The translations under genes were made by a program, and so were the position numbers. The notes below the pieces were generated by a model. The model was not told the DNA's origin and made no database searches. It was given only the letters and a program-made list of their open reading frames with translations. From Acidobacteriota bacterium (lineage in GTDB: Bacteria > Acidobacteriota > Vicinamibacteria > Marinacidobacterales > SMYC01), in contig SMYC01000097.1 of the NCBI GenBank assembly GCA_004356105.1, forward strand, positions 1 to 64,000: 64,000 nucleotides of DNA. The letters are read 5' to 3'. Of the stretch, positions 1 through 64,000 are shown one piece after another. The first letter of the stretch is position 1, and each line of letters starts with the position of its first letter.

Positions 1-507
1 CACCTTGTAGAAACGCCCGTCGAAGCTGAAGCGCTCCTCGCTCAACATTCCCTTGATGATAGTGAGCCCCTCTTCCATTCTAGAGGCGCGCTCGTCATCA
101 TCTTTGCTGAAGTCGAAGCCATAAGCGTCGAACTCGGCGCGGCGCCAGCCATAGTCGTAGAAGAGAATGAAACGCCCATCGGAGACTATGTCGAGAGTCG
201 CGACCATCTTGGCGGTCAAAGCGGGATTGCGGAACGAGTCACAAAGATGGATGGGGGCGAGGCGCAGGCGCTCCGTCATGCCCGCGAGCGCGGATAGGAG
301 CGTCCACCCTTCGTAAATCGCGCCGCCTCGTCCGAGAAAAACGTGGTCGGCCACGAACAGCGAGTCGTAGCCTAGCTGCTCGCAAGTCTCGACCGCACGC
401 TTGGTCGTTGGCCAGTCGAGCCGCTCGTAGCAGGGTGTTCGGAAGAAGGCCATGCCGGGGTTGGCAAAGATGGGAACACAGAAACCGAACTCGATGGCTT
501 TCGTCAT
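1..507 (-). CDS. LLM-class (luciferase-like) flavin-dependent oxidoreductase, N-terminal part
   Basis: The frame is open from ATG at 507 to the window edge (169 codons, no stop), so the C-terminal half is missing. The N-terminus fits the bacterial-luciferase TIM barrel: an opening strand (GFCVPIFANPG, residues 8-18), LGYDSLFVADHV at 45-56, and the family phrase VATLDIVSDGRF at 102-113. Such enzymes use FMN or F420 for monooxygenation or hydride transfer on small molecules; the substrate cannot be read. Its ATG overlaps the stop of the upstream dehydrogenase (ATGA at 504-507), so the two are probably translationally coupled in an operon led by the ketol-acid reductoisomerase-like gene. Family assignment is fairly sure, function is not. 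Confidence 0.8.
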   Translation of the reverse strand, partial: MTKAIEFGFCVPIFANPGMAFFRTPCYERLDWPTTKRAVETCEQLGYDSLFVADHVFLGRGGAIYEGWTLLSALAGMTERLRLAPIHLCDSFRNPALTAKMVATLDIVSDGRFILFYDYGWRRAEFDAYGFDFSKDDDERASRMEEGLTIIKGMLSEERFSFDGRFYKV

Positions 508-1253
508 CGGGCTGTATAACCTCCGTCCACCATGAGCGGGGTAGCGGTGATAAAAGACGCTTCGTCGGAAGCGAGAAAGAGAACTGCGTGGGCAACTTCA
601 CGCGGTTCTCCCACGCGGTTCAGCAAATGCAGCGGCGCGTTCTCGGCGAGAAACGCTTCTTCCGTCTCGCCCGTCTGCTCCATGTGGCGGTCGGTCGCCG
701 CGGTTCGGATCGTGCCGGGACAGACGCAGTTCACGCGAATATTGTGCGGCGCGAGGTCGAGCGCCATGCAGCGCGTCATGTTGACGAGGGCGGCTTTGGT
801 CGCGCTATAGGTGAGAAATTCCGGCTGCGCGATGAATCCGGAGATCGAGCTCAAGTTTACGATCGCGCCGCCGCCGCGCTTTTTCATGGCTTCTGACGCG
901 TAGCGGGTGCAAAGCGACGTCCCGATGATGTTGACGTCGAGCGAGCGGTGCCAATCTTCGACCGATGCGTCGAGGCCTTTGAGCACGAAGACCGCGGCGT
1001 TATTGACGAGGATATCGATGCCGCCGAGCTTCTTCTCGGTCTCGAGCATTGCGCGCCGGACATCTTCTTCTTTCGAGATATCCGCCTGCACGAAAAGAGC
1101 GGCGCCCGAACGCTCGACCTCGGGACTGGGCACGATATCCACAATCGCCACGCGCGCGCCTTCCTCGCGGAAGAGCTCGGCGGTGGCTTTGCCGATCCCC
1201 GTCGCGCCGCCGGTGACGATGGCGACTTTGTTCTCGAGACGCTTCCCGCTCAT
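504..1253 (-). CDS. Short-chain dehydrogenase/reductase (classical SDR)
   Basis: A 249-residue NAD(P)-dependent oxidoreductase of normal SDR length. Visible motifs are the nucleotide-binding TGGATGIG (residues 14-21), NNAA (84-87), the catalytic Ser in NLSSISG (about 135) and the Tyr149-x3-Lys153 pair in YSATK. Asp39 after the second strand (VAIVDI) favours NAD over NADP, an inference from family rules. The start at 1253 is chosen because its ATG overlaps the TGA of the upstream gene (ATGA at 1250-1253), leaving an unrelated N-terminal extension out. Middle gene of a three-gene overlapping operon; likely oxidises or reduces a hydroxyl/keto group on the substrate shared with its neighbours. 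Confidence 0.88.
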   Translation of the reverse strand: MSGKRLENKVAIVTGGATGIGKATAELFREEGARVAIVDIVPSPEVERSGAALFVQADISKEEDVRRAMLETEKKLGGIDILVNNAAVFVLKGLDASVEDWHRSLDVNIIGTSLCTRYASEAMKKRGGGAIVNLSSISGFIAQPEFLTYSATKAALVNMTRCMALDLAPHNIRVNCVCPGTIRTAATDRHMEQTGETEEAFLAENAPLHLLNRVGEPREVAHAVLFLASDEASFITATPLMVDGGYTAR

Positions 1254-2242
1254 GCGAGCCCCGAGCGCTTCATGGCGTCGAGCGCGAGCTTCTCCGCTTC
1301 GTTGAGACCGTGCTCTCGTGCTCGCGCCCGAAGTTTCTCGAAGTTGGGGTAGCCCGTCTCCTGCTCTTCTGACCACTCTTTGGCGAAGCGGCCGGACTGG
1401 ATCCCTTCGAGCGCGTCTTTAAAGCGCGCGCGGTCTTCATCCGGGAGCATCCGCTCGCCTCGAGAGAGCGTTCCGTATTGGCTCGTCTGCGAGTGTAGTT
1501 GCATCTGCCCGAAAATACCGCGCCGCGCCATCTGACGAAAGACCTCCGAGGCCTCGCCCGAGCCGTAGAGCTCGAGCGCCACCATCTCGGGAGGGAAGCC
1601 GGCCTCGACGAGCGTCTCGTAAGACAGGATCAAGTTGCGGATGATCAGCGGCCAAGTCGCTTGTTCGGTGAAAAGGTCGAGCTCGGTCTCGTGGGCGAAG
1701 CTCGTTTCCAGAACACCGGCGCGTGTGGCGCCGATCCCTTTGGCCATCGCTAGCGCTATGTCGCGCGCGTGTCCCGTCGCATCCTGCGCGACTGCGATAT
1801 AGGCCGGCGCCCCACGCCCTTCTTCGTAGCTCGCCCGCACGTGCTCGCCGAGCATGCGGGGCGCGACCATCACCACATCTACGTCCTTCGGCGGCTCGAT
1901 GAGGCCGAAATGGATGTTGTAGCCATGAGCGAAGTCGAGGAGATTTCCGGCGCGCAAGTTTCCCACGATGTGCTCCTCGTAGACTTTTGGCTGGATCTCG
2001 TCCGGGATCAAGAGAGCGATAGCGTCACCTCGCGCGACCGCGTCAGCGATCGGAAGCACTTCGAACCCGTCTTTCTCGGCCGCCTGCGCGGTCTGGTCGC
2101 GGATCGCACCGATCACGACCGTGATGCCGCTATCGCGGAGGTTCAAGGATTGAGCTCTGCCTTGGTTGCCGTAGCCGATGATGGCTACTGTCTTGTCGAG
2201 AACGAAGGAAAGGTCGGCGTCGTCGTCACGGAGCATTTTCAT
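1250..2242 (-). CDS. Ketol-acid reductoisomerase-like protein (divergent IlvC paralogue)
   Basis: 330 residues from ATG 2242. That start gives the family-typical opening MKMLRDDDADL; a longer frame begins only at TTG 2278. It has a Rossmann GYGNQG (residues 23-28) followed by GRAQSLNLRDSG, as in IlvC, then a knotted-domain segment with the metal-ligand phrase ELDLFTEQ and a late QTSQYG resembling the SxTAEYG of true enzymes. It departs from canonical IlvC where VAPKGPGH is expected (it reads VAPRMLGEH) and around the second glutamate pair (LELYGSGE). IlvC catalyses Mg- and NADPH-dependent alkyl migration plus reduction in valine/isoleucine synthesis. The lack of ilvB/ilvN neighbours and coupling to SDR and luciferase-like genes suggest a different keto-acid-type substrate. 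Confidence 0.8.
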   Translation of the reverse strand: MKMLRDDDADLSFVLDKTVAIIGYGNQGRAQSLNLRDSGITVVIGAIRDQTAQAAEKDGFEVLPIADAVARGDAIALLIPDEIQPKVYEEHIVGNLRAGNLLDFAHGYNIHFGLIEPPKDVDVVMVAPRMLGEHVRASYEEGRGAPAYIAVAQDATGHARDIALAMAKGIGATRAGVLETSFAHETELDLFTEQATWPLIIRNLILSYETLVEAGFPPEMVALELYGSGEASEVFRQMARRGIFGQMQLHSQTSQYGTLSRGERMLPDEDRARFKDALEGIQSGRFAKEWSEEQETGYPNFEKLRARAREHGLNEAEKLALDAMKRSGLA

Positions 2243-2254
2243 AACCGACAAAAT

Positions 2255-2275
2255 ATCGCTCCTAGGAGGAGCGAT
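2255..2275. promoter_or_regulatory. Perfect inverted repeat in the divergent intergenic region
   Basis: Nine-base arms (2255-2263 and 2267-2275, left arm ATCGCTCCT) with a three-base loop lie between the divergent ilvC-like (start 2242) and BtpA-like (start 2327) genes. In the minus-strand transcript the AGGAG half sits in the stem about 13 bases before the ATG. It could be an operator for both genes or a leader hairpin that hides the ribosome site. The symmetry is seen; the role is inferred. Confidence 0.5.
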
Positions 2276-2326
2276 CAAGAGGGGAGCCTGCGAACTGCGC
2301 TATCCGGATTGCGGTATCCTCCTCGC

Positions 2327-3112
2327 ATGGTCAAGAAGCACCTCATCGGCATGCTGCATTTGCCGGCGCTACCCGGAGCGCCGAACCAGCGCCACGAGCT
2401 TGGCGAGGTTGAAAGTCGCCTCGTGGAAGAAGCGTGCTTGCTGCGTGACGTCGGCTTTGACGGGGCGATGATGGAGAATTTCGGTGATATCCCGTTTCAC
2501 AAAGGGGCTTCCGACGTGACGACCATTGCCTCTATGACGCGGCTCGCGATGGCGGTTCTAAGAGCCGCGCCCGAGCTCTCTCTGGGCATCAACGTGCTGC
2601 GCAACGATGCGCGCGGCGCGCTCGCGATCGCCTCCGCCACCGGCGCGCGCTTCATCCGCGTGAACGTTCATGTCGGCGTGACCGCAACGGATCAAGGCGT
2701 CATCGAAGGACAAGCGGCAGCGACGCTGCGGCTTCGAAAAGAGCTAGGAAGCGACGTCGCTATCTGGGCGGACGTTCACGTGAAGCATGGTAAGAGCCTG
2801 GCTCACGCCTCCATCACGGACGAGGCGGAAGACGCCGTCAAGCGCGGTCTCGCAGATGCGCTCATCGTCTCCGGACGCGGCACCGGCGAGGCGACCTCTC
2901 TCGACGATCTTCGAGCCGTGCGCGATCTCGAGCTTGGTGCACCCGTCTATGTGGGGAGCGGCGTCACCGCCGAGAACATCGCCTCTCTTCTCGACCTCGC
3001 CGATGGCGTCATTGTTGGTACGTCCCTAAAGGCGGATGGTCGGCCGACGAATCCGATCGACCGGGGCCGGGCAGAGCGCTTCATCGAGCGCGCGCGGTCT
3101 TCGAACCACTAA
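2327..3112 (+). CDS. BtpA/SgcQ family protein
   Basis: 261 residues starting MVKKHLIGMLHLPALPG, the signature opening of the BtpA family, a TIM-barrel fold named for a factor needed for stable photosystem I in cyanobacteria and for SgcQ of enterobacteria. Other recognisable parts are MMENFGDIPF (about residues 50-59), INVLRNDA (about 84-91), WADVHVKHG (about 147-155), the phosphate-loop-like YVGSGVTAENI (about 210-220) and GVIVGTSLK near the end. Its biochemical activity is not established. It is transcribed away from the ilvC-like/SDR/luciferase operon with a shared 84-base intergenic region, so a functional link is plausible. It ends 10 bases before the convergent kinase stop. Confidence 0.85.
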   Translation: MVKKHLIGMLHLPALPGAPNQRHELGEVESRLVEEACLLRDVGFDGAMMENFGDIPFHKGASDVTTIASMTRLAMAVLRAAPELSLGINVLRNDARGALAIASATGARFIRVNVHVGVTATDQGVIEGQAAATLRLRKELGSDVAIWADVHVKHGKSLAHASITDEAEDAVKRGLADALIVSGRGTGEATSLDDLRAVRDLELGAPVYVGSGVTAENIASLLDLADGVIVGTSLKADGRPTNPIDRGRAERFIERARSSNH

Positions 3113-3122
3113 TGCCCTCAGT

Positions 3123-4061
3123 TCAGACCAGGCGGGCGGTCTGGGCGTAGGACAAGAGCTCTCCTGCCGACTGGAAGCGCGCGGACGGGTCTTTGGCGAG
3201 GCAGCGTCCAACGAGGTGGTCGAGCTGGTCTGAGACGAAAGGCGCCACGGATTTCAGCGGAGGAGGCGGCGTGTATAGGTGATGCTGGACGAGATTGCCT
3301 TCGATGAACGGAGCTCGTCCGGCGATGAGCTCGAACAGCATGGCGCCGAAGGAATAGAGATCGGTGCGGGCGTCGGTAGCCTCCCCTCGTGCCTGCTCGG
3401 GGGCAATGTATTTCGGCGTGCCGCCATAATAGCCGCTCGACTCGTCGTCGGTCTGGATCGGCTGCGCGAGCCCGAAGTCGAGAATCTTGACGCGATGTTC
3501 CTTGGTCAGCAAGATGTTCGAGGGCTTGATGTCCCGATGCACGATGCCGCGATGGTGCGCGTGCTCGAGACCTTGGCAGGCAGAGACGATGAGATGCATG
3601 ACTTCCGCGATCGGCAGGCGCTCTTCACGTTTGAGAATGCTCGCATAGCTCTCGCCTTCCACGAGCTCCATACAAATGAAAGCGCGCCCATCCTGGATGC
3701 CGAGATCGTGGATGGTGATGATGTTCGGATGGTTGAGCGCGGCCGCCGCGCGGGCTTCCTGAAGAAGCTGATCGCGTGCGATGGGATCGCGAGCGAGCTT
3801 CGACGAAAGCACTTTGTAAGCGAGCGGGCGGCTCAGGAGCCGATCGAACGCGCGATAAACTTCCCCCATCCCGCCTTTGCCGATTAGCTCGTCGAGCTTG
3901 TAGCGGTTGCCGTCGACTGCATCATCATCATCGTCGCCGCTGCTTTGACCCGCGACGAGCATCCCATTGAAAGAGCTTTCCCGCTGTTTTTCTTGTTCGA
4001 TTTTCTCAAGTAGTCGCGCGTGCCGTTGGTCCACATCCGCATAGTTGTAGGAGATGGCCAT
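3123..4061 (-). CDS. Hanks-type Ser/Thr protein kinase (C-terminal part of a probable repeat-kinase fusion)
   Basis: 312 residues from ATG 4061 with a complete kinase core: glycine loop GKGGMGEV (61-68), ATP-anchoring Lys83 in AYKVL, catalytic HRDIKPSN (175-182), DFG (195-197), APE (220-222). An acidic linker (GDDDDDAVDG) precedes the kinase. There is no membrane segment, so it is probably cytosolic. The same frame stays open upstream of this ATG to at least 4165 and encodes helix-like residues (ALWDPLAEALEDIGELNRAE) that continue the helical-repeat gene above. The kinase is therefore most likely the C-terminal domain of a longer protein broken by one missing base near 4163. Translation from the ATG at 4061 alone would still give a full kinase. 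Confidence 0.85.
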   Translation of the reverse strand: MAISYNYADVDQRHARLLEKIEQEKQRESSFNGMLVAGQSSGDDDDDAVDGNRYKLDELIGKGGMGEVYRAFDRLLSRPLAYKVLSSKLARDPIARDQLLQEARAAAALNHPNIITIHDLGIQDGRAFICMELVEGESYASILKREERLPIAEVMHLIVSACQGLEHAHHRGIVHRDIKPSNILLTKEHRVKILDFGLAQPIQTDDESSGYYGGTPKYIAPEQARGEATDARTDLYSFGAMLFELIAGRAPFIEGNLVQHHLYTPPPPLKSVAPFVSDQLDHLVGRCLAKDPSARFQSAGELLSYAQTARLV

Positions 4062-4090
4062 GATCTTTCGCAGAAGCTCCTCGGCACGGT

Positions 4091-5527
4091 TCAGCTCTCC
4101 GATATCTTCGAGAGCTTCCGCGAGCGGGTCCCAGAGCGCGAGATTGTCCGCTTCGACTTTCTGTCGGGCAGCACGGCTTCGAGGCGCTCGACGGCCATCG
4201 AGCCCCAGCCGCGACGGATGAACGCGCGGGCGAGTATGACAACGGCTTCGTTGTAGCTCGCGTCTTCCTTCGACACCTGTTGGAGATATTGGAGCATCTC
4301 GCGCTCAGCATTGGCCTCTGAGGCCGCCTGCGCGGCTTCGTAGAAACGTTCGACCGCCGCGAAAAGAGGGGCGGCTTTGTCGAAGGCGCCGAGCTCGAGA
4401 TAGAGCTCGGCCGCCCGCGCGTTCTCGCCCGCGCGCTCGAAATAGAGCGCGGCCTTGTCGTTGAGACCCGCCCGTGCCGCCGCCTCGGCGGCCCGCGGCC
4501 AAGCTTCCACCGCCTCCCAACATTCAGTGGCACGGTTGAAGTGTCCGCTCCGATCGAAGAGCTCCGCGGCCGCCATGGTATCGCCGGAGCGCATGAGAGC
4601 CTCCGCTGCGGCCTCGTCGTTGCCGTCGTCGAGGTGGTACTCGGCTTCGAGCTTCGCGGCACGCCGGTCGTCGCCAGCGCGGGCGTACATTTCTGCTGCC
4701 TTTCTATTGTTCTGCGCTTCTTGATAGAGCTTGGCCGCCCGGGCGAACTGCTCTAGTTGCTCGCAGAGCTCAGCTGCTTGTTCGTAGCGTTCGGCGCGCA
4801 CGAGCACATCGACGGCCTCGTCTTTCTTGCCCGCCTTTTCAAAGAAGTGGGCCGCCCCACGGGCCACCATGTCGAGCTCGGTCCGCCGCTGAGGCGGGAG
4901 ATAGCCGTCACGAGTGAGCTCCGCGATCCGAGCACTGTAGAGTGCGGCGGCCCGGGTGAAGTCAGGGACCTTCGCATAGGAGGCGGCAGCCTCCTTGATT
5001 CGCCCGCTCTTCTCGTAAATCTCGCCGGCCGTCAGGTATTCGCCGTGTTTCTGATAGCACTCGGCGGCTTTGAGGAAGAGTCCTACTTTCGCGAAGAGCT
5101 CGCCCGCGAGCGCGAGCTCTCCGACCTCTTCGAGGAGCTCGGCGGCTTGCTGCGATTTGCCTTCTTGCTCATAGAGGTTGGCGCCCCGACGCACTTCACC
5201 GGCGTCGACGAAGGCGGCCGCCGCATCGACGGTATGTCCGGCTTCGAGGAAAGCATGCGCAGCCTTCTGGTCTTCACCCATCTTCCGGTAGAGGATTGCT
5301 GCTTGATCGGGCTGCCGCGCCCGCAAATAATAGGACGCCGCGAGATCTTCACGGTCCAAGTCGAGGGCCAGCTCGGCGCACTTCGCGTGCTCGCTGGCTT
5401 TCTCGTAGCAGTCGATAGCGAAATAGAGCTCGCCCAGCTCTTCGTAAAGCTCGCCCGCCCGCGCGAAATCGCCTGATTTGACTGCTTTTTCAGCGAGCGT
5501 TCTCGGGTTCTTGCGAAGCAGGGGCAT
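4091..5527 (-). CDS. TPR-like helical-repeat protein (N-terminal part of a probable repeat-kinase fusion)
   Basis: About 478 residues built almost entirely of repeated roughly 19-residue half units of the type GDFARAGELYEELGELYFAIDCYEKA, with A, L, Y and G at regular positions, as in TPR/SEL1-like solenoids that hold protein partners. No signal peptide or membrane helix. Start ATG 5527 (MPLLRKN) or 5545; neither has a strong ribosome site. The last 25 residues (from about 4165 to the TGA at 4091) turn into a Ser/Arg/Lys-rich tail unlike the repeats, while the -1 frame continues the repeat and runs into the kinase. A one-base loss in CCCGACAGAAAG (minus strand, about 4161-4168) would explain this. 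Solenoid-plus-kinase proteins are common in phyla rich in Hanks kinases. Confidence 0.8.
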   Translation of the reverse strand: MPLLRKNPRTLAEKAVKSGDFARAGELYEELGELYFAIDCYEKASEHAKCAELALDLDREDLAASYYLRARQPDQAAILYRKMGEDQKAAHAFLEAGHTVDAAAAFVDAGEVRRGANLYEQEGKSQQAAELLEEVGELALAGELFAKVGLFLKAAECYQKHGEYLTAGEIYEKSGRIKEAAASYAKVPDFTRAAALYSARIAELTRDGYLPPQRRTELDMVARGAAHFFEKAGKKDEAVDVLVRAERYEQAAELCEQLEQFARAAKLYQEAQNNRKAAEMYARAGDDRRAAKLEAEYHLDDGNDEAAAEALMRSGDTMAAAELFDRSGHFNRATECWEAVEAWPRAAEAAARAGLNDKAALYFERAGENARAAELYLELGAFDKAAPLFAAVERFYEAAQAASEANAEREMLQYLQQVSKEDASYNEAVVILARAFIRRGWGSMAVERLEAVLPDRKSKRTISRSGTRSRKLSKISES

Positions 5528-5652
5528 GGTTCCAGCATTCGGCATTCAGCATTCCGCTGGATGCAGAAAACCGCCTCGAATTGTTGGTGAATCCTTACTA
5601 ATAATGGTAACAAACTCGGGCGCGGCGATTGACGGGACGGGATGGGTTCGGC

Positions 5653-5666
5653 ACTCTAATTAGAGT
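5653..5666. promoter_or_regulatory. 14-bp perfect palindrome (candidate operator)
   Basis: ACTCTAATTAGAGT reads the same on both strands. It is an AT-rich island in the 151-base divergent region between the repeat-kinase gene and the HNH-like gene, 31 bases before the latter's ATG. The position suits a dimeric repressor; no binding protein can be named. Confidence 0.4.
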
Positions 5667-5677
5667 CCTTCCCGGCG

Positions 5678-5696
5678 GGCTCCCTTGCCGGGAGCC
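5678..5696 (+). promoter_or_regulatory. Hairpin abutting the start codon of the HNH-like gene
   Basis: Seven-base stem GGCTCCC/GGGAGCC with loop TTGCC ends on the base before ATG 5697. The only Shine-Dalgarno-like string, GGGAG (5690-5694), is inside the 3' arm, so the hairpin may limit translation. If ATG 5709 is the real start, the hairpin lies 12 bases upstream instead. Confidence 0.4.
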
Positions 5697-6494
5697 ATGG
5701 TGGTGTGTATGAGCCGTATTCCGAATTACTGTTTCGAAGCCACCTGCGGGGATCGGGTGGCCATCTCGATCGAGGGACGCCGGCGTCCGGTGGCCTGCAG
5801 GCTCAAGAGGAGCAGCAAGGTCGAGACTTCGTGTTTCATTCCCTGGCTGCGACCGGGAGCGTCCGGAGCCATCGAAGTCAAGCTGGACGATGGCCGGCTT
5901 CTGCCACTCGCGCAGATCATTGCGATGGCGCAGCTGACGACGCGCGTAGCGCAACGTTGTGGCGAGCCTCGATGTGCCAACCCGGATCATCTCGTGCCGC
6001 AACACGCGGGCACGGCCACCGAAAAGAGAATCCAGTTCCAGGCCGGGGACGCCGAGAGACTCGAAGCGGAGCTCGAAAAAGTGGAAGACGAGCTGGCCAA
6101 GCTTCAGGCGGAGCGACAGTTGCTTTTAGCAGAGCTCGGCCGGCCGGAGCTCGCGGCGACGGAGATCCTGCAGCCTGCAGCTCAAGCTCCGGCGAATCAG
6201 AAATCAGCTGCTCAGGCCGGCCTAGAACAAAGGCAGCTGAGAGCCTGTCTTACCTTCGCCGAGCCGAACCGTCTCGGGCTCGCGGCCTTCGCGAATCACC
6301 CACCCCTCGACGTCTCGCTCCGGGAAGGCGGCGGCCGCCGCGCGCAGCTTTGGCTCGATATCGCGTGCGGAGCGAGCCAGTACAGTCACCTGATGACGGC
6401 TCGCGATCAAGCAGCCGATCCTACCGCGGCTAATATGACGCTCGTGAACGATCGAGAACGGGACGCCGTAGTGCACGCTTCCCGTCGCCGCTAG
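5697..6494 (+). CDS. HNH-like zinc-finger and coiled-coil protein
   Basis: 265 residues from ATG 5697 (261 from ATG 5709). Residues about 88-100 read RCGEPRCANPDHL, matching the C-x3-C-x-N-P-x-H-L half of phage and mobile-element HNH endonucleases; the upstream His half is not obvious. Residues about 115-145 are a charged heptad-like coiled coil (AERLEAELEKVEDELAKLQ). The last 91 codons (6222-6494) lie antisense to the end of addA, so that tail may not be under its own selection. HNH domains cut or bind DNA; a regulator with an HNH-type finger is equally possible. No signal peptide. Confidence is good for a real gene up to about 6200, lower for the C-terminus. Confidence 0.55.
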   Translation: MVVCMSRIPNYCFEATCGDRVAISIEGRRRPVACRLKRSSKVETSCFIPWLRPGASGAIEVKLDDGRLLPLAQIIAMAQLTTRVAQRCGEPRCANPDHLVPQHAGTATEKRIQFQAGDAERLEAELEKVEDELAKLQAERQLLLAELGRPELAATEILQPAAQAPANQKSAAQAGLEQRQLRACLTFAEPNRLGLAAFANHPPLDVSLREGGGRRAQLWLDIACGASQYSHLMTARDQAADPTAANMTLVNDRERDAVVHASRRR

Positions 6495-9269
6495 CGCAGC
6501 GACATCCTCTCGCTCGAGCAGCTTACGATACGACGCGGCGTCTTCGTCGGCCATTTGCACAACCGCCGCCGCTTCGGTAGTTTCCAAGGAGCCCAGGCGG
6601 AGCTCACGGGCGGGTTCGGGACGCTCTTCGTGATAGGTCCGCTCGCTCGGTCGCAGCACACGGAGGGTGTGCGCTCCCCAAGGGATTGTGCGGTCTTCGG
6701 TGTCGAGGGCTTGTTGCAGTGCATCGCGAAAGCTCGAAGGCAGCAGACGCACGAAGCTCTGGTCGGTTTGCGCTTCGTCGCTCTGAACCGTCGATAGCAC
6801 CAAGTTGCGGCGCGCGCGCGTCAGGGCCACATATAGGAGCCGCTTCTCTTCTTCCTCGACACGGTTGGGGAGGTCTTCGGCGGGCTCCATCGCGGCGAGT
6901 GCGCTCACTTCGACTCGTCCGTCGGGAAGCTCGCGGATGCGCGGAAGCGATGTGTCTTGGCGTGTGCGCTGATGCATGTTGACGAGAAAAACGGTATCGA
7001 ACTCGAGCCCTTTGGCCGCGTGCACCGTCATGAGGTTCACCGCGTCGACGGCGTCGAGCACGGCGGGGGATTCTTCTTCGGTCGACGCGCTCGCGAGGTA
7101 GTCCGCGAGACGCGATAGCGTGAGATAGCCGCGGTTCTCCGCGCGCCGGACCATTCCCAACACTTTCTTGAGGTTCTGGAAGCTCTGCTCGTCGTCCCGG
7201 AACCACGCGGCGTAGTCGGCGTCGTCGAGGATGTGCGTGAGAAGATCCGCGGGCGGCATGCGGTCCACGAGCGCGACCCATCGTGGCACGCGCGCACCGG
7301 CGCGGAGGACGGCGTTGCGATCGTCCTCGGTTAGCGGAAGCGACGTGTCGAGCGCGGCGCCCGAGAGCCACCGTGCGATAGAAGCCTTTCGGCCTGCGGC
7401 GACGCGCATCAGGCCGTCGTCGGAGATCCCGATGAGGCGCGAGCGCGCGAGCTCGGCCGCGCGGAGCTCCGAAGCGGGCTCCGCCAGGTAGCGGACGAGG
7501 GCGCCAATATCGCGCACTTCGGCGGAATCGAAGAAGCCGAGCCCGCGATAAACGTAGGCCGGAACGCCTCGCGCGACGAGCGCTTCTTGGTAGATGCGGT
7601 ACGAGGAGCGGCTTCGAAACAAAATGGCGACGTCCTTCGGCCGCCGGCCTTCCTCGGTTAGTACGCGCACGATTTCGTCGGCGACGGCGCTTGCCACGGT
7701 TGGAAGATCCCTCGCGACAGCAAGCGCTATGGGACGCTTGGCGCTATCGACATCCGAAACTGGGAAGTGGTCGCCCTCCCGATATTGGAACGACCAATCG
7801 AGATCGCCACGCACTTTGGGGACCTCGTCGAACAAATCGTTCAGAAAAGACAGGAGCTCTCCGCTTGCGCGGAAACTCGTTCGAAGCGTCAGCCGCTGTC
7901 CGCCTCGATGGCGGATCTTGAGCAGATGGCGTGAAGCTTTTTCGAGGACTTCCACGCGCGCATCGCGCCACCCATAGATGGATTGTTTTCGGTCGCCCAC
8001 GATGAACAAGCTCGGCTCCCGTATGCGCCCGGTGCCGCCTCCCTCGGCTTGCTCCGACAAAATGGCATCTTGCACGAGACCTTGACCTTCGCCCCAGCTC
8101 TCGATGAGCGCTTTCACGAGGCGCCACTGCACGTCGTTCGTATCTTGGAACTCGTCGATGAGAAGGTGGTGGTAGCGCGATTCGAGACGGAAGCGGCTCT
8201 GCGCGAACTCGCCGCGGTTCTCGAGGAGAGCGACGGCGTGGGTGAGCACGTCGCTGAAATCTAGGCCGGCGCGCGCCGCTTTGAGCTTGGCGAAACGCTT
8301 CGACGCCGTATCGTATAGCTCGAAGAGTTCTCGGATCGCGTAGAAGTCTTTCTCGCGCAACCAAGTTTTGTAAGCGCGCGCGACCAAAGGCGCGAGCCCG
8401 ATTACACGGTCGCGGTGTGTTTCGTAGTCTTCGGTCCGCGCGAAGCTGTTTTTCGCAACTTGCTTCGAGAGGCGGCGGCGAGGGGTTTTATCTTGCGTCA
8501 AAAAATAGCCAGCGATCTCCTCGACATCCGCGCTTCTGATCCTGTCCGCGTCGATGGCGCCCCGAAGGGCGAACCCCAGGGCTTTCAATACGGGCGCTGC
8601 CGAAGCTCCCGTGGCCAAGAACTGCTCCACACCTTCGGCGCCGCGAAAAGCACTCTCGAGGCTCTTCGAGACACGCTTCAAGCTCGCGGTGAGGTTGATC
8701 GATTTCGGGACGACGCGGTGGACGTAGCGCGCGAGTATCTCCTCTTTCAGAAGACGGCTCGTCAGGAAATCACGCATGCCTCGTCGGAGCGTGCCCTCGT
8801 CGAAGCGCGCGATGAGAAAGCGCAGATCGACTTTCGAGCCACGGCGCGCCTCGGCCATGATTTGGTCGATGGACTCTTCGAGCAACCGTTGATTGTCGAC
8901 TTCGTCGATGAGTGCTACGTCGGGGTCGAGTCCTGCTTCGAGAGGAAATTCGCGCAAGAGCCCGAGACAAAACGCGTCGATGGTCGTGATGTGGATCTCG
9001 AAAAGACGCGTTCGGATGTCCTTCCAGAGCTCTTTGCGTTTCTTGAGCTCTTCGATGATTCGGCTGCGCATCTCGCCCGCGGCTTTGCGGGTGAACGTGA
9101 GCGCGAGGACGTGTCTCGGGCTCGCACCCTCCTCGATGAGATGGATGTAGCGATCCACGAGCACACGCGTCTTGCCGGTGCCGGCGGAAGCTTCGAGCGC
9201 GACGTTCATGGTCGGATCCGAGGCGAGCTCGCGGGCGCGCCGGTCGACGAAGGTGACGTCGCCCTTCAC
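6222..9269 (-). CDS. addA: AddA-like UvrD-family helicase with a degenerate nuclease domain
   Basis: 1015 residues. The GTG start at 9269 follows a strong Shine-Dalgarno (AAGGAGG, 9274-9280) and overlaps the addB TGA (GTGA). SF1A helicase motifs are complete: Walker A ASAGTGKT (about 27-34), motif II LLIDEFQDTND, VGDRKQSIYGWRDA, TVHAAKGLEFD, and LLYVALTRARR. Beyond the helicase the protein has a short segment RGRIGCLIASRHQVTVLARS, which lines up with the RecB-type nuclease core (GRIDxxx...VxDYKTG) but has lost the Asp and the D/E-x-K residues. It ends in QLPLF, matching the bacterial beta-clamp-binding pentapeptide. With AddB it would unwind and resect double-strand-break ends for RecA; only AddB seems able to cut. 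Confidence 0.9.
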   Translation of the reverse strand: MKGDVTFVDRRARELASDPTMNVALEASAGTGKTRVLVDRYIHLIEEGASPRHVLALTFTRKAAGEMRSRIIEELKKRKELWKDIRTRLFEIHITTIDAFCLGLLREFPLEAGLDPDVALIDEVDNQRLLEESIDQIMAEARRGSKVDLRFLIARFDEGTLRRGMRDFLTSRLLKEEILARYVHRVVPKSINLTASLKRVSKSLESAFRGAEGVEQFLATGASAAPVLKALGFALRGAIDADRIRSADVEEIAGYFLTQDKTPRRRLSKQVAKNSFARTEDYETHRDRVIGLAPLVARAYKTWLREKDFYAIRELFELYDTASKRFAKLKAARAGLDFSDVLTHAVALLENRGEFAQSRFRLESRYHHLLIDEFQDTNDVQWRLVKALIESWGEGQGLVQDAILSEQAEGGGTGRIREPSLFIVGDRKQSIYGWRDARVEVLEKASRHLLKIRHRGGQRLTLRTSFRASGELLSFLNDLFDEVPKVRGDLDWSFQYREGDHFPVSDVDSAKRPIALAVARDLPTVASAVADEIVRVLTEEGRRPKDVAILFRSRSSYRIYQEALVARGVPAYVYRGLGFFDSAEVRDIGALVRYLAEPASELRAAELARSRLIGISDDGLMRVAAGRKASIARWLSGAALDTSLPLTEDDRNAVLRAGARVPRWVALVDRMPPADLLTHILDDADYAAWFRDDEQSFQNLKKVLGMVRRAENRGYLTLSRLADYLASASTEEESPAVLDAVDAVNLMTVHAAKGLEFDTVFLVNMHQRTRQDTSLPRIRELPDGRVEVSALAAMEPAEDLPNRVEEEEKRLLYVALTRARRNLVLSTVQSDEAQTDQSFVRLLPSSFRDALQQALDTEDRTIPWGAHTLRVLRPSERTYHEERPEPARELRLGSLETTEAAAVVQMADEDAASYRKLLEREDVAALAATGSVHYGVPFSIVHERHISRGRIGCLIASRHQVTVLARSARDIEPKLRAAAAAFPERDVEGWVIREGREPETVRLGEGKTGSQLPLF

Positions 9270-12112
9270 GCGTCCTCCTTTATTTCTTTGCGACAAACGC
9301 CGACGAAGCCGCAGCTGTAGCAAAGGGTGTCCCGGTGCGGCTTCGGCGGGAAGCGGCCCTTTCCGATCGCGGCGAAGGTCTTGACGAGAAGTGCACTCGC
9401 TTTTTGGTAATCCGCGCGCGCCGTCGACCGGCGGTCGCGGAAGCTGAGATAGACGGATTCCTCGATGGGTGTGCCTAGATCTTGCGACAGACACATCGAG
9501 TAGAGCGGAACTTGGAGCGTCACCGATGCTTCCGGCGCGCGGCCGCTCTTGTAGTCGTAGACGTGCAACCGGCCGTCGGCATCCACGTCGGCGCGATCCA
9601 CCCGTCCTTTGATTTGCACGAACCAGGGCTTTTCACCGCCGGGCCCTTCGGTCAAGCGCAGCGGGGTTTGAAAAGGATACTCGAGCAGCCGCTGTTTCAG
9701 CGGGCCGCCCGCCATCTCTCGTCGCAACAGCCACTCGAGAGCGCCGGCCTCACCGGGACCTCCGAACAGGCGGCGGAGCTCCACGCTTCGATGCTCGGGC
9801 GGAATCTTCTTGACGGCGATGCTTCGAAACAGAGTGAGTGCGTCCTCATAGGTCTCGGGCTCGATGGGGCGGGGGTCGCTCTGGCCTGCGTCCCATTCCT
9901 TGAAGCCTTCGTGCAGAAGGTCATGCAAGATGCGCCCGCGCTCGAGGGGCGTCAGCATGGCTTCGACGTCCTCTTCTTCCTCGAGGCCGAGGAGATAGCG
10001 AGAGAAATATTTGAAAGGGCAACGGAGGTAGAGCTCGAGGGCCGTTGGAGACACCGGATCCGGGACGGCGAGCGGCGAGCGGACGATTCCGGGACGGCGC
10101 TCGCTCGGAAGCGGTGAGGACGGCTCTATCAGACCTCGGCGGAGCGCTTCACTCTTCGTGACGACGAGCTCCGGCTCGGGCTCGTCGTCGTCATCGTCAT
10201 CCCTTGGCGGCGCAGGTTCGTGGGGGCTCTCTTCGAGCCAGGTTTCGACTTCTTCGAGAAACGGCGACGCCACCGTAGGGATCTCGTCCTCGAGCTGGTG
10301 GCGGATGAGCACGAGATGCTCCTGGCCCAAATCAAGAAGCTCTTGGAACCGAGCTCGCTCTCGCGTCAGTAGCTTGCGATCCGACGGCCAGCCAAAATCG
10401 CGCAGGAGCCATTGCGGAAAGAAGATGTTGCGCTCGCCGCGCGCGGGCCACTCGCCTTCGTTGATGCCGAGCAGAATGACGAGATCGAAAGCGCCAAACC
10501 CTGCCGAGCGAGCGTCGACCACCGTCACGCCGCCAGAGCCCGTCCGAAGAGCGAAGGTGTGCGCCTCCACCGCGCGGCGAAATTTCGCGCGGAAAGTGTG
10601 GAAGTCGACACAAGGGTCGCCGACATGTAAAGCCGCCTCTTCCAAGCGTTCGAGGATCGCGTTGACCGCGGCTCGGGCTCTCTGATGACGCTCGTCCGGG
10701 AGCGTGCGGGTGAAGGTCTCGAGAAAATCACGAAGGCAGCGAATCTTGGCGCCGAGCGAGCTCTCGGTCTGAAGCTCGGAGAGCGCCTTTCCAGCCTCCA
10801 GGATGGCGGCGAGTGGTGCCAGCACGCGCCCGGCCGCATCGCCGGTTTCCATCCCGGGCAGGCTCGGTTGCGTCGGCGGCCGGCTCTTCCTTGCGAAAAG
10901 CTTTCGCCAACGCTCGAGCCCGCCAGGCTCACGATAGCGCAGCGTGAGCGCGTCGAGCGCGGCCACTTCGGATGGGCCGACGCCTTTGAAGACGAAGAAC
11001 GGAGTGCGTAGGAGCGCGAGTGCTTCGTTGCGCCGCGCGTCGGTCGCGGCGAGCTCGATAGCGAGATCGACCGCGGCCATGTAGGGCTCGGTGGCGAGTG
11101 GAAAGCTGTCCTGGAGCTCGAACGGGACGCCGGCTTCGCCGAGAACTTTCTTGGCTAGGTACAGATAGGGGAGCGGTGACGGCACCACGATGGCGACGCG
11201 ATCGAGCGGCGGCAGTTCTTTGTTGTCTTCGAGCTGCTTCATGAACCGCACGGCATCGACGAGCGACTCTTCCCGATCGCGTGCGACGTGGACTGCGCGG
11301 TTCAAGAGCTTCGGAGGCGTCGCGCGTGGCTCCTCATCCACGTGGAGGTCCGGTGCGGCTTCAGCTAGTGAGGCGGGGAGCGCGGAAACTTTGTCCACGA
11401 CGACCACGCTCAGCGAGTCGAGCCCTCGGGCTCGTGTCAGAAAATCGAGATCGGCGGGCGTGAGTGTCTCCGAGCCGAGGACGAGGGCTCGCTCGTAGGG
11501 AAACGGCTCTCTCGAAAGAGCGTGGCGGACCGAGGGCGGATCGTGGAGCTCGAGGCGCTCGAGCGCTTCGCGATAGGTTTCGAGCGACGCTTCGAGAAAG
11601 CGCGTCTGTGCGCCCATTCTGGCGGCGCCCAGATCGTCAGGTGCCTCGAGCTCTTCTAGCGCCCGCTTGGTGAAGTCTTTGAGCTCGCCACGGTTTTGAA
11701 GGAGCTCGTCATAGAACGTCAGCACACGCGGCGCAAGCCCGGCGCGCACTTTGAACGGCGGTGGGCTCCCGGACGCCGCGGCCTTTTGGAAGCCCTCTTC
11801 GAGAAGGGCCTCTCGAAGGAGTGGGTCCGCGAGGCGCACTCTGCCTTGGCTGCGCTCTGCGAGGTCTTGGAACAAGGGGCCCAGCGTCGTGATGACGGGG
11901 AGAAACACGATTTCGCGTATCGTCGAGAGGTTGCGCTCGAGCTGGGCTCTATATAGATGTGCGGCAGCGGCCGTCGGGACGAGGACAACGGTACGACTCA
12001 GGGCAAGAGGGTCCCGCTCCGCTTGTTCCTGGAGCGCGCGGCTCGCGAAGGCGCTCACGCCGCGCCAACCGCGGCATAGCACGAGCACTGGTTTCGGCAT
12101 TATCCTGCCCAT
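9266..12112 (-). CDS. addB: AddB-like subunit with inactive helicase fold and Fe-S PD-(D/E)XK nuclease
   Basis: Up to 948 residues (ATG 12112; ATG 12100 is an alternative, neither with a clear ribosome site). The N-terminal half is a UvrD-like fold without a usable Walker A. The C-terminal third is an exonuclease domain: LRCPFKYFSRYLLGLEE carries the first cluster cysteine, GRVDRADVDADG and VYDYKSGRAP supply the D...DxK catalytic residues, and LCYSCGFVGVCRK provides the last three cysteines of the Fe-S cluster that staples AddB nucleases. An acidic linker (RDDDDDDEPEPE) lies near residue 620. First gene of the addB-addA operon, overlapping addA by four bases. Divergent from a phosphotransferase gene. 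Confidence 0.88.
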   Translation of the reverse strand: MGRIMPKPVLVLCRGWRGVSAFASRALQEQAERDPLALSRTVVLVPTAAAAHLYRAQLERNLSTIREIVFLPVITTLGPLFQDLAERSQGRVRLADPLLREALLEEGFQKAAASGSPPPFKVRAGLAPRVLTFYDELLQNRGELKDFTKRALEELEAPDDLGAARMGAQTRFLEASLETYREALERLELHDPPSVRHALSREPFPYERALVLGSETLTPADLDFLTRARGLDSLSVVVVDKVSALPASLAEAAPDLHVDEEPRATPPKLLNRAVHVARDREESLVDAVRFMKQLEDNKELPPLDRVAIVVPSPLPYLYLAKKVLGEAGVPFELQDSFPLATEPYMAAVDLAIELAATDARRNEALALLRTPFFVFKGVGPSEVAALDALTLRYREPGGLERWRKLFARKSRPPTQPSLPGMETGDAAGRVLAPLAAILEAGKALSELQTESSLGAKIRCLRDFLETFTRTLPDERHQRARAAVNAILERLEEAALHVGDPCVDFHTFRAKFRRAVEAHTFALRTGSGGVTVVDARSAGFGAFDLVILLGINEGEWPARGERNIFFPQWLLRDFGWPSDRKLLTRERARFQELLDLGQEHLVLIRHQLEDEIPTVASPFLEEVETWLEESPHEPAPPRDDDDDDEPEPELVVTKSEALRRGLIEPSSPLPSERRPGIVRSPLAVPDPVSPTALELYLRCPFKYFSRYLLGLEEEEDVEAMLTPLERGRILHDLLHEGFKEWDAGQSDPRPIEPETYEDALTLFRSIAVKKIPPEHRSVELRRLFGGPGEAGALEWLLRREMAGGPLKQRLLEYPFQTPLRLTEGPGGEKPWFVQIKGRVDRADVDADGRLHVYDYKSGRAPEASVTLQVPLYSMCLSQDLGTPIEESVYLSFRDRRSTARADYQKASALLVKTFAAIGKGRFPPKPHRDTLCYSCGFVGVCRKEIKEDA

Positions 12113-12265
12113 TCTATCTACTCGCTTGCAGCTCTATCCGAATAGATAGGACGAACCCATCCCAATAATAGTCGAGGCGCTTTGTTTTCTTGAGTTTAGG
12201 TGGATAGTCGTGTGTGGAATGTCCCTTGCACTGGTTAGGGAAGAAGCACACAAGGAGGCGTGCAA

Positions 12266-12959
12266 ATGGCGACGACGACCGGGACGGCGACCTCCGATGA
12301 GATGACGCGAGACCTCGGGAGCTTTCTTTCTGGCCTAGAAAAATGGTGTCTCGTGTGGCTTGCGCAACGGATGCCCCAGCGGGTCAACTCGGACCACCTG
12401 ACGGCACTGGGCTTAGTGGGCATGCTCGGCGCCGGGATTTCGTTCTGGGCGGCGACTGAGCATGACCAGCCTCTTTGGCTCGTAGGGATGGTCGTTGGTC
12501 TCTTTCTGAACTGGTTTGGCGACAGCCTGGACGAGACCCTCGCGCGAGTTCGTGACGCACAGCACCCCAAATTTGGTTATTATGTAGCTCACGTCGTCGA
12601 TGTGTTCGGCGCGTTCTTCTTGATCGGCGGCCTCGGCCTATCCGGCTATATGAGCCTCTCCATTGCGGCGGTGCTCATGGTCGTGTACTTGTTGGTCGCC
12701 TCGGAGATTTATCTCGCGGCTTACGCCGTGGGGGACCTTTCGGATCCATTTCATGCGGCTCGGTCCGACCGAGCTTCGGATCCTTTTCGCGGTTGGAACA
12801 TTCTATTTGTTGCACAACCCGTACGTGGTGGTGATGGGAACTGAGTACTTGCTTTTCGATGTCGGCGGCGCCTGCGCGATCGTCGGCCTTTTGGTCACGC
12901 TGACCGTGACGGTGGCGCGCAACACGCGCACCCTCTACCTTCGGGAGTCGCTTCCGTAA
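12266..12959 (+). pseudogene. CDP-alcohol phosphatidyltransferase-like membrane protein, frameshifted
   Basis: AAGGAGG (12252-12258) sits seven bases before ATG 12266 and decides that start over a GTG at 12260. The first frame runs to about 12734 and encodes membrane helices and GDSLDETLARVR followed by FGYYVAHVVD. The remainder (FRIHFMRLGPTELRILFAVG and more helices) is in the +1 frame to TAA 12957-12959. Removing one G from the G5 run at 12730-12734 restores one 230-residue protein. Relatives have GDSLDG and an Asp where this copy has Glu and Ala (GAG for GGG, GCT for GAC/GAT), so two positions of the D-x2-D-G-x2-A-R...G-x3-D-x3-D active site are also altered. Either a decaying gene or an active-site variant plus a sequencing indel. 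Overlaps the next ATG (TAATG). Confidence 0.75.
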
Positions 12960-13399
12960 TGCCGGAACGATTTCGACCTCTTTTCTTCCGGTGGATCAAG
13001 TTCAGCGCCGTCGGCTGGCTCGGCGTGAGCGTTCAGCTCACGATGCTCACGCTACTCGCCGGTCGCCTCGAGATGCACTATCTCGTCGCGACCGCGCTCG
13101 CGGTGCAGTGCGCTATCCTGAATAACTTCTTTTGGCACGAACGCTGGACGTGGGGCGACCGGGGGCTCTTGAACGCACCGGGGAGATGGCAGCGGTTTCT
13201 GCGCTTCAACGCGACCTCGGGCACGCTCTCGATTCTCGGAAATGTCGTCTTTATGAGCATCTATGTCGGACAGTTCGGGCTGCATTACCTTGTCGGGAAC
13301 ATTGCCTCGATCGCGTCCTGCACGATCTTGAACTTTGTGATCAGCGACAGGCTCGTCTTTCTCGCGATGCCCACGGACGCGCCGGCATCGTGTGAATAG
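12959..13399 (+). CDS. GtrA-family membrane protein
   Basis: 146 residues with four predicted membrane helices (around 14-34, 43-62, 85-104, 112-132) and the family-like loop FFWHERWTWGDR between helices two and three. GtrA proteins are thought to flip undecaprenyl-linked sugars or to assist polyprenyl glycosyltransferases in the inner membrane. Its ATG overlaps the stop of the upstream CDP-alcohol phosphotransferase gene, so the pair was an operon for lipid or glycan-lipid work. RFNATSGTLSILGN is typical of the second half of the fold. Confident on family, not on substrate. Confidence 0.8.
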   Translation: MPERFRPLFFRWIKFSAVGWLGVSVQLTMLTLLAGRLEMHYLVATALAVQCAILNNFFWHERWTWGDRGLLNAPGRWQRFLRFNATSGTLSILGNVVFMSIYVGQFGLHYLVGNIASIASCTILNFVISDRLVFLAMPTDAPASCE

Positions 13400-13450
13400 C
13401 TAGTCGGGCGCGACGTCCATCACCCAAATGTCGCCGAGATCTTCGCCCCA
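13400..13450 (-). pseudogene. C-terminal stub of a beta-propeller (TolB/WD40-like) protein
   Basis: The minus strand reads WGEDLGDIWVMDVAPD then a stop, which looks like the last blade of a TolB-like propeller (typical ending: D-x-W-V-M-D-V). Upstream on the minus strand, similarity ends abruptly where the plus-strand PIN-domain stub begins. Only about 16 codons are recognisable; the call rests on resemblance and is tentative. Confidence 0.35.
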
Positions 13451-13483
13451 TGTACTACTGCCGCTGCTGCAGCGCGCCCGATC

Positions 13484-13657
13484 CTGGCACGGGCGTCGGA
13501 ACCGTTCCCGACGCCACTCGGGACGCTGGACACCATGCATCTCGCGACGGCGCTGGTCTGGCGCGACCGCACTCAGCAAGATTTGATCATGGCAACGCAC
13601 GATGGCGGCCTCGCAATAGCCGCCCGTGCGTACGGGATCGGTGTGCTCGGCGTCTGA
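13484..13657 (+). pseudogene. C-terminal half of a VapC-like PIN-domain toxin
   Basis: In the frame ending at TGA 13655-13657 the sequence reads ILARASEPFPTPLGTLDTMHL then ATALVWRDRTQQDLIMATHDGGLAIAARAYGIGVLGV. This matches the second half of VapC PIN ribonucleases, including the TLDxxHLATA and THDxxLA segments that carry the later acidic residues. The first half with its catalytic Asp, and any start codon in the right place, are missing. No antitoxin is adjacent. A dead remnant of a toxin-antitoxin locus. Confidence 0.6.
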
Positions 13658-13918
13658 TCGCGCTAACGCGGTTCAGGGTGCTATTTTTCCACAGCGGACG
13701 TTTCCGCGGAAACGTCTAAACCGGACCCATCAGATGTCGCAGCCCTTTCGCACCGCAACATTCATGGTTGAGATCCGTACTGAATAGAGAATCCGCGCGG
13801 ACGATGAAACAGATGGACACGAGTGAAAGTACAGTGTAAACTTCAAAAGGTCCAGCTAAGTCCATCGTCGCTTGGGCGACATCGGCAACCGAGTTCCGTA
13901 CCTCACACGTTCGTCAGC

Positions 13919-13946
13919 TTGACCTCCGACGAGACATATCTATAAG
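13919..13946 (+). promoter_or_regulatory. Candidate sigma-70-type promoter of the exporter operon
   Basis: TTGACC (13919-13924), a 16-base gap and TATAAG (13941-13946) precede the adaptor gene (ATG 13966), predicting a start of transcription near 13953. The rest of 13658-13918 shows nothing recognisable. Confidence 0.4.
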
Positions 13947-13965
13947 GTGTCGGGCGATTAACTAC

Positions 13966-15177
13966 ATGGCAGAGAAGAGTAGTCTCGACGACCTGAAGAT
14001 CGACCGAAGTGGGGTGAGCGACTCGCCGTCCGGATCGTGGACGTGGGTTTTACTCTTGCTGCCGCTGGCCGTGATTTCTGGTCTCGTCTATTGGCTCCTG
14101 CAGCCAGAAGGTAAGACGGTTGTCGTGGTCGTGGCTCGTGAAACTTCTCTCGAAGGCGGCCAAACGGTACTGAACGCCTCCGGATATGTCACCGCGCGGC
14201 GCAAAGCGGTCGTCTCATCCAAGGTAACGGGGAAAGTTCTCGAAGTTCTGATCGACGAAGGGATGGAGGTTCGTGAGGGGCAAGTTCTCGCGCGTCTGGA
14301 TCCCTCGAACGTCGAGCGGAGTTTGAGCCTCGCGGAAGCGCAGCTCGGCTCGGCGAAGAGTGTGCTCGCGGAGACGAAGGCGTTGCTCGTGGAAGCGAAG
14401 CTGCGTCTCGATCGTACGAAAGCACTCGTGGAGGACGACGTTTTGAGCCAAGCTCAGCTCGACGCGGTGCAGGCGGAGTCGGGCTCTCTCGAAGCGCGGC
14501 TCGCGCGCCAGGGGGAAGACGAAGCCGTCGCCGAGCGCCGGCTCGACGTATGGCAACAGCAGCTCGAGGACACCGTGATCCGCGCGCCGTTCGGCGGCAT
14601 CGTAACGACCAAGGATGCGCAGCCGGGCGAGATGATCTCGCCGGTGAGCGCTGGCGGCGGGTTCACGCGCACGGGGATTGGTACGGTCGTCGACATGACC
14701 TCACTTGAGATCGAAGTCGACGTCAACGAGAGCTATATCAACCGCGTACGGGCGGACCAAGAAGTCGAGGCTGTTCTCGACGCTTACCCGGATTGGAAAA
14801 TCCCGTGCCGCGTGATCGCGATCGTGCCGACCGCGGATCGTGACCGGGCGACGGTACGCGTGAGGATCGGCTTCGATGAGCTCGATCCGCGCATTTTGCC
14901 CGACATGGGCGTCAAGGTGGCTTTTCGTGAGACAGCGGTGGACCAGGCCGTCCGGCGCGTCGTGCTCATTCCTAAAGAAGCGGTGCACAAAGATGACGGC
15001 CGGGATGTGGTTTTCGTGATTGCGGGCGACAAGGTTGAACGTCGCGCGGTCACGTTGAGCGTGAGCGAAGGCAAGGACGCCATCGTCACCGCGGGGATCG
15101 AAGGCGGGGAGAGCGTCGTCGTGCAAGGCCCGCCCGATCTCGCCGATGGAGACCAAGTGGAGGTATCGAGTCCATGA
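13966..15177 (+). CDS. HlyD/MacA-type periplasmic adaptor (membrane fusion protein)
   Basis: 403 residues: a cytoplasmic tail, one membrane anchor (about 26-46, WVLLLLPLAVISGLVYWLL), a lipoyl half-motif (GYVTARRKAVVSSKVTGKV), a coiled-coil hairpin of about 90 residues (SLAEAQLGSAKSVLAETKALL onward) and the second lipoyl half (DTVIRAPFGGIVTTKDAQPGE), then beta-barrel and membrane-proximal domains. Such adaptors bridge an inner-membrane ABC transporter to an outer-membrane channel. It overlaps the following ATPase gene by four bases (ATGA at 15174). No TolC-like gene is in the window. Confidence 0.9.
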   Translation: MAEKSSLDDLKIDRSGVSDSPSGSWTWVLLLLPLAVISGLVYWLLQPEGKTVVVVVARETSLEGGQTVLNASGYVTARRKAVVSSKVTGKVLEVLIDEGMEVREGQVLARLDPSNVERSLSLAEAQLGSAKSVLAETKALLVEAKLRLDRTKALVEDDVLSQAQLDAVQAESGSLEARLARQGEDEAVAERRLDVWQQQLEDTVIRAPFGGIVTTKDAQPGEMISPVSAGGGFTRTGIGTVVDMTSLEIEVDVNESYINRVRADQEVEAVLDAYPDWKIPCRVIAIVPTADRDRATVRVRIGFDELDPRILPDMGVKVAFRETAVDQAVRRVVLIPKEAVHKDDGRDVVFVIAGDKVERRAVTLSVSEGKDAIVTAGIEGGESVVVQGPPDLADGDQVEVSSP

Positions 15178-15875
15178 GTGTGAATGACAACGGGACGCTC
15201 GTCAAAGTCGACGCAGCGACCAAATATTTCAAGAGAGGCTCCGAGGAGATCCATGTTCTCGAGAAGCTCGACATGCAAGTACCGGAAGGCGAGTTTCTGG
15301 CGCTCATGGGACCGTCCGGCTCGGGGAAGAGCACGCTCTTGAATTTGATCGGGGGCTTGGACAGGCCCACGTCTGGATCGGTAACGGTGGCGGGTGAGCG
15401 CATCGACCGTCTCTCGCGACAAAAGCTCGCGGCCTGGCGGGCGCGCCATGTTGGGCTCGTGTTTCAGTTCTACAATTTGCTGCCGGTCTTGACCGCTGAG
15501 CGTAACGTCGAGCTTCCGTTGCTCCTCACGCATCTCTCCCGCGCAGAGAGGAAGAAACACGTCGATGCTGCACTCGACGTGGTGGGTCTATCGCATCGGA
15601 AGACCCATTACCCGAAAACTTTGTCGGGTGGCGAGCAGCAACGCGTCGGCATCGCCCGCGGCATCGTCAGCGACCCTACGCTTCTTCTCGCTGACGAGCC
15701 GACCGGCGACCTCGATCGCAAGTCGGGGGACGAGGTTCTCGATCTTCTGAAAGCGCTCAACAAAGACCACAACAAGACCATTATCATGGTAACGCACGAT
15801 CCTCACGCCGCGCTGCGCTCGACGCGCACGCTCTACCTGAACGAAGGCAAGCTCAGCACGGAGCCGGCCGAATGA
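15174..15875 (+). CDS. ABC transporter ATPase, MacB/LolD type
   Basis: 233 residues: Walker A GPSGSGKS (about 46-53), Q-loop VFQFYNLLPVLTA, signature LSGGEQQR (about 143-150), Walker B LLLADEPTGDLD and the switch His in MVTHD. The N-terminal TKYFKRGSEEIHVLEKL is typical of the type VII (MacB/LolCDE/FtsE) ATPases, which drive mechanical pulling from the periplasmic side rather than classical transport. It overlaps the adaptor upstream and the first permease downstream (ATGA at 15872), so the subunits are probably made in fixed ratio. Confidence 0.92.
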   Translation: MSVNDNGTLVKVDAATKYFKRGSEEIHVLEKLDMQVPEGEFLALMGPSGSGKSTLLNLIGGLDRPTSGSVTVAGERIDRLSRQKLAAWRARHVGLVFQFYNLLPVLTAERNVELPLLLTHLSRAERKKHVDAALDVVGLSHRKTHYPKTLSGGEQQRVGIARGIVSDPTLLLADEPTGDLDRKSGDEVLDLLKALNKDHNKTIIMVTHDPHAALRSTRTLYLNEGKLSTEPAE

Positions 15876-17026
15876 AATTCGTGAAACTCGTCATCAGTAA
15901 TTTCAGACGCAAGATCATACGCACCGTACTCACGATCCTGTCGATCCTCGTGGCCTTTATCTTGTTCGCCTATCTCGCGGCCATCCGGCAATCTTTGAGC
16001 CAAGGCATCGACGTCGCCGGGGCGGACCGGCTCGTGGTGAGGCACAAAGTCTCCATCATTCAAATGCTTCCCGGAAGCTACGAAGCGGATATCGAGCAAA
16101 TCCCGGGCGTCGCCGACGCCACGTTCTCGAATTGGTTCGGCGGCATCTACCAGGAGCCCAAAAACTTCTTCCCGCAATTCGCGGTGAACCCGGAAGAGTA
16201 CCTCGCGATGTATCCGGAGTTTCTCTTGTCCGACGAGGAGAAGGAGGCGTGGTTCTCGACGCGCACCGGGGCGGTCGTCGGGCGGAACACGGCCGAGCGA
16301 TTCGGCTGGGAGGTGGGCGACAAAGTGCCTATCCAAGGGACGGCCTGGACGCGCAAGGGCGGCCAGCGCACTTGGGATTTCGACATCGTCGGCATCTACG
16401 ACGGCGCGGAGCAAGGCACGGACACGACACAGTTCCTGTTCCATTACGCCTATTTCGACGAGGCGCGGAGTTTCGGCCGCGGGCTCGTGGGCTGGTACAT
16501 TGTGCGCGTCGACGACCCGGACGACGCCGTCCGTATCGCAACCGCCATCGATGACACGTTTGCCAACTCGCCCGCGGAGACGAAAGCGGAGACCGAAGGT
16601 GCCTTCGTGCAAGGCTTCGCGGATCAGATCGGTAATATCGGCGCCATCACCCAGGCGATCCTCGTCATGGTCTTCTTCACGATCCTTCTCGTCGCCGGCA
16701 ACACGATGGCGCAATCCGTGCGGGAGCGCACCGGCGAGCTCGCCGTTCTCAAGGCGGTGGGCTTCACCGATAGCCACGTGCTGGTCATGGTGCTGCTCGA
16801 GGCGATGGCTATTGCGGGGGTCGGCGGATTTCTCGGGCTCGGCGTGGGGTGGCTGATGATCTCGCGGGGCGATCCCACCGGCGGGCTGCTCCCGATTTTC
16901 TTCTTGCCGCCGAAAGACATCGTCATGGGCGTTATCCTCGTGATTGTACTCGGGCTAGTCACTGGGCTCTTGCCCGCGCTTCAGGCCGGGCGTCTTCGCA
17001 TCGCGGACGCCTTGAGGCAGCTCTAG
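15872..17026 (+). CDS. FtsX/MacB-like ABC permease, first of two
   Basis: 384 residues with the FtsX layout: helix 1 (about 18-38), a roughly 230-residue periplasmic domain, then three helices from about 258 onward (AITQAILVMVFFTILLVAGNT ..., VLVMVLLEAMAIAGVGGFLG, DIVMGVILVIVLGLVTGL). The segment NTMAQSVRERTGELAVLKAVGF is the conserved coupling region of FtsX-fold proteins. Paired with a different permease immediately downstream, implying a heterodimer as in LolCE rather than the MacB homodimer. The cargo is unknown; an antimicrobial, lipoprotein or siderophore-like molecule is possible. Confidence 0.9.
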   Translation: MKFVKLVISNFRRKIIRTVLTILSILVAFILFAYLAAIRQSLSQGIDVAGADRLVVRHKVSIIQMLPGSYEADIEQIPGVADATFSNWFGGIYQEPKNFFPQFAVNPEEYLAMYPEFLLSDEEKEAWFSTRTGAVVGRNTAERFGWEVGDKVPIQGTAWTRKGGQRTWDFDIVGIYDGAEQGTDTTQFLFHYAYFDEARSFGRGLVGWYIVRVDDPDDAVRIATAIDDTFANSPAETKAETEGAFVQGFADQIGNIGAITQAILVMVFFTILLVAGNTMAQSVRERTGELAVLKAVGFTDSHVLVMVLLEAMAIAGVGGFLGLGVGWLMISRGDPTGGLLPIFFLPPKDIVMGVILVIVLGLVTGLLPALQAGRLRIADALRQL

Positions 17027-17036
17027 AAGGTTTACT

Positions 17037-18227
17037 ATGTTCAACTGGTTTTCTCAGATCTTCGCGTTGATCCAATTCAACCTCCGGACGATTTGGCAGC
17101 GTAAGGGCTCTTCGGCTGCGGCGCTTTTCGGGATAGCGGGTGTCGTTGCCGTTCTCGTCGGTGTCTTGTCGATAGCACAAGGTTTTAGTGCGGTGATGAA
17201 TGCTTCCGGCAAGCCCGACACCGCGCTCATTTTGAGAAGCGGCGCCGACACCGAAATGATGAGCGGCCTTTCGCGCGAGACGACGCGCATCATTGCGGAT
17301 ACCGAAGGCATCGCACGCAGCACCGAAGGCGCGCTCGCTTCCGCTGAGCTCTTCGTGATCATCAATCTTCCGAAGCGATCGACAGGCACGGATGCGAACG
17401 TGCCGTTGCGGGGCGTCGAGCCCATGGCCTTTAGCGTAAGAAGCGATGTCAATATCATCCAAGGTCGCCCCTTCGAATGGGGCCGAAACGAGGTCATCGT
17501 TGGCTCGGGCGCCGTGCGCGAGTTCGAGGGTCTCGAGCTCGGTGGGCGGATTCCCGTCGGCAAAGAAGAGTGGACCGTCGTGGGTATCTTCGAAGCCAAT
17601 GGTGGAATCTCCGAATCCGAGATTTGGACGGACGCGAGCGTTCTGCAGCCGGCCTTTCGCCGCGGCAATTCGTTTCAAGCCGTCTATGTAAAAATCGAGA
17701 CCCCGGAGAGTTTTCAAGACTTCAAAGACCGGTTGACGACGGACCCGCGGCTCAACGTCAAGGTCATACGGCAAGACGACTACTATGCCGACCAGTCGAC
17801 CGCGATCACCGGCCTCATTACCGGGCTCGGCACGTTGATCGCCGGATTGATGGGAATCGGTGCTGTCTTCGGCGCGCTCAACACGATGTATAGCGCGGTG
17901 TCGTCGCGAACGCGCGAGATCGCGACGCTTCGCGCGCTCGGGTTCGGTAACGGCCCGATAGTGATCTCAGTGATGGTCGAAGCTCTTGTGCTCGCGCTCA
18001 TCGGTGGTGCAATCGGGGCGGGCCTGGCTTACGTCGCTTTCGACGGCTTCCGCGCCGCGACGATGAACTGGCAGAGCTTCTCTCAAGTCGCCTTCGCGTT
18101 CGACGTGACGCCAGGCTTGCTCGTCCGGGGCATTTTCTACGCCGCGATAATTGGGCTCGTGGGCGGTCTTTTTCCAGCGATTCGCGCCGCGCGCATGCCG
18201 GTGGCGGCCGCGCTTCGTGAGGGCTGA
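17037..18227 (+). CDS. FtsX/MacB-like ABC permease, second of two
   Basis: 396 residues, same layout as the upstream permease: N-terminal helix (about 25-45, SAAALFGIAGVVAVLVGVLSI), periplasmic domain, three C-terminal helices, and the coupling segment NTMYSAVSSRTREIATLRALGFG. It starts 10 bases after the first permease stop and ends the operon. The sequences of the two permeases differ throughout, so they are not a recent duplication. The periplasmic domain differs most, as expected if each half makes its own contacts with cargo or adaptor. Confidence 0.9.
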   Translation: MFNWFSQIFALIQFNLRTIWQRKGSSAAALFGIAGVVAVLVGVLSIAQGFSAVMNASGKPDTALILRSGADTEMMSGLSRETTRIIADTEGIARSTEGALASAELFVIINLPKRSTGTDANVPLRGVEPMAFSVRSDVNIIQGRPFEWGRNEVIVGSGAVREFEGLELGGRIPVGKEEWTVVGIFEANGGISESEIWTDASVLQPAFRRGNSFQAVYVKIETPESFQDFKDRLTTDPRLNVKVIRQDDYYADQSTAITGLITGLGTLIAGLMGIGAVFGALNTMYSAVSSRTREIATLRALGFGNGPIVISVMVEALVLALIGGAIGAGLAYVAFDGFRAATMNWQSFSQVAFAFDVTPGLLVRGIFYAAIIGLVGGLFPAIRAARMPVAAALREG

Positions 18228-18247
18228 AGTCGACGGACACTGGCGGA

Positions 18248-18427
18248 TCAGGAAACGAGCGCTCTCGTTCTCGCCATCCTCTCGGTGAACTCATCGGGAT
18301 CGAGCCCGTGTATGACACGAATGCCCGGGGCTTGCCGGAGGAACTCCGCGGGCGCTTTCGGAAGAACTCTGACCTTGAACCAGAATCCTAGTCCTAGTCG
18401 GTTCGCGCGAGCGCTACTTACACACAC
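18248..18427 (-). other. Possible gene fragment of unknown type
   Basis: In the 247-base convergent gap between the second permease and the HD protein, one minus-strand frame reads GLGFWFKVRVLPKAPAEFLR and continues to HGLDPDEFTERMARTRALVS before a stop at 18248-18250. Composition looks protein-like, but there is no credible start, ribosome site or recognised family. It may be the tail of a lost gene or chance. Confidence 0.2.
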
Positions 18428-18474
18428 GCCGGCTGGGCCGTAGCGTCCTCTGCCTGGGACGAGTTCGTTGAGAA

Positions 18475-19263
18475 CTAGAGCGGCCGGTTCGGGTTCGCGA
18501 TCGTGCGCCACATGTGGGATGACGGTGAATCGTCCCCACCCAGACCCTCTGCGGGCTGCTTGAAATGGCGGCCGATGATGTCGATGAAAGGCTCGATCGA
18601 GACTTTGGCCTCGCGATCGAACGAGTATTCGTCATTCATCGTAATGAGCCGCGCTTCCATGTACCACTTGTGATCGCGAGCCTTCTTGTGGGCCGCCTGG
18701 AGATGGGCATCTGGCTCGTAATCCTTGCCAAAGATGCGGTTATAGAAATCGGGATATTCGTAGCCGACTTCGGGATCGGGAAAGAAGCGGAGCGCCTGGT
18801 GGTAACGAATGCCCCAGCTCACGCGCTCGTCGACATAGGGCTCGTAAAGTTGCGCGCCCCACCAACCGTGGTCGGGCTTGATCAGGCTGAGCACGGTGTC
18901 GTGCAGCAGGCAGGCGAGCACAGTGCGTTCCGGTTGGCCCGTTTTTATCGCGCGTGCCGCACTCTGGAGAACGTGCCGTGCGGGGGCGAACCGCAGCTCG
19001 AAGAAGTCCACGAGAGTCGGTTTGGCCGGCATCGGCTTCAAGTTCTTGTTCTCGGCGAAGAGCCGTCCCGTCCCGCGCGGCACGGGCCGTTCGGGATCGT
19101 AAAATGGCAAAGTCGCATTGTCTTCTTCGTTGATACCTTCCGAGCTGTTCAGCTGCTCGATCATGTAGTGCTCGAGCGCCTCGGCGCGGGCGTTTGGGCT
19201 CATCGCTTGGACCGCGGCCACGCCACCCAGGCTGCCGATAAATGCTCTCCGATCAATTTCCAC
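18475..19263 (-). CDS. Tat-exported HD-domain (PhnZ/MIOX-like) metal-dependent protein
   Basis: 262 residues from GTG 19263, chosen because a perfect AAGGAGG (19269-19275) lies five bases upstream. The N-terminus VEIDRRAFIGSLGGVAAVQA is a twin-arginine signal (RR at 5-6), so a folded, cofactor-loaded protein is exported. The core has LLHDTVLSL (His121-Asp122), HGWWGAQL (His132) and a later His in IRYHQALRFF (His155), the order seen in mixed-valent di-iron HD oxygenases such as PhnZ and relatives of inositol oxygenase. Hydrolytic HD proteins cannot be excluded. The substrate is unknown and neighbours give no hint. Stops 247 bases from the convergent exporter operon. Confidence 0.6.
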   Translation of the reverse strand: MEIDRRAFIGSLGGVAAVQAMSPNARAEALEHYMIEQLNSSEGINEEDNATLPFYDPERPVPRGTGRLFAENKNLKPMPAKPTLVDFFELRFAPARHVLQSAARAIKTGQPERTVLACLLHDTVLSLIKPDHGWWGAQLYEPYVDERVSWGIRYHQALRFFPDPEVGYEYPDFYNRIFGKDYEPDAHLQAAHKKARDHKWYMEARLITMNDEYSFDREAKVSIEPFIDIIGRHFKQPAEGLGGDDSPSSHMWRTIANPNRPL

Positions 19264-19389
19264 ACTTACCTCCTTCCCCTCTGCACGGATCGTCTCTTTA
19301 TTTGAAGCGGATGTCAACGCTCACAAAATGCCTTGTCGGTGGCGCTCGGCGGAGGCTACTCTGGCTGGTGGAAGGGTGGTGATCGAGAG

Positions 19390-19827
19390 ATGAAGCACAT
19401 TCTGTGGATCGGGGGTTTACTCATCGTGGCTCAGGGGGACTCCCGGTTCCGGCTCGACGAGCCCTTTTCGCTTGCGATAGGCGAGACCGCCCGCCTGGAC
19501 GACGCGGGGCTCTCGCTGACTTTCCGTGACGTGACGCGGGACTCTCGATGTCCCAAAGAGGTTTCGTGCATTGTGGCGGGGAGCGCCGTTATTCGCTTTG
19601 ATGCGGTCGTTGACGGTGAGAAGACCACGCTCACTTTCGAAATACCTCCAGGCGGGGAGGACGCGCAATCACTCGCCGGTCTGACGGTCACGCTCACGGC
19701 GCTCGAGCCGGAGCCCGAAGCGGGTAAAAAGATGGAGCGTTCGAGCTATGTGGCAAAGTTGGTCGTGGCGGCGACGACGCGGGGTGAAGTCAGCGTGGCA
19801 AGCTCCGCCCACCTTGGACTCACGTAG
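19390..19827 (+). CDS. Small secreted hypothetical protein
   Basis: 145 residues from ATG 19390. A short hydrophobic N-terminus (MKHILWIGGLLIVAQG) suggests Sec export. The body is beta-rich and contains DSRCPKEVSCIVAGSAVIRF, a two-cysteine motif (RCP...CxxAG) that I recognise from small uncharacterised secreted proteins and lipoproteins of several phyla; a disulphide between the cysteines is likely. Its last 82 bases overlap the convergent YdjC gene, so the final ~27 residues may be dispensable. Function unknown. Confidence 0.55.
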   Translation: MKHILWIGGLLIVAQGDSRFRLDEPFSLAIGETARLDDAGLSLTFRDVTRDSRCPKEVSCIVAGSAVIRFDAVVDGEKTTLTFEIPPGGEDAQSLAGLTVTLTALEPEPEAGKKMERSSYVAKLVVAATTRGEVSVASSAHLGLT

Positions 19828-20477
19828 CTACTCAAGGTCTCGAGCCGGTCGTCCCTGTGTGCTGGGTGGCACATGAGCTCCGATGTGCCATCGGGAGCGG
19901 CGTCCAGCGTCTCGAGCAGCTCGTCTTCGCTCACGTTGTCAGCGCCATAAAAGTTCGCGAGAAAATGGTCTGCCGTCTCGACACCGTCTCGACGGATCCG
20001 CTCGCGCGTCGCGTCGTCGGGGGCGCGCACCGTCACGCCCAGCCTTGCCGCTTCTTCAAGAACCGCGGTCAAGATCCCTGGAAAGGCATGGACGTGATGA
20101 TGGCCGTCGATGTGGGTGGGTGCGCGTCCGACGCCTTTTTCGAACAGCTCGAGCTGAGCGCGGAGCTCACCGCGGACTTGCTCTGGCGTGGCGCGCTCAT
20201 GGGCGCCGGATTCGAGCCTGCGGAAACGTCCCTCGGCGTCGACGAGATCGAGAAGCGGCTCACGCGGGCCGGTAGGACGAGCAAAGGTGAGGACGAAGTG
20301 AAGCCCGACCACGAGAGACGTGTGGTCCCGCGCCCAGGCGAAGGCGCTCTCTGCCGCTTCGGCGCTCACCATCAAAGACGTTGCGGTCACGATGCCCTGC
20401 TCGTGGGCTTCGACGATGCCGGTGACGACCCCGGGGGTGAGCCCGAAATCGTCGGCCGTGACGATGAGCCGTTTCAT
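19746..20477 (-). CDS. YdjC/ChbG-like carbohydrate deacetylase
   Basis: 243 residues from ATG 20477, which gives the exact family opening MKRLIVTADDFGLTPGV. TADDFG holds the catalytic/metal Asp, GLHFVL a metal His, and HIDGHHHVHAFPG the HxDxHxH centre of the YdjC (ChbG) fold. Members remove N-acetyl groups from chitobiose-type or other amino sugars, including hopanoid-linked sugars (HpnK); the precise substrate is not readable. Neighbouring genes for wall amino-sugar hydrolysis make a GlcNAc-containing substrate reasonable. Divergent from the NagZ fusion gene with a 130-base gap. Confidence 0.85.
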   Translation of the reverse strand: MKRLIVTADDFGLTPGVVTGIVEAHEQGIVTATSLMVSAEAAESAFAWARDHTSLVVGLHFVLTFARPTGPREPLLDLVDAEGRFRRLESGAHERATPEQVRGELRAQLELFEKGVGRAPTHIDGHHHVHAFPGILTAVLEEAARLGVTVRAPDDATRERIRRDGVETADHFLANFYGADNVSEDELLETLDAAPDGTSELMCHPAHRDDRLETLSSYVSPRWAELATLTSPRVVAATTNFAT

Positions 20478-20607
20478 ACGGTATTCTAGTCCTCGAAACC
20501 GTAGGAGATCGAGCAACTCGCGCGCCCCGGCCGAATCGAGGGCTACGCAGCCGCCCCGAGATGGATGGGACTGCGTCTTTCGATATTATGAGTAGGATGG
20601 GCGCCAC

Positions 20608-23490
20608 ATGAAACGAAACTTTTACCTGTTGGTGCTCGCCGTCTCGTTGGTTGCCTGTGCAGGATCGCGCCGCGGGGAGCACGCCACCGTCGCGGCCAAG
20701 ACCTGGGTCGATGAGACCCTCGCCGGTCTTTCGCTCGAGCAGAAAGTCGGGCAGATGATTTATCCGCGCAGCGACGGCGTTTTTGTGAACGCCTCGGATC
20801 CCGAGTCGCGCACGCTCACTGAGGCCGCGCGTTCGGGGCGCATTGGCGGGGTCGTGTTCTTCAAAGGAGAGCCCTACGAAACAGCCGCCATCGTGAATCG
20901 GCTTCAGGAAGCTTCGAAGCTCCCGCTACTCATGGCGTCGGACTACGAGTGGGGAACCGCGATGCGCGTCCAAGGCGGGAGCCGCTTCCCGCGCGCCATG
21001 GCGATGGGGGCGGGCGCGAGCCTTGTGGACATGGAGTTTCAAGCCGAGGTTACCGCGCGTGAAGCGCGGGCCTACGGGATTCATCTGCTGTTGAATCCTG
21101 TTCTCGACTTGAGCACGAACCCAAAGAACCGCGTTATTACGACGCGGTCCTTCGGCCAAGATCCGGACCGCGCGGGGGAGCTCGGCGTCGCCTTTATCAA
21201 GCGCGCGCAATCGCTCGGCGTGCTGACGACGGCGAAACACTTCCCCGGTCACGGTGCGACCGTGGTCGATTCGCATCTCGGGCTTCCCGTGCTCGATTTC
21301 GATCTCGAGAGGTTGAAACGCGTCGAGATGGCGCCTTTTCGCGCCGCCATCGACGCCGGCGTCGCGGCTATCATGCCCGGACATATCGCGGTGCCCGCGC
21401 TCGGGGGTGCGAGGGATAGGCCGAGCACGCTTTCTAGCGAAGTGCTTCAGGGAGTGCTCCGAGGCGATCTCGGCTTCGACGGGCTCATCGTGAGCGATGC
21501 CCTCGACATGGGCGGCGCTCGGCAGAATGCCTGGGATGGCGAGGTGGCCGTAGCCGCGGTGCGCGCGGGCGTTGACATGTTGCTCGTGCCGCCCGACGCC
21601 CTGGTGGCCTATCAATCCGTGCTTCGAGGTGTCGAGCGCGGTGATATCCCGCTCGCTCGGATCGATAGCGCGGTTCGGCGCATCCTCGAGGCGAAAGCGA
21701 GGGTCGGACTTCATCGAGCCCGAACGGTCGACCTCGAAGCACTTCCCTTGCGCGTTGCCGCGCCCGGATTTGCGGATCGCCTCGACCGAGTTTTCGACAA
21801 GACGATAACACTCGTAAAGAACGAGAGCGATCTCTTGCCCTTTACCGGTGCCGCGCCACCACGCCTGTTGCTCGTGGATTTCGTTTTCTCGAACGACCGG
21901 GATTCCGAGCCCGACATTTTCGCGGAGGAGCTCGAAAGGCGCGCCGCCACCCTGCGCCGCATCCGGCTGACGCCGCGCACCGCTGCCACCCGCGCCAAGG
22001 AGATCCGACCCGAGGACGGCGAGATCGTTCTCGTGGCAAGCTACGCGCGTACGCGATCGTTTCTCGGCCAAGGCGAGCTCGCGTCAGAATTGGGCGAAAG
22101 GCTGAGCACACTCGCGAGAAATGGCACGACCGTCGTGTTCGCGAGCCTCGGAAGCCCCTACACATTGAACACGGTTCCCGACGCAGCCGTGCTCGTCACG
22201 ACCTATGACGGAGCGCCTGGGTCGCAGCGTGCCCTTGCGCGGGCCCTTTTCGGTGAGGTCAAAATCTCCGGGAAGCTTCCCGTTGGCCTTTCGGAGCGAT
22301 ATCCTCAGGGTCATGGAATTCAGGTGGATGCGCATCGCATGAAGCTCGCCGAAGTGACTCATCCGCAGGATGTCGGGATGTCGAAGAGCGGACTCGAAGA
22401 GGCCGCGCGCCTCGTGGAAGAGGCTATCGAAGACGGCGCCGCGCCGGGGGCCGTCATTCTCGTTGCGCGGCGCGGCCAGATCGTGCTCGAGAAAGCTTTC
22501 GGTCACATGAGCTATGACGACGGCGCCGAGCGGATGCGGCTCGATACGATGTTCGATCTTGCCTCGCTCACCAAGATCTTCGCTACGACGACGCTCTCGA
22601 TGATTTTTTACGAGAGGGGTCTCCTGGATCTCGAGAGCCCGGTCTCCTCCTACATTCCCGAGTTCCGCGGTGAAGACAAGGATCGGGTTCTGGTGAAGGA
22701 TCTGCTCGCCCATTCGGGAGGGCTTCTCTGGTGGACGGACCTGTATATGAAGTTCGAAGGCCAACCGCCCGACAGAGCTCGTCGCGGCTATATCCAAGCG
22801 ATTTGCGAGATGCCACTCGATTACTCGCCTCGCAGCAAGACGTCCTATTCGGACCTCGGGATTCTGCTCTTGGGAGAGATTCTGGAGCGCGTGTCGGGGA
22901 AGCCGCTCGATGTGATGGCGCAGGAGGAAGTCTTCGATCCTCTCGCGATGGACGACACCATGTTTCGTCCTCCTGAGTCCCTGCTCGCGCGTATCGCGCC
23001 CACGGAGCAGGATGCGTGGCGCGGCCGCGTCGTGCACGGGGAAGTGCACGACGAAAATGCTTTCGGTCTCGGAGGTCTCGCGCCCCATGCCGGTCTTTTT
23101 TCGACGGCGTCGAGCCTGGCACCGTTTCCGCAAATGTACCTGAACGGGGGTGCTTATAACGGCCGGCGCATCGTCAACGCGGAAACCATCGAGCTCTTCA
23201 CGACGCGCGCCGAGCTGGCTCCAGACAGCAGCCGGGCTCTCGGATGGGATACGCCTTCCGAGCCTAGCTCTGCGGGGGCTTACTTCTCGGCGGAATCCTA
23301 CGGCCATACGGGCTTCACCGGCACGTCGATGTGGATCGATCCAGAGCGTGAGCTCTTCGTCCTCCTTCTCACGAACCGTGTGCATCCGACGCGCGAGAAT
23401 CGAAAGCTCTATGACGTGCGTCCCAAGTTCCACGACGCGATCATGAAAGCGATCGTCGACATGGAGATCCATCCTCGCGGAGCGAATTGA
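20608..23490 (+). CDS. NagZ-type beta-N-acetylglucosaminidase (GH3) fused to a serine beta-lactamase-family domain, lipoprotein
   Basis: 960 residues. Signal peptide with lipobox LVAC (Cys17), so lipid-anchored outside the cytoplasm. Residues about 35-360 are GH3: KHFPGHG (210-216) carries the His general acid and SDALDM (Asp297) the nucleophile, as in NagZ. Residues about 400-570 hold the second GH3-like alpha/beta domain. Residues about 590-950 are a beta-lactamase/class C-like esterase domain with SLTK (Ser653, Lys656), YSD (Tyr747) and HTGFTG. The fusion is known in Bacteroidota and Acidobacteriota proteins annotated as beta-N-acetylglucosaminidase/beta-lactamase. It should clip GlcNAc from wall fragments and cut ester or amide bonds of the peptide part. 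It overlaps the next ATG (TGATG at 23488-23492). Confidence 0.88.
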   Translation: MKRNFYLLVLAVSLVACAGSRRGEHATVAAKTWVDETLAGLSLEQKVGQMIYPRSDGVFVNASDPESRTLTEAARSGRIGGVVFFKGEPYETAAIVNRLQEASKLPLLMASDYEWGTAMRVQGGSRFPRAMAMGAGASLVDMEFQAEVTAREARAYGIHLLLNPVLDLSTNPKNRVITTRSFGQDPDRAGELGVAFIKRAQSLGVLTTAKHFPGHGATVVDSHLGLPVLDFDLERLKRVEMAPFRAAIDAGVAAIMPGHIAVPALGGARDRPSTLSSEVLQGVLRGDLGFDGLIVSDALDMGGARQNAWDGEVAVAAVRAGVDMLLVPPDALVAYQSVLRGVERGDIPLARIDSAVRRILEAKARVGLHRARTVDLEALPLRVAAPGFADRLDRVFDKTITLVKNESDLLPFTGAAPPRLLLVDFVFSNDRDSEPDIFAEELERRAATLRRIRLTPRTAATRAKEIRPEDGEIVLVASYARTRSFLGQGELASELGERLSTLARNGTTVVFASLGSPYTLNTVPDAAVLVTTYDGAPGSQRALARALFGEVKISGKLPVGLSERYPQGHGIQVDAHRMKLAEVTHPQDVGMSKSGLEEAARLVEEAIEDGAAPGAVILVARRGQIVLEKAFGHMSYDDGAERMRLDTMFDLASLTKIFATTTLSMIFYERGLLDLESPVSSYIPEFRGEDKDRVLVKDLLAHSGGLLWWTDLYMKFEGQPPDRARRGYIQAICEMPLDYSPRSKTSYSDLGILLLGEILERVSGKPLDVMAQEEVFDPLAMDDTMFRPPESLLARIAPTEQDAWRGRVVHGEVHDENAFGLGGLAPHAGLFSTASSLAPFPQMYLNGGAYNGRRIVNAETIELFTTRAELAPDSSRALGWDTPSEPSSAGAYFSAESYGHTGFTGTSMWIDPERELFVLLLTNRVHPTRENRKLYDVRPKFHDAIMKAIVDMEIHPRGAN

Positions 23491-25280
23491 TGCGGCACCT
23501 GATTCTGATCACCGCTCTCGCGATGGGAGGTTGCAACATGCCGAGCGAGCCAGCGCCCTCCGACGCAACGACGGACGCGGATGTCGTCATCGTCGGCGCC
23601 GGGATCTCCGGCATTTCCGCTGCGCTCGAAGCGGCGCGTGGAGGCGCCTCCGTGCTCGTGGTGGACATGTGGTCCATTTTCGGTGGCCACGCGGTCATGT
23701 CGCATGGCGGGCTTTGCATCGTGGATACGCCCGTGCAGAAAGCCCAAGGCGTAAGCGATAGCGCCGAGCTCGCAGAGAGAGACTTTCTCACCTGGGGTGA
23801 AGACGCCGATGCGGAATGGGTGCGCTACTACACGGAAAACTCGCGCGAGCAGATCTATGACTGGGTCACGGAGATGGGTGTCGAGTTCTCCGGCGTGCTT
23901 CGGATCCCAGGTAACAGCGTCGCGCGCTTTCACGAGCCGATCGGCCGGGGCCTCGGCCTCGTCAGCCCGATTTATCGTCAGGCGGTGCTGAATCCCAACA
24001 TTCGCTTCGTGTGGAACTTCAAGGTCGACGGGCTCGTCACACGAGAAGGTCGGGTCGTGGGCGTGGACGGTGCCTATATGCGCGGCGGCGAGCGCGGAAG
24101 TTTCCGCGGCGATCTCGTCGTGCTCGCGACGGGGGGCTTTCAAAGCAATTTGGATATCGTTCGCGAGTACTGGCCTGAAGCCGTGCGCTTCCCGGAGAAG
24201 ATGCTCGCCGGCTCCGGTGTGAACTCGCACGGGTCCGGGCTCGCCATCGCGGAGCAAGCCGGCGCCGCGCTTCGTAACTTGGATTATCAGTGGAACTATG
24301 CGACTGGGCTTCCGGACCCTCGCTACCCGGGCGGATATCGCGGGCTGAACGCGAGCAACAACGCTTCTATTTGGGTGAACGCGACGGGCAAACGTTTTGT
24401 GAACGAGCGGGGAAGCACGAAGGAGAAGTTTCCCGCGCTCTTGGCGCAGAAGCCCGCGCGCTACTGGGCCATCTTTGACGAGACCAGTAAGCGGCAGTTC
24501 GCCATCACCGGCTCCGATTGGGCGGACTTCGACGTCATCGAGAAAGTCATCTTCGAGAATGACGAGCTGGTGCAATCGGCCGACAGCCTAGAGGCGCTGG
24601 CCGAAGCAGCGGGGCTGCCGCCGAGAGCCCTCGTCGATACCGTGACCCGCTACAACGAGATGATCGAGGATGGCAGCGATAACGACTTTGGCCGCTTCGG
24701 CAGCGACTCCCGAACGAGCCCGCCACGCATCGAGACGCCTCCTTTTTATGCGGTTACCTTCTTCCCGATTTCGCGCAAGAGCATGGGCGGCATCGCCATC
24801 GATATCGACACTCGCGTGCTCGATAAGAGCGGCAAACCGATCGCGGGGCTCCTCGCGGTGGGCGAGGCGACGGGCTTTGGCGGTATCAACGGAAAGGCTG
24901 GTCTCGAAGGAACGTTCCTCGGTCCGTCCATTGTCACCGGCCGCGTAGCGGGGCGCACGATCTTGACGGAGCTCGCTCGACTCCGCCAAGGCTCCGGCGA
25001 GGCGATGACGCCGAGCGTCGAGGCACAAAACCCAGGCCTTCCACCGGAGGCAGTGGCGGGCGAGGACTGCGCAACGTGTCACGATCTTCCGGGGCTCATC
25101 GAAGACCCTCGGCCAGGCTATACCCATTTCGAGAACGTCCACCGGGTCGTCCTCGAGCGGCAATATGACTGCGGCCGGTGCCACGGCGAGATGCTTCCGA
25201 TCGATCTCGACCGCCACGTGATCGACCGCGTGGCGCAGATCGAAAGCTGCAAGTCCTGCCACGTAGCCACCGAGCACTGA
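23490..25280 (+). CDS. Three-haem flavocytochrome lipoprotein (FAD fumarate-reductase/KstD fold)
   Basis: 596 residues from ATG 23490 (in the TGATG overlap with the GH3 gene). Lipobox MGGC near residue 11. FAD domain: VVIVGAGISGISAALEAARGG (dinucleotide fold, about 31-51), GGHAVMSHGG, and the C-terminal FAD strand GLLAVGEATGFGGINGKAGLEG, as in fumarate reductase and 3-ketosteroid dehydrogenase flavoproteins. The last 75 residues carry three haem c sites: CATCH (527-531), CGRCH (561-565), CKSCH (587-591). The haem domain is C-terminal, the reverse of the N-terminal cytochrome of Shewanella flavocytochrome c3. Probably a periplasmic electron-accepting or -donating reductase of an unsaturated acid or quinone-like compound. 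Confidence 0.85.
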   Translation: MRHLILITALAMGGCNMPSEPAPSDATTDADVVIVGAGISGISAALEAARGGASVLVVDMWSIFGGHAVMSHGGLCIVDTPVQKAQGVSDSAELAERDFLTWGEDADAEWVRYYTENSREQIYDWVTEMGVEFSGVLRIPGNSVARFHEPIGRGLGLVSPIYRQAVLNPNIRFVWNFKVDGLVTREGRVVGVDGAYMRGGERGSFRGDLVVLATGGFQSNLDIVREYWPEAVRFPEKMLAGSGVNSHGSGLAIAEQAGAALRNLDYQWNYATGLPDPRYPGGYRGLNASNNASIWVNATGKRFVNERGSTKEKFPALLAQKPARYWAIFDETSKRQFAITGSDWADFDVIEKVIFENDELVQSADSLEALAEAAGLPPRALVDTVTRYNEMIEDGSDNDFGRFGSDSRTSPPRIETPPFYAVTFFPISRKSMGGIAIDIDTRVLDKSGKPIAGLLAVGEATGFGGINGKAGLEGTFLGPSIVTGRVAGRTILTELARLRQGSGEAMTPSVEAQNPGLPPEAVAGEDCATCHDLPGLIEDPRPGYTHFENVHRVVLERQYDCGRCHGEMLPIDLDRHVIDRVAQIESCKSCHVATEH

Positions 25281-25367
25281 ATGGTAGCGTCCCTCTACGG
25301 GGTTCGCTACACTTCAAGTAGCTTTAATTTCGCAGCCAGTTGAAAAATCGGCCATCTTGGAGGCCTT

Positions 25368-28184
25368 TTGTCCCTCGCCCTCTGCGTGATCTTCTTTCTT
25401 TCGGGCGCCTCGGCGCTCTTGTTCGAAACGCTCTGGTTTCGCCTTGCCGGTCTGACGTTCGGCAATAGTCTCTGGGCCTCGAGTCTCGTCCTCGCGGCTT
25501 TCATGGGTGGGCTCGGACTAGGAAACCTCCTGGCGTTGCGCTACGGCCCACGTCTCAAAAAACCTCTCGTCGTTTATGCAATGCTCGAGGTTGTTATTGG
25601 GCTCGTCGGCTTTTTACTCGTCCTCGTCTTCCCACTCCTCACACCCGCGCTCGTCCCGATCTTTCGGCCTTTTCTCGATTCACCCGTGGTGCTTCAGTTC
25701 TTGAGGCTCGTAATCGCCTTTGCTCTTTTGCTGATTCCCGCCACGGCGATGGGTATGACGCTGCCGCTTCTCGTGAAGACGCTCTCGGTGCGTGACGAGA
25801 ATTTCGGCCGTGTGCTGGGACGGCTCTACGGTTTCAACACACTCGGCGCCGTTGCCGGAGCGCTCTCCGGAGAGCTTTTGTTCATTGGAATGTTGGGTCT
25901 GCGGGGTACAGGTCTCGTGGCAGCGCTTCTCAACATTGTTGCCGCGGCGGCGAGTTTGGCGCTCGCCCGTGTGATCGTTTCTAAAGACGAGACTCCCGAT
26001 AGCACGAGCGTGAAGCTAACGCCCGCCGTGCTGTCGCTCCTCGGAGCGGCCCTGTTGTCTGGAGCGCTCCTGCTCGGTCTCGAGGTGGTCTGGTTCCGCT
26101 TTCTTCAACTCTTCGTGCTTGGGAGCAGCTTGATCTTCAGCGTGATGTTAGCGGTCGTTCTGCTCGGTATCGCTCTCGGCGGGCTCTTCGCCTCCGTTTG
26201 GTTGGGGCGCCGTCCGGGCGACTATCGCCACGCTCGGCTCGTCGCGCTCGCCGCGTCGATGCTCACCGTGTTCACCTACATCCTTTTCGACGATGGGTTC
26301 GGCTTTTACGGGCCGTCTCCGGTGAAGCCGGTTCCCGATGCGCCCACGGCGTTTTACATCACGCTCGGCTTGTGCGGGCCCGTGAGCTTTTTGTCCGGCA
26401 TCCTCTTTACGTTTCTCGGACGAGCGCTCGGTGAAGAGCTCGGAAACGACACGAAGGCGACCGCCGTGCTCACGCTCGCCAACACGACTGGGGCTATGCT
26501 CGGCTCGCTAGCCGCGGGTTTCGTATTGATCCCGACCGTCGGCGTGGAGTGGGCGATTTTTCTGATGGGCGCCGCTTATCTCGGCGTCGCTTTCGCGAGC
26601 GGCGGTGCGGGCGTGAGCGAGAAGGCCCGCGCGCCCGAAGAGATTCTTGCGCTGCGCATCGTGGTCGGCGCGGCGTTCTTGCTCTTCCTTTTCTTTCCTT
26701 TTGGCTTGATGCGGAACCACTACATCCCGATGGCGACGCGGCTCCATCGGCTCGACGGCTCCAAGATCGTTGCGATGCGAGAAGGACCTACGGAAACGGC
26801 TATCTATTTGCGCAGTGATCTGTGGGAGCTTCCGCGTCAGTTCCGGCTCATCACAAACGGGTTCTCGATGTCCGGCAGCGGTCCTCGCTCCGAACGCTAT
26901 ATGAAGTTATTTGCCTATTGGCCCGCGGCGTTGCACCCAGAGCCCAAGAGCGCGCTCCTCATCAGCTACGGCGTGGGTATCACGGCTAAAGCATTAACCG
27001 AGATCGAAGTGCTCGAGTCGATCGACATCGTGGACATCTCGAAAACGGTGCTCGACCTCAATCGAGAAGTCGGCATGTTCGCGGAGCATCCGCTCGACGA
27101 CGCTCGTGTCCGGGTCCATATCGAAGACGGACGCTTTTTCCTTCAAGCGACGGGGGAGCGCTACGACATCATTACGGCCGAGCCTCCGCCGCCCAAGAAC
27201 GCAGGGATCGTCAATCTTTACACGCGTGAGTACTTTCAGCTGCTGCACGACCGTCTGAGCGAGGGTGGGCTAGCGACCTATTGGCTACCGGTCTATCAGA
27301 TGACGCTCGGCGAGGCGAAAGCCATCAGCAAAGCTTTTTGTGCGGCCTTTACGGACTGCTCGCTTTGGACCGGAGCCGGTACCGAGTGGATGCTGGCGGG
27401 AAGCCGCGGAGGGATGCAGCCCATCTCGGATGAGCAGTTTGGGCGGCTCTGGAAATATCCACCGAGCCGCGACGGGCTGGTTGCGATTGGTGTCGAGAAT
27501 CGCGAGCAGCTCGGAGCGCTTTTTCTCGGCGACGCCTCCTTTTTGCAAGAATGGGTCGGCGACGTAGACATGCTCGAGGACAACTACCCGCACCGCATCT
27601 CATCGAGGGTGACGCATTACACCGAAGGGTCTCCCACGATTCAAGAATATTTGCGTGTCATGAACCCGCGCGGCTCGGCCGAACGCTTTTACGCGAGCAC
27701 GTGGATCGAAGAGCACTGGCCTCGTGGTTATCGAGAGCGGACGCGTGATTATTTCCGATATCAAGACGCGCTGAACCGCCACTTCATGAGTCTTCCCACG
27801 ACGCTCGTCGATCTCGACACTACGCTCGTCGAGTCGTCGCTCTCCGCCTTGCCCCTATTCCTCCTGAACGCGAGCGCTCGTGATGCTTCGCTCGCCGAAC
27901 AGGCAGCCAAGGCGGGGACGATCGACCCGAATGTCGACTATTTCCGAGCCGCCCGAGCGATTTCGGAGCGACGCTATGATGAAGCCGTCGCACATCTCGA
28001 TCGCGCCGTGAGACTCGACAGCGCCGCCATCGAGCTCCAGCAATATCGCATCTTCGCGTCGATGCTTGCGGGCGACGAGGACGCGGCGCGTCAAGCGGGT
28101 GAGGACTTGCGTTTGCGGGTGCCCGCCGGGAGCGGCCTAGCGGGTTTCTGGGAATGGTTCGGCGGCCGCGAATCCGTCGACTGA
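25368..28184 (+). CDS. Fused membrane-transporter-like/spermidine-synthase-like protein
   Basis: 938 residues. TTG start at 25368 is supported by GGAGG (25359-25363) and the immediate first helix (CVIFFLSGASALLFETLW, a typical opening for this family). About 12 membrane helices occupy residues 1-445. Residues about 480-730 resemble spermidine synthase: SYGVGITAKAL in place of GGGDG, VDISKTVLDLNREV, and HIEDGRFFL. The amine-binding Asp motif is replaced by AEPPPPKNAGIVNLYT, so polyamine synthesis is doubtful; an aminopropyl- or methyl-type transfer on a membrane or secreted substrate is more likely. The C-terminal 120 residues are helical and TPR-like. No operon partner; a PilZ gene converges three bases downstream. 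Confidence 0.8.
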   Translation: MSLALCVIFFLSGASALLFETLWFRLAGLTFGNSLWASSLVLAAFMGGLGLGNLLALRYGPRLKKPLVVYAMLEVVIGLVGFLLVLVFPLLTPALVPIFRPFLDSPVVLQFLRLVIAFALLLIPATAMGMTLPLLVKTLSVRDENFGRVLGRLYGFNTLGAVAGALSGELLFIGMLGLRGTGLVAALLNIVAAAASLALARVIVSKDETPDSTSVKLTPAVLSLLGAALLSGALLLGLEVVWFRFLQLFVLGSSLIFSVMLAVVLLGIALGGLFASVWLGRRPGDYRHARLVALAASMLTVFTYILFDDGFGFYGPSPVKPVPDAPTAFYITLGLCGPVSFLSGILFTFLGRALGEELGNDTKATAVLTLANTTGAMLGSLAAGFVLIPTVGVEWAIFLMGAAYLGVAFASGGAGVSEKARAPEEILALRIVVGAAFLLFLFFPFGLMRNHYIPMATRLHRLDGSKIVAMREGPTETAIYLRSDLWELPRQFRLITNGFSMSGSGPRSERYMKLFAYWPAALHPEPKSALLISYGVGITAKALTEIEVLESIDIVDISKTVLDLNREVGMFAEHPLDDARVRVHIEDGRFFLQATGERYDIITAEPPPPKNAGIVNLYTREYFQLLHDRLSEGGLATYWLPVYQMTLGEAKAISKAFCAAFTDCSLWTGAGTEWMLAGSRGGMQPISDEQFGRLWKYPPSRDGLVAIGVENREQLGALFLGDASFLQEWVGDVDMLEDNYPHRISSRVTHYTEGSPTIQEYLRVMNPRGSAERFYASTWIEEHWPRGYRERTRDYFRYQDALNRHFMSLPTTLVDLDTTLVESSLSALPLFLLNASARDASLAEQAAKAGTIDPNVDYFRAARAISERRYDEAVAHLDRAVRLDSAAIELQQYRIFASMLAGDEDAARQAGEDLRLRVPAGSGLAGFWEWFGGRESVD

Positions 28185-28187
28185 GAT

Positions 28188-28559
28188 TCAGTGCTCCGTT
28201 GGTTGGCCGAACTGTCCTGAATCGAGAATGCGCTTGAGGTCGTCGAGATGTGCGGCGTTGATCTTGTCGAACTCGAGTCCGTGGGGGATTTCGATCGACA
28301 TCGCAGTCTCGGCGTGGCACGACTCACTCCAGACAATCGTCGCAAGGGCCTCGAGAATTTCGTCGCCAAAAAAACTCATGCGGAACTCGTAGCTCTTACC
28401 GGGTCGTAAGACTGTATTGGTCATGATGCAGGCGCCGATCTCGGAGAGATTGCGCACGATGCCATAGGCGATCGGCGCGTTGTCTTCGAGGAAAGCGACG
28501 GTAACGGAACTGGTGGGGACGGCCCGACCCGTCCGTCTGCCTACGAAATCGTTGTCCAC
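28188..28559 (-). CDS. PilZ-domain protein (cyclic di-GMP receptor)
   Basis: 123 residues from GTG 28559. The c-di-GMP-binding signature is present: GRRTGRAVP (R-x3-R type, about 7-15) and IVRNLSEIGACI in place of D/NxSxxG (about 35-46). The domain fills the whole protein, so it would act as an adaptor. A GGDEF protein, the enzyme that makes c-di-GMP, is encoded at 62-63 kb. Ends three bases from the convergent membrane protein gene. Confidence 0.8.
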   Translation of the reverse strand: MDNDFVGRRTGRAVPTSSVTVAFLEDNAPIAYGIVRNLSEIGACIMTNTVLRPGKSYEFRMSFFGDEILEALATIVWSESCHAETAMSIEIPHGLEFDKINAAHLDDLKRILDSGQFGQPTEH

Positions 28560-28742
28560 AGCGCGCAGCTCACTCCATTTGGCACCATGGCGAAGACGAA
28601 GCCAGCACAGGCTTCGAATTCGTGAAAAATCTTCAATGTGAGACGGAACGACAATAGGAACAAGGGTAATTTAGTGTAAAGTCTGAAGGAATGCAAGCGT
28701 GGCGTTGAGTGAAACGTCGCAAGAGCGAAAGGAGTAAAGCAG

Positions 28743-29924
28743 ATGACAGTGAAACGGCCGGCCGCTCCCATGAGAACGCTAATGGGACCAGGCCCGCTCG
28801 ACATCCATCCCAACGTTTACCGCGCCCTCGCCTCCCCGGTTATCGGCCATCTCGACCCCGCTTATATCGAGGTGCTCGACCAGATTCGGGAACGTCTCCG
28901 CATGGTGTTCCAAACGGAAAACCACTTGACCCAAGCCTCGCCCGGGACGGGGACCTCGGGAATGGAGATGTGTGTCGCGAACATGTTGGAGCCCGGAGAT
29001 CGCGTTCTTTGTTGCGTCCACGGTTATTTCGGCGCTCGCATCCGTCAGATGGCGGAGCGACAAGACGCCGCAGTCACCGTTCTCGAAAGCGAATGGGGTA
29101 TGCCTGACGATCCCGCGCGCATCGAAGCGGCGCTCAAAGATGGCGGCTACAAGGTCATCACGCTGGTGCATGCGGAGACTTCCACGGGAGTGCTGCAACC
29201 GATGGACGATGTCGTCCGTCTGGCAAAGTCGTATGGCGTCAAGATCCTTCTCGATACAGTTACGTCGCTCGGCGGCGTCGACGTCAAGATCGACGAGTGG
29301 GGCATCGACGCGGCCTATAGCTGCTCGCAGAAATGCATCGGCTCGCCGCCCGGCCTGGCGCCCATCACTTTCAGCGAACGCGCCGTCGAAGCCATGAAGC
29401 AGCGCAGCCACCCCGTGCGTGCCTGGTACCTCGACGCCCAGCTTCTCGATGAGTACTGGACGGGACACAAGTACCACCACACGAGCTCGAGCACGTTGAA
29501 TTACGGTCTTCTCGAAGCGCTCAACTTGATCGAAGAAGAAGGGCTTTCGAATCGCATCGATCGGCATCTACGCAACCATCGGGCTCTCGTGGCTGGTATC
29601 GAAGCGATGGGCCTCGAGATGTTCGTCGCGCCCGAATATCGATTGCCTTCACTCAATACGGTGCGGGTGCCCGAGGGTATCGACGACGCGAAGGTCCGCG
29701 GCTACTTGCTCGAGACGTTCAATCTCGAGATTGGCGGAGGGCTCGGCGCCATCGCCGGAAAGGTGTGGCGCGTCGGGCTCATGGGCTATGCGTCTTCACC
29801 CGAGCGGATTCTTTTCTTCATGTCGTGCCTCAGCCACTCGCTGGCGGCACAAGGCCACGCGACCGATCTAAAGTCGGGACTGGCCGCGGCAATGGACACG
29901 CACGAAAAAAACCGCTTGCCGTGA
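28743..29924 (+). CDS. Alanine-glyoxylate/serine-glyoxylate aminotransferase family protein
   Basis: 393 residues, PLP fold type I, class V. AAAGGAG (28729-28735) supports ATG 28743. GPGPLDIHPNVYRAL opens the family; GTGTSGMEM binds the cofactor phosphate; HAETSTGVLQP and LLDTVTSLGG (Asp pairing with the pyridine N) follow; Lys at about 199 in SCSQKCIGSPPG is the Schiff-base lysine. It transfers the amino group of alanine, serine or phospho-donors to glyoxylate to make glycine. The sequence resembles the AGXT branch closely (SSTLNYGLLEAL and GGGLGAIAGKVWRVGLMG). Separated from the convergent transporter by a strong hairpin. Confidence 0.9.
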   Translation: MTVKRPAAPMRTLMGPGPLDIHPNVYRALASPVIGHLDPAYIEVLDQIRERLRMVFQTENHLTQASPGTGTSGMEMCVANMLEPGDRVLCCVHGYFGARIRQMAERQDAAVTVLESEWGMPDDPARIEAALKDGGYKVITLVHAETSTGVLQPMDDVVRLAKSYGVKILLDTVTSLGGVDVKIDEWGIDAAYSCSQKCIGSPPGLAPITFSERAVEAMKQRSHPVRAWYLDAQLLDEYWTGHKYHHTSSSTLNYGLLEALNLIEEEGLSNRIDRHLRNHRALVAGIEAMGLEMFVAPEYRLPSLNTVRVPEGIDDAKVRGYLLETFNLEIGGGLGAIAGKVWRVGLMGYASSPERILFFMSCLSHSLAAQGHATDLKSGLAAAMDTHEKNRLP

Positions 29925-29934
29925 GCTGGCTTTT

Positions 29935-29961
29935 CCACCACGGGGCCGTGCCCCGTGGTGG
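29935..29961. terminator. GC-rich hairpin between convergent genes
   Basis: CCACCACGGGGC and its exact complement (12 base pairs, loop CGT) fill the 41-base gap between the aminotransferase stop (29924) and the transporter stop (29966). There is no U tract on the plus side and only TTTT flanking on the left, so it may work as a bidirectional terminator or as a 3'-end stabilising hairpin. Confidence 0.6.
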
Positions 29962-29965
29962 AGGC

Positions 29966-31444
29966 TCAGCTGCCGAACAGCTCAATCCCGAAAATCCGCG
30001 CCGCGATGAGGATTACCGTCATTCCGGTGAAAATCACGAGGCTTGCCCATCCAAACCACGTATCGAAGGTGTTGGGATAGAAGCGGCGGTCCTGTTTCGG
30101 GATGACGGTGAAGCAATAATAAAGATTCAACCCAAAGATAATCGGGGCTACGAAAAAAGCGAGCGCCGACGCGATGAGCACCAGCCACACCGGGCGGCCG
30201 ACGCCGGCGATGATGGCGACCGATGCGATGAGGGAGTAGAACATCGTGATGCGATAGATATTGAACTCCGAGTACCACTTGCTGCGGTGCTCGTCCGTCA
30301 AGTCATCGTGAGCGATGCCGGAGAGCGCCGCGGTTTTTCGGAAGAGATTCCGGCAACAGGCCCCGACGACTCTAGGCCAACCGTCAAAATAGTTGAACGC
30401 CGTCGAAAAGGTCGCAGCGAAAGCACCGGCGAGAAACACGATCATCATCCACGAACCGACGCTCTTTGTAAATATCTGCGCAATCTGTCCGATGACGGCG
30501 CGCCCCTCGACTTCGCTCGGATAGATCCACACTGCCGCGAGCGCGAGAAAGATCGTCGCGATGACGAAGGAAATGATGTATCCGACGCGAAAGTCCCAGA
30601 GGCCTATGCGAAACCACCGCTGGCAATATTCGAGGGCATGGGGCGGGAGCTTGGATGTGTCGACCGAAAGATCTTCTTTGCTCGAGCTGAAAGGGTCGAA
30701 CCTCGCCACGAGGCCGCGATGCTCGAGGTGGTCGCGAATACGCCCCATACCAGCCTTCTTGGCTTTGCCCCATTCCGAAGCTTGGAGGGAGACATCCATT
30801 CCCGTGGGAAGCAGTCCTAGAAAAGCAGCCAGTATGAGCCACGATCCTTCGGGCGTCTCGAAGATGAAAAAATGCGCCATCCCGGAAAGGGGGGCCGGCG
30901 AGCGTAGAAAAACAGCCACGGTCGAAAGCAGCAAAATGCCCGCACAGATCTTTGTCACGAGCTCCACGAGGCTGTAGCGTCCGCTCAAGATGAGAACTAC
31001 GCTGAGGACGCCGATGACGAGGGCGAAGATATAAGCGTCGACATCGACACCGAAGTAGTACAGTGAAAAGAAGTAGGCGACCGCCGCAGCCGCCGTGAGG
31101 CGTCCCGCTTGGCCGAGAGCGGCTTGCAGAATCGTCGTGATGAGCACGTACCAAACCGGCCACTTGTGCCACGCCGTGGAATAAGCGTCGAGCATGCTGC
31201 GGCCCGTGGCGTTCGTAAAGCGAAACGCCATCTCGAAACCGTAATACTTGAAGATATAGGCGACCGGGATGGCCCACAGGAGCGCGAACTCGAACCGGCC
31301 GCCCGCCACCGGCGCGGTAACGAGATGACTGGTACCGATGCCGGTCATCATCAAGATCAATCCGGGGCCGAACTGCCGAGCAAGCCCGACCGGGGTCATC
31401 TCGGGAAGGGGAAGAGATTCTAGAACGTCGTCCTTGTCGGTCAT
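29966..31444 (-). CDS. Nramp-related membrane transporter lacking the DPGN metal motif
   Basis: 492 residues, about 11 membrane helices. GPGLILMMTGIGTSHLVTAP then AGGRFEFALLWAI aligns with the first helix of Nramp Mn/Fe transporters (GPGxxxxxGxxDPGN...AGGxFGYxLLW), but DPGN is replaced by GTSH, and the helix-6 MPH segment by LPTGMDVSLQASEW. Without the Asp and Met ligands it should not move Mn2+ like NRAMP; Mg2+-type relatives, other cations or organic substrates are options. A loop (EHRGLVARFDPFSSSKEDLS, about 245-264) is longer than usual. The gene converges on the aminotransferase; nothing else links them. The 173-base upstream region contains an inverted repeat near ilvE. Confidence 0.7.
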   Translation of the reverse strand: MTDKDDVLESLPLPEMTPVGLARQFGPGLILMMTGIGTSHLVTAPVAGGRFEFALLWAIPVAYIFKYYGFEMAFRFTNATGRSMLDAYSTAWHKWPVWYVLITTILQAALGQAGRLTAAAAVAYFFSLYYFGVDVDAYIFALVIGVLSVVLILSGRYSLVELVTKICAGILLLSTVAVFLRSPAPLSGMAHFFIFETPEGSWLILAAFLGLLPTGMDVSLQASEWGKAKKAGMGRIRDHLEHRGLVARFDPFSSSKEDLSVDTSKLPPHALEYCQRWFRIGLWDFRVGYIISFVIATIFLALAAVWIYPSEVEGRAVIGQIAQIFTKSVGSWMMIVFLAGAFAATFSTAFNYFDGWPRVVGACCRNLFRKTAALSGIAHDDLTDEHRSKWYSEFNIYRITMFYSLIASVAIIAGVGRPVWLVLIASALAFFVAPIIFGLNLYYCFTVIPKQDRRFYPNTFDTWFGWASLVIFTGMTVILIAARIFGIELFGS

Positions 31445-31540
31445 CGTATGTAGCGCCTACTCGTAAATCTCACAAAAGGGGACATTTATATAGGGAATCG
31501 AACGGCGGTGCAACGTGCATCTGCTTTGTCCATTAAAACG

Positions 31541-31588
31541 CGTTACAATAGTTCGACGCGGCGACGCTACGTCCAACACATTGTAACG
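31541..31588. promoter_or_regulatory. Spaced inverted repeat upstream of ilvE
   Basis: CGTTACAAT (31541-31549) and ATTGTAACG (31580-31588) are exact complements separated by 30 bases, ending 29 bases before the first ATG of ilvE. They could be paired half sites for a regulator or the base of a leader hairpin. No known amino-acid riboswitch or attenuator peptide is recognisable. Confidence 0.35.
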
Positions 31589-31617
31589 AAACAATTTAGC
31601 AGTCGAGGCAAAGAAAG

Positions 31618-32682
31618 ATGATGATGGTTGGCGAAATCAAAGTCACCCGAACGAAGGCCTCACGTATAGCCGAGGTCGACTTCGACAACATTCCTTTTGG
31701 CCGCGTGTTCAGCGATCACATGCTCGTGGCCGACTACAGCGATGGCGCGTGGCAGTCGCCGGAGATCGTGCCTTACGGCAAGCTGCAATTAGCACCGGCC
31801 ATGCCGACGCTCCATTACGGCCAGGCCATTTTCGAAGGCATGAAAGCCTATAGAAATGCTGACGGTAAGCCGGTCTTGTTTCGCGCTCGCGACAATTTCG
31901 CCCGCATGAACCGCTCGGCGGAGCGTATGGTGATGCCGCCGATCCCAGAAGGGATCTTTCTCGACGGCATCAAGGAGCTCGTACGCCTCGACGTGAATTG
32001 GATTCCGAACCAGAAAGACAGCTCGCTCTACTTGCGCCCTCTCATGTTCGCGAGCGACGACTATATCGGCGTGAAACCGTCGGACACTTACAAGTTCGTC
32101 ATCTTTACCTGTCCGGTCGGGAAGTATTACTCCGAGCCTGTCAAGCTTTGGGTGACGCGCGAATACGTTCGGGCAGCCCAGGGCGGCGTCGGCGAAGCCA
32201 AGACGGCGGGCAACTATGCCGCAAGCTACTACGCGGCGAAACAAGCGCAGGACCGTGGCTATGACAACGTTCTTTGGCTCGATGGACAGGATCACCGCTA
32301 CATCGAAGAATGCGGCACGATGAATATGTTCTTCGTCATCGACGGCGTCGCGGTAACGCCCGAGTTGTCGGGAACGATTCTTCACGGCATCACGCGCGAC
32401 AGCGCGATCACGCTCTTGAAGGACATGAATGTCGAGGTCCAAGAGCGACGTGTTTCCATCGAGGAGATCACTGAAGCGCACGAAGCTGGCAAGCTCGACG
32501 AAGCGTTCGGTGCCGGCACAGCGGCGACGATCTCTCCCGTCATCGAGATTGGTAGTGAAGAAGGTGTCCTTCAGTTGAAGCCGGATGCCGAGCGTAAAAT
32601 CGGCCCGGCTCTTTTGAAGCAGCTCACGGACATCCGTCGCGGTTTGGCCGACGATGTTCATGGATGGATTGAGCTCGTTTGA
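31618..32682 (+). CDS. ilvE: Branched-chain amino acid aminotransferase
   Basis: 354 residues, PLP fold type IV, the long (eukaryote-like or type II) IlvE form. Recognisable segments: HYGQAIFEGMKAYR (about 63-76), SLYLRPLMFASD, GGVGEAKTAGNYAASYYAA with the Schiff-base Lys, YIEECGTMNMFFV and GTAATISPV. Catalyses the last step of Val, Leu and Ile synthesis or the first step of their breakdown. The start is ambiguous among three successive ATGs (31618, 31621, 31624) following an AAAGAAAG stretch. LeuACD genes lie 11 kb downstream. Confidence 0.93.
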   Translation: MMMVGEIKVTRTKASRIAEVDFDNIPFGRVFSDHMLVADYSDGAWQSPEIVPYGKLQLAPAMPTLHYGQAIFEGMKAYRNADGKPVLFRARDNFARMNRSAERMVMPPIPEGIFLDGIKELVRLDVNWIPNQKDSSLYLRPLMFASDDYIGVKPSDTYKFVIFTCPVGKYYSEPVKLWVTREYVRAAQGGVGEAKTAGNYAASYYAAKQAQDRGYDNVLWLDGQDHRYIEECGTMNMFFVIDGVAVTPELSGTILHGITRDSAITLLKDMNVEVQERRVSIEEITEAHEAGKLDEAFGAGTAATISPVIEIGSEEGVLQLKPDAERKIGPALLKQLTDIRRGLADDVHGWIELV

Positions 32683-32753
32683 TATCCTCCTTGAATTGAA
32701 CTGTAGTTCGTGGCGCTACCTGCTTCCTGCTTCCTGCTACCAAGGCGGCGTTG

Positions 32754-33956
32754 ATGTTTTTTTGGGTTGCTCTCGGTTTTCTCTCCTTTCAGGGGGCTGA
32801 CACTCCAGTTCTTTCCGGAGTTGATGTGCTTCGGAAAGATGAGGGCGCGGTTTCGGGGCGTGTTGGCCTCATTACGAACCATACCGGGGTCGCTCGCGAC
32901 GGGGTGTCCACCCTTACCGTTTTGCGGGACGAGCTTGGGGTCGACATCGTTGCGCTGTTTTCACCGGAGCATGGTTATTGGGGAGATGTGGCGGCGGGGG
33001 ACGATGTCGGGTCCACTACGTTTTCGGCGATCCTCATTCACAGCCTCTACGGCGATACGCGCGCGCCGACGCCCGAGATGCTCGACGGGATCGATACACT
33101 CGTCTTCGACATCCAGGACATCGGTGTCCGTTTCTACACCTATATCAGCACCATGAAGCTTGCCATGGAGGCGGCCGCCGCTGCGCAGATCGGCTTCGTC
33201 GTACTAGATCGACCGAACCCGCTCGGTGGTGTTCGGGTCGAGGGTCCCGTGTTAGATCCGGATTTTGCTTCTTTTGTCGGGATTGCTCCGATCCCTCTCG
33301 TACATGGCATGACGGCAGGTGAACTGGCCCGGCTGTTCGCTGCGTCGATGACAGGGCTCGAGCTCGAGGTTATACAGATGCGGGGCTTCCGGCGCTCGAC
33401 GCTATGGAAGGATACCGGGCTCTCGTGGAATCCTCCGTCGCCGAACATTCGTACCGCCCGCGCCGCCCTGGCTTATCCGGCCTTCGGATTGATCGAGGGG
33501 ATCAACGTGAACGAAGGCCGCGGTATCGAAGATACGTTCGAGCGGATCGGTGCACCTTGGATCGACGGGGAAAAGCTAGCGGCGGCGCTTTCGCAAGCAG
33601 AGCTTCCCGGTGTTCGCTTCCGCAGTACCTCGTTCACGCCCCGCGCGATCGCCGCCGCGCCCCGGCCCAAATATCGCGACGAGATCTGTTACGGCGTCGC
33701 GATGACGATCACGGATGAAGCGCGCTTCGAAGCCGTGCGCACTGGACTCACCACGATCGCCACGATCAAAGCACTTCATCCCGAAGCGTTCGAGTGGGTG
33801 CGGCGCGGCGAGGGTTACTGGATAGACTTGCTCCTCGGCACGGATCGGCCTCGGCGGGCGCTCGAGGACGGGATGGCAGTGGACGCGATCGTCGGGCGGG
33901 AGGCGTCTGAGCTCGCGCGTTTCATCGAGCATCGCCGCGCATACTTGCTCTATTGA
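32754..33956 (+). CDS. namZ: Exo-beta-N-acetylmuramidase NamZ (DUF1343, GH171)
   Basis: 400 residues from ATG 32754. N-terminal signal peptide (MFFWVALGFLSFQGA), so periplasmic. Family landmarks: GVDVL and GRVGLITNHTG (about 40-50), FSPEHGYWG (Glu/His at the catalytic site), DTLVFDIQDIGVRFYTY, VLDRPNPLGG, and SPNIRTARAALAYPAFGLIEGINVNEGRG. NamZ removes terminal MurNAc from peptidoglycan chains; with NagZ it takes wall fragments down to single sugars. The NagZ fusion (20.6 kb), a MurK/NagK-like kinase (41.5 kb) and MurQ (40.4 kb) complete the route. Confidence 0.9.
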   Translation: MFFWVALGFLSFQGADTPVLSGVDVLRKDEGAVSGRVGLITNHTGVARDGVSTLTVLRDELGVDIVALFSPEHGYWGDVAAGDDVGSTTFSAILIHSLYGDTRAPTPEMLDGIDTLVFDIQDIGVRFYTYISTMKLAMEAAAAAQIGFVVLDRPNPLGGVRVEGPVLDPDFASFVGIAPIPLVHGMTAGELARLFAASMTGLELEVIQMRGFRRSTLWKDTGLSWNPPSPNIRTARAALAYPAFGLIEGINVNEGRGIEDTFERIGAPWIDGEKLAAALSQAELPGVRFRSTSFTPRAIAAAPRPKYRDEICYGVAMTITDEARFEAVRTGLTTIATIKALHPEAFEWVRRGEGYWIDLLLGTDRPRRALEDGMAVDAIVGREASELARFIEHRRAYLLY

Positions 33957-33978
33957 CGCTGCTGTATAATCGGCGTTG

Positions 33979-34281
33979 ATGGCATGTCCCAATTGGAGTC
34001 GCTCACACGATAGCTCGGAGGATGAGGAATGGTCAGAGCGCGATGCGCCCGATCCGGAGCCCGAGCTCGAGAACGACGATCTCGAAGACGACGATGATGA
34101 TGATGATGATGATGATGAGAGTGACGACGACGAAGAAGATGAGAGCGACGAAGAAGACGAGCAGTTGCGCGAGGACGACAGTGATTGGGACGAGGCCGAC
34201 GCTACCGTCGACGACGAGGACATCGACGAGGATGACGAGGAAGACGAAGACGATTGGGATGACTGCGCAGCTGACTCATAA
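33979..34281 (+). CDS. Extremely acidic low-complexity small protein
   Basis: 100 residues from ATG 33979, well over half Asp or Glu, with an uninterrupted run of ten Asp after NDDLE. The N-terminus (ACPNWSRSHDSSEDEE) is polar; there is no signal peptide or helix. A GAT microsatellite encodes the Asp run, so length may vary. No Shine-Dalgarno is visible; TATAAT at 33965-33970 could place transcription start at the ATG itself (leaderless). Possible roles are cation buffering, RNA/DNA mimicry or binding of basic proteins; all inferred. The reverse frame (poly-Ser) is a shadow. Whether it is translated is uncertain. Confidence 0.5.
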   Translation: MACPNWSRSHDSSEDEEWSERDAPDPEPELENDDLEDDDDDDDDDDESDDDEEDESDEEDEQLREDDSDWDEADATVDDEDIDEDDEEDEDDWDDCAADS

Positions 34282-34319
34282 ACAGTAGCGCGCTCAGGCC
34301 CTGGAAGACGCGTTACGAG

Positions 34320-35513
34320 CTATTCCGACTCTCCATGAATCGTCGTGTCGGGCCGATAGTGCTCCCAGGCGAACCACACCGCGAAAGTGGAGATCAAGCT
34401 TTGTAGCTTCTTGCCTTGAAGCGGCCCGGAGAGGGCTTCGCCGCTTATGGGGTTCCACCGAGAGCCTGTCTCCGCGTCTTCGAGTTGTTCATCCTCCGTG
34501 AGGCGGAAGCTCAGAGCGCGGCCATCGATTTGGCGATCGTAGACCCGTGCCGTCGAGAAGTCTTTGCTCAAATAGACCGCAATAGGAGCCCCTTCGAACC
34601 GTTCTTCGACGAAGCGTTCATCGGCCAGCCGCCGGAGGAGATAGGCGCGCGCCTCGACATGGCCTTCGAGCCCAACGATGAGGTCGTTGCCGCGAACGGG
34701 ACCCGGGGCCATCTTCGCGGCCTTCTCGAAAGTCTCTTTCGTGAAACGTGAGCTGTAGGGAACGGAGCGCTTCACGTACACGGTCGTCTCGGGGTGTAGC
34801 GCTTTCCACTGAGCCCAGGTCGTCATCGTGGAAGGAAGCTTCTCGAGCGCTGCGCCTTTCATCTTCCCGCTCACGGCTTTGCCGAAGAGCTGGCTCCACC
34901 GCGACTGCGTCTCCTCGTCATACATGATGAGCGTTCCTTCATCGACGCCGACGACGCCAAAGTTGTGCTTCTTGCCATCGAACTCGCGGGCGTACACGAC
35001 GCCGCTATGGTCGATGGGTCACCAGGAGGGGGCGATAGCCTCACCTCCGAGCTCGTCGTTCACAATCTCGTTGTAAGGCCCGTTCATATAGTTCACCGGG
35101 TAGGCGCGTGGCTCGCCGTTGATGACGACGCCCATGACCATGTCTTCGTCTCCTATCTCGACGTTGTCGGCGGAAACGATCTCGGGATTGACGTTCAAAG
35201 GGAAGCCGCCTTTTCGTAGATACGTAAAGTCCGAGCGGTCCCTCGGCTCGGTGGGGCCACTCGCGATCTCGGGATTGAGCTGCATCTTCGTGTACTCGTC
35301 GAAGGTGATGTAGCCGTCGCCATTGGCGTCGATGCGCGCCACGGCCCTCTCCGGAAGGCTCAAATCGCCTACGGGAACCTTGGCGTCGAGGTCTTTGTCG
35401 AAGACGCCGTTGAGATGGAATCTCGCTTCCATCATCCTCTGCATCATCTCCGGATTGGGCCTTTGCGCGGCGAAAAGCAGCGTGGGAAGCAGCACCAAGA
35501 AAAGTGTTTTCAT
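34320..35513 (-). CDS. DUF3179 secreted protein with an in-frame UGA (candidate selenocysteine)
   Basis: One continuous frame from ATG 35513 to a stop at 34320, interrupted only by TGA at 35019-35021: 397 codons including the UGA. Signal peptide MKTLFLVLLPTLLFAA, EF-hand-like DANGDGYITFDEY (about 62-74), then DUF3179 with GEPRAYPVNYMNGP, NDELGGEAIAPSW-(UGA)-PIDHSGVVYAREFDG, and SQLFGKAVSG. In family members I remember, the residue after AxxW/Y at this point is Cys (W/Y-C-x-x-C); here UGA occupies it and the second Cys is Asp. Bases after UGA fold into a hairpin like a bacterial SECIS: lower stem ATCGA/TCGAT and upper stem GGCGT/ACGCC with loop CGTGT. The protein on both sides is well preserved. 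A plain nonsense mutation is the alternative. Confidence 0.65.
34979..35021 (-). promoter_or_regulatory. SECIS-like hairpin following the in-frame UGA
   Basis: Counting the U of UGA as 1 on the minus strand: lower stem positions 7-11 with 41-45 (five pairs), internal loop, then 17-23 with 29-36 (seven pairs around one bulged C), apical loop CGTGT at 24-28. The distance and the GU in the loop fit bacterial SECIS rules, in which SelB reads the element directly after the UGA. No sel genes are in the window. Confidence 0.45.
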
Positions 35514-35535
35514 CGTGACCTCTTTTCGAATGCCA

Positions 35536-36267
35536 TCACTTTAGCGTTGACGGGTTTCCCTGGTCAAACGAGGCAGCTTGGTAAACGATACGGCCGCCAA
35601 ATACGGTCATCTCGACCTTGCACTCCGCAATTCGCTCGGGCGGAATTTTCAAGATGTTCTCGGACAAGATCGCGAGATCGGCGAGCTCGCCTCGTTCGAG
35701 CGGAGCGGCGGCGTAGCGAGGAACGGCGTCCTCGACTTTCATTTTTTCCCTCGAAACGCGCCGACCATCGAGATCGAGGCCGGTCACAGCTCGGTGGATC
35801 CTGACTAGAGGGTCGATCGTGGTTGCCGGCCAGCCGCTGGCGAAGCGTACACCGCTCCGGGAATCACCCCTCGAATCGTTAGTCCGGAGAGGGAGCGCTT
35901 CCGGGAGGGTGCCGTCGAGCGCGCGCACGCTCGTGATGCCGAAGCGGTGGAGATAGGTTGGGGCGTCCGCGGGCGTGATGCCTTTCTCCTCGAGCCAAGC
36001 GGTGCCGGCCGCGAGATCCACACGGTCGTCGTGGAAGCCGGGAAGAAGCAGCCGTCCATCGAGGTCGACGACTCGTGTGTCTTCACCGATAAAGGCCTCG
36101 ATGTTACCGATCGCGAGGATGCGTCCATCCGCTATCGCGAGCCCGTCCGCCCAAGGTGCCTCGGCGTTGAGCGTATAGATGGCGCCGCCCCGAAAGACGA
36201 GCTCGGCAGGGGATGACGGCGGGGAAGAGCACCCGGTCAGAACTGCGAGTGCTACGAATCGAATCAA
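35536..36267 (-). pseudogene. Shortened YtcJ-type amidohydrolase lipoprotein
   Basis: 243 codons against about 550 in the amidohydrolase-3 (YtcJ) family. It keeps the lipobox signal (VLTGC), the N-terminal beta domain (GGAIYTLNAEAPWADGLAI, DGRLLLPGFHD) and the C-terminal beta domain (GELADLAILSENILKIPPER, MTVFGGRIVYQ). The first metal motif HxH is gone (HDDRVD), and most of the TIM barrel with the remaining metal ligands is missing, although the frame stays open. This looks like serial in-frame deletion. It cannot be a working hydrolase. Overlap with neighbours is absent; it follows the DUF3179 gene's upstream end by 22 bases. Confidence 0.7.
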
Positions 36268-36356
36268 GAACTCACCCTAGTTAGCTCGACCCAGCAGAAA
36301 GTCTTCGGTGGTAAAGCCATCCGTCCTCCTCAGCCCCGATGGAGAGGAAGTCTATA

Positions 36357-37328
36357 ATGGTGTCGCGCGTGGGTTCAAACCGTCCGATTCTCCCTTCATG
36401 CTTTCTAGACGGCGATGCCGTTCCGGTGGGACATTCTGGCTCAGCAGGAGCCTTTCTGTTGGAGCACTTCGCGAAGCAAGTCGTCATACCCGCGGCCAAT
36501 GAGCTGCCCTACCTTTTTTGTGGCAATGGCAGCTGCTGTGATTGCGCGCTTCTGGTCGAAGGGCTCGCCGACGTCGCGTCTTGCCGGATTCCGCTGACCG
36601 CTGGATTGTCGATGCGGAGTGGAGAAGGTGCCGGTGACGAGAACGTGCTGTCGCGCAAGATCGGCCGCACGCAGCGAGGCGATCCACTTTCGTGTGATGT
36701 CGTGATCGTGGGGGCTGGAAGGTCGGGCCGGGCGGCGGCGTCGTCTCATCGAGCGCTTGGCAAGACGGTCGAAATCTTGGAGGCGCGCTCGGATCGCGCG
36801 TACCCGCCTCGGCCCGGTGCGGTTTGGGAAGGGGCACTCGTAGCGCTCGAGGCGGGAAAAGCACGGCCGATCGAAGCGACGACGGTCGTTCTGGCGACGG
36901 GCACGCGCGACAAGTGGCCGAACTTTCCCGGTGCGCTACTACCTGGTGTCTTTCCGATGGATTTGTGCGAGCGCTACGCGTCTCTCGGTTTTCCCGTCGG
37001 CCGCGCCGTGCTCCTTGCCGGTAGTAGCGAGCGCGCGGCAAAGCTCGAACGCGCTTTACTCGATCTAGGTGTCGAGCCTGTGGTCGTCACTGAAGGCGTG
37101 CGCTCTGTGTTCGGTGAACGGCGGGTCGAGGGCGCGACCGCGACCGATAACGTGACGCACGTTGTGGACGCGGTCGCGGTTGCGAGCGCCCGAGTACCGT
37201 GCTTGGAGCTGGCCAAAGCGCTCGGCTGCCGGACCCGCTACGATCGTGAGCGAGGTTGCGACGTTCTAGAGCTCGATCGTGACGGGGGTCCGGCCATCGA
37301 GGCGGTCGGGTCGATGGCGATCGCATGA
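36357..37328 (+). pseudogene. HcnA/HcnB-like ferredoxin-FAD oxidoreductase fusion, shortened
   Basis: 323 codons from ATG 36357, with GGAGAGGAAG about eight bases upstream. Residues about 50-90 are a plant-type 2Fe-2S domain (CGNGSCCDCALLVEG...SCRIPL), as in HcnA and the small subunit of opine/sarcosine oxidases. DVVIVGAGRSGRAAASSHRAL (about 113-133) starts an HcnB/SoxA-like FAD domain, with VVLATGTRDKWPNFPGALLPGV further on. The segment between ARSDRAYPPRPG and EGALVALEAGK is about 60 residues shorter than expected, and the end stops soon after AVGSMAIA, so NAD- and substrate-binding parts are cut. Likely a decaying copy of a hydrogen-cyanide-synthase/proline-dehydrogenase-like enzyme. Confidence 0.55.
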
Positions 37329-37570
37329 TGGCTGTCCTCGGCCGGCGACTGGTTGATGCTCCTTTCCACGGGCACTTGGGCGCTATACGATCCTGACCCG
37401 TGATTTGAAGCAGGTGCCCGGGGGTTTTCACCCATCATGAGCGGGTCAGACCACTAGCGTAGAGACGATTTGGGCAGTTAGAGCTCGATCAATATCAAAA
37501 AAGTGTAAAGCAAAGGCGTAAAGAAAAAGCAAGAAAGAAAAGAAGATGAGAGGAATCGCTCTTATCGCTC

Positions 37571-38743
37571 CTATGGGTCCAGGGGATAGATTCTCCTTGC
37601 ATTGTCACCGCCCACCTTCGCGGCGACGGGTTCTGGCAGTTTGTCGAGGAGGGACCACGTTTCTTCGAACGACTGAGGTCTCTTGGGAGTCTTCCCGGGG
37701 ATGCCTACGAACTCGTCTCCGCCGACGAGAACGCGGTCCGAAAAATCCACAATCAGCTTCATCCATTCGCTTTGGATGTTCCCGCTTCCGTCCACGATAC
37801 GGTTGAGCATGGGTCCACCTCCGATGGCCTGTTCGCGTTGTTCTACCCTCAGGCTGAGGTACAGGTTCTCGTGCGCCGTGAGAAGACGCCGGAGGAGCTT
37901 CGCGGTCATTTGTCCCGTGTTGTCCCAACCGATGTGCTGCCACACGATTACGGCCTCACGGTTGTGAGCTAGAAGGCGCTCGAAAGCTGGAATCGTTGCC
38001 GGGAGCGTGCGCGGGTTGTAAGAGCATGATTGAAGTAACCCCGGTGGCGTCGGTGATTCCTTGGTGACAGCCTCCATGTGCATGTCGATGGGAAGACCGT
38101 GCTGCGCCGCGATGTCGGCAAGCAGGAGGAATAGAGGATGATCGGGCGCAGACGCAACATAATGGTGGGTTTCGCTCATGCACAGATGAAACGCGGTTAG
38201 CTCGCCGAAGCCCTTGACGCCGGCCGCAACGAGCGACTCCGCCTGCTCCTTGAACCGTTTCCGGACGTCACTGGTCACTCGCGAAAAATCCGTCCCCTGG
38301 ATCAACGGATTCAATGTTCCGCCGCCCGCGACGAGACCGAGTCTTCGGGGATGTTTCTTCACGGCAGGCAAGAGGGCTCGATAATCGTAGCTGGCTCTCT
38401 GATCCGGGTTCTGAGGAGGCGGCATGATGAGTACAAAAGCCACGCCGTATTGGTCCATCAACGAGACCAGGTTGTCTCCTGCCGTTTCATAATCGTTTCG
38501 GGTGGCAGAGGTGTAGCTGGCGCTCCGTCCTTTCATCTCGTCTCGACGGGTGCGCGGGGGCCGCCGGCGCTCTCCCCTTCCAGTGGGGGATGCTCCGCCA
38601 CCGCGCAACATTCCGTCGATGTGCATGTGGGTGTCCACGTACCTGCTCCGTGCAGTCGTTTCTGAGCTACGTCCTAAGGGGCCTGCCGCGAGGGTGATTC
38701 CCGCGAGCATGGCCAAAGTCAAAGCAACGATTCTGTACACCAC
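37571..38743 (-). CDS. Secreted amidohydrolase-2 family metal-dependent hydrolase
   Basis: 390 residues from GTG 38743, preceded at five bases by AAGGAG (38749-38754). Signal peptide VVYRIVALTLAMLAGITLAAG. The TIM-barrel begins YVDTHMHIDG (HxH metal motif, about 38-44); later come KGFGELTAFHL, PIDMHMEA (metal His), VIVWQHIGWDN and VGGDEFVG (catalytic Asp). The sequence differs from cytosolic ACMSD-type decarboxylases by export. An Arg/Gly-rich insert (about 47-75) follows the metal motif. The substrate is unknown. The 242 bases downstream to 37329 hold nothing recognisable. Confidence 0.8.
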   Translation of the reverse strand: MVYRIVALTLAMLAGITLAAGPLGRSSETTARSRYVDTHMHIDGMLRGGGASPTGRGERRRPPRTRRDEMKGRSASYTSATRNDYETAGDNLVSLMDQYGVAFVLIMPPPQNPDQRASYDYRALLPAVKKHPRRLGLVAGGGTLNPLIQGTDFSRVTSDVRKRFKEQAESLVAAGVKGFGELTAFHLCMSETHHYVASAPDHPLFLLLADIAAQHGLPIDMHMEAVTKESPTPPGLLQSCSYNPRTLPATIPAFERLLAHNREAVIVWQHIGWDNTGQMTAKLLRRLLTAHENLYLSLRVEQREQAIGGGPMLNRIVDGSGNIQSEWMKLIVDFSDRVLVGGDEFVGIPGKTPKRPQSFEETWSLLDKLPEPVAAKVGGDNARRIYPLDP

Positions 38744-38929
38744 AGAGCTCTCCTTCCAGTTTCCGAACCGACTTGGCTCCGATTCCATCGTTATCGGCAC
38801 AAATAGCCCGGGGGCCACCCCGCCTAGAAAAAGGATCACCGATGGCGCAGCGTGCGATTCCCTTGTAGTCGATCGCAAAAGATTGTCGGGTAGTCGCTCG
38901 GCTCAGTCTCCCGGGTGGAGCGCAAGCTC

Positions 38930-39515
38930 GACCTCACGCGAAAGATCTTCTTTGGATGCCCGGGTCCGAGCGTCACGCGTCCTGGAAAACTCACGTTTCA
39001 GCCCGAACGCGCACGCACGCGCCGACAGGAGCGAAGGTCTGGCGTAGCACCATCCACCGTATATCCTTTCGCTCTCCACCGAGCTCCAAACGCACGCCGA
39101 GCTCGCGACGGAGTAGGAAAGACCCCAAACCTACCGGCAATCGCGAGAGCGAACGCCACGAGCGCAAAGTAGCTCATGAGCGCCGCAACCGCGAAAGTGT
39201 CAGAGAGGTCGTCATGCAGAATCTGACCCATCGTTCGGATGTCGCCAATCGGTTGCGCGGCATCGAGCTCGGAGACAATGACTCGGAGCTCGCGCGTCGA
39301 GGCGAGCGGTGTCTCCGGCTGCGCAAGACGAGCGCCATACCCCTCGAGGGTTGCTGGTTGAAAGGTAGGTACAGGTGGGTCTCGGGCGGCTGGTCCGCTT
39401 CCGGGTTCCGAAGGTCTCTGACGACGCCTATGACGGTCCACCATGTGTCGCCATTGTCGCTCAAGCGGAAAGGGGTGCCGACGGGGTCTTCGTCTGCAAA
39501 TCTCTCAGAAAAGCG
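38930..39515 (-). pseudogene. Relic of a MacB/FtsX-type ABC permease
   Basis: Pieces of a permease in shifting frames on the minus strand. FSERFADEDPVGTPFRLSDN then WWTVIGVVRDLRNPEADQPP (39515 to about 39380) is the periplasmic domain; DAAQPIGDIRTMGQILHDDL followed by a helix (VAALMSYFALVAFALAIAG, about 39240-39130) is the start of the membrane part. The third segment, near 39050, is RTRELGVRLELGG-like. At least two frameshifts separate them and both ends are missing. Such permeases are highly duplicated in Acidobacteriota-like genomes. Confidence 0.6.
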
Positions 39516-39566
39516 TCCACATGAGGCGATACGGCCGAGCGGGCCGAAATGTTACAGTAGCGATCT

Positions 39567-40409
39567 ATGAAATATCGCAATGTCGCTCAAATCGTCAGCG
39601 CGCAGGAAGCGCTCGAGGGCGCGGGTGTGCGCATCCGCCGCACTATCGGGACCCCGCAGCTCGACTATCTCGATCCTTTCCTGCTTCTCGACGAGTTCAA
39701 GTCCACGGAGGGCGCCGATTACATCGCTGGCTTTCCCGATCACCCACACCGCGGGTTCGAGACCGTGACCTATATGCTCGCGGGCTCGATGCGGCACGAA
39801 GACCACAAGGGCAACCGTGGCGAGCTCGGGCCGGGAAGCGTTCAATGGATGACGGCGGGGCGCGGCATCGTGCATTCCGAGATGCCGATGCAAGAGGACG
39901 GTCTCATGTGGGGTTTTCAGCTTTGGGTGAACCTGCCCGCCGCTCACAAGATGACCGCCCCGCGCTATCAAGACATCCCTGCCGAGGCGATACCGACAGC
40001 GACGACCCAAGGCGGCGTCACGTTGCGCGTGGTCGCGGGCACGGTGGAAGGCACCAATGGTCCCGTCGAAGGGATTGCTACCTCGCCTCTTTACGTGGAC
40101 GTCGCGGTTCCGAAGGACTCCGAATGCGTCATTCCTGTACCCCGCGAGCATAACGGCTTCGTCTATGTCTTCGACGGCGAAGGTGTTGTCGGGGAGAAGC
40201 TTCTAGCCGCCGGCCAACTCGGGGTCTTGTCCCGAGGCCAAAGTGAAGCGGTGCGTCTCGTGACCACGGCGCAGCCGATGCGTCTCTTACTCCTCGCCGC
40301 CAAGCCCCTCGACGAGCCCATGGCCCGCCAAGGTCCGTTCGTCATGAACACGCGCGAAGAGATCCATGAGGCCTTCGAAGACTACAAGCGCGGGACTTTT
40401 CTCGGCTGA
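39567..40409 (+). CDS. Pirin-family bicupin
   Basis: 280 residues. N-terminal cupin has HPHRGFETVTYMLAG (His58, His60 area) and HSEMP (metal His and Glu), the Fe-binding set of pirins and of quercetin 2,3-dioxygenase YhhW. QWMTAGRGIVHSE is the family signature. The C-terminal cupin is metal-free, as usual. Bacterial pirins act as redox sensors or dioxygenases, or modulate central enzymes. MurQ starts six bases after its stop, so the two share a transcript. Confidence 0.88.
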   Translation: MKYRNVAQIVSAQEALEGAGVRIRRTIGTPQLDYLDPFLLLDEFKSTEGADYIAGFPDHPHRGFETVTYMLAGSMRHEDHKGNRGELGPGSVQWMTAGRGIVHSEMPMQEDGLMWGFQLWVNLPAAHKMTAPRYQDIPAEAIPTATTQGGVTLRVVAGTVEGTNGPVEGIATSPLYVDVAVPKDSECVIPVPREHNGFVYVFDGEGVVGEKLLAAGQLGVLSRGQSEAVRLVTTAQPMRLLLLAAKPLDEPMARQGPFVMNTREEIHEAFEDYKRGTFLG

Positions 40410-40414
40410 GCCTC

Positions 40415-41311
40415 GTGTCCAATTACTCTCAATGGGAAAAGCTTCCGACCGAAGCGGTCCACGCCTTCAGCCGTAACCTGGACCGGGCGTCGGAGAGCTC
40501 GATCCTCGACGCGATGGCGAAGGAAGACCATGGTGCGGTCGAAGCGGTGCGCGGCGAAGCGGCACGGATTCGTAAGGGCGCTTCCAAATTGGCATCGGCG
40601 CTCTCCGCGGGGGGCCGCGTTTTCTACGTCGGCGCGGGTACGAGTGGTCGCCTCGGTGTGCTCGAAGCCGCCGAGTGCCCGCCGACCTTCGGCACCTCGC
40701 CGCGTGAGATCGACGCCATCATGGCGGGCGGAGACGAGGCGGTCTTCCATTCGAAAGAAGATGCCGAAGATGACGTGTCTGGGGGGCGAAAAGCATTACG
40801 CGCGCGGAGGCTGAGCAAGAAAGACGTCGTTGTCGGGATCTCGGCGAGCAGCGTGACGCCGTTCGTCGCGGGGGCTCTCCTTTATGCGAGAGAGCGCGCC
40901 GCCGCAACCGTACTCGTCACCTGCGGGCCGCGAAGGCGCGGCGTCGCCGACGTCGTGGTCGCGCCCGCCGTCGGACCGGAGCTTTTAGCGGGGTCCACAC
41001 GGATGAAGGCCGGTACCGCGACGAAGCTGGTGCTCAATCAGATGACGCTTCTCGCCATGATCCGGCTCAACAAAGTGTACGGTCCCTACATGGTCGACGT
41101 GAAGACGACCTCCGCGAAGCTTCGCGATCGGGCGCTCCGGATGGTCGTCGCTCTCGCCGACGTCGATCGGGAACGTGCGGCGGCGCTAATGGCAGAAGCC
41201 GGCAACCACGTAAAGACCGCGGTGGTGATGGGCCGCCTCGACCTGTCGCGCAGCGAGGCGATGCGTCGCCTCGAAGAAGCGTCTTTCGATCTACGTCGCG
41301 TCTTGAAGTAG
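40415..41311 (+). CDS. murQ: N-acetylmuramic acid 6-phosphate etherase
   Basis: 298 residues from GTG 40415. SIS sugar-isomerase fold with GRVFYVGAGTSGRLGVLEA and the signature ECPPTFG containing the catalytic Glu, AGGDEAVFHSKEDAEDD (second acidic residue), VGISASSVTPFV for phosphate binding, and STRMKAGTATKLVLNQMT. It removes the lactyl ether from MurNAc-6-P to give GlcNAc-6-P and D-lactate. The neighbouring convergent BadF-type kinase would supply MurNAc-6-P. Co-transcribed with pirin. Confidence 0.95.
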   Translation: MSNYSQWEKLPTEAVHAFSRNLDRASESSILDAMAKEDHGAVEAVRGEAARIRKGASKLASALSAGGRVFYVGAGTSGRLGVLEAAECPPTFGTSPREIDAIMAGGDEAVFHSKEDAEDDVSGGRKALRARRLSKKDVVVGISASSVTPFVAGALLYARERAAATVLVTCGPRRRGVADVVVAPAVGPELLAGSTRMKAGTATKLVLNQMTLLAMIRLNKVYGPYMVDVKTTSAKLRDRALRMVVALADVDRERAAALMAEAGNHVKTAVVMGRLDLSRSEAMRRLEEASFDLRRVLK

Positions 41312-41371
41312 AACCCTCTAACTAACCAGTCGGAATCGTGGATTTTGTTCACGATTTAGAGCAAGAAAATC

Positions 41372-41473
41372 TCACCGCAGAGGCGCAGAGCACGCGGAGA
41401 AGAAAAGCTGTCCCCAGTCTCAGATTAACCGAGATCTCGAATTTTTCTCGGCGTCCTCCGGGCCTCTGCGGTT
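41372..41473. repeat. Intergenic inverted repeat of the CACCGCAGAGGCGCAGAG type
   Basis: Left arm 41372-41406 (CACCGCAGAGGCGCAGAG, CACGCGGAGAA) and an imperfect complementary right arm 41442-41473 (TTCTCGGCGTCCTCCGGGCC, TCTGCGGTT) enclose about 35 bases, between the convergent murQ and kinase genes. I recognise this sequence as a common intergenic repeat in many unrelated genomes. It could form a long hairpin terminator; its origin as a REP- or MITE-like element is inferred. Confidence 0.6.
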
Positions 41474-41501
41474 CAAACGCTTTCAGGTCTTACTAAGCAG
41501 C

Positions 41502-42419
41502 CTAGACCGCCGTGGACGAAACATGCTCGATGGCGAGCTGCACGGCGCCACGGGCGGGTTCCACGGCCAGGCGGTGTACGCTCACCCAGGGCGCGATCTT
41601 CTTTGCGAGCTTTTCGAAGTCTTGATGGATCACGGGGACAGCTTTCCACAGGCCGCCCGAGAGAACGAGACGGAAGTTTTCGCCGGCGAGCCCGAGGCGT
41701 CCGATGACCGACTCGACCGCGCGCGTGAACTCACGCACGGCGTCGTCGATGATCGTCTGCGCGGCTTCGTCCCCATGATCGGCGGCCTGTTGGACGAGAG
41801 GCGCGAGCGCAGCAATCTCCTCGCGCGCGAGCTCTTGATAGACCCGATGAACGAGAGATTCCGAGTCCGGGATCCTCAGCTGCTCGAGCACGGCCCCTTT
41901 GAGCAACGTCGGCTGTGCCCGGCCGTCATCGGCGCGGACGATGCTCTGAAGGGCGCGCAAGCCCATCCAGTATCCACTGCCTTCGTCGCCGAGAAGAGGC
42001 CCCCAACCGCCGGCCCGTGCAGATTCGCCCTTGCGATTCACGCCGTAGACCGCCGCCCCGGTGCCCACGATGAGCACGACGCCGAAGCGCTCCTTAGCGC
42101 CCGCCACGAGAGCAATGAGCGCGTCATGGGTAACGATGTTCTCTCGGGCGCGACCGAGCCGATTCAGAATGCGGCGCATCGCGCGGTGGTCTCGCTCGCG
42201 ACCGGCGCCAGCTATCCCGAGGCAGAGAGCGTCCACCATGCCGCCATGGCCAGCGAGCACCCTCATCGTAAGATTCTCGAGTACGAACTCGATCTCGTCT
42301 TCGTCGTAGAGTTGGAAGTTCGCACCGGAGCCCCGCCCTTTAGCCAAGATGTTGCCGTTACCGTCCGCGAGGAGACACTCGGTTTTCGTGGCCCCGGCAT
42401 CGATCCCCAACACGCGCAT
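41502..42419 (-). CDS. BadF/BadG-family amino-sugar kinase (MurK/NagK-like)
   Basis: 305 residues, ASKHA fold: phosphate-1 LGIDAGATKTECLLAD (4-19), SGANF (substrate loop), LGIAGAGRERD, VLIVGTGAAVYGV (phosphate-2), GGWGPLLGDEGSGYWMG and FRLVLSGGLW (adenosine). This pattern fits GlcNAc kinase of the human NAGK/Clostridium MurK group, which phosphorylates GlcNAc and MurNAc at C6. Convergent position next to murQ supports a role feeding MurNAc-6-P to it. A glucosamine or 2-hydroxyacyl-CoA-dehydratase-activator role is less likely because no cysteine cluster is present. Confidence 0.82.
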   Translation of the reverse strand: MRVLGIDAGATKTECLLADGNGNILAKGRGSGANFQLYDEDEIEFVLENLTMRVLAGHGGMVDALCLGIAGAGRERDHRAMRRILNRLGRARENIVTHDALIALVAGAKERFGVVLIVGTGAAVYGVNRKGESARAGGWGPLLGDEGSGYWMGLRALQSIVRADDGRAQPTLLKGAVLEQLRIPDSESLVHRVYQELAREEIAALAPLVQQAADHGDEAAQTIIDDAVREFTRAVESVIGRLGLAGENFRLVLSGGLWKAVPVIHQDFEKLAKKIAPWVSVHRLAVEPARGAVQLAIEHVSSTAV

Positions 42420-42446
42420 GGTTTGGGATCAAGACTAGAGAACAGG

Positions 42447-42459
42447 GACAAGTCTTGTC
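42447..42459. promoter_or_regulatory. Palindrome GACAAG-T-CTTGTC near the kinase start
   Basis: Perfect six-base arms centred on one T, 28 bases upstream of the kinase ATG (42419, minus strand), within the divergent region shared with leuA. An overlapping wider pair (CAAGACT at 42430, AGTCTTG at 42451) adds to the symmetry. A candidate operator for the amino-sugar kinase. Confidence 0.35.
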
Positions 42460-42486
42460 AAACAATAGAGATGCGCCCCAAAAAAC

Positions 42487-42535
42487 TTGACAGCGGGTCT
42501 TTCTTGAGGTAGTTTACTTATCGGTCGGTAAGTAA
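42487..42535 (+). promoter_or_regulatory. leuA promoter with TetR-type operator
   Basis: A consensus -35 TTGACA (42487-42492) is followed after 17 bases by a weak -10 (TAGTTT, 42510-42515). Overlapping the -10/+1 zone is TTACTTA-TCGGTCGG-TAAGTAA (42514-42535), seven-base perfect arms with a TCGGTCGG centre, the usual look of a TetR-family operator. It would allow ligand-controlled repression of leuACD. No TetR gene is in the window. Confidence 0.55.
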
Positions 42536-42595
42536 TACTAACGAGCTGATTCTGAACTACTTATCTTCCACATCCCCATGCAGAGGGAGATCGGC

Positions 42596-44149
42596 ATGAC
42601 GGAGCCACAAAGAGTAACGATTTTCGATACAACCCTGCGAGACGGCGAGCAATCGCCTGGCGCGAGCATGGATCTCGACGGTAAGCTCGCGATGGCGTAC
42701 GCGCTGAGAGGGCTCGGCGTGGACATTCTCGAGGCAGGTTTTCCGATTGCTTCGAACGGGGACTTCGAAGCTGTTCGTGAAGTGGCGCGTCGAGTAGAAG
42801 GTCCTGTCATCGCGGGCCTCGCGCGTTGCAATAGCCTCGACATCGAGCGTGCCTGGGATGCGCTCAAGGACGCACCGCGGGCGCGGCTTCACGTGTTTCT
42901 CGCGACGAGTGCGATCCATCGAGAATACAAGCTCGCGATGGCCAAGGAAGAAATCGTGCGCCGCTCTGTCGAGAGCGTCTCGATGGCGCGCGAGCTTTGC
43001 GAAGATGTCGAGTTCTCGCCCGAGGACGCCGCTCGCACTGAGCCGGACTTTCTTGCGGAGGTCGTCGAGAAAGCCATCGAAGCGGGCGCGAGCACGGTCA
43101 ACATTCCCGATACGGTCGGCTACGCCATGCCGTCGGAATTTGCGGAGCTCATCGGTTATTTGAAAAAGCACGTTAGAAACATCGACCAGGCCGTCATCAG
43201 TGTGCACTGCCACGATGATCTCGGGCTCGCTGTGGCGAACAGCCTCGCGGCGGTCGCCGCCGGAGCACGCCAAATCGAGTGCACCATTAACGGCATCGGA
43301 GAGCGTGCGGGGAACGCGTCGCTCGAGGAAGTCGTGATGGCGATGAAGACCCGTCGTGACTTCCACGGCATCGAGACCGGCATCGACACGACGCGCATCT
43401 ATCCCACGAGCCAGCTTCTCTGCCAAGTGACAGGGCTCGTCGTGCAGCGCAACAAAGCCATTGTGGGGCAGAATGCGTTCGCGCATGAAGCTGGCATCCA
43501 TCAGCACGGCGTGATAAAACATCGTTTGACCTACGAGATCATGAAACCCGAGGATATCGGTCTTGGCAACAATGCGCTCGTGCTGGGAAAGCATAGCGGC
43601 CGGCACGCGCTCAGGAAACGGGTCGAAGAGCTCGGTTATGAGCTCAGCGAAGAGCGGCTAGGAACATTGTTCGTCGAGTTCAAGGCTCTCGCCGACACGA
43701 AAAAAGAAGTCTTCGACGAAGATCTCGAGGCCCTCATGAGCGGCGCGGAAGCCGACAGCGTTGATATTTGGGAGCTCGTCGCCATGCATTTGAGCTCGGG
43801 CTCCGAGTCGGCCTCCACCGCGACAATTTGCTTGCGCGACCGCACTGGACGCACGGTGAAAGAAGCCGCGTGCGGGGACGGCCCTGTCGAAGCCATCTTC
43901 CGTGCGATGGGACGGGCGAGCGGTGCCGAGCTGTCCTTGACGGATTATCAGGTGCGCGGTCTGACGGGCGGTTTGGATGGACGGGGTGAGGTAAGCGTCG
44001 AGATCGAAGAGCTCGGAAACCGTCACCGCGGACGCGCTACCGGCGGCGACATCATGCGCGCGAGCGCCGATGCTTTTCTAAAAGTGATCAACCGTGTGTT
44101 GGCTGCTCGCGAGGAGCAAAAAGAGCTCGTCGACGTTTTCGGTCAATGA
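42596..44149 (+). CDS. leuA: 2-isopropylmalate synthase
   Basis: 517 residues from ATG 42596, chosen over 42578 because GGGAGA lies just upstream. TIM barrel with [13 protein letters not shown] (metal and catalytic residues), [16 protein letters not shown] (HxH metal ligands), [17 protein letters not shown], and [15 protein letters not shown]. The C-terminal 120 residues are the LeuA regulatory domain that binds leucine for feedback inhibition. Condenses 2-ketoisovalerate and acetyl-CoA. leuC follows with a four-base overlap (ATGA). Confidence 0.95.
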
Positions 44150-45555
44150 CGGAGCTTCCGAGCGGAAAGCCGCTCACACTCTTCGAAAAGCTGTGGGAGC
44201 GGCACCTTGTCGCGCCGGCAACTACGGATCACCCGGCGGTCGTCTATATCGACCTCCACTTGATTCACGAAGTCACATCGCCTCAAGCCTTCGATGAGCT
44301 CAGAAGCCGGGGACTCGCTGTGCATCGGCCCGACCGCACTTTTGCGACCATGGACCATTCCATCCCGACGCTCTTCGATGGGGACGAGCCTCTTTTTGCC
44401 GACGAAAAGACGCGCAACCAAGTCGAGACGCTTCAAAGAAATTGCGACGAGTTCGGCATCACTCTCTACCCCATGGGTGATGCGCGTCAGGGCATCGTGC
44501 ACGTGATCGGGCCGGAGCTCGGGCTCACCCGGCCTGGGCGCAGCATCGTTTGCGGGGATAGCCATACGAGCACGCATGGTGCGTTCGGCGCTTGGGCCTT
44601 CGGCATAGGGACGACGGAAGTCGGACATGTTTTGGCCACGCAGTGTTTGTTGCAGCGACAGCCGAAAATTCTCGAAGTGCGTATCGACGGCGCGCTCGCG
44701 CGGGGCGTGACCGCAAAGGACCTCATTCTCGCCGTCATCCGCGAGATCGGCGTCGACGGTGGCCTCGGGCATGTCATCGAATATACGGGCTCTTGCATCG
44801 CATCGCTCTCGATGGAGGAGCGGATGACGATTTGCAACATGTCGATCGAGGCGGGAGCGCGCGCCGGACTCATGGCGCCGGACGAGACGACGTTCTCCTA
44901 TCTCGAGGGCCGCGAGTTCTCACCGAAAGGGAAGGCCTGGGACGAAGCCGTCGCGGATTGGCGTACGCTCCCGAGCGATCCGGGCGCGCGGTACGACAAG
45001 ACGGTGGCGATCGATGCCTCGAAAGTCGAGCCCATGGTGACCTACGGCACCAACCCGGGCATGTCGATGGCCATCGAAGCGTCGATTCCCGACGATGCTG
45101 AGGAGCAGTCTCTCGCTTATATGAAAATGGAGCGGGGCGATGCGCTCCTAGGGAAGCCCGTCGACGTCGTCTTCATCGGAAGCTGTACGAATGGGCGCCT
45201 CGAAGACCTGCGTATGGCGGCCAACATTCTGAAGGGGCGTAAAGTTGCGGAGGGGGTGCGCGTTCTCGTCGTGCCAGGATCGCAAGAGGTCAAACGTCTC
45301 GCGATCGCCGAAGGGCTCGATCGCGTCTTTAGGGACGCAGGCGCCGAGTGGCGCGAGCCCGGCTGCTCGATGTGCCTGGCGATGAATGGGGACGGTGTCG
45401 CGGAAGGCCAGCTTGTCGTTAGCACGAGCAATCGTAACTTCGAAGGCCGGCAGGGCAAAGGCAGCCGAACGATCCTCGCGAGCCCGCTGACCGCTGCCGC
45501 CGCGGCCGTTTCCGGCACGATCGTGGACGCCCGAAAGCTCATGGACCAGGACTAG
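44146..45555 (+). CDS. leuC: 3-isopropylmalate dehydratase, large subunit
   Basis: 469 residues. 4Fe-4S cluster cysteines are in IGSCTNGR (about 344-351) and GCSMCLAMN (about 405-413). [32 protein letters not shown] and [12 protein letters not shown] are aconitase-superfamily signatures. Works with LeuD to isomerise 2- to 3-isopropylmalate. Start codon overlaps the leuA stop. Confidence 0.96.
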
Positions 45556-45565
45556 GGCATAGATC

Positions 45566-46135
45566 ATGGAACCATTCAAGACATTCGAATCGAAGACCGT
45601 CGTCCTTCCTGTTGACAACGTCGACACCGACCAGATCATCCCTGCGCGGTTTCTTACGGTGACGACGCGAGGCGGAATGGGCAAAAACCTTTTTGCCGAC
45701 TGGCGTCTCGATCCGGATTTCGTCTTGAACCAGCCCACATCCGCTGGCGCTTTGATCCTCGTTACCGGAGAAAACTTCGGGTGTGGCTCCTCGCGGGAGC
45801 ACGCCGCTTGGGCTTTGGTCGATTACGGATTCCGTGCCGTAGTGAGCACGTCCATCGCCGACATCTTCAAGAACAACGCCGTCAAGAACAGGCTTCTGCC
45901 CGTCGAGGTCGACGCCAATACTCATCGAGAGCTCGTCCAAAGCCCGGGGGCCTCGGTTGTCATCGACCTCGAGAAGAAAACGCTTTCGCTTCCCGATGGC
46001 CGTGCTGCCAGCTTTCCGTTTGACGGCTTCGCGCAGCACTGCCTTCTCAATGGGATAGACCAACTCGATTTCCTGATGCAACGAGAAGATGCCATCCGAG
46101 CCTTCGAGGAATCCTCTCCCGCTGAGCCGGCTTGA
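45566..46135 (+). CDS. leuD: 3-isopropylmalate dehydratase, small subunit
   Basis: 189 residues with [13 protein letters not shown] (about 15-27) and [17 protein letters not shown] (about 67-83), the substrate-recognition loops of LeuD. It follows leuC by 10 bases and ends the operon. The leuB gene that usually completes this cluster is not in the window. The 264 bases to the next gene show no clear feature. Confidence 0.95.
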
Positions 46136-46399
46136 CACGGCTTGCCCCGTCCCGTTAGGGTGTGCCGCCAAGGCAGGAAAAGCGTTCTGTTTCTCACGAT
46201 GTCGGGTCGTACGTCGAAGTAGTGCGGGAGGGGTTCGTTTGTCCGAGGTGTCGTAGAGCGGGCTGCGTTCGTTATCTCTCAGGGAAAGTCTTCGGAACGA
46301 CTATCGGCACGTGCGTTCAGAAACGGAGGTTGTCGCCTCGTCGATCACGACCGAAGAGTCGCAGATCCAGTTCTCGGGCATTCGTCTCGCAAAGGACGC

Positions 46400-46981
46400 A
46401 TGACCCCGCCCAACCGCTGTGCGTGGTGCGAGTCGGGGAACGAGCTCTACATCGCCTATCACGACGAAGAGTGGGGCGTGCCCGTTCACGATGACCGTAA
46501 GCATTTCGAGTTTCTCGTTCTCGAAGGCGCCCAAGCCGGACTCTCCTGGTCGACGATCCTGAACAAGCGCGAAGCCTATCGCAAGGCCTTTGCGGGGTTC
46601 GATCCGGTAAAGGTTGCTCGCTTCAGCGACAAGAAGATCGCGAAGCTGCTCGAAAATCCGGGCATCGTACGCAACCGACTCAAAGTGCACTCTGCAGTTA
46701 GGAACGCGCGAGCCTTTCTCACGATTCAGAAAGAGTTCGGAAGCTTCGATGCCTACGTGTGGCCTTTTGTCGGCGGCAGGCCGAAAGTGAACCGACGACG
46801 GAGTATGAAGGACATCCCGGCGAAGACGAAGCAGTCCGACGCGCTCAGCGCCGATCTCAAGAAACGCGGGTTCAACTTCGTGGGAAGCACCATTCTGTAT
46901 GCCCACATGCAAGCCGTCGGCATGGTCAACGACCACGTAATCCGCTGCTTCCGCTACGACCCCTGCGCCCGTCTCGCGTGA
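46400..46981 (+). CDS. tag: DNA-3-methyladenine glycosylase I
   Basis: 193 residues from ATG 46400, just after AAAGGA. RCAWCESGNELYIAYHDEEW supplies the first zinc Cys and opens the Tag fold; FEFLVLEGAQAGLSWSTIL holds the catalytic-pocket Glu; RGFNFVGSTILYAHMQAVGMVNDH with the later Cys completes the zinc snap. Removes 3-methyladenine from alkylated DNA in the cytoplasm. It stands alone, with no ada or alkA nearby. Confidence 0.95.
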   Translation: MTPPNRCAWCESGNELYIAYHDEEWGVPVHDDRKHFEFLVLEGAQAGLSWSTILNKREAYRKAFAGFDPVKVARFSDKKIAKLLENPGIVRNRLKVHSAVRNARAFLTIQKEFGSFDAYVWPFVGGRPKVNRRRSMKDIPAKTKQSDALSADLKKRGFNFVGSTILYAHMQAVGMVNDHVIRCFRYDPCARLA

Positions 46982-47017
46982 CGCATGCGCACAGTTCACG
47001 ATAAGCCTCAGCTTTGA

Positions 47018-47088
47018 TGAACGCGGCGCGGTAGCCGACGACGTTGCCCATGTGTGTCGTGGGATAGCCGTCACCCCGCTTGGGGTTT
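47018..47088 (-). other. Possible tail fragment of a secreted enzyme
   Basis: One minus-strand frame reads NPKRGDGYPTTHMGNVVGYR and AAFIKAEAYRE. The residues look protein-like, but no start or family can be fixed. It lies in the 236-base gap between tag and the beta-lactamase-like gene, and may be a remnant. Confidence 0.2.
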
Positions 47089-47217
47089 TAACCGTAGGCC
47101 ATTTTCAGACCCAAGGCGCACCCTGAAATCTCACCACCAAAGAACCTTCAGTCGTTCGTTGTGCGGCTCATCCCATGCAAGGAACTTGACTTGCTCCGCG
47201 AAACTATCTCGGACAGA

Positions 47218-48099
47218 ATGAGCCCCATGAGCGTTTGGATGCTACTTCTTTTTCTGGCGCCGCCCGAGACCCCGCAAGAGGTGTTGCGCGCGCGACTCGA
47301 GCACAAAATACGGACGATCGCCGATGGCGTGGACGGCGTCGTCGGCGTCACGATACAGGACCTGACGACGGCGGAGCGGTTCGCGTTGCGTGGGGACACG
47401 GTGTTCACTCAAGCGAGCGCCATCAAGCTGCCGGTGCTCGTCGAGCTCTTCCGGCAAGTGGAGCAAGGGCGGTACGGCCTCGACGACATCATCACTCTCG
47501 AGCGAGACGACATCGTGCCGGGAAGCGGCGTATTGCAGCGGCTCACGCCCGGAAGCGTCCAGCTGACGCTTCGCGACGTGGCGACCCTTATGGTTACGGT
47601 TAGCGATAACACGGCCACGAACATGATCATCGACCGCGTCGGCATGGAGAATGTCAACCAGACGATGGCCCGCCTCGGGCTTCCGCATACGAAGCTTCAG
47701 AGAAAAATGATGGATAGGGAGGCGTGGCTCGCGGACCGGGAGAACTTGTCGACCCCAAACGAACAGGCGCGTCTTCTGGAGCTCATTCACCGCGGCGACG
47801 TGCTGAGCGACGCCTCACGGAAAGAGCTCCTCCATATCCTCTCGATTCCGAAGCCGAGCCGCATACGGCCGCTCTTGCCTCGCGGGACGCGGGTTGCCCA
47901 CAAGACCGGGACCGTAGCCGGTGTTGTCGTGGATGTCGGTATTGTTTATTTGGAGGGTCGGCCGTTTATCATTGCGGGAATGGCGAACTGGCTCGTTGAT
48001 GGCGCCGAAGCGGAGCGCGCCCTAGAGCAGATCGCTTTAGCCGCCTATCAGTATTTTGATCGGCTGCAGCACTCGAACAGCTACGGGCACAAGAAATAG
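47218..48099 (+). CDS. Class A beta-lactamase-like secreted serine hydrolase
   Basis: 293 residues from ATG 47218 (signal peptide SVWMLLLFLAPPETP). Active-site elements: SAIK (Ser67, Lys70), SDN (129-131), a Glu in the omega-loop region DREAWLADRENLS, and KTGT (229-232). All catalytic residues of class A enzymes are therefore present, but FTQASAIKLPVLVEL and the short length also fit penicillin-binding or self-acting hydrolases from environmental bacteria. It could inactivate beta-lactams or trim wall peptides; sequence alone does not decide. No regulator (AmpR/BlaI) nearby. Confidence 0.8.
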   Translation: MSPMSVWMLLLFLAPPETPQEVLRARLEHKIRTIADGVDGVVGVTIQDLTTAERFALRGDTVFTQASAIKLPVLVELFRQVEQGRYGLDDIITLERDDIVPGSGVLQRLTPGSVQLTLRDVATLMVTVSDNTATNMIIDRVGMENVNQTMARLGLPHTKLQRKMMDREAWLADRENLSTPNEQARLLELIHRGDVLSDASRKELLHILSIPKPSRIRPLLPRGTRVAHKTGTVAGVVVDVGIVYLEGRPFIIAGMANWLVDGAEAERALEQIALAAYQYFDRLQHSNSYGHKK

Positions 48100-48114
48100 A
48101 TCTAGGGCTCGAGC

Positions 48115-48414
48115 TTGAAACGCGCTTGTCTCTGGAGAGCGCGAGCAGTAGCCACGGAATGAGGGACGACCCTCGCCGTGTCATCCAGAAGATGGCCGCG
48201 GTCGCGAAAAAGACGGGCACGGGGTCGAGATGTGCCGAGTTCGCGACTTCTTTGAGCACGAGGTCGCCGCGAGAAGACCGAATTGCAGACTATAGAGGGC
48301 GAGCCACGGAGCGAAGCGGCTCGACTCCGGGTCGAGATGGAAGTAGCCCGCGTTCGTCGCGATGAAGAGGCCGAGCAGCACGCTCCCCGTCAAGGGACGC
48401 CGCTCCGTGGCCAC
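48115..48414 (-). pseudogene. Relic of a GT-C membrane glycosyltransferase
   Basis: Two minus-strand pieces in different frames: PLTGSVLLGLFIATNAGYFH then SSRFAPWLALYSLQFGLLA (48414 to about 48270), and VLKEVANSAHLDPVPVFFAT followed by FWMTRRGSSLIPWLLLALSR (48265 to about 48130). In order they match the central helices of GT87/DUF2029-like polyprenyl-phosphate-dependent glycosyltransferases. A frameshift separates them and both ends are missing. Confidence 0.55.
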
Positions 48415-48420
48415 GATGGG

Positions 48421-48744
48421 CTACACGGTCGCTCTTCGCATCTTGTGCTTCAGGCGCTTGATGTTGAGCCGAGCTCGCTTGAGCTGGGTAGCGTCATGTG
48501 CTTCGATCGCGGCGGCGCTTTTTTTCTTCAAGACGGCGATTTGGACTTTGATCTTCGCTTTGTCGAGCCCGACCACGTTGTGGTGCTCGTGGGCTTCGAT
48601 GCCGAGCACATCACAGAGCAGCTTGACGAGATCCGGCTTGTGCAGGGACTTGTGGCCCTTTATTTTTTCGCCGTCCAGGCCGGCCGCGATCTCGCGCAGC
48701 TGCGCCACGCTTTTCTTGCTGAGGTCATCGAAAGTGTGTGCCAT
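48421..48744 (-). CDS. Small basic protein with SAP/Rho-N-like domain
   Basis: 107 residues. The N-terminus (FDDLSKKSVAQLREIAAGL ... LHKPDLVKLLCDVLGI) has the helix-extended-helix pattern of SAP and Rho N-terminal domains, which bind nucleic acid. The C-terminal half is a Lys/Arg-rich helix (KIKVQIAVLKKKSAAAIEAH, LKRARLNIKRLKHKMRR). No signal peptide. Likely a nucleic-acid-binding conserved hypothetical; exact role unknown. It starts 79 bases after the methyltransferase stop on the same strand. Confidence 0.65.
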   Translation of the reverse strand: MAHTFDDLSKKSVAQLREIAAGLDGEKIKGHKSLHKPDLVKLLCDVLGIEAHEHHNVVGLDKAKIKVQIAVLKKKSAAAIEAHDATQLKRARLNIKRLKHKMRRATV

Positions 48745-48822
48745 AGATTGTGTCCTCCAACCATATAAATCTAACCGATCTACCCCGCCGAGCGCGAGAG
48801 TTTCTAGTCTGCCTTCTGGCGC

Positions 48823-49446
48823 TCATCGTGACTTCCGCACGACCCACGTGGTCATGCAACGTTGGTTCTGGACGACCGTCGTCTTGAGTGGGTCGACCAG
48901 CGTGGCGCCGAGCCTTTCGGTCGCGTGCATCAAGAAAGGCTCGTCCACCAGGTAGCGCTCGGATCCATCGGGAAGCAAGAAACGCCGACCCTCGAGGCGC
49001 TTGAAACGCTCCTCTGGCATGCCGATCGTTGAGGCGAGGCGGCAGAAAAACAGACCGCTCGGTTTCAAGACCCGCCACGCATCCCGAAGCATGGCGTCGA
49101 ACTGATCGTCGTTCAGAGCGAAGTGCAGCACCGCATTCAGGATGACGACATCGGCCGTCGCATCGTCGAAAGTCATCGCCTCGATTGGCTGCGCGCGGAA
49201 GTTGGATTCCGGGATCCCGGGCGCGAGCTCTCGCACCATGGCTCGGGTTGCGGCTATGGCGGACGGATCCCGGTCGACGGCGAAGATCTCGTAGCCCGCG
49301 CGGGCGAAGTAATGAAGGTTCCTGCCCGAGCCGCAGCCCGCATCGAGGATGCGCATTCCCGGCTGGATCCGACCGCGAAGAAGCTGGTCGAAGAGGTATA
49401 TATCGATCGACGCGAACTCGGCGGCAAGTGCTTCGGGCGAGCTCAT
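48823..49446 (-). CDS. SAM-dependent methyltransferase
   Basis: 207 residues, class I Rossmann methyltransferase. Motif I is ILDAGCGSGRNLHYFARAG (about 33-51), Asp at the strand-2 end in FAVDRDPSA, and motif IV DVVILNAVLHF. The C-terminal part (CRLASTIGMPEERFKRLEGR) resembles small-molecule rather than nucleic-acid methyltransferases. Substrate unknown. The 282-base divergent gap to ygiQ holds nothing I recognise. Confidence 0.85.
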   Translation of the reverse strand: MSSPEALAAEFASIDIYLFDQLLRGRIQPGMRILDAGCGSGRNLHYFARAGYEIFAVDRDPSAIAATRAMVRELAPGIPESNFRAQPIEAMTFDDATADVVILNAVLHFALNDDQFDAMLRDAWRVLKPSGLFFCRLASTIGMPEERFKRLEGRRFLLPDGSERYLVDEPFLMHATERLGATLVDPLKTTVVQNQRCMTTWVVRKSR

Positions 49447-49728
49447 TTGTCGTCCTGACCGAGTGGTTCTCTCACGCTCCTAAGCACGGGATGGATTTTC
49501 CGTGCGAGAGTAACGAGGAAGGCGGCACTGCCGCAGTTGAGAGTCTGGAGTCGCCATGCCTCGGGTCGAGGCGAAACCGCGAGTTTTGGTCATGTCGAGA
49601 GATCCCACATCCCCGTAGTGTAACTCCACCTCCGGCTTCGATAGCCGTCGTTGAAGCTACGCTCGTGTCATCGGCCCCCCAAAGCCTCCCACGGCGCGTG
49701 CTTCCGCGCGGTGGGATAGAATATATGC

Positions 49729-51735
49729 ATGGCTTCCGCGACAAGCGTTGATGACGCTCGGTTAGCGCAACTAAAGGCGCCGGGGACCAGCCTTGCCGAG
49801 CGCCCGCTCCCGATGTCCGTCGACGAGATGCACGCGCGCGGGTGGGAGCGCGCCGATGTCGTGTTCGTTACCGGCGACGCCTATATCGACCATCCGAGCT
49901 TCGCGATGGCCCTCCTCGGGCGGGTTCTCGAAGCGGCCGGCTTTCGCGTCGGCATCGTGTCGCAACCGGACTGGCGCTCGTGCGAAGACTGGCAACGGTT
50001 CGGCGCACCGCGCCTTTTTTATGCCATCAGCGCGGGCAACATGGATTCGATGATCAATCACTACACGGCGAATCGCAAAGTGCGGAACGATGATGCCTAT
50101 TCGCCGGGCGGCTGCATCGGAAGGCGACCCGACCGCGCGACGCTGGCTTATTGCCAGCGGGCCCGTGAAGCGGCAAAGGGCGTTCCCGTCATTGCCGGAG
50201 GCGTCGAGGCATCTTTGAGGCGGCTGGGTCACTACGACTACTGGAGCGACAAAGTTCGCCGCTCGATCCTGCTCGATTGCAAAGCCGACCTGCTCGTCTA
50301 CGGTATGGGCGAGGGCTCCATCGTCGAGATCGCGCAACGGCTTGATGCGGGAGAGACGGTCAAGGACCTCAGGGACATGCGAGGGGTCGCCTACGTATTA
50401 GGCGCCTCGGAGTCGCCGGTCGAGGACGCGCTCGAGCTGCCGAGCTTCGAGGAGATAAAGAGCGACAAGCGGGCCTTCGCCGAGGCTACGAAGATCATTC
50501 ACAACGAGACCAACCCTTTCAACGCACGTCGTTTGGTGCAGCGGCACGATCGTCAGGCCGTGGTCTGCACCCCCCCTCCTTTGCCGATCTCGACCGGCGC
50601 GATGGATGCGATTTACGGCTTGCGGTACACGCGCAAGCCACATCCGAGCTACAAAGAGCCCATTCCCGCGTTCGAGATGATCCAGGACTCGGTCACCATC
50701 ATGCGCGGCTGCTTCGGCGGCTGCACTTTTTGCTCCATCACCACCCATCAGGGCCGGATCATCCAGTCACGCAGCAAGAAATCGATCCTCGACGAAGTGC
50801 GCACCATGGCGCGCGACCCGAAATTCAAGGGGGTCGTCAGCGATGTCGGTGGGCCGACCGCGAACATGTATCGCATGCGGTGCACGCGGCCGGAAGTCGA
50901 AGCCATTTGCCGGCGCCAGTCCTGCGTGCACCCGACGATTTGCAAGCTGCTCGGCACCGACCACGAGCCGCTGATTCAGATCATGAATGAGGCGCGCGAG
51001 ACCCCGGGTGTCAAGAAGGTTCTCGTAGCGAGCGGCATCCGGATGGATCTGGCGCGGCTGTCGCCGCGCTACATGAAGACGCTCACGCGCCATCATGTCG
51101 GCGGCCATCTCAAAGTGGCACCCGAGCATACCGACCCGGCGGTGCTCGGTTTGATGCGCAAACCGCGCAACGACGACTTCGAGAAGTTTGCGGAGGTATT
51201 CGAAAAAGAATCGAAGAAGGCTGGCAAGAAACAATACATCGTTCCCTATTTCATTGCTAGCCATCCGGGAAGCGATCTGAACGCGATGATCGACTTGGCG
51301 GTGTTCTTGAAGCGAAACGGCTACAAGCCGGACCAGGTGCAGGATTTCATCCCGGCTCCCTTCGACGTTGCCACGGCGATGTATTACACCGGCATGGATC
51401 CGTTTACGAAGAAGCCCGTCCACATCGCCAAGCATCTGCGCGATCGCAAGCTGCAGCGAGCGTTGATGCAGTTCTTCAAGCCCGAGAACTACTTCGAAGT
51501 TCGAAAAGCACTTCTCGAAGCCGGCCGCCGCGACTTGATCGGTCAGGGATGCGATGCGTTGATCCCTGAAAAGCCTCCCCGCGAAGCCCTCGAGCGCCGA
51601 CGTATCGACGCGGGGCGGCGCTTCGCAGGGGACTACGTGCATAGTCCCGAGAGCGAAAAAAAGAAACGATCGCAGAAGCGATCTCGCCACGAGACCCAGC
51701 CTGGCTATCGGCCGAAGAGAAAGAGCACCAGCTAG
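49729..51735 (+). CDS. ygiQ: YgiQ-family radical SAM protein
   Basis: 668 residues. An N-terminal UPF0313 region ([18 protein letters not shown], then [20 protein letters not shown]) precedes the radical SAM core with the cluster motif [13 protein letters not shown] (Cys-x3-Cys-x2-Cys, about 325-335). Further cysteines occur in [38 protein letters not shown] and a basic C-terminal tail complete the family. Length matches known YgiQ. The reaction is uncharacterised; a role in RNA or protein modification is often supposed. Monocistronic. Confidence 0.93.
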
Positions 51736-51749
51736 GCTGAGCTATCGAA

Positions 51750-52322
51750 TCATTTCAACCCAAGCTTCTCGCCGGCCGCTAACAGGCTGACTGCCTCGCG
51801 AAGACGTTTCTCTCTCGTCTCGACGCGCTTGGCCGAGTGGATCCAACCGACATAAGCCCGTCGATAGGACGGAGCCAACTGTTCGAAAAAGTGCCAAGCA
51901 CGTGGATTGGCCTTTAGTGTCTTCACGATGTAGGACGGAATGGTCGACCTGGACAGTTTGGGGGCATCTCCGCTCTGATTTGTCGGCGGACGCTTCAATC
52001 CGGGTGGCGCCAATAGCCTGCGCGATTCGAGGCTTCTATATCGACGCCGATTTACGGTCGACCACTTGCTGTCTGCCTTTCGCGGGGTGAACTTCCGTGC
52101 GTAGCGGGCGGCATCCAGGCGCCTGATGATGCTGTCGATCCAGCCGAAACAAAGCGCTTCCTCCACGGCATCGTCATATTTGATGGACTTCACGTCCGTG
52201 TGGCGTTTGTGAAACACGAGCCAGATCTCAGACACGGAGTCGTGGTGCTTTTTTAGCCACTTCCGGAAGTCTCGGCGGTTCCGCACATCGAGCATGTCCA
52301 GCGCGAGTGGCTTCGCCGGCAT
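51750..52322 (-). CDS. YdeI/OmpD-associated-type protein
   Basis: 190 residues. Family phrases: FRKWLKKHHDSVSEIWLVFHK, DDAVEEALCFGWIDS, KFTPRKADSKWSTVNRRRY and, at the C-terminus, the helix AYVGWIHSAKRVETREKRLREAV. E. coli YdeI and relatives are linked to peptide-antibiotic tolerance, but the mechanism is unknown. Cytosolic by sequence. It follows the reductase-like gene by six bases and is likely co-transcribed with it and frc. Confidence 0.85.
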   Translation of the reverse strand: MPAKPLALDMLDVRNRRDFRKWLKKHHDSVSEIWLVFHKRHTDVKSIKYDDAVEEALCFGWIDSIIRRLDAARYARKFTPRKADSKWSTVNRRRYRSLESRRLLAPPGLKRPPTNQSGDAPKLSRSTIPSYIVKTLKANPRAWHFFEQLAPSYRRAYVGWIHSAKRVETREKRLREAVSLLAAGEKLGLK

Positions 52323-52328
52323 CGGTGT

Positions 52329-53414
52329 TCAGGCTGAGGTGCGGTTTTTTTCGAGGCGCGCGTCGACCAGGGTCACAACCTCGTCGAGCGCCTCGCACTC
52401 CATTCCCTGTTGACGAGCGATGCGACGCACGAGGCAGTCGACGCGCTCGATGTACTTCGCGCCTCCGAAAAGAGCGCGAGCCGCCGAGGACGGCTTGCTG
52501 AGGCCCTGAGCGGCTTTGGCGTATTTCTCGAACGGGACCAAGTCGGCATCGCTGGCGCCGAGGCGAAGGCATAATTGCCGGACCCAGTCATAGATTTCGG
52601 CGGAGGTTTCGACGTCGCCGTGGACCGCGTCTTTGATGGAGATCATCTCGTCGCGCTGAACGCACCGGTAATTGCCGGTGATCAACATCAGCCATTTCGC
52701 GAGGGGCACGAACACGGAGTCGTGTATCCTCAGCTTCACGGGCAGCTCGATGGCGCCGGTGCCGGTGGCGGTGCCATCAGTGGGATCGAAACGGATGGCG
52801 TTGATGTCGGCTTCCAGGTTTCGCAGCATCGCGGTGTGCTCATCGGATTCGAAGCGCGCCGTTTTGAAGTTTGTCGGAAGGCCGACTTGAAGGACGTTCT
52901 TTGCTTCACCTTGCGGGCGAAAGGCTTGAGGGTCGGGGCTCGCAAGCGTGATCGCACCCGGCTCGAAGCCTTCCCAGACGCTGGGATCCGTGTAGCACTC
53001 GGTCAGCGTCTCGGTTGTGAGGCCAGGAATCCGGTCGAGATAGGGAAGGGGCGGCATGTTCATGATCGCCACCGACGGCGTACGCGTAGCCGCGAGCCGC
53101 CCCATCAGCTCGCGAACGCCGTCCGAGCCGTATTGCGGCTCCTGCATGGCCAGTACGACCAGATCGAACTTTCCGGGGTCGACGGAGTCGGGAGCGCTTG
53201 CGCAGAGCGTACCCTCGAGTCCTTTGGACGCGACCTCGACAGGTGCTTCGCGCCCACGGATCGGAAGGCGTACCATCGTTCCTTCGCGGTTGATGAGCTC
53301 CGCTGTCGGTGGGGTACAGACGAGCGTCACCGAATGTCCAGCTAATAGCAACTTGGTACTGAACAGGGAGCCGTAGGAGGCTCCCAGAATGAGAACGTCA
53401 TATTTGGGATTCAC
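52329..53414 (-). CDS. Ketopantoate reductase-like (PanE/ApbA family) dehydrogenase
   Basis: 361 residues. N-terminal dinucleotide fold VLILGASYGSLFSTKLLLAG (about 7-26; GxSxGS in place of GxGxxG), FDLVVLAMQEPQYG where PanE has the conserved DLVVLAxK, and a helical C-terminal domain with a PanE-like Lys helix (PVKLRIHDSVFVPLAKWLML). The middle has an extra 60 residues absent in E. coli PanE. It probably reduces a 2-keto acid or oxidises a 2-hydroxy acid. It lies in one operon with formyl-CoA transferase, 11 bases apart, suggesting an oxalate/glyoxylate-type or other CoA-thioester pathway. Confidence 0.65.
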   Translation of the reverse strand: MNPKYDVLILGASYGSLFSTKLLLAGHSVTLVCTPPTAELINREGTMVRLPIRGREAPVEVASKGLEGTLCASAPDSVDPGKFDLVVLAMQEPQYGSDGVRELMGRLAATRTPSVAIMNMPPLPYLDRIPGLTTETLTECYTDPSVWEGFEPGAITLASPDPQAFRPQGEAKNVLQVGLPTNFKTARFESDEHTAMLRNLEADINAIRFDPTDGTATGTGAIELPVKLRIHDSVFVPLAKWLMLITGNYRCVQRDEMISIKDAVHGDVETSAEIYDWVRQLCLRLGASDADLVPFEKYAKAAQGLSKPSSAARALFGGAKYIERVDCLVRRIARQQGMECEALDEVVTLVDARLEKNRTSA

Positions 53415-53425
53415 GACCGCTCCTG

Positions 53426-54673
53426 TCAGATAGCGCCTTGCTCGCGGGCTTCCTTGATCTCGTCGTCGTCCAGGCCGAGCACCGTCTTGAGCACTTCCTC
53501 CGTGTGCTCACCGAGAAGCGGTGAGCGCACGACGTCAGAAGGTGAAGCCGAGAGCTTGATCGGGTTGCCGACGGTCAAGTATTTGCCGCGCTCCGGATGA
53601 TCGACCTCCACGATGGTTCCGGTCGCGCGGAGCGATGGCTCTTCGGCGATCTCCTTCATCGACAGGATCGGGCCGCAAGGCACGTTCAACGGGTTGAGGA
53701 TATTCATGACCTCGAGTTTGTCCTTGGTCATCGTCCATTTCTCGATTTCATCGAACATCGTGTCGAGCTTTCCGAGCCTGGCTTTGGGCGTGTTCCACTC
53801 CGGATCCTCGAGCCAGTCCTCGTGGCCGATCACCTTGGCCAGTTCCGCGAAAGAGGCTGCCTGCGTGATGACGTAAGCGTAAGCGTCTGGATCGGTCTCC
53901 CATCCCTTGCATTTGACGATCCAGCCGGGCTGGCCGCCACCGGAGGCATTGCCGGCGCGCGGCACGGCATCGCCAAACGTGCCGTTGGGATATTGGGGAA
54001 ACTCCGTCAGTGGTCCGTGGGCGAGACGCTGCTGGTCGCGGAGCTTCACCCGGCAAAGATTGAGCACCGCGTCCTGCATGGCGCACACGACCCTCTGGCC
54101 TTTGCCGCTCTTCTCCCGGTGTAGCAGCGCTGCCAGAATGCCAGCGACGAGGTGTATTCCGGTGCCGGAATCGCCGATCTGAGCGCCCGTCACCATCGGG
54201 AAGCCATCGATCTCGCCCGTCGTCGACGCCGCCCCGCCAGTGCACTGCGCGATGTTCTCGTAAACCTTGCAGTCTTCGTAAGGGCCAGGGCCGAATCCCT
54301 TGACCGAGGCGTAGATGATACGCGGGTTGATTTCCTGGATCTTCTCCCACGGAAAGCCCATGCGATCGATGGCGCCCGGTGCGAAATTCTCCGCCAGCAC
54401 GTCACATTCTTCGATGAGCCTCGTGAAGATCTTCTTACCCGCTTCGATCTTCGGATTCAGGGTAACGCTCCGTTTGTTGTGGTTCAGCATCGTGAAATAA
54501 AGGCTATCGACCTCGGGGATGTCACGCAGCTGGCCGCGGGTCGCATCGCCTTTGCCTGGCCGTTCCACCTTGATGACATCGGCGCCGAGCCACGCCAGGA
54601 TCTGTGTGCCTGTCGGTCCCGATTGTACGTGGGTCATATCAAGGATGCGAACACCCTCTAGAGCCTTTCCCAT
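53426..54673 (-). CDS. frc: Formyl-CoA:oxalate CoA-transferase (family III CoA transferase)
   Basis: 415 residues that follow E. coli Frc nearly motif by motif: [65 protein letters not shown] (catalytic Asp near 169), [18 protein letters not shown], and [20 protein letters not shown]. The GGGQPG loop that shields the active site is specific to Frc. It transfers CoA from formyl-CoA to oxalate. The usual partner oxc (oxalyl-CoA decarboxylase) is not in the window; the reductase-like neighbour may replace it in a different path. First gene of a minus-strand operon. Confidence 0.9.
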
Positions 54674-54797
54674 AATCGTTCTCTCCTATCGTTCCACTGG
54701 TGTTTGACAGCTCGTAAGGATAGGTAATCTCACGGGTATCAAGCAAGCGGGGTTTTACCCCAACGTGTCGCTGGGCTACGATGCGCACACCTTTTCC

Positions 54798-56912
54798 ATG
54801 AAAGCTTCCAACCGAACCGTTCTCGTCTTTGCCGCCGTCGCCATTCTGCTCGTCCTCGCTCCTCTTTTTCTGCGGCTTCCTCTTATCGAGACGCGTGGCT
54901 ACAACCCTGACGAGCTCGAGCATCTGCACTGGTCGTGGTGTGTTTGGCGAGGCCTCGTTCCTTACGTGGACTACTTCGACCATCACACGCCCTGGTTTCA
55001 TTTTTTTCTTGCTCAGTTTTTCGATTTCTACGACGTCGAGCGGCTTCCCGAGGATGCGCTCGGCTTTACATTCATGGCTCGGCGCTTCATGTGGATCGCG
55101 GCGGGCGCGATGCTGGGTCTCACCTTCCTTCTCGGACGATCCTGGCGCGACGCGCGGACCGGTCTCGTCGCGGCCTTGCTTCTCGGCAACACGGCATTTT
55201 TTCTCGCGAAGAGCTTCGAGATCCGGCCCGACGTCCCCGCTGCCGCGCTCCTTCTTTTGTCGGTGTGGCTGGCGCTGCTCGGCGCGCGACGCGCCGTTGC
55301 CACTGAGACTGAGACTGGGACTGACCCGGGGGGCCGCGCACGGTTGCTCGTGTCGGGCCTCGCGCTCGGCGCCGCCGTGATGCTCACGCAGAAAGTCGTT
55401 TTCGTCGGGCCGGGCTATGCGGCCATTGTGTTTTGGCTTCTTCTCGATCGACGCCTCGAGCTCCCGCGCGCGACACGCTTCGGCTACGCCTTGGTGCTTT
55501 CCGTCGGCTTCGCACTTCCGGTCGCCGGGACGCTCGGCTATTTCGCGTTTCACGGTGCGGCTTGGGCGTTCATCGATTCCAACTTCATCGTGAACACGCG
55601 CTGGCCCGGTCTGCCGGCGGGACCCTTTCTCGTCGAGCTCGCACGGCAGGACCCGTTCTTCGTCCTGTTTGCGGTGGCCGGGTTTCTTCTCGAGGCGAAG
55701 CGCGCTCTCACGCGGAAAGCCGTTCTTCGCGGGGAGCCCGTCGTCACCTTCACGACGCTCTCGGTCACGGTCTCCTTGGCCTTCCATCCGGCGATGTCTT
55801 ATCACCATTTTCTTCTGGTTCTTCCTCTGGCCTCGCTCTATGGCGCCCGTGGCCTCCTTCGAGTCGTCGAGACCGTCACGAACCGCGTCCGCGGCAAGGC
55901 GCTCCTGGCGACCGCGACACTGGCTTCGGGGGCGCTCGGCGCCTATGCGCTCTCGCGCCTAGGGCCACCCGAGCTCATCTTGCCTGGTTTTGCGCCGTTC
56001 GTGATCGGCGGGTTGACGCTGGCCCTCGGTGTTTGCCTCTGGCGCGGCTCACGAGAAGCCGCTCTCACCATCATCGTCGTTCTTCTGAGCGCCTATCCGC
56101 TCACGCGCCTTCGTAACACGTTCGATCGTGGCAACTGGGGAACGACTCAGGCGATCGAATATGTGCTGCGGAACAGCGCGCCTTGGGAGACGACGTTCGA
56201 CGGTTTCACCGGGCTCGGCATGTTCCGGCCTCAAGCTTTCTTTCATCACTTCCAGCATCCGCACGCGTTCATGCTTCAGTCGAAGGAAGAGCACGAGGAG
56301 ATGTACGAGGCCCTTCGCAGTGGACGTGCGATGCCCAAGTTCATCTTCTGGAGCCACTATTTGCGCGATGCCGTTACCCCCGAGATCGCCGCGTTTCTCG
56401 AAGAGCACTATGTCCCTACGGGGCTCGAGCCCATCTGGGTACGCCCGTTCGATAACGGCGCGGGCTGGTGGTCGGACGAGAAGACGCGCTATATCGGCTG
56501 GGTGCCAGACCAAGACGAGGCGCCGCACGTTCTGTTCGATGACGGGTGGCGCCCTCCGAGCGAAGAGTTCGGCTTGCCGATCCGCCGGACGCGAACACGC
56601 CGTTCGACGCTCACGGTGCCCATTCGCTATCCACGGGACTTCACCGTGACGATCCGCGCTCATGCGGACCCTGAATCCGTGCCGTTCGGAGTGGAGCTCG
56701 TGGTGAATGGAAGATCAGCCGGCCTCGTCGACGCTGTACCTCGGTGGCAGGACTACGCGTTTCCAGTCACAGTGCATCAACTGCGTCCCGGTTTCAACGA
56801 GCTCGAGCTGCGTTTCAATCTCAGCGCCGAGAACGACGATCCGTCCAAGCGGTTGGAGCTCGCGGTCCATTCTCTGAAGCTTACCGCGACCGCGCGAGAG
56901 GAAGCGCCGTGA
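54798..56912 (+). CDS. GT-C family membrane glycosyltransferase-like protein
   Basis: About 704 residues from ATG 54798 (GTG 54765 is possible; neither has a ribosome site). The first loop after helix 1 carries NPDELEHLHWSW and the later DHHTPWFHFFLA, acidic/His motifs of the PMT/ArnT-type GT-C fold. About 11 helices run to residue 440; a soluble periplasmic part of 260 residues follows, ending in a beta-sandwich (RDFTVTIRAHADPESVPFGV). Likely transfers a sugar from a polyprenyl-phosphate donor outside the inner membrane. It overlaps the downstream methyltransferase by four bases (GTGA). Confidence 0.75.
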   Translation: MKASNRTVLVFAAVAILLVLAPLFLRLPLIETRGYNPDELEHLHWSWCVWRGLVPYVDYFDHHTPWFHFFLAQFFDFYDVERLPEDALGFTFMARRFMWIAAGAMLGLTFLLGRSWRDARTGLVAALLLGNTAFFLAKSFEIRPDVPAAALLLLSVWLALLGARRAVATETETGTDPGGRARLLVSGLALGAAVMLTQKVVFVGPGYAAIVFWLLLDRRLELPRATRFGYALVLSVGFALPVAGTLGYFAFHGAAWAFIDSNFIVNTRWPGLPAGPFLVELARQDPFFVLFAVAGFLLEAKRALTRKAVLRGEPVVTFTTLSVTVSLAFHPAMSYHHFLLVLPLASLYGARGLLRVVETVTNRVRGKALLATATLASGALGAYALSRLGPPELILPGFAPFVIGGLTLALGVCLWRGSREAALTIIVVLLSAYPLTRLRNTFDRGNWGTTQAIEYVLRNSAPWETTFDGFTGLGMFRPQAFFHHFQHPHAFMLQSKEEHEEMYEALRSGRAMPKFIFWSHYLRDAVTPEIAAFLEEHYVPTGLEPIWVRPFDNGAGWWSDEKTRYIGWVPDQDEAPHVLFDDGWRPPSEEFGLPIRRTRTRRSTLTVPIRYPRDFTVTIRAHADPESVPFGVELVVNGRSAGLVDAVPRWQDYAFPVTVHQLRPGFNELELRFNLSAENDDPSKRLELAVHSLKLTATAREEAP

Positions 56913-57748
56913 GCGTCGAGCGCTCGCCCGACGCCGAGACGGCGGCAGCATTTGCAGGTTCTTGGAATCGGCAGCGCGAGGGGTCCGTCTATACGCGCGA
57001 GCAGTTTCTGGACTGGTTTACGCCGCTCGAGCCGGAGGCTTTCTCGGGGAAGACGGTTCTCGAGCTGGGGTTCGGCAACGGCTCGCTTCTCTACCACATG
57101 GCAGCGTGCCAGCCAGCGCGTTTATCCGGCGTCGAGCTCGGAGACACGTTCGAGCGAACGAAAGCCAATCTCGGCGAGGCGCTCGCGAGCGAGCTCGATC
57201 TCCACCAAGCCGACCTCACGAAAGTCGATCTCGGGCCCTACGATTTTGTCTACTGCATCGGCGTGCTCCATCATCTGAAAGAGCCTGTGGAAGGATTTCG
57301 AGCGGTGCTTCGGCACACCCGCGCTCGCGGCCGGTTCCATTGCTGGGTCTATGCGCGCGAGGGAAACGCCGTCATCCGCTACCTCGTCGATCCGCTGCGC
57401 CGGGTGACGTCGCGGCTCCCTTGGTGGCTGACAAAATGGGCCGTCGCCCTACCGGCTGCGGCCAAGTACTTTCTTTACGCGAAACTCCTTCGTGCTCTCG
57501 CCGCGGTCTTTGGTGAGTCGCTCATAGGCCGTTTGCCTCTCGGAGCTTACAGCCTCTGGATCGCGAAGCGGGGATTCTCGTTCTTCCACCACGTCGCTTT
57601 CGATCAGCTCGTGACGCCGACGACGCACTATATCGACCGGGCGACGGTCGAGCGCTGGCTCGAGGATCCGGCTGTGGATCCGGACTCGCGCTACGTCGTC
57701 TTTCGGAATGGGAACTCGTGGAAGTTCGGCGGCCGCACGAGGAGCTGA
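56909..57748 (+). CDS. SAM-dependent methyltransferase of the glycan cluster
   Basis: 279 residues from GTG 56909, which overlaps the glycosyltransferase TGA. Motif I VLELGFGNGSLLYHMA (about 47-62) and DFVYCIGVLHHLKEP (about 112-126) identify a class I methyltransferase of the kind that modifies sugars or polyketides. The C-terminus has a hydrophobic stretch (LPWWLTKWAVALPAAAKYF) suggesting membrane proximity. Probably methylates the glycan or lipid handled by its neighbour. Confidence 0.82.
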   Translation: MSVERSPDAETAAAFAGSWNRQREGSVYTREQFLDWFTPLEPEAFSGKTVLELGFGNGSLLYHMAACQPARLSGVELGDTFERTKANLGEALASELDLHQADLTKVDLGPYDFVYCIGVLHHLKEPVEGFRAVLRHTRARGRFHCWVYAREGNAVIRYLVDPLRRVTSRLPWWLTKWAVALPAAAKYFLYAKLLRALAAVFGESLIGRLPLGAYSLWIAKRGFSFFHHVAFDQLVTPTTHYIDRATVERWLEDPAVDPDSRYVVFRNGNSWKFGGRTRS

Positions 57749-57850
57749 GATTCTTCACCTCGGTGCTTTTGACCCGCTCGTGTTGAGCGAAATCGTTTTT
57801 CCCGGCCGGGTTGTGGTGCGTTCCCGATCGTCTTAGACGTAGAGCAAAGA

Positions 57851-59752
57851 TCAGCTCATGTAGCGTTCGTACCAGAGCTCGAAGACGAGAAGCGTCCAAA
57901 GCTGCTTGCGGTTGTCGTGCGTTCCTTCGGCGTGCTGCGCGAGAAGCTTCTGCACGTAGTCCGGATTAAAGAAACCTTCGCGCTTCAGCTTGGCCGGCGC
58001 GAACTGATCCTGGACGAGCTCTTTCAAGTCAGTGTTGAGCCAATAGGCGACCGGCGCGTTGAATCCCTTCTTCTTGCGCGTAAGCACTTCGTTGGGAAGG
58101 ATGCCTTCCATGGCTTTCTTGAGGATGAACTTCGACGACTTCGATGTCACGCCGTGCAATTTGAGCTCGCGAGGCACTTCGGCCACCCATTCGGCGAGGC
58201 TATGGTTTAGTAGCGGCACGCGCACCTCGAGCGAGTTGGCCATGCTGGCGCGGTCGACTTTTGTCAGGATATCGCCCTCGAGATAGAGCTTGGTGTCCAT
58301 GTACAGGATCTGGTTGAAGGTCTGGGCGGCGTCGCATCTCCGCTGGTGCTCGTAGGCGACCTCGTAAGTATCGACTTCCTCTTGCACGAGCTCGGGGACG
58401 AGGAGATCTGCTTTCTGCTCGGGCGTGAACGAGCCGAGCCATCGATGGTGCCGGCTCGCGACCGGAACGCCTCGGCCGGAAATGAAACGACGCGCCTTGA
58501 AGTCCAAGCTGATGTTGTCTTTCGAAACGGGAAGGGCGTCAATCAAACGCGGCACGACGCTCGCGCGCATGAAAAACGGGACCCAGCGCTCGTAATATTC
58601 GATGAGTCGGTGGGCTTGGAGCGTTGGGTAACCGGCGAACATCTCGTCGCCGCCGTCACCGCCGAGCGCGACCTTGACCGTTTCTCGCGTGAATCGGGAC
58701 AGAAAATAAGTCGGCACGATCGAGGAATCGCCGAAGGGCTCGTCGAGAAAATCCATGAGCTTCGGCACGAGGTCGAGCATCATGCTAGACGTGACGGTGA
58801 GCTCGTGGTGCTCCGTGCCGATCTTGTCAGCTACCATCCGGGCGTAGCGCGACTCGTCGAACGACTTCTCTTCGAAGGCGATGGAGAAGCTCTTGACGGC
58901 GCCCGGTTTTATCTGCGCCATCATCGCGGCTACGGCGCTCGAGTCGATACCGCCGCTCAAGAGGACGCCAACCGGGACGTCGCTCAGCATTTCTTTTTCG
59001 ACGGCTTGTTTGAGCTTTACGAGCAGCTGGTCTTTGAAATCGCGCCAGCTCACCGGGGGCCGTCGCTCGCTCTTCGCTAGGCTCATGTCCCAGTAGCGCT
59101 TCACGTCGACGCCGGAGTCGTCGGCTACGAGCACGTGGCCTGGTTCTAGACGGTGAATGCCTTTGAAGATGGTCCGCGGAGAGGGCACGTATTCAAAGGA
59201 GAGATATTCGTTGAACGCGACGAAATCGATCCGGCGCTCCACCGCGGGGTGCTTCAGAATGGATTTGAGCTCCGAGGCGAAAACGAGCGCTTTGTCGACG
59301 AGCGTGTAATAGAGCGGCTTGATGCCGAAGCGGTCTCGCGCGACGAACAGCCTGCGCCGAGGACGGTCCCAGATGGCGAAAGCGAACATTCCGTTGAGAT
59401 ATTTGACGCATTCGTCGCCGAATTCTTCATAGGCATGGACGACGGTCTCGGTGTCCGTACGCGTGTAGAAGCGGTGACCCAGCTTCTCCAGAAGTGCTTG
59501 GAGCTGGCGGCAGTTGTAGATTTCTCCGTTGAAAACGATCCAGATGGAGGAATCCTCGTTGTGGATGGGCTGGTGGCCGCCTTCCACGTCGATGATCGAG
59601 AGACGTCGCACAGCGAGTCCGACGCCGCGATCGAAGAACGTGCCGTCGTCATCGGGGCCGCGATGGGTAAGGGCTCGATTCATCTCTTCGATGAGAGACA
59701 GGTCGGGCTTCGTTTCCGCTTCTCGGTCAAAAACCCCGCAAATTCCACACAT
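57851..59752 (-). CDS. asnB: Asparagine synthase (glutamine-hydrolysing)
   Basis: 633 residues. Cys2 after the start Met (MCGICGVFD) is the glutaminase nucleophile; HRGPDDDG and NGEIYN follow. The synthetase domain has the P-loop LLSGGIDSSAVAAMM (about 258-272) and GGDGGDEMFAGYP. Longer than E. coli AsnB (554), as is common in exosortase/polysaccharide clusters, where such proteins may amidate a sugar acid or peptide. Divergent from the second GT-C gene with 41 bases between the starts. Confidence 0.9.
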   Translation of the reverse strand: MCGICGVFDREAETKPDLSLIEEMNRALTHRGPDDDGTFFDRGVGLAVRRLSIIDVEGGHQPIHNEDSSIWIVFNGEIYNCRQLQALLEKLGHRFYTRTDTETVVHAYEEFGDECVKYLNGMFAFAIWDRPRRRLFVARDRFGIKPLYYTLVDKALVFASELKSILKHPAVERRIDFVAFNEYLSFEYVPSPRTIFKGIHRLEPGHVLVADDSGVDVKRYWDMSLAKSERRPPVSWRDFKDQLLVKLKQAVEKEMLSDVPVGVLLSGGIDSSAVAAMMAQIKPGAVKSFSIAFEEKSFDESRYARMVADKIGTEHHELTVTSSMMLDLVPKLMDFLDEPFGDSSIVPTYFLSRFTRETVKVALGGDGGDEMFAGYPTLQAHRLIEYYERWVPFFMRASVVPRLIDALPVSKDNISLDFKARRFISGRGVPVASRHHRWLGSFTPEQKADLLVPELVQEEVDTYEVAYEHQRRCDAAQTFNQILYMDTKLYLEGDILTKVDRASMANSLEVRVPLLNHSLAEWVAEVPRELKLHGVTSKSSKFILKKAMEGILPNEVLTRKKKGFNAPVAYWLNTDLKELVQDQFAPAKLKREGFFNPDYVQKLLAQHAEGTHDNRKQLWTLLVFELWYERYMS

Positions 59753-59793
59753 CTTCTGTTCAATGCCCGCAAAGTGTTAGTGTTACATCTGGC

Positions 59794-61716
59794 GTGAGCG
59801 GCCAAGCATACCTCACGAGGTTGAACGCGGGAAGATGGGGCGACGTTGTCGTCACACTCGTCGTGCTGACTTTGACGGTGTTTCTCACCGGAAGGGGGCG
59901 CTCCGGCGAGAACGCGATTCTTTTTCAGCTCGGCCCGAACGACGCGTCCTACATTTCGGGTTTTGCACCCCATTATGAGATCACCGATGGGGTCTCCGCG
60001 TCCCGCTGGACGAGCTACGAGGCTTCGATCGAGCTTCCTGTCTCTGTCGAAGGAGGGCCGCTCGAGATTTCCTACCGTTTTTGGCGCGTGTTTCCAGAAA
60101 CCGCACTCTCCGAAGTCTATCTCGACGACCAGCTCATCGATAGGTTCGAAAGCCGGGGCGGCCAGACGCGCCTCAGGCATGTGACGCTCGCCGCGGTCTC
60201 GGAATCGCCGGTCTCGATCCACTTCAAAGTGGACTCTCACGAGCGCCAGAATCTCGGCCTGAGGCTCGACTGGGTGTCTCTCGAGACCGGAGAGCGCGCG
60301 CGGATCCGAGCGCGTGGTTGGGCCCTTTGGCTTCCGGGGATTCTCGCGACGTTTCTCTTCGTTCTCTTTCGTGCCGCTGGCTTCGAGCGACTGCTCGCGA
60401 TCGTTCTCGTGCTTCCCTGGGTCGTAACGACAGCTATCTGGGCGCGTCTCGATCCTTTCAGCTTTGCCGTCGTCATCCAGAAGATCGCCGCTGCCGCCAT
60501 CGTGTTGTCGTTGTTCGCGGCTTGGTGGTTACGGAAGCGAGAGTCTGGCCGGTGGGTTCTCGCGATTTTTGTGCTCGGGTTCTTGCTTAAGGGCGCGGGC
60601 CTTTTCCATCCGGCCACCTTCTACCCGGACGTGGCCAACATGCGCCGCTACGTGGACATCTATCCGGAAATGACGGGAACCATAGCGGAGCGCGGGGTTG
60701 CCACGCAGGAGCGGACGGGTGTTGGCTATCCGCGCACCGTCGGCGGCAAGGACTACGCCTTTCCTTATTCACCGCTTTATTTTTTTCCTTTCACGTTCCT
60801 GCCAACGCCAGGCGCTGTCGAAGACGGCGTACGCCTGTTCGGTCTCGCCGCCGCGTCGCTCCAGATTCTTGCCGTTTTTTGGCTCGCGACAACGCTTTTC
60901 GATGCGCGCGTCGCGATCACCGCGGCGTTCCTCTCGGCCTTCTTGCCGCCTTTGTTCAGTCGACTCGTCCTCGCGCTGCACGCGACCTTGGTTGGGCACT
61001 TTCTCGACCTCGTTGTGATGTCGGCCGTGCTCCTTCTTTCCTTGAGACCAGAGAGCTCGAAACGCTTCGCCGCCGTGGGCGGCGCCACGTTTGTAAGCTT
61101 TCTCGAATATACATCGAGCTATTTCAGCCTCACGGCTTTTATGGGCATCTTTGCGCTTTTCGACAGGCGGCTCACCTTTCGCTTGCTCGGCGTGCTTCTC
61201 ATGACGGGCACCGTCACCATCCTCGGCCTCTATTGGCCATTCGTTTGGGCGTTCGCGACAGAGATGCTCCCCGCGATGATGGCTGGTAGCGCGGAAGTCA
61301 GCGCATCGGGACCGGCACCGTCGCCACTCGCGGCGCTGTCACGTATCCCATTGTTTTACGGCTATCTGTACCCCGCACTCGCTCTTCTCGGACTCGCCCT
61401 TGCGCGGCAGCGCGCGACGACGGTGGGATATCGCTTCCTCGTCGTTTACGGACTCGCTTTCGTTTTGCTGCTCAGCTTGAGGGCGTTTGGCGGAGGAGCG
61501 TTCAAGGACCTGAAGGAGATCACCTTCGTCGGGCCCCTCATTGCGATGCTTTCGGGGCTCACTCTGGCCGAGCTCTCCCGTCGCGGCCGCGCCGGTCTCA
61601 TCGCGGCGCTGGCGTTGAGTGCAAGCCTCGCCGTCTTCGGTGTGAACAAGTACAGAAGTTACTTGGAAACCTACGCTTCACCTCTGATGGTGCCTGATCG
61701 CTCCGGCGAACCGTGA
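59794..61716 (+). CDS. Large multi-spanning membrane protein, GT-C-like
   Basis: 640 residues from GTG 59794. One N-terminal helix, a periplasmic beta-sandwich-like domain (about 40-170: EISYRFWRVFPETALSEVYL and others), then about 11 helices. The loop HPATFYPDVANMRRYVDIYP with Asp and Arg resembles catalytic loops of GT-C enzymes, and the segment YAFPYSPLYFFPFTFLP follows. Together with the methyltransferase and first GT-C gene it suggests a surface-glycan or glycolipid pathway. Substrate unknown. Its last 46 bases overlap the antisense PLP-decarboxylase relic. Confidence 0.7.
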   Translation: MSGQAYLTRLNAGRWGDVVVTLVVLTLTVFLTGRGRSGENAILFQLGPNDASYISGFAPHYEITDGVSASRWTSYEASIELPVSVEGGPLEISYRFWRVFPETALSEVYLDDQLIDRFESRGGQTRLRHVTLAAVSESPVSIHFKVDSHERQNLGLRLDWVSLETGERARIRARGWALWLPGILATFLFVLFRAAGFERLLAIVLVLPWVVTTAIWARLDPFSFAVVIQKIAAAAIVLSLFAAWWLRKRESGRWVLAIFVLGFLLKGAGLFHPATFYPDVANMRRYVDIYPEMTGTIAERGVATQERTGVGYPRTVGGKDYAFPYSPLYFFPFTFLPTPGAVEDGVRLFGLAAASLQILAVFWLATTLFDARVAITAAFLSAFLPPLFSRLVLALHATLVGHFLDLVVMSAVLLLSLRPESSKRFAAVGGATFVSFLEYTSSYFSLTAFMGIFALFDRRLTFRLLGVLLMTGTVTILGLYWPFVWAFATEMLPAMMAGSAEVSASGPAPSPLAALSRIPLFYGYLYPALALLGLALARQRATTVGYRFLVVYGLAFVLLLSLRAFGGGAFKDLKEITFVGPLIAMLSGLTLAELSRRGRAGLIAALALSASLAVFGVNKYRSYLETYASPLMVPDRSGEP

Positions 61717-62220
61717 TTGCAAGCGATCGGCCCCCCACGAGGCGGATCTTCGTGCGGATCAGAACGCTTCAGTCTAGAGGCTAGAGCCTGGGCGCACTCC
61801 GCTTGCAACAGCGTGAAGAGCTCGTCCATGCGGGCGAGACGGGTGCGAAAAGTGACGGGGTTGACGCGAAAACACCACTGGCCTTTGAGTACGGTCGTCG
61901 AGATCCAGAACCGTCCCGCGGACTCGATGTGCGTCGCGACATGTTTGTGGAGGTGCTTCATGACCTTTTCGGCGAGCCGGCTCGATGCTCTCTCGTAGCG
62001 CAGGCAGATCGCCGACATGCGTGGACGAAACCTGGGCTTGAAGTCCTCGCTCGCCTCGGCAAGCGAGTAGAAGTGCTCCGCCTGTGCCACGTTCGCCGAC
62101 GGCCTTCGTCCCGTAACGCTTCTAGCTCATCCAGACTTCTACGCCCACGAGATAGTCGGTGAGTAGATCAACGACCTCGTGTTCGAGGCGTTGCAGCTCC
62201 TCGGGGTCCGGTGGTGTCAT
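61671..62220 (-). pseudogene. Group II PLP-dependent decarboxylase with the middle deleted
   Basis: The ATG at 62220 opens MTPPDPEELQRLEHEVVDLL and TDYLVGVEVWMS, then a stop (about 62121): the first 32 residues of an aromatic-amino-acid/glutamate decarboxylase-like enzyme. From about 62102 to 61671 another frame gives the last quarter of the same family: EHFYSLAEASEDFKPRFRP, MSAICLRYER, VATHIESAGRFWISTTVL, WCFRVNPVTFRTRLARMDEL. Around 300 residues including the PLP lysine (HKW/HKxL region) are missing. Dead gene; original length would have been about 480. Confidence 0.75.
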
Positions 62221-62242
62221 GAAATTACGGTGCTCGACGAGA

Positions 62243-63237
62243 TCAAGTGCAGTCGTTCCAGACGAGCTTGCCGCGTCCCTGGTTTTTTGCGGCGTAGAGG
62301 CTATCGTCGGCCCGTTTCATGAGCCGCTCTGCACCGTCGCCCGCGACGAATATCGTTCCGCCCATGCTAGCGCTGGGCTCGATACAGATGTCGTCTGAGC
62401 AGACGAGCGAGAGGTCTGAGAGGGAGCGGTGGATCTCGGCCGCCCGAAACGCGGCCTCGTCGCCAGCCACTTCGGGCAGGAGCACTACGAACTCGTCGCC
62501 ACCGACGCGGCAAGGGAGGTCCGTGCGGCGCACGTTGTTGCCCAAGTGAGATCCTACGAGCGCCAGTAGCCTGTCGCCTACGCTGTGGCCGTGCGCATCG
62601 TTCACGGCCTTGAAATGATCGAGGTCGATGACGAGCGCGGCCAGCCCGGTATTTGTCTCACGCGCCCTTTCGACGAACTTGGCGAGCTGGTCGTTCAGAC
62701 AACGACGGTTGTAAAGGCCAGTGAGCTCGTCGGTATGCGCGAGCACGTGCGTTGCGTCTCGCTCCTCGCGCGTACGCCTGAGGTAGTCGATAGCGCGTAT
62801 GAGCTCTTCGTCGCGCGATCTCACGTCACCGGCGAGAGCCTGCTCCGAGGCGACGAGATAGGCACAGGTCTCCTGCAGAAGCGAACATAACAGTTGCGGA
62901 TGCTCCTGCTTCAGACGCGTCGTTGTCGCGGACCCGACCTCCTTGAGGCGACACGGCGTACGTGCCGTGGCGGTTGCCGTCCGATGGCTTCCGCGAGCCA
63001 GGAGCGAAATTTCGCCGAAGAATTGCCGGGAACGCAGGTTCTTTGGCTCCTTGCCTTCCGGAAATGAAGCTCGATTACGCCCTCGTCGATGACGTACATG
63101 CTGTCGCCGAGGTCGCCCTCGCGAAAGAGTACTTCGCCCACTTCGAGGTCGATGATCCGTGCGCCCTCGGTCAAAATGCTTCGCTCGCGGGCATCGAGGA
63201 CGGCGATAGGCTCCGGCGTTCGTCGGTTCGTAGGCAA
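62243..63237 (-). pseudogene. cNMP-binding/GGDEF diguanylate cyclase, one-base frameshift
   Basis: Two minus-strand frames encode consecutive parts of one protein. The ATG at 63237 gives a cyclic-nucleotide-binding domain (GEVLFREGDLGDSMYVIDEG) to FRK near 63058. The next frame continues RQFFGEISLLARGSHRTATA, LKQEHPQLLCSLLQETCAYL and then the GGDEF domain (HTDELTGLYNRRCL, VIDLDHFKAVNDAHGH, RTDLPCRVGGDEFVVLLPE), with an RxxD inhibitory site five residues before GGDEF. One missing G in the AAGGCAAGG stretch (about 63055-63058) accounts for it; restored length about 331 residues. If real, no full protein is made, though GGDEF alone could be translated from ATG 62824. Confidence 0.8.
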
Positions 63238-63275
63238 GTTCTGTAGTGTTCCTAACTCAGGTCTATCTCCTAATC

Positions 63276-63740
63276 TTACCGGATGCGCTCGTAGACTGCG
63301 TGGGAGACGGTCTCGTTACCGCCCTCGTCGACGTTACGGTACTCGTTCTCGATAGTGTTCCCGTCCTCCGAGAGCACGTTGATGATCACGTTTACGCGGT
63401 CGCCCGTCTTGTTCATGATTTTGTTGGTCCGTTCATCGACGATCTCGACGGCGGATAGCTCCGTTCTCGAGTCACCGGTAACCGGCTGGTACTTGCCATC
63501 GAAGAACGTCACATAGCCCCACGTTCTCTTCTCGCCCTTGGCGTTCGTGGCCTCGATCGTGATGCGCATGCCGCCCTCGCCATAGGGCTCGTAGGTCATG
63601 ATGTTGAGATAGGGCGCCGGCCGATCCGACTTGAGCTTCCACTTGCCGAATCGCGGGTTCAGGCTCTCTTGCGCGGCCGTGGCGGTCATCGTCGCGGCGA
63701 CAACAGCTCCGACCATCCATAGAAGGTTTGTCTTTCGCAT
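63276..63740 (-). CDS. Secreted hypothetical protein
   Basis: 154 residues with signal peptide (LLWMVGAVVAATMTATAAQ). The body opens SLNPRFGKWKLKSD, a phrase I recognise from small periplasmic proteins of Acidobacteriota-type genomes, and is predicted beta-rich (MTYEPYGEGGMRITIEATNA, WGYVTFFDGKYQPVTGDS), suggesting a small barrel such as a lipocalin-like fold. No cysteines. Function unknown. Starts 28 bases downstream of the metallo-beta-lactamase relic on the same strand. Confidence 0.65.
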   Translation of the reverse strand: MRKTNLLWMVGAVVAATMTATAAQESLNPRFGKWKLKSDRPAPYLNIMTYEPYGEGGMRITIEATNAKGEKRTWGYVTFFDGKYQPVTGDSRTELSAVEIVDERTNKIMNKTGDRVNVIINVLSEDGNTIENEYRNVDEGGNETVSHAVYERIR

Positions 63741-63767
63741 TTATCTAGACTCCTATTGTTTCGAGAA

Positions 63768-64000
63768 TCACTTCGTTCGATAGGTCTTCGAGTAGCCGTT
63801 GCGACTATTGGTCACGGTGTAGGTGCCATCCTCGTGCAGCCTCGCGTGGATCCAGTGGGCCTCGCAGGCTTCATCGTCAGTGAGATTGGCGATCCGTTCC
63901 TCGTCGGTATTGTGCTCGCGGTCGTTCTCCACCGCGAGATGCAATTGCCCCTTCCACATCGATCCAGTAGATGTCGACCTTGTCGGCGGCCGCCGCAAGC
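63768..64000 (-). pseudogene. Metallo-beta-lactamase-fold protein with the middle deleted, partial
   Basis: At the window edge one frame reads AAADKVDIYWIDVEG, the first strand of a secreted MBL-fold family whose members continue GAATLIVTP. The next frame, from about 63955, reads EHNTDEERIANLTDDEA, AHWIHARLHEDGTYTVTNSR and NGYSKTYRTK-stop, the C-terminal end of the same family as I remember it. The HxHxDH metal centre and nearly all the body between are absent. A signal peptide is presumably beyond position 64000. Confidence 0.55.

Follow-up and report, generated by a model that had tools for sequence, protein, structure and literature searches.

A predicted selenoprotein of the DUF3179 family that lacks cysteine and has a UxxD motif in an Acidobacteriota genome

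The window, that is, the whole stretch of DNA that was analysed, comprises 64,000 nucleotides of contig SMYC01000097.1 from an Acidobacteriota bacterium. On its minus strand, positions 34320-35513 form a single frame of 397 residues with AAAAGAGG 5' of the start ATG, a fair ribosome-binding site as read from the sequence. Upon translation, the frame was found to contain one internal stop, TGA at 35019-35021, which corresponds to residue 165. As stated in a preliminary description of this locus, the TGA is the sole interruption of the DUF3179 frame and there is no frameshift. The gene has the following features:

34320-35513, minus strand: predicted selenoprotein gene, a DUF3179 frame with the UGA read as selenocysteine, ending in the stop TAG at 34320-34322
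35466-35513, minus strand: probable signal peptide (MKTLFLVLLPTLLFAA), identified by eye
35295-35330, minus strand: EF-hand loop DANGDGYITFDE, residues 62-73, from the Pfam EF-hand match (19.7 bits) and the sequence pattern
34767-35159, minus strand: DUF3179 repeat 1, residues 119-249, holding the predicted Sec165, from hhalign against repeat 2 (E 4e-27)
35019-35021, minus strand: UGA codon for the predicted Sec165, at the family's first motif cysteine (W-U-P-I-D)
34975-35017, minus strand: SECIS hairpin, strongly supported by fold, covariation and a held-out model
34326-34703, minus strand: DUF3179 repeat 2, residues 271-396, without cysteine or selenocysteine, from hhalign

The Pfam DUF3179 match extends over residues 102-390 and covers the whole profile (positions 2-292) with a score of 194 bits (E 4e-57), the curated cut-off being 27. 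A search of NCBIfam gave no match for the protein. The N-terminus resembles a signal peptide, and the protein is probably exported. Residues 62-73 form a canonical EF-hand loop, scoring below the Pfam cut-off of 25.4 bits, and an EF-hand is present in no other surveyed selenocysteine form. There is no cysteine anywhere in the protein sequence. In the alignment of the family, A137, U165, D199, W206, G216 and W236 hardly vary.

For the open reading frame directly upstream of the DUF3179 gene (35536-36267, minus strand), the match to the Amidohydro_3 profile is confined to the final 40 profile positions. By eye this frame has an amidohydrolase-like N-terminus, its catalytic core is seemingly missing, and it is probably a shrunken remnant. 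On the plus strand, a 101-residue Asp/Glu-rich open reading frame (33976-34281), situated on an imperfect GAY-type repeat tract and without a match in a Pfam search, has its 3' end facing that of the DUF3179 gene. No conserved gene neighbours of DUF3179 were found; the clusters consist of DUF3179 itself and of antisense frames.

The genome is a draft of 6.77 Mb in 335 contigs. A check for selA, selB, selC and selD had been proposed in the preliminary description, and a profile search of the genome found all four components: tRNA-Sec (74 bits), selA (548 bits), selD (285 bits) and selB scored over their cut-offs, showing that the genome can make selenocysteine. The selD gene (L025, G000:C18:6344-7255) sits in a 796-residue open frame and may be fused to another domain.

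Five DUF3179 genes are present in the genome. Three of these (L001, L002 and L003) share the domain with the window gene and have cysteine, in the motif CPLT or CTLC, in place of selenocysteine; as a group, the cysteine forms lack a SECIS stem in register. The other two, the window gene and L005 (G000:C232:22428-23279), have one TGA each, at the same codon. L005 has a UPLA motif, contains no cysteine and lies about 1.5 kb from a cysteine-type paralogue (C232:19932-20879).

In a survey of the phylum, DUF3179 was found in 91 of the 297 genomes sampled. The survey gave 61 interrupted DUF3179 frames, two of them from this genome, each with one stop; this stop was TGA in all 61 frames and TAA or TAG in none. 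The TGA occupies the codon of the first motif cysteine in 60 of the 61, and the window TGA aligns with the first cysteine of the CxxC or CxxT motif of the relatives. The placement of the UGA in the preliminary description is thus upheld by the comparison of homologues suggested there, in which a cysteine is conserved at the site and relatives carry either cysteine or TGA. For stops arising at random and independently of one another, the probability that 60 would all be TGA at 65% GC is about 5e-25, a value that is only a guide because the relatives are not independent. A Phycisphaeraceae relative from outside the sampled set (L119) also has TGA at this codon. Three sequences (L135, L136 and L137) have Asn or Asp in the Cys/Sec column (NPLC, NPLS and DPLC), which is either real or an alignment slip.

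TGA forms occur in 46 of the 297 sampled genomes, suggesting that selenocysteine-containing DUF3179 is common in the phylum. A strong selA match was found in 43 of the 46, an excess with p 1e-6 relative to the rest of the sample and a weaker one (p 0.03) relative to genomes having only cysteine forms of DUF3179. The three TGA genomes without selA all have tRNA-Sec.

Directly after the UGA, the minus strand folds into a hairpin with a minimum free energy of -19.3 kcal/mol. The lower stem, CCAUCGA/UCGAUGG, has 7 bp (35011-35017 with 34975-34981) and the upper stem, GC-GGCGU/ACGCC-C-GC, has 7 bp and one bulged C (34999-35005 with 34986-34993). The loop CGUGU (34994-34998) lies 21-25 nucleotides after the UGA. 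The SECIS-like hairpin noticed earlier is thereby recovered with the same upper stem and with a lower stem two base pairs longer than had been given; the position of 24-28 reported for its apical loop fits when counted from the U of the UGA. The rules for bacterial SECIS elements specify a loop of 3-9 nucleotides with a G in its first two positions, a stem of 4-16 bp, a spacing of 16-37 nucleotides and an energy of at most -7.5 (PMC13188914). The window hairpin, with its five-nucleotide loop having G second and then U, its stem of 7 bp plus one bulge, its spacing of 20 nucleotides from the UGA and its folding energy, lies within all of these. The z-score of the fold is -2.1, compared with values near 0 for several relatives, so that little can be concluded from folding energy by itself, and the weight is carried by the tests of register and covariation.

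Two SECIS arrangements were found among the selenocysteine forms. In the first, the stem is formed by positions 14-20 and 26-32 after the UGA and the loop is mostly CGUGU; in the second, found in the UTLC/USLC group, the stem is formed by positions 9-15 and 21-27 and the loop is GGUCU. Over the 36 relatives with the first arrangement, 95.6% of the cells are paired and compensatory changes are seen at all seven pairs. None of 500 shuffles scored as high, and sliding the partner strand by 1-3 columns reduced the pairing to 25-45%. Selenocysteine forms have on average 6.4 of the 7 pairs in this register and cysteine forms 4.3 (p 4e-8). Within the loop, G22 is invariant and U23 is conserved in at least 90%. 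A covariance model of the SECIS, built without either TGA gene of this genome, was run on the 6.77-Mb sequence. Its top two sites were those of L005 and the window gene, with 30.6 and 26.2 bits, scores that are partly owed to protein homology; the next site had 17.9 bits. Only these two sites follow a TGA, and the cysteine paralogues of the same genome were not matched. The identification of the hairpin 3' of the UGA as a SECIS is strongly supported by these comparisons.

The selenocysteine forms with a UTLC, USLC or UVLC motif (L070, L072, L074, L076-L082, L084-L090 and L102) have N-terminal hydrophobic segments, together with the differing SECIS register and the GGUCU loop. Three further DUF3179 relatives (L109, L110 and L111, from G234, G218 and G140) are 584-586 residues long and rich in Cys, and have a UENC motif, a shorter SECIS-like hairpin with the loop GGG and a longer C-terminal part.

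The machinery, the position of the codon, the identity of the stop in dozens of relatives and the covariation of the SECIS stem strongly support the proposal, first made in the preliminary description, that selenocysteine is inserted here. We regard it as very probable that the UGA at 35019-35021 is read in this way. Decoding would be performed by the SelA, SelB, SelD and tRNA-Sec of the genome and directed by the hairpin after the UGA. Standard annotation would label the gene as broken or truncated, and the full selenoprotein is very probably made.

The residue three positions after the selenocysteine (+3) is cysteine in 31 of 68 selenocysteine rows and in 50 of 56 cysteine rows. The 37 selenocysteine rows without it have A (18), T (9), V (3), S (2), E (2) or one each of D, I and K, the Asp being that of the window gene. 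The UxxD motif is thus a departure from the listed UxxC/T motif and not from the family, as other selenocysteine forms also vary at +3. The replacement of the second cysteine by Asp had been considered unusual; this holds for the Asp, which is unique to the window gene, and not for the loss of cysteine. No cysteine occurs anywhere in the domain of 28 of 31 selenocysteine forms lacking the +3 cysteine. The association of selenocysteine with loss of the +3 cysteine has p 2e-6 by simple count and is not significant on independent tree pairs (about 1.6 versus 0.3 of 7 pairs). It depends on a small number of independent changes and is not taken here to be established. Two UPSE selenocysteine forms (L106 and L108, from G238 and G152) have a CxxC about 86-90 residues downstream, possibly an alternative resolving pair.

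DUF3179 is a tandem duplication, the profiles of its two halves matching with E 4e-27. The AlphaFold models are of high confidence, with a mean pLDDT of 83.7 for the whole protein and 93.9 for the first domain. Foldseek matched the models best to Rieske ferredoxins and to NirD, a Rieske-like protein that has no cluster; the top probabilities were 0.96-1.00 and the E values only 0.007-0.2. Profile comparison with Rieske proteins of the same genome gave a weak match for repeat 2 (P 2e-4 to 4e-4) and no signal for repeat 1, and the only solved structures matched by sequence were EF-hands, with none matched by the DUF3179 profile. The Rieske cluster ligands CxH and CxxH are absent, the window protein having no cysteine. 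On the strength of these models, we consider it reasonably likely that DUF3179 consists of two tandem Rieske-like beta domains without cluster ligands. The likeness of CPLC and CPLT to the Rieske CPxH motif prompted the idea that the selenocysteine replaces a cluster ligand. This was rejected, as alignments of repeat 1, repeat 2 and Rieske proteins place the selenocysteine in a beta-turn and other ligands are lacking.

The predicted product would be an exported protein. Besides a probable signal peptide and an EF-hand it would have two Rieske-like beta domains in tandem, and Sec165 is situated in a beta-turn of the first beta domain of the model. As the protein has no cysteine, the selenol would need an external reductant if it performs redox chemistry. 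Most likely it would act alone: in a redox reaction outside the cytoplasm it would make the attack, after which another protein or a small molecule would supply the thiol that reduces it again. A redox role of this kind, that of an exported one-selenol enzyme relying on an outside thiol, is to be favoured with some reserve. Less probably, Sec165 of the same selenoprotein would have a structural role or would bind a metal or a metalloid. The missing resolving cysteine and the predicted likeness to a metal-cluster fold would be compatible with this reading, but there is no conserved set of Cys, His or Met partners at the site, and in other proteins selenocysteine almost always serves in redox chemistry (PMC9312934). 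The complete picture of a cysteine-free, EF-hand-containing exported selenoprotein, with a duplicated Rieske-like fold, a lone beta-turn selenol served by an outside thiol and possibly control by calcium, is put forward tentatively. If true, it would place a selenoenzyme on a non-thioredoxin fold, in a large uncharacterised group of the phylum.

On a tree of 119 DUF3179 domains, the Sec/Cys label changes 8 times, at least 7 of these being forced by well-supported branches, showing repeated exchange between the two residues. A long branch leads to the window gene, which falls in a mostly selenocysteine set (39 of 42 rows) of moderate support (83). It has 34-37% identity to its nearest relatives, the nearest in the full-length alignment being the Phycisphaeraceae copy (37%). 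No orthologue was found in its order; the only other TGA form found there groups with L005 and not with the window gene.

A long branch known from a single draft genome might be taken to indicate a pseudogene or a sequencing error, the TGA being a recent nonsense mutation or a miscalled TGC or TGT. This is highly improbable: the remaining frame is intact, with no further stop or frameshift, TGA and never TAA or TAG occurs at the same codon in 59 other frames, and the SECIS stem is kept by compensatory change and was recognised by a model built without the gene. There is very little chance that the UGA is a real stop, giving a 164-residue product with the second half translated separately, for instance from the GTG seven codons after the UGA, or not at all, since truncation would split the first beta domain mid-way, both halves are conserved throughout the family and selection acts on the stem 3' of the UGA. 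A Trp reading of UGA occurs in some bacteria (code 4), but near-cognate read-through as Trp, Cys or another residue is similarly remote here, where other selenocysteine-form DUF3179 frames use TGA as a true terminal stop, a full selenocysteine system and a SECIS are present, and relatives carry Cys rather than Trp.

With selenocysteine as the preferred reading, the survey suggests that selenocysteine forms of DUF3179 often lack any resolving cysteine, and the fold is possibly that of a Rieske-like domain that has been duplicated. The frequency of selenocysteine, the lack of cysteine and the candidate fold together make the biochemistry of DUF3179 directly testable.

Selenocysteine in this family had been thought new in the preliminary description. 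However, DUF3179 (PF11376) with the motif UxxC/T is already a predicted selenoprotein family (Table 1 of PMC9312934, 2022; Table 1 of PMC13188914, 2026). The listed proteins belong to the same Pfam family as the window gene and, like it, were predicted from bacterial sequences and have selenocysteine at the first motif cysteine. The window gene differs from them in its UxxD motif, its lack of cysteine and its EF-hand, and is, as judged from sequence, an added member of the listed family with these peculiarities. The +3 residues of the survey (A, V, S, E, I, K and D) form a wider range than the listed C and T. A beta-sandwich likeness of DUF3179 to Rieske ferredoxins and NirD is predicted, with a weak profile link to repeat 2. 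However, Rieske proteins have the CxH and CxxH ligands, whereas DUF3179 lacks them, has a duplicated domain and would carry its selenocysteine in a beta-turn and not in a ligand position. The GPX-like and OsmC-like selenoproteins (UxxT; PMC9312934) resemble the window gene in having a motif without a resolving cysteine, although their folds differ.
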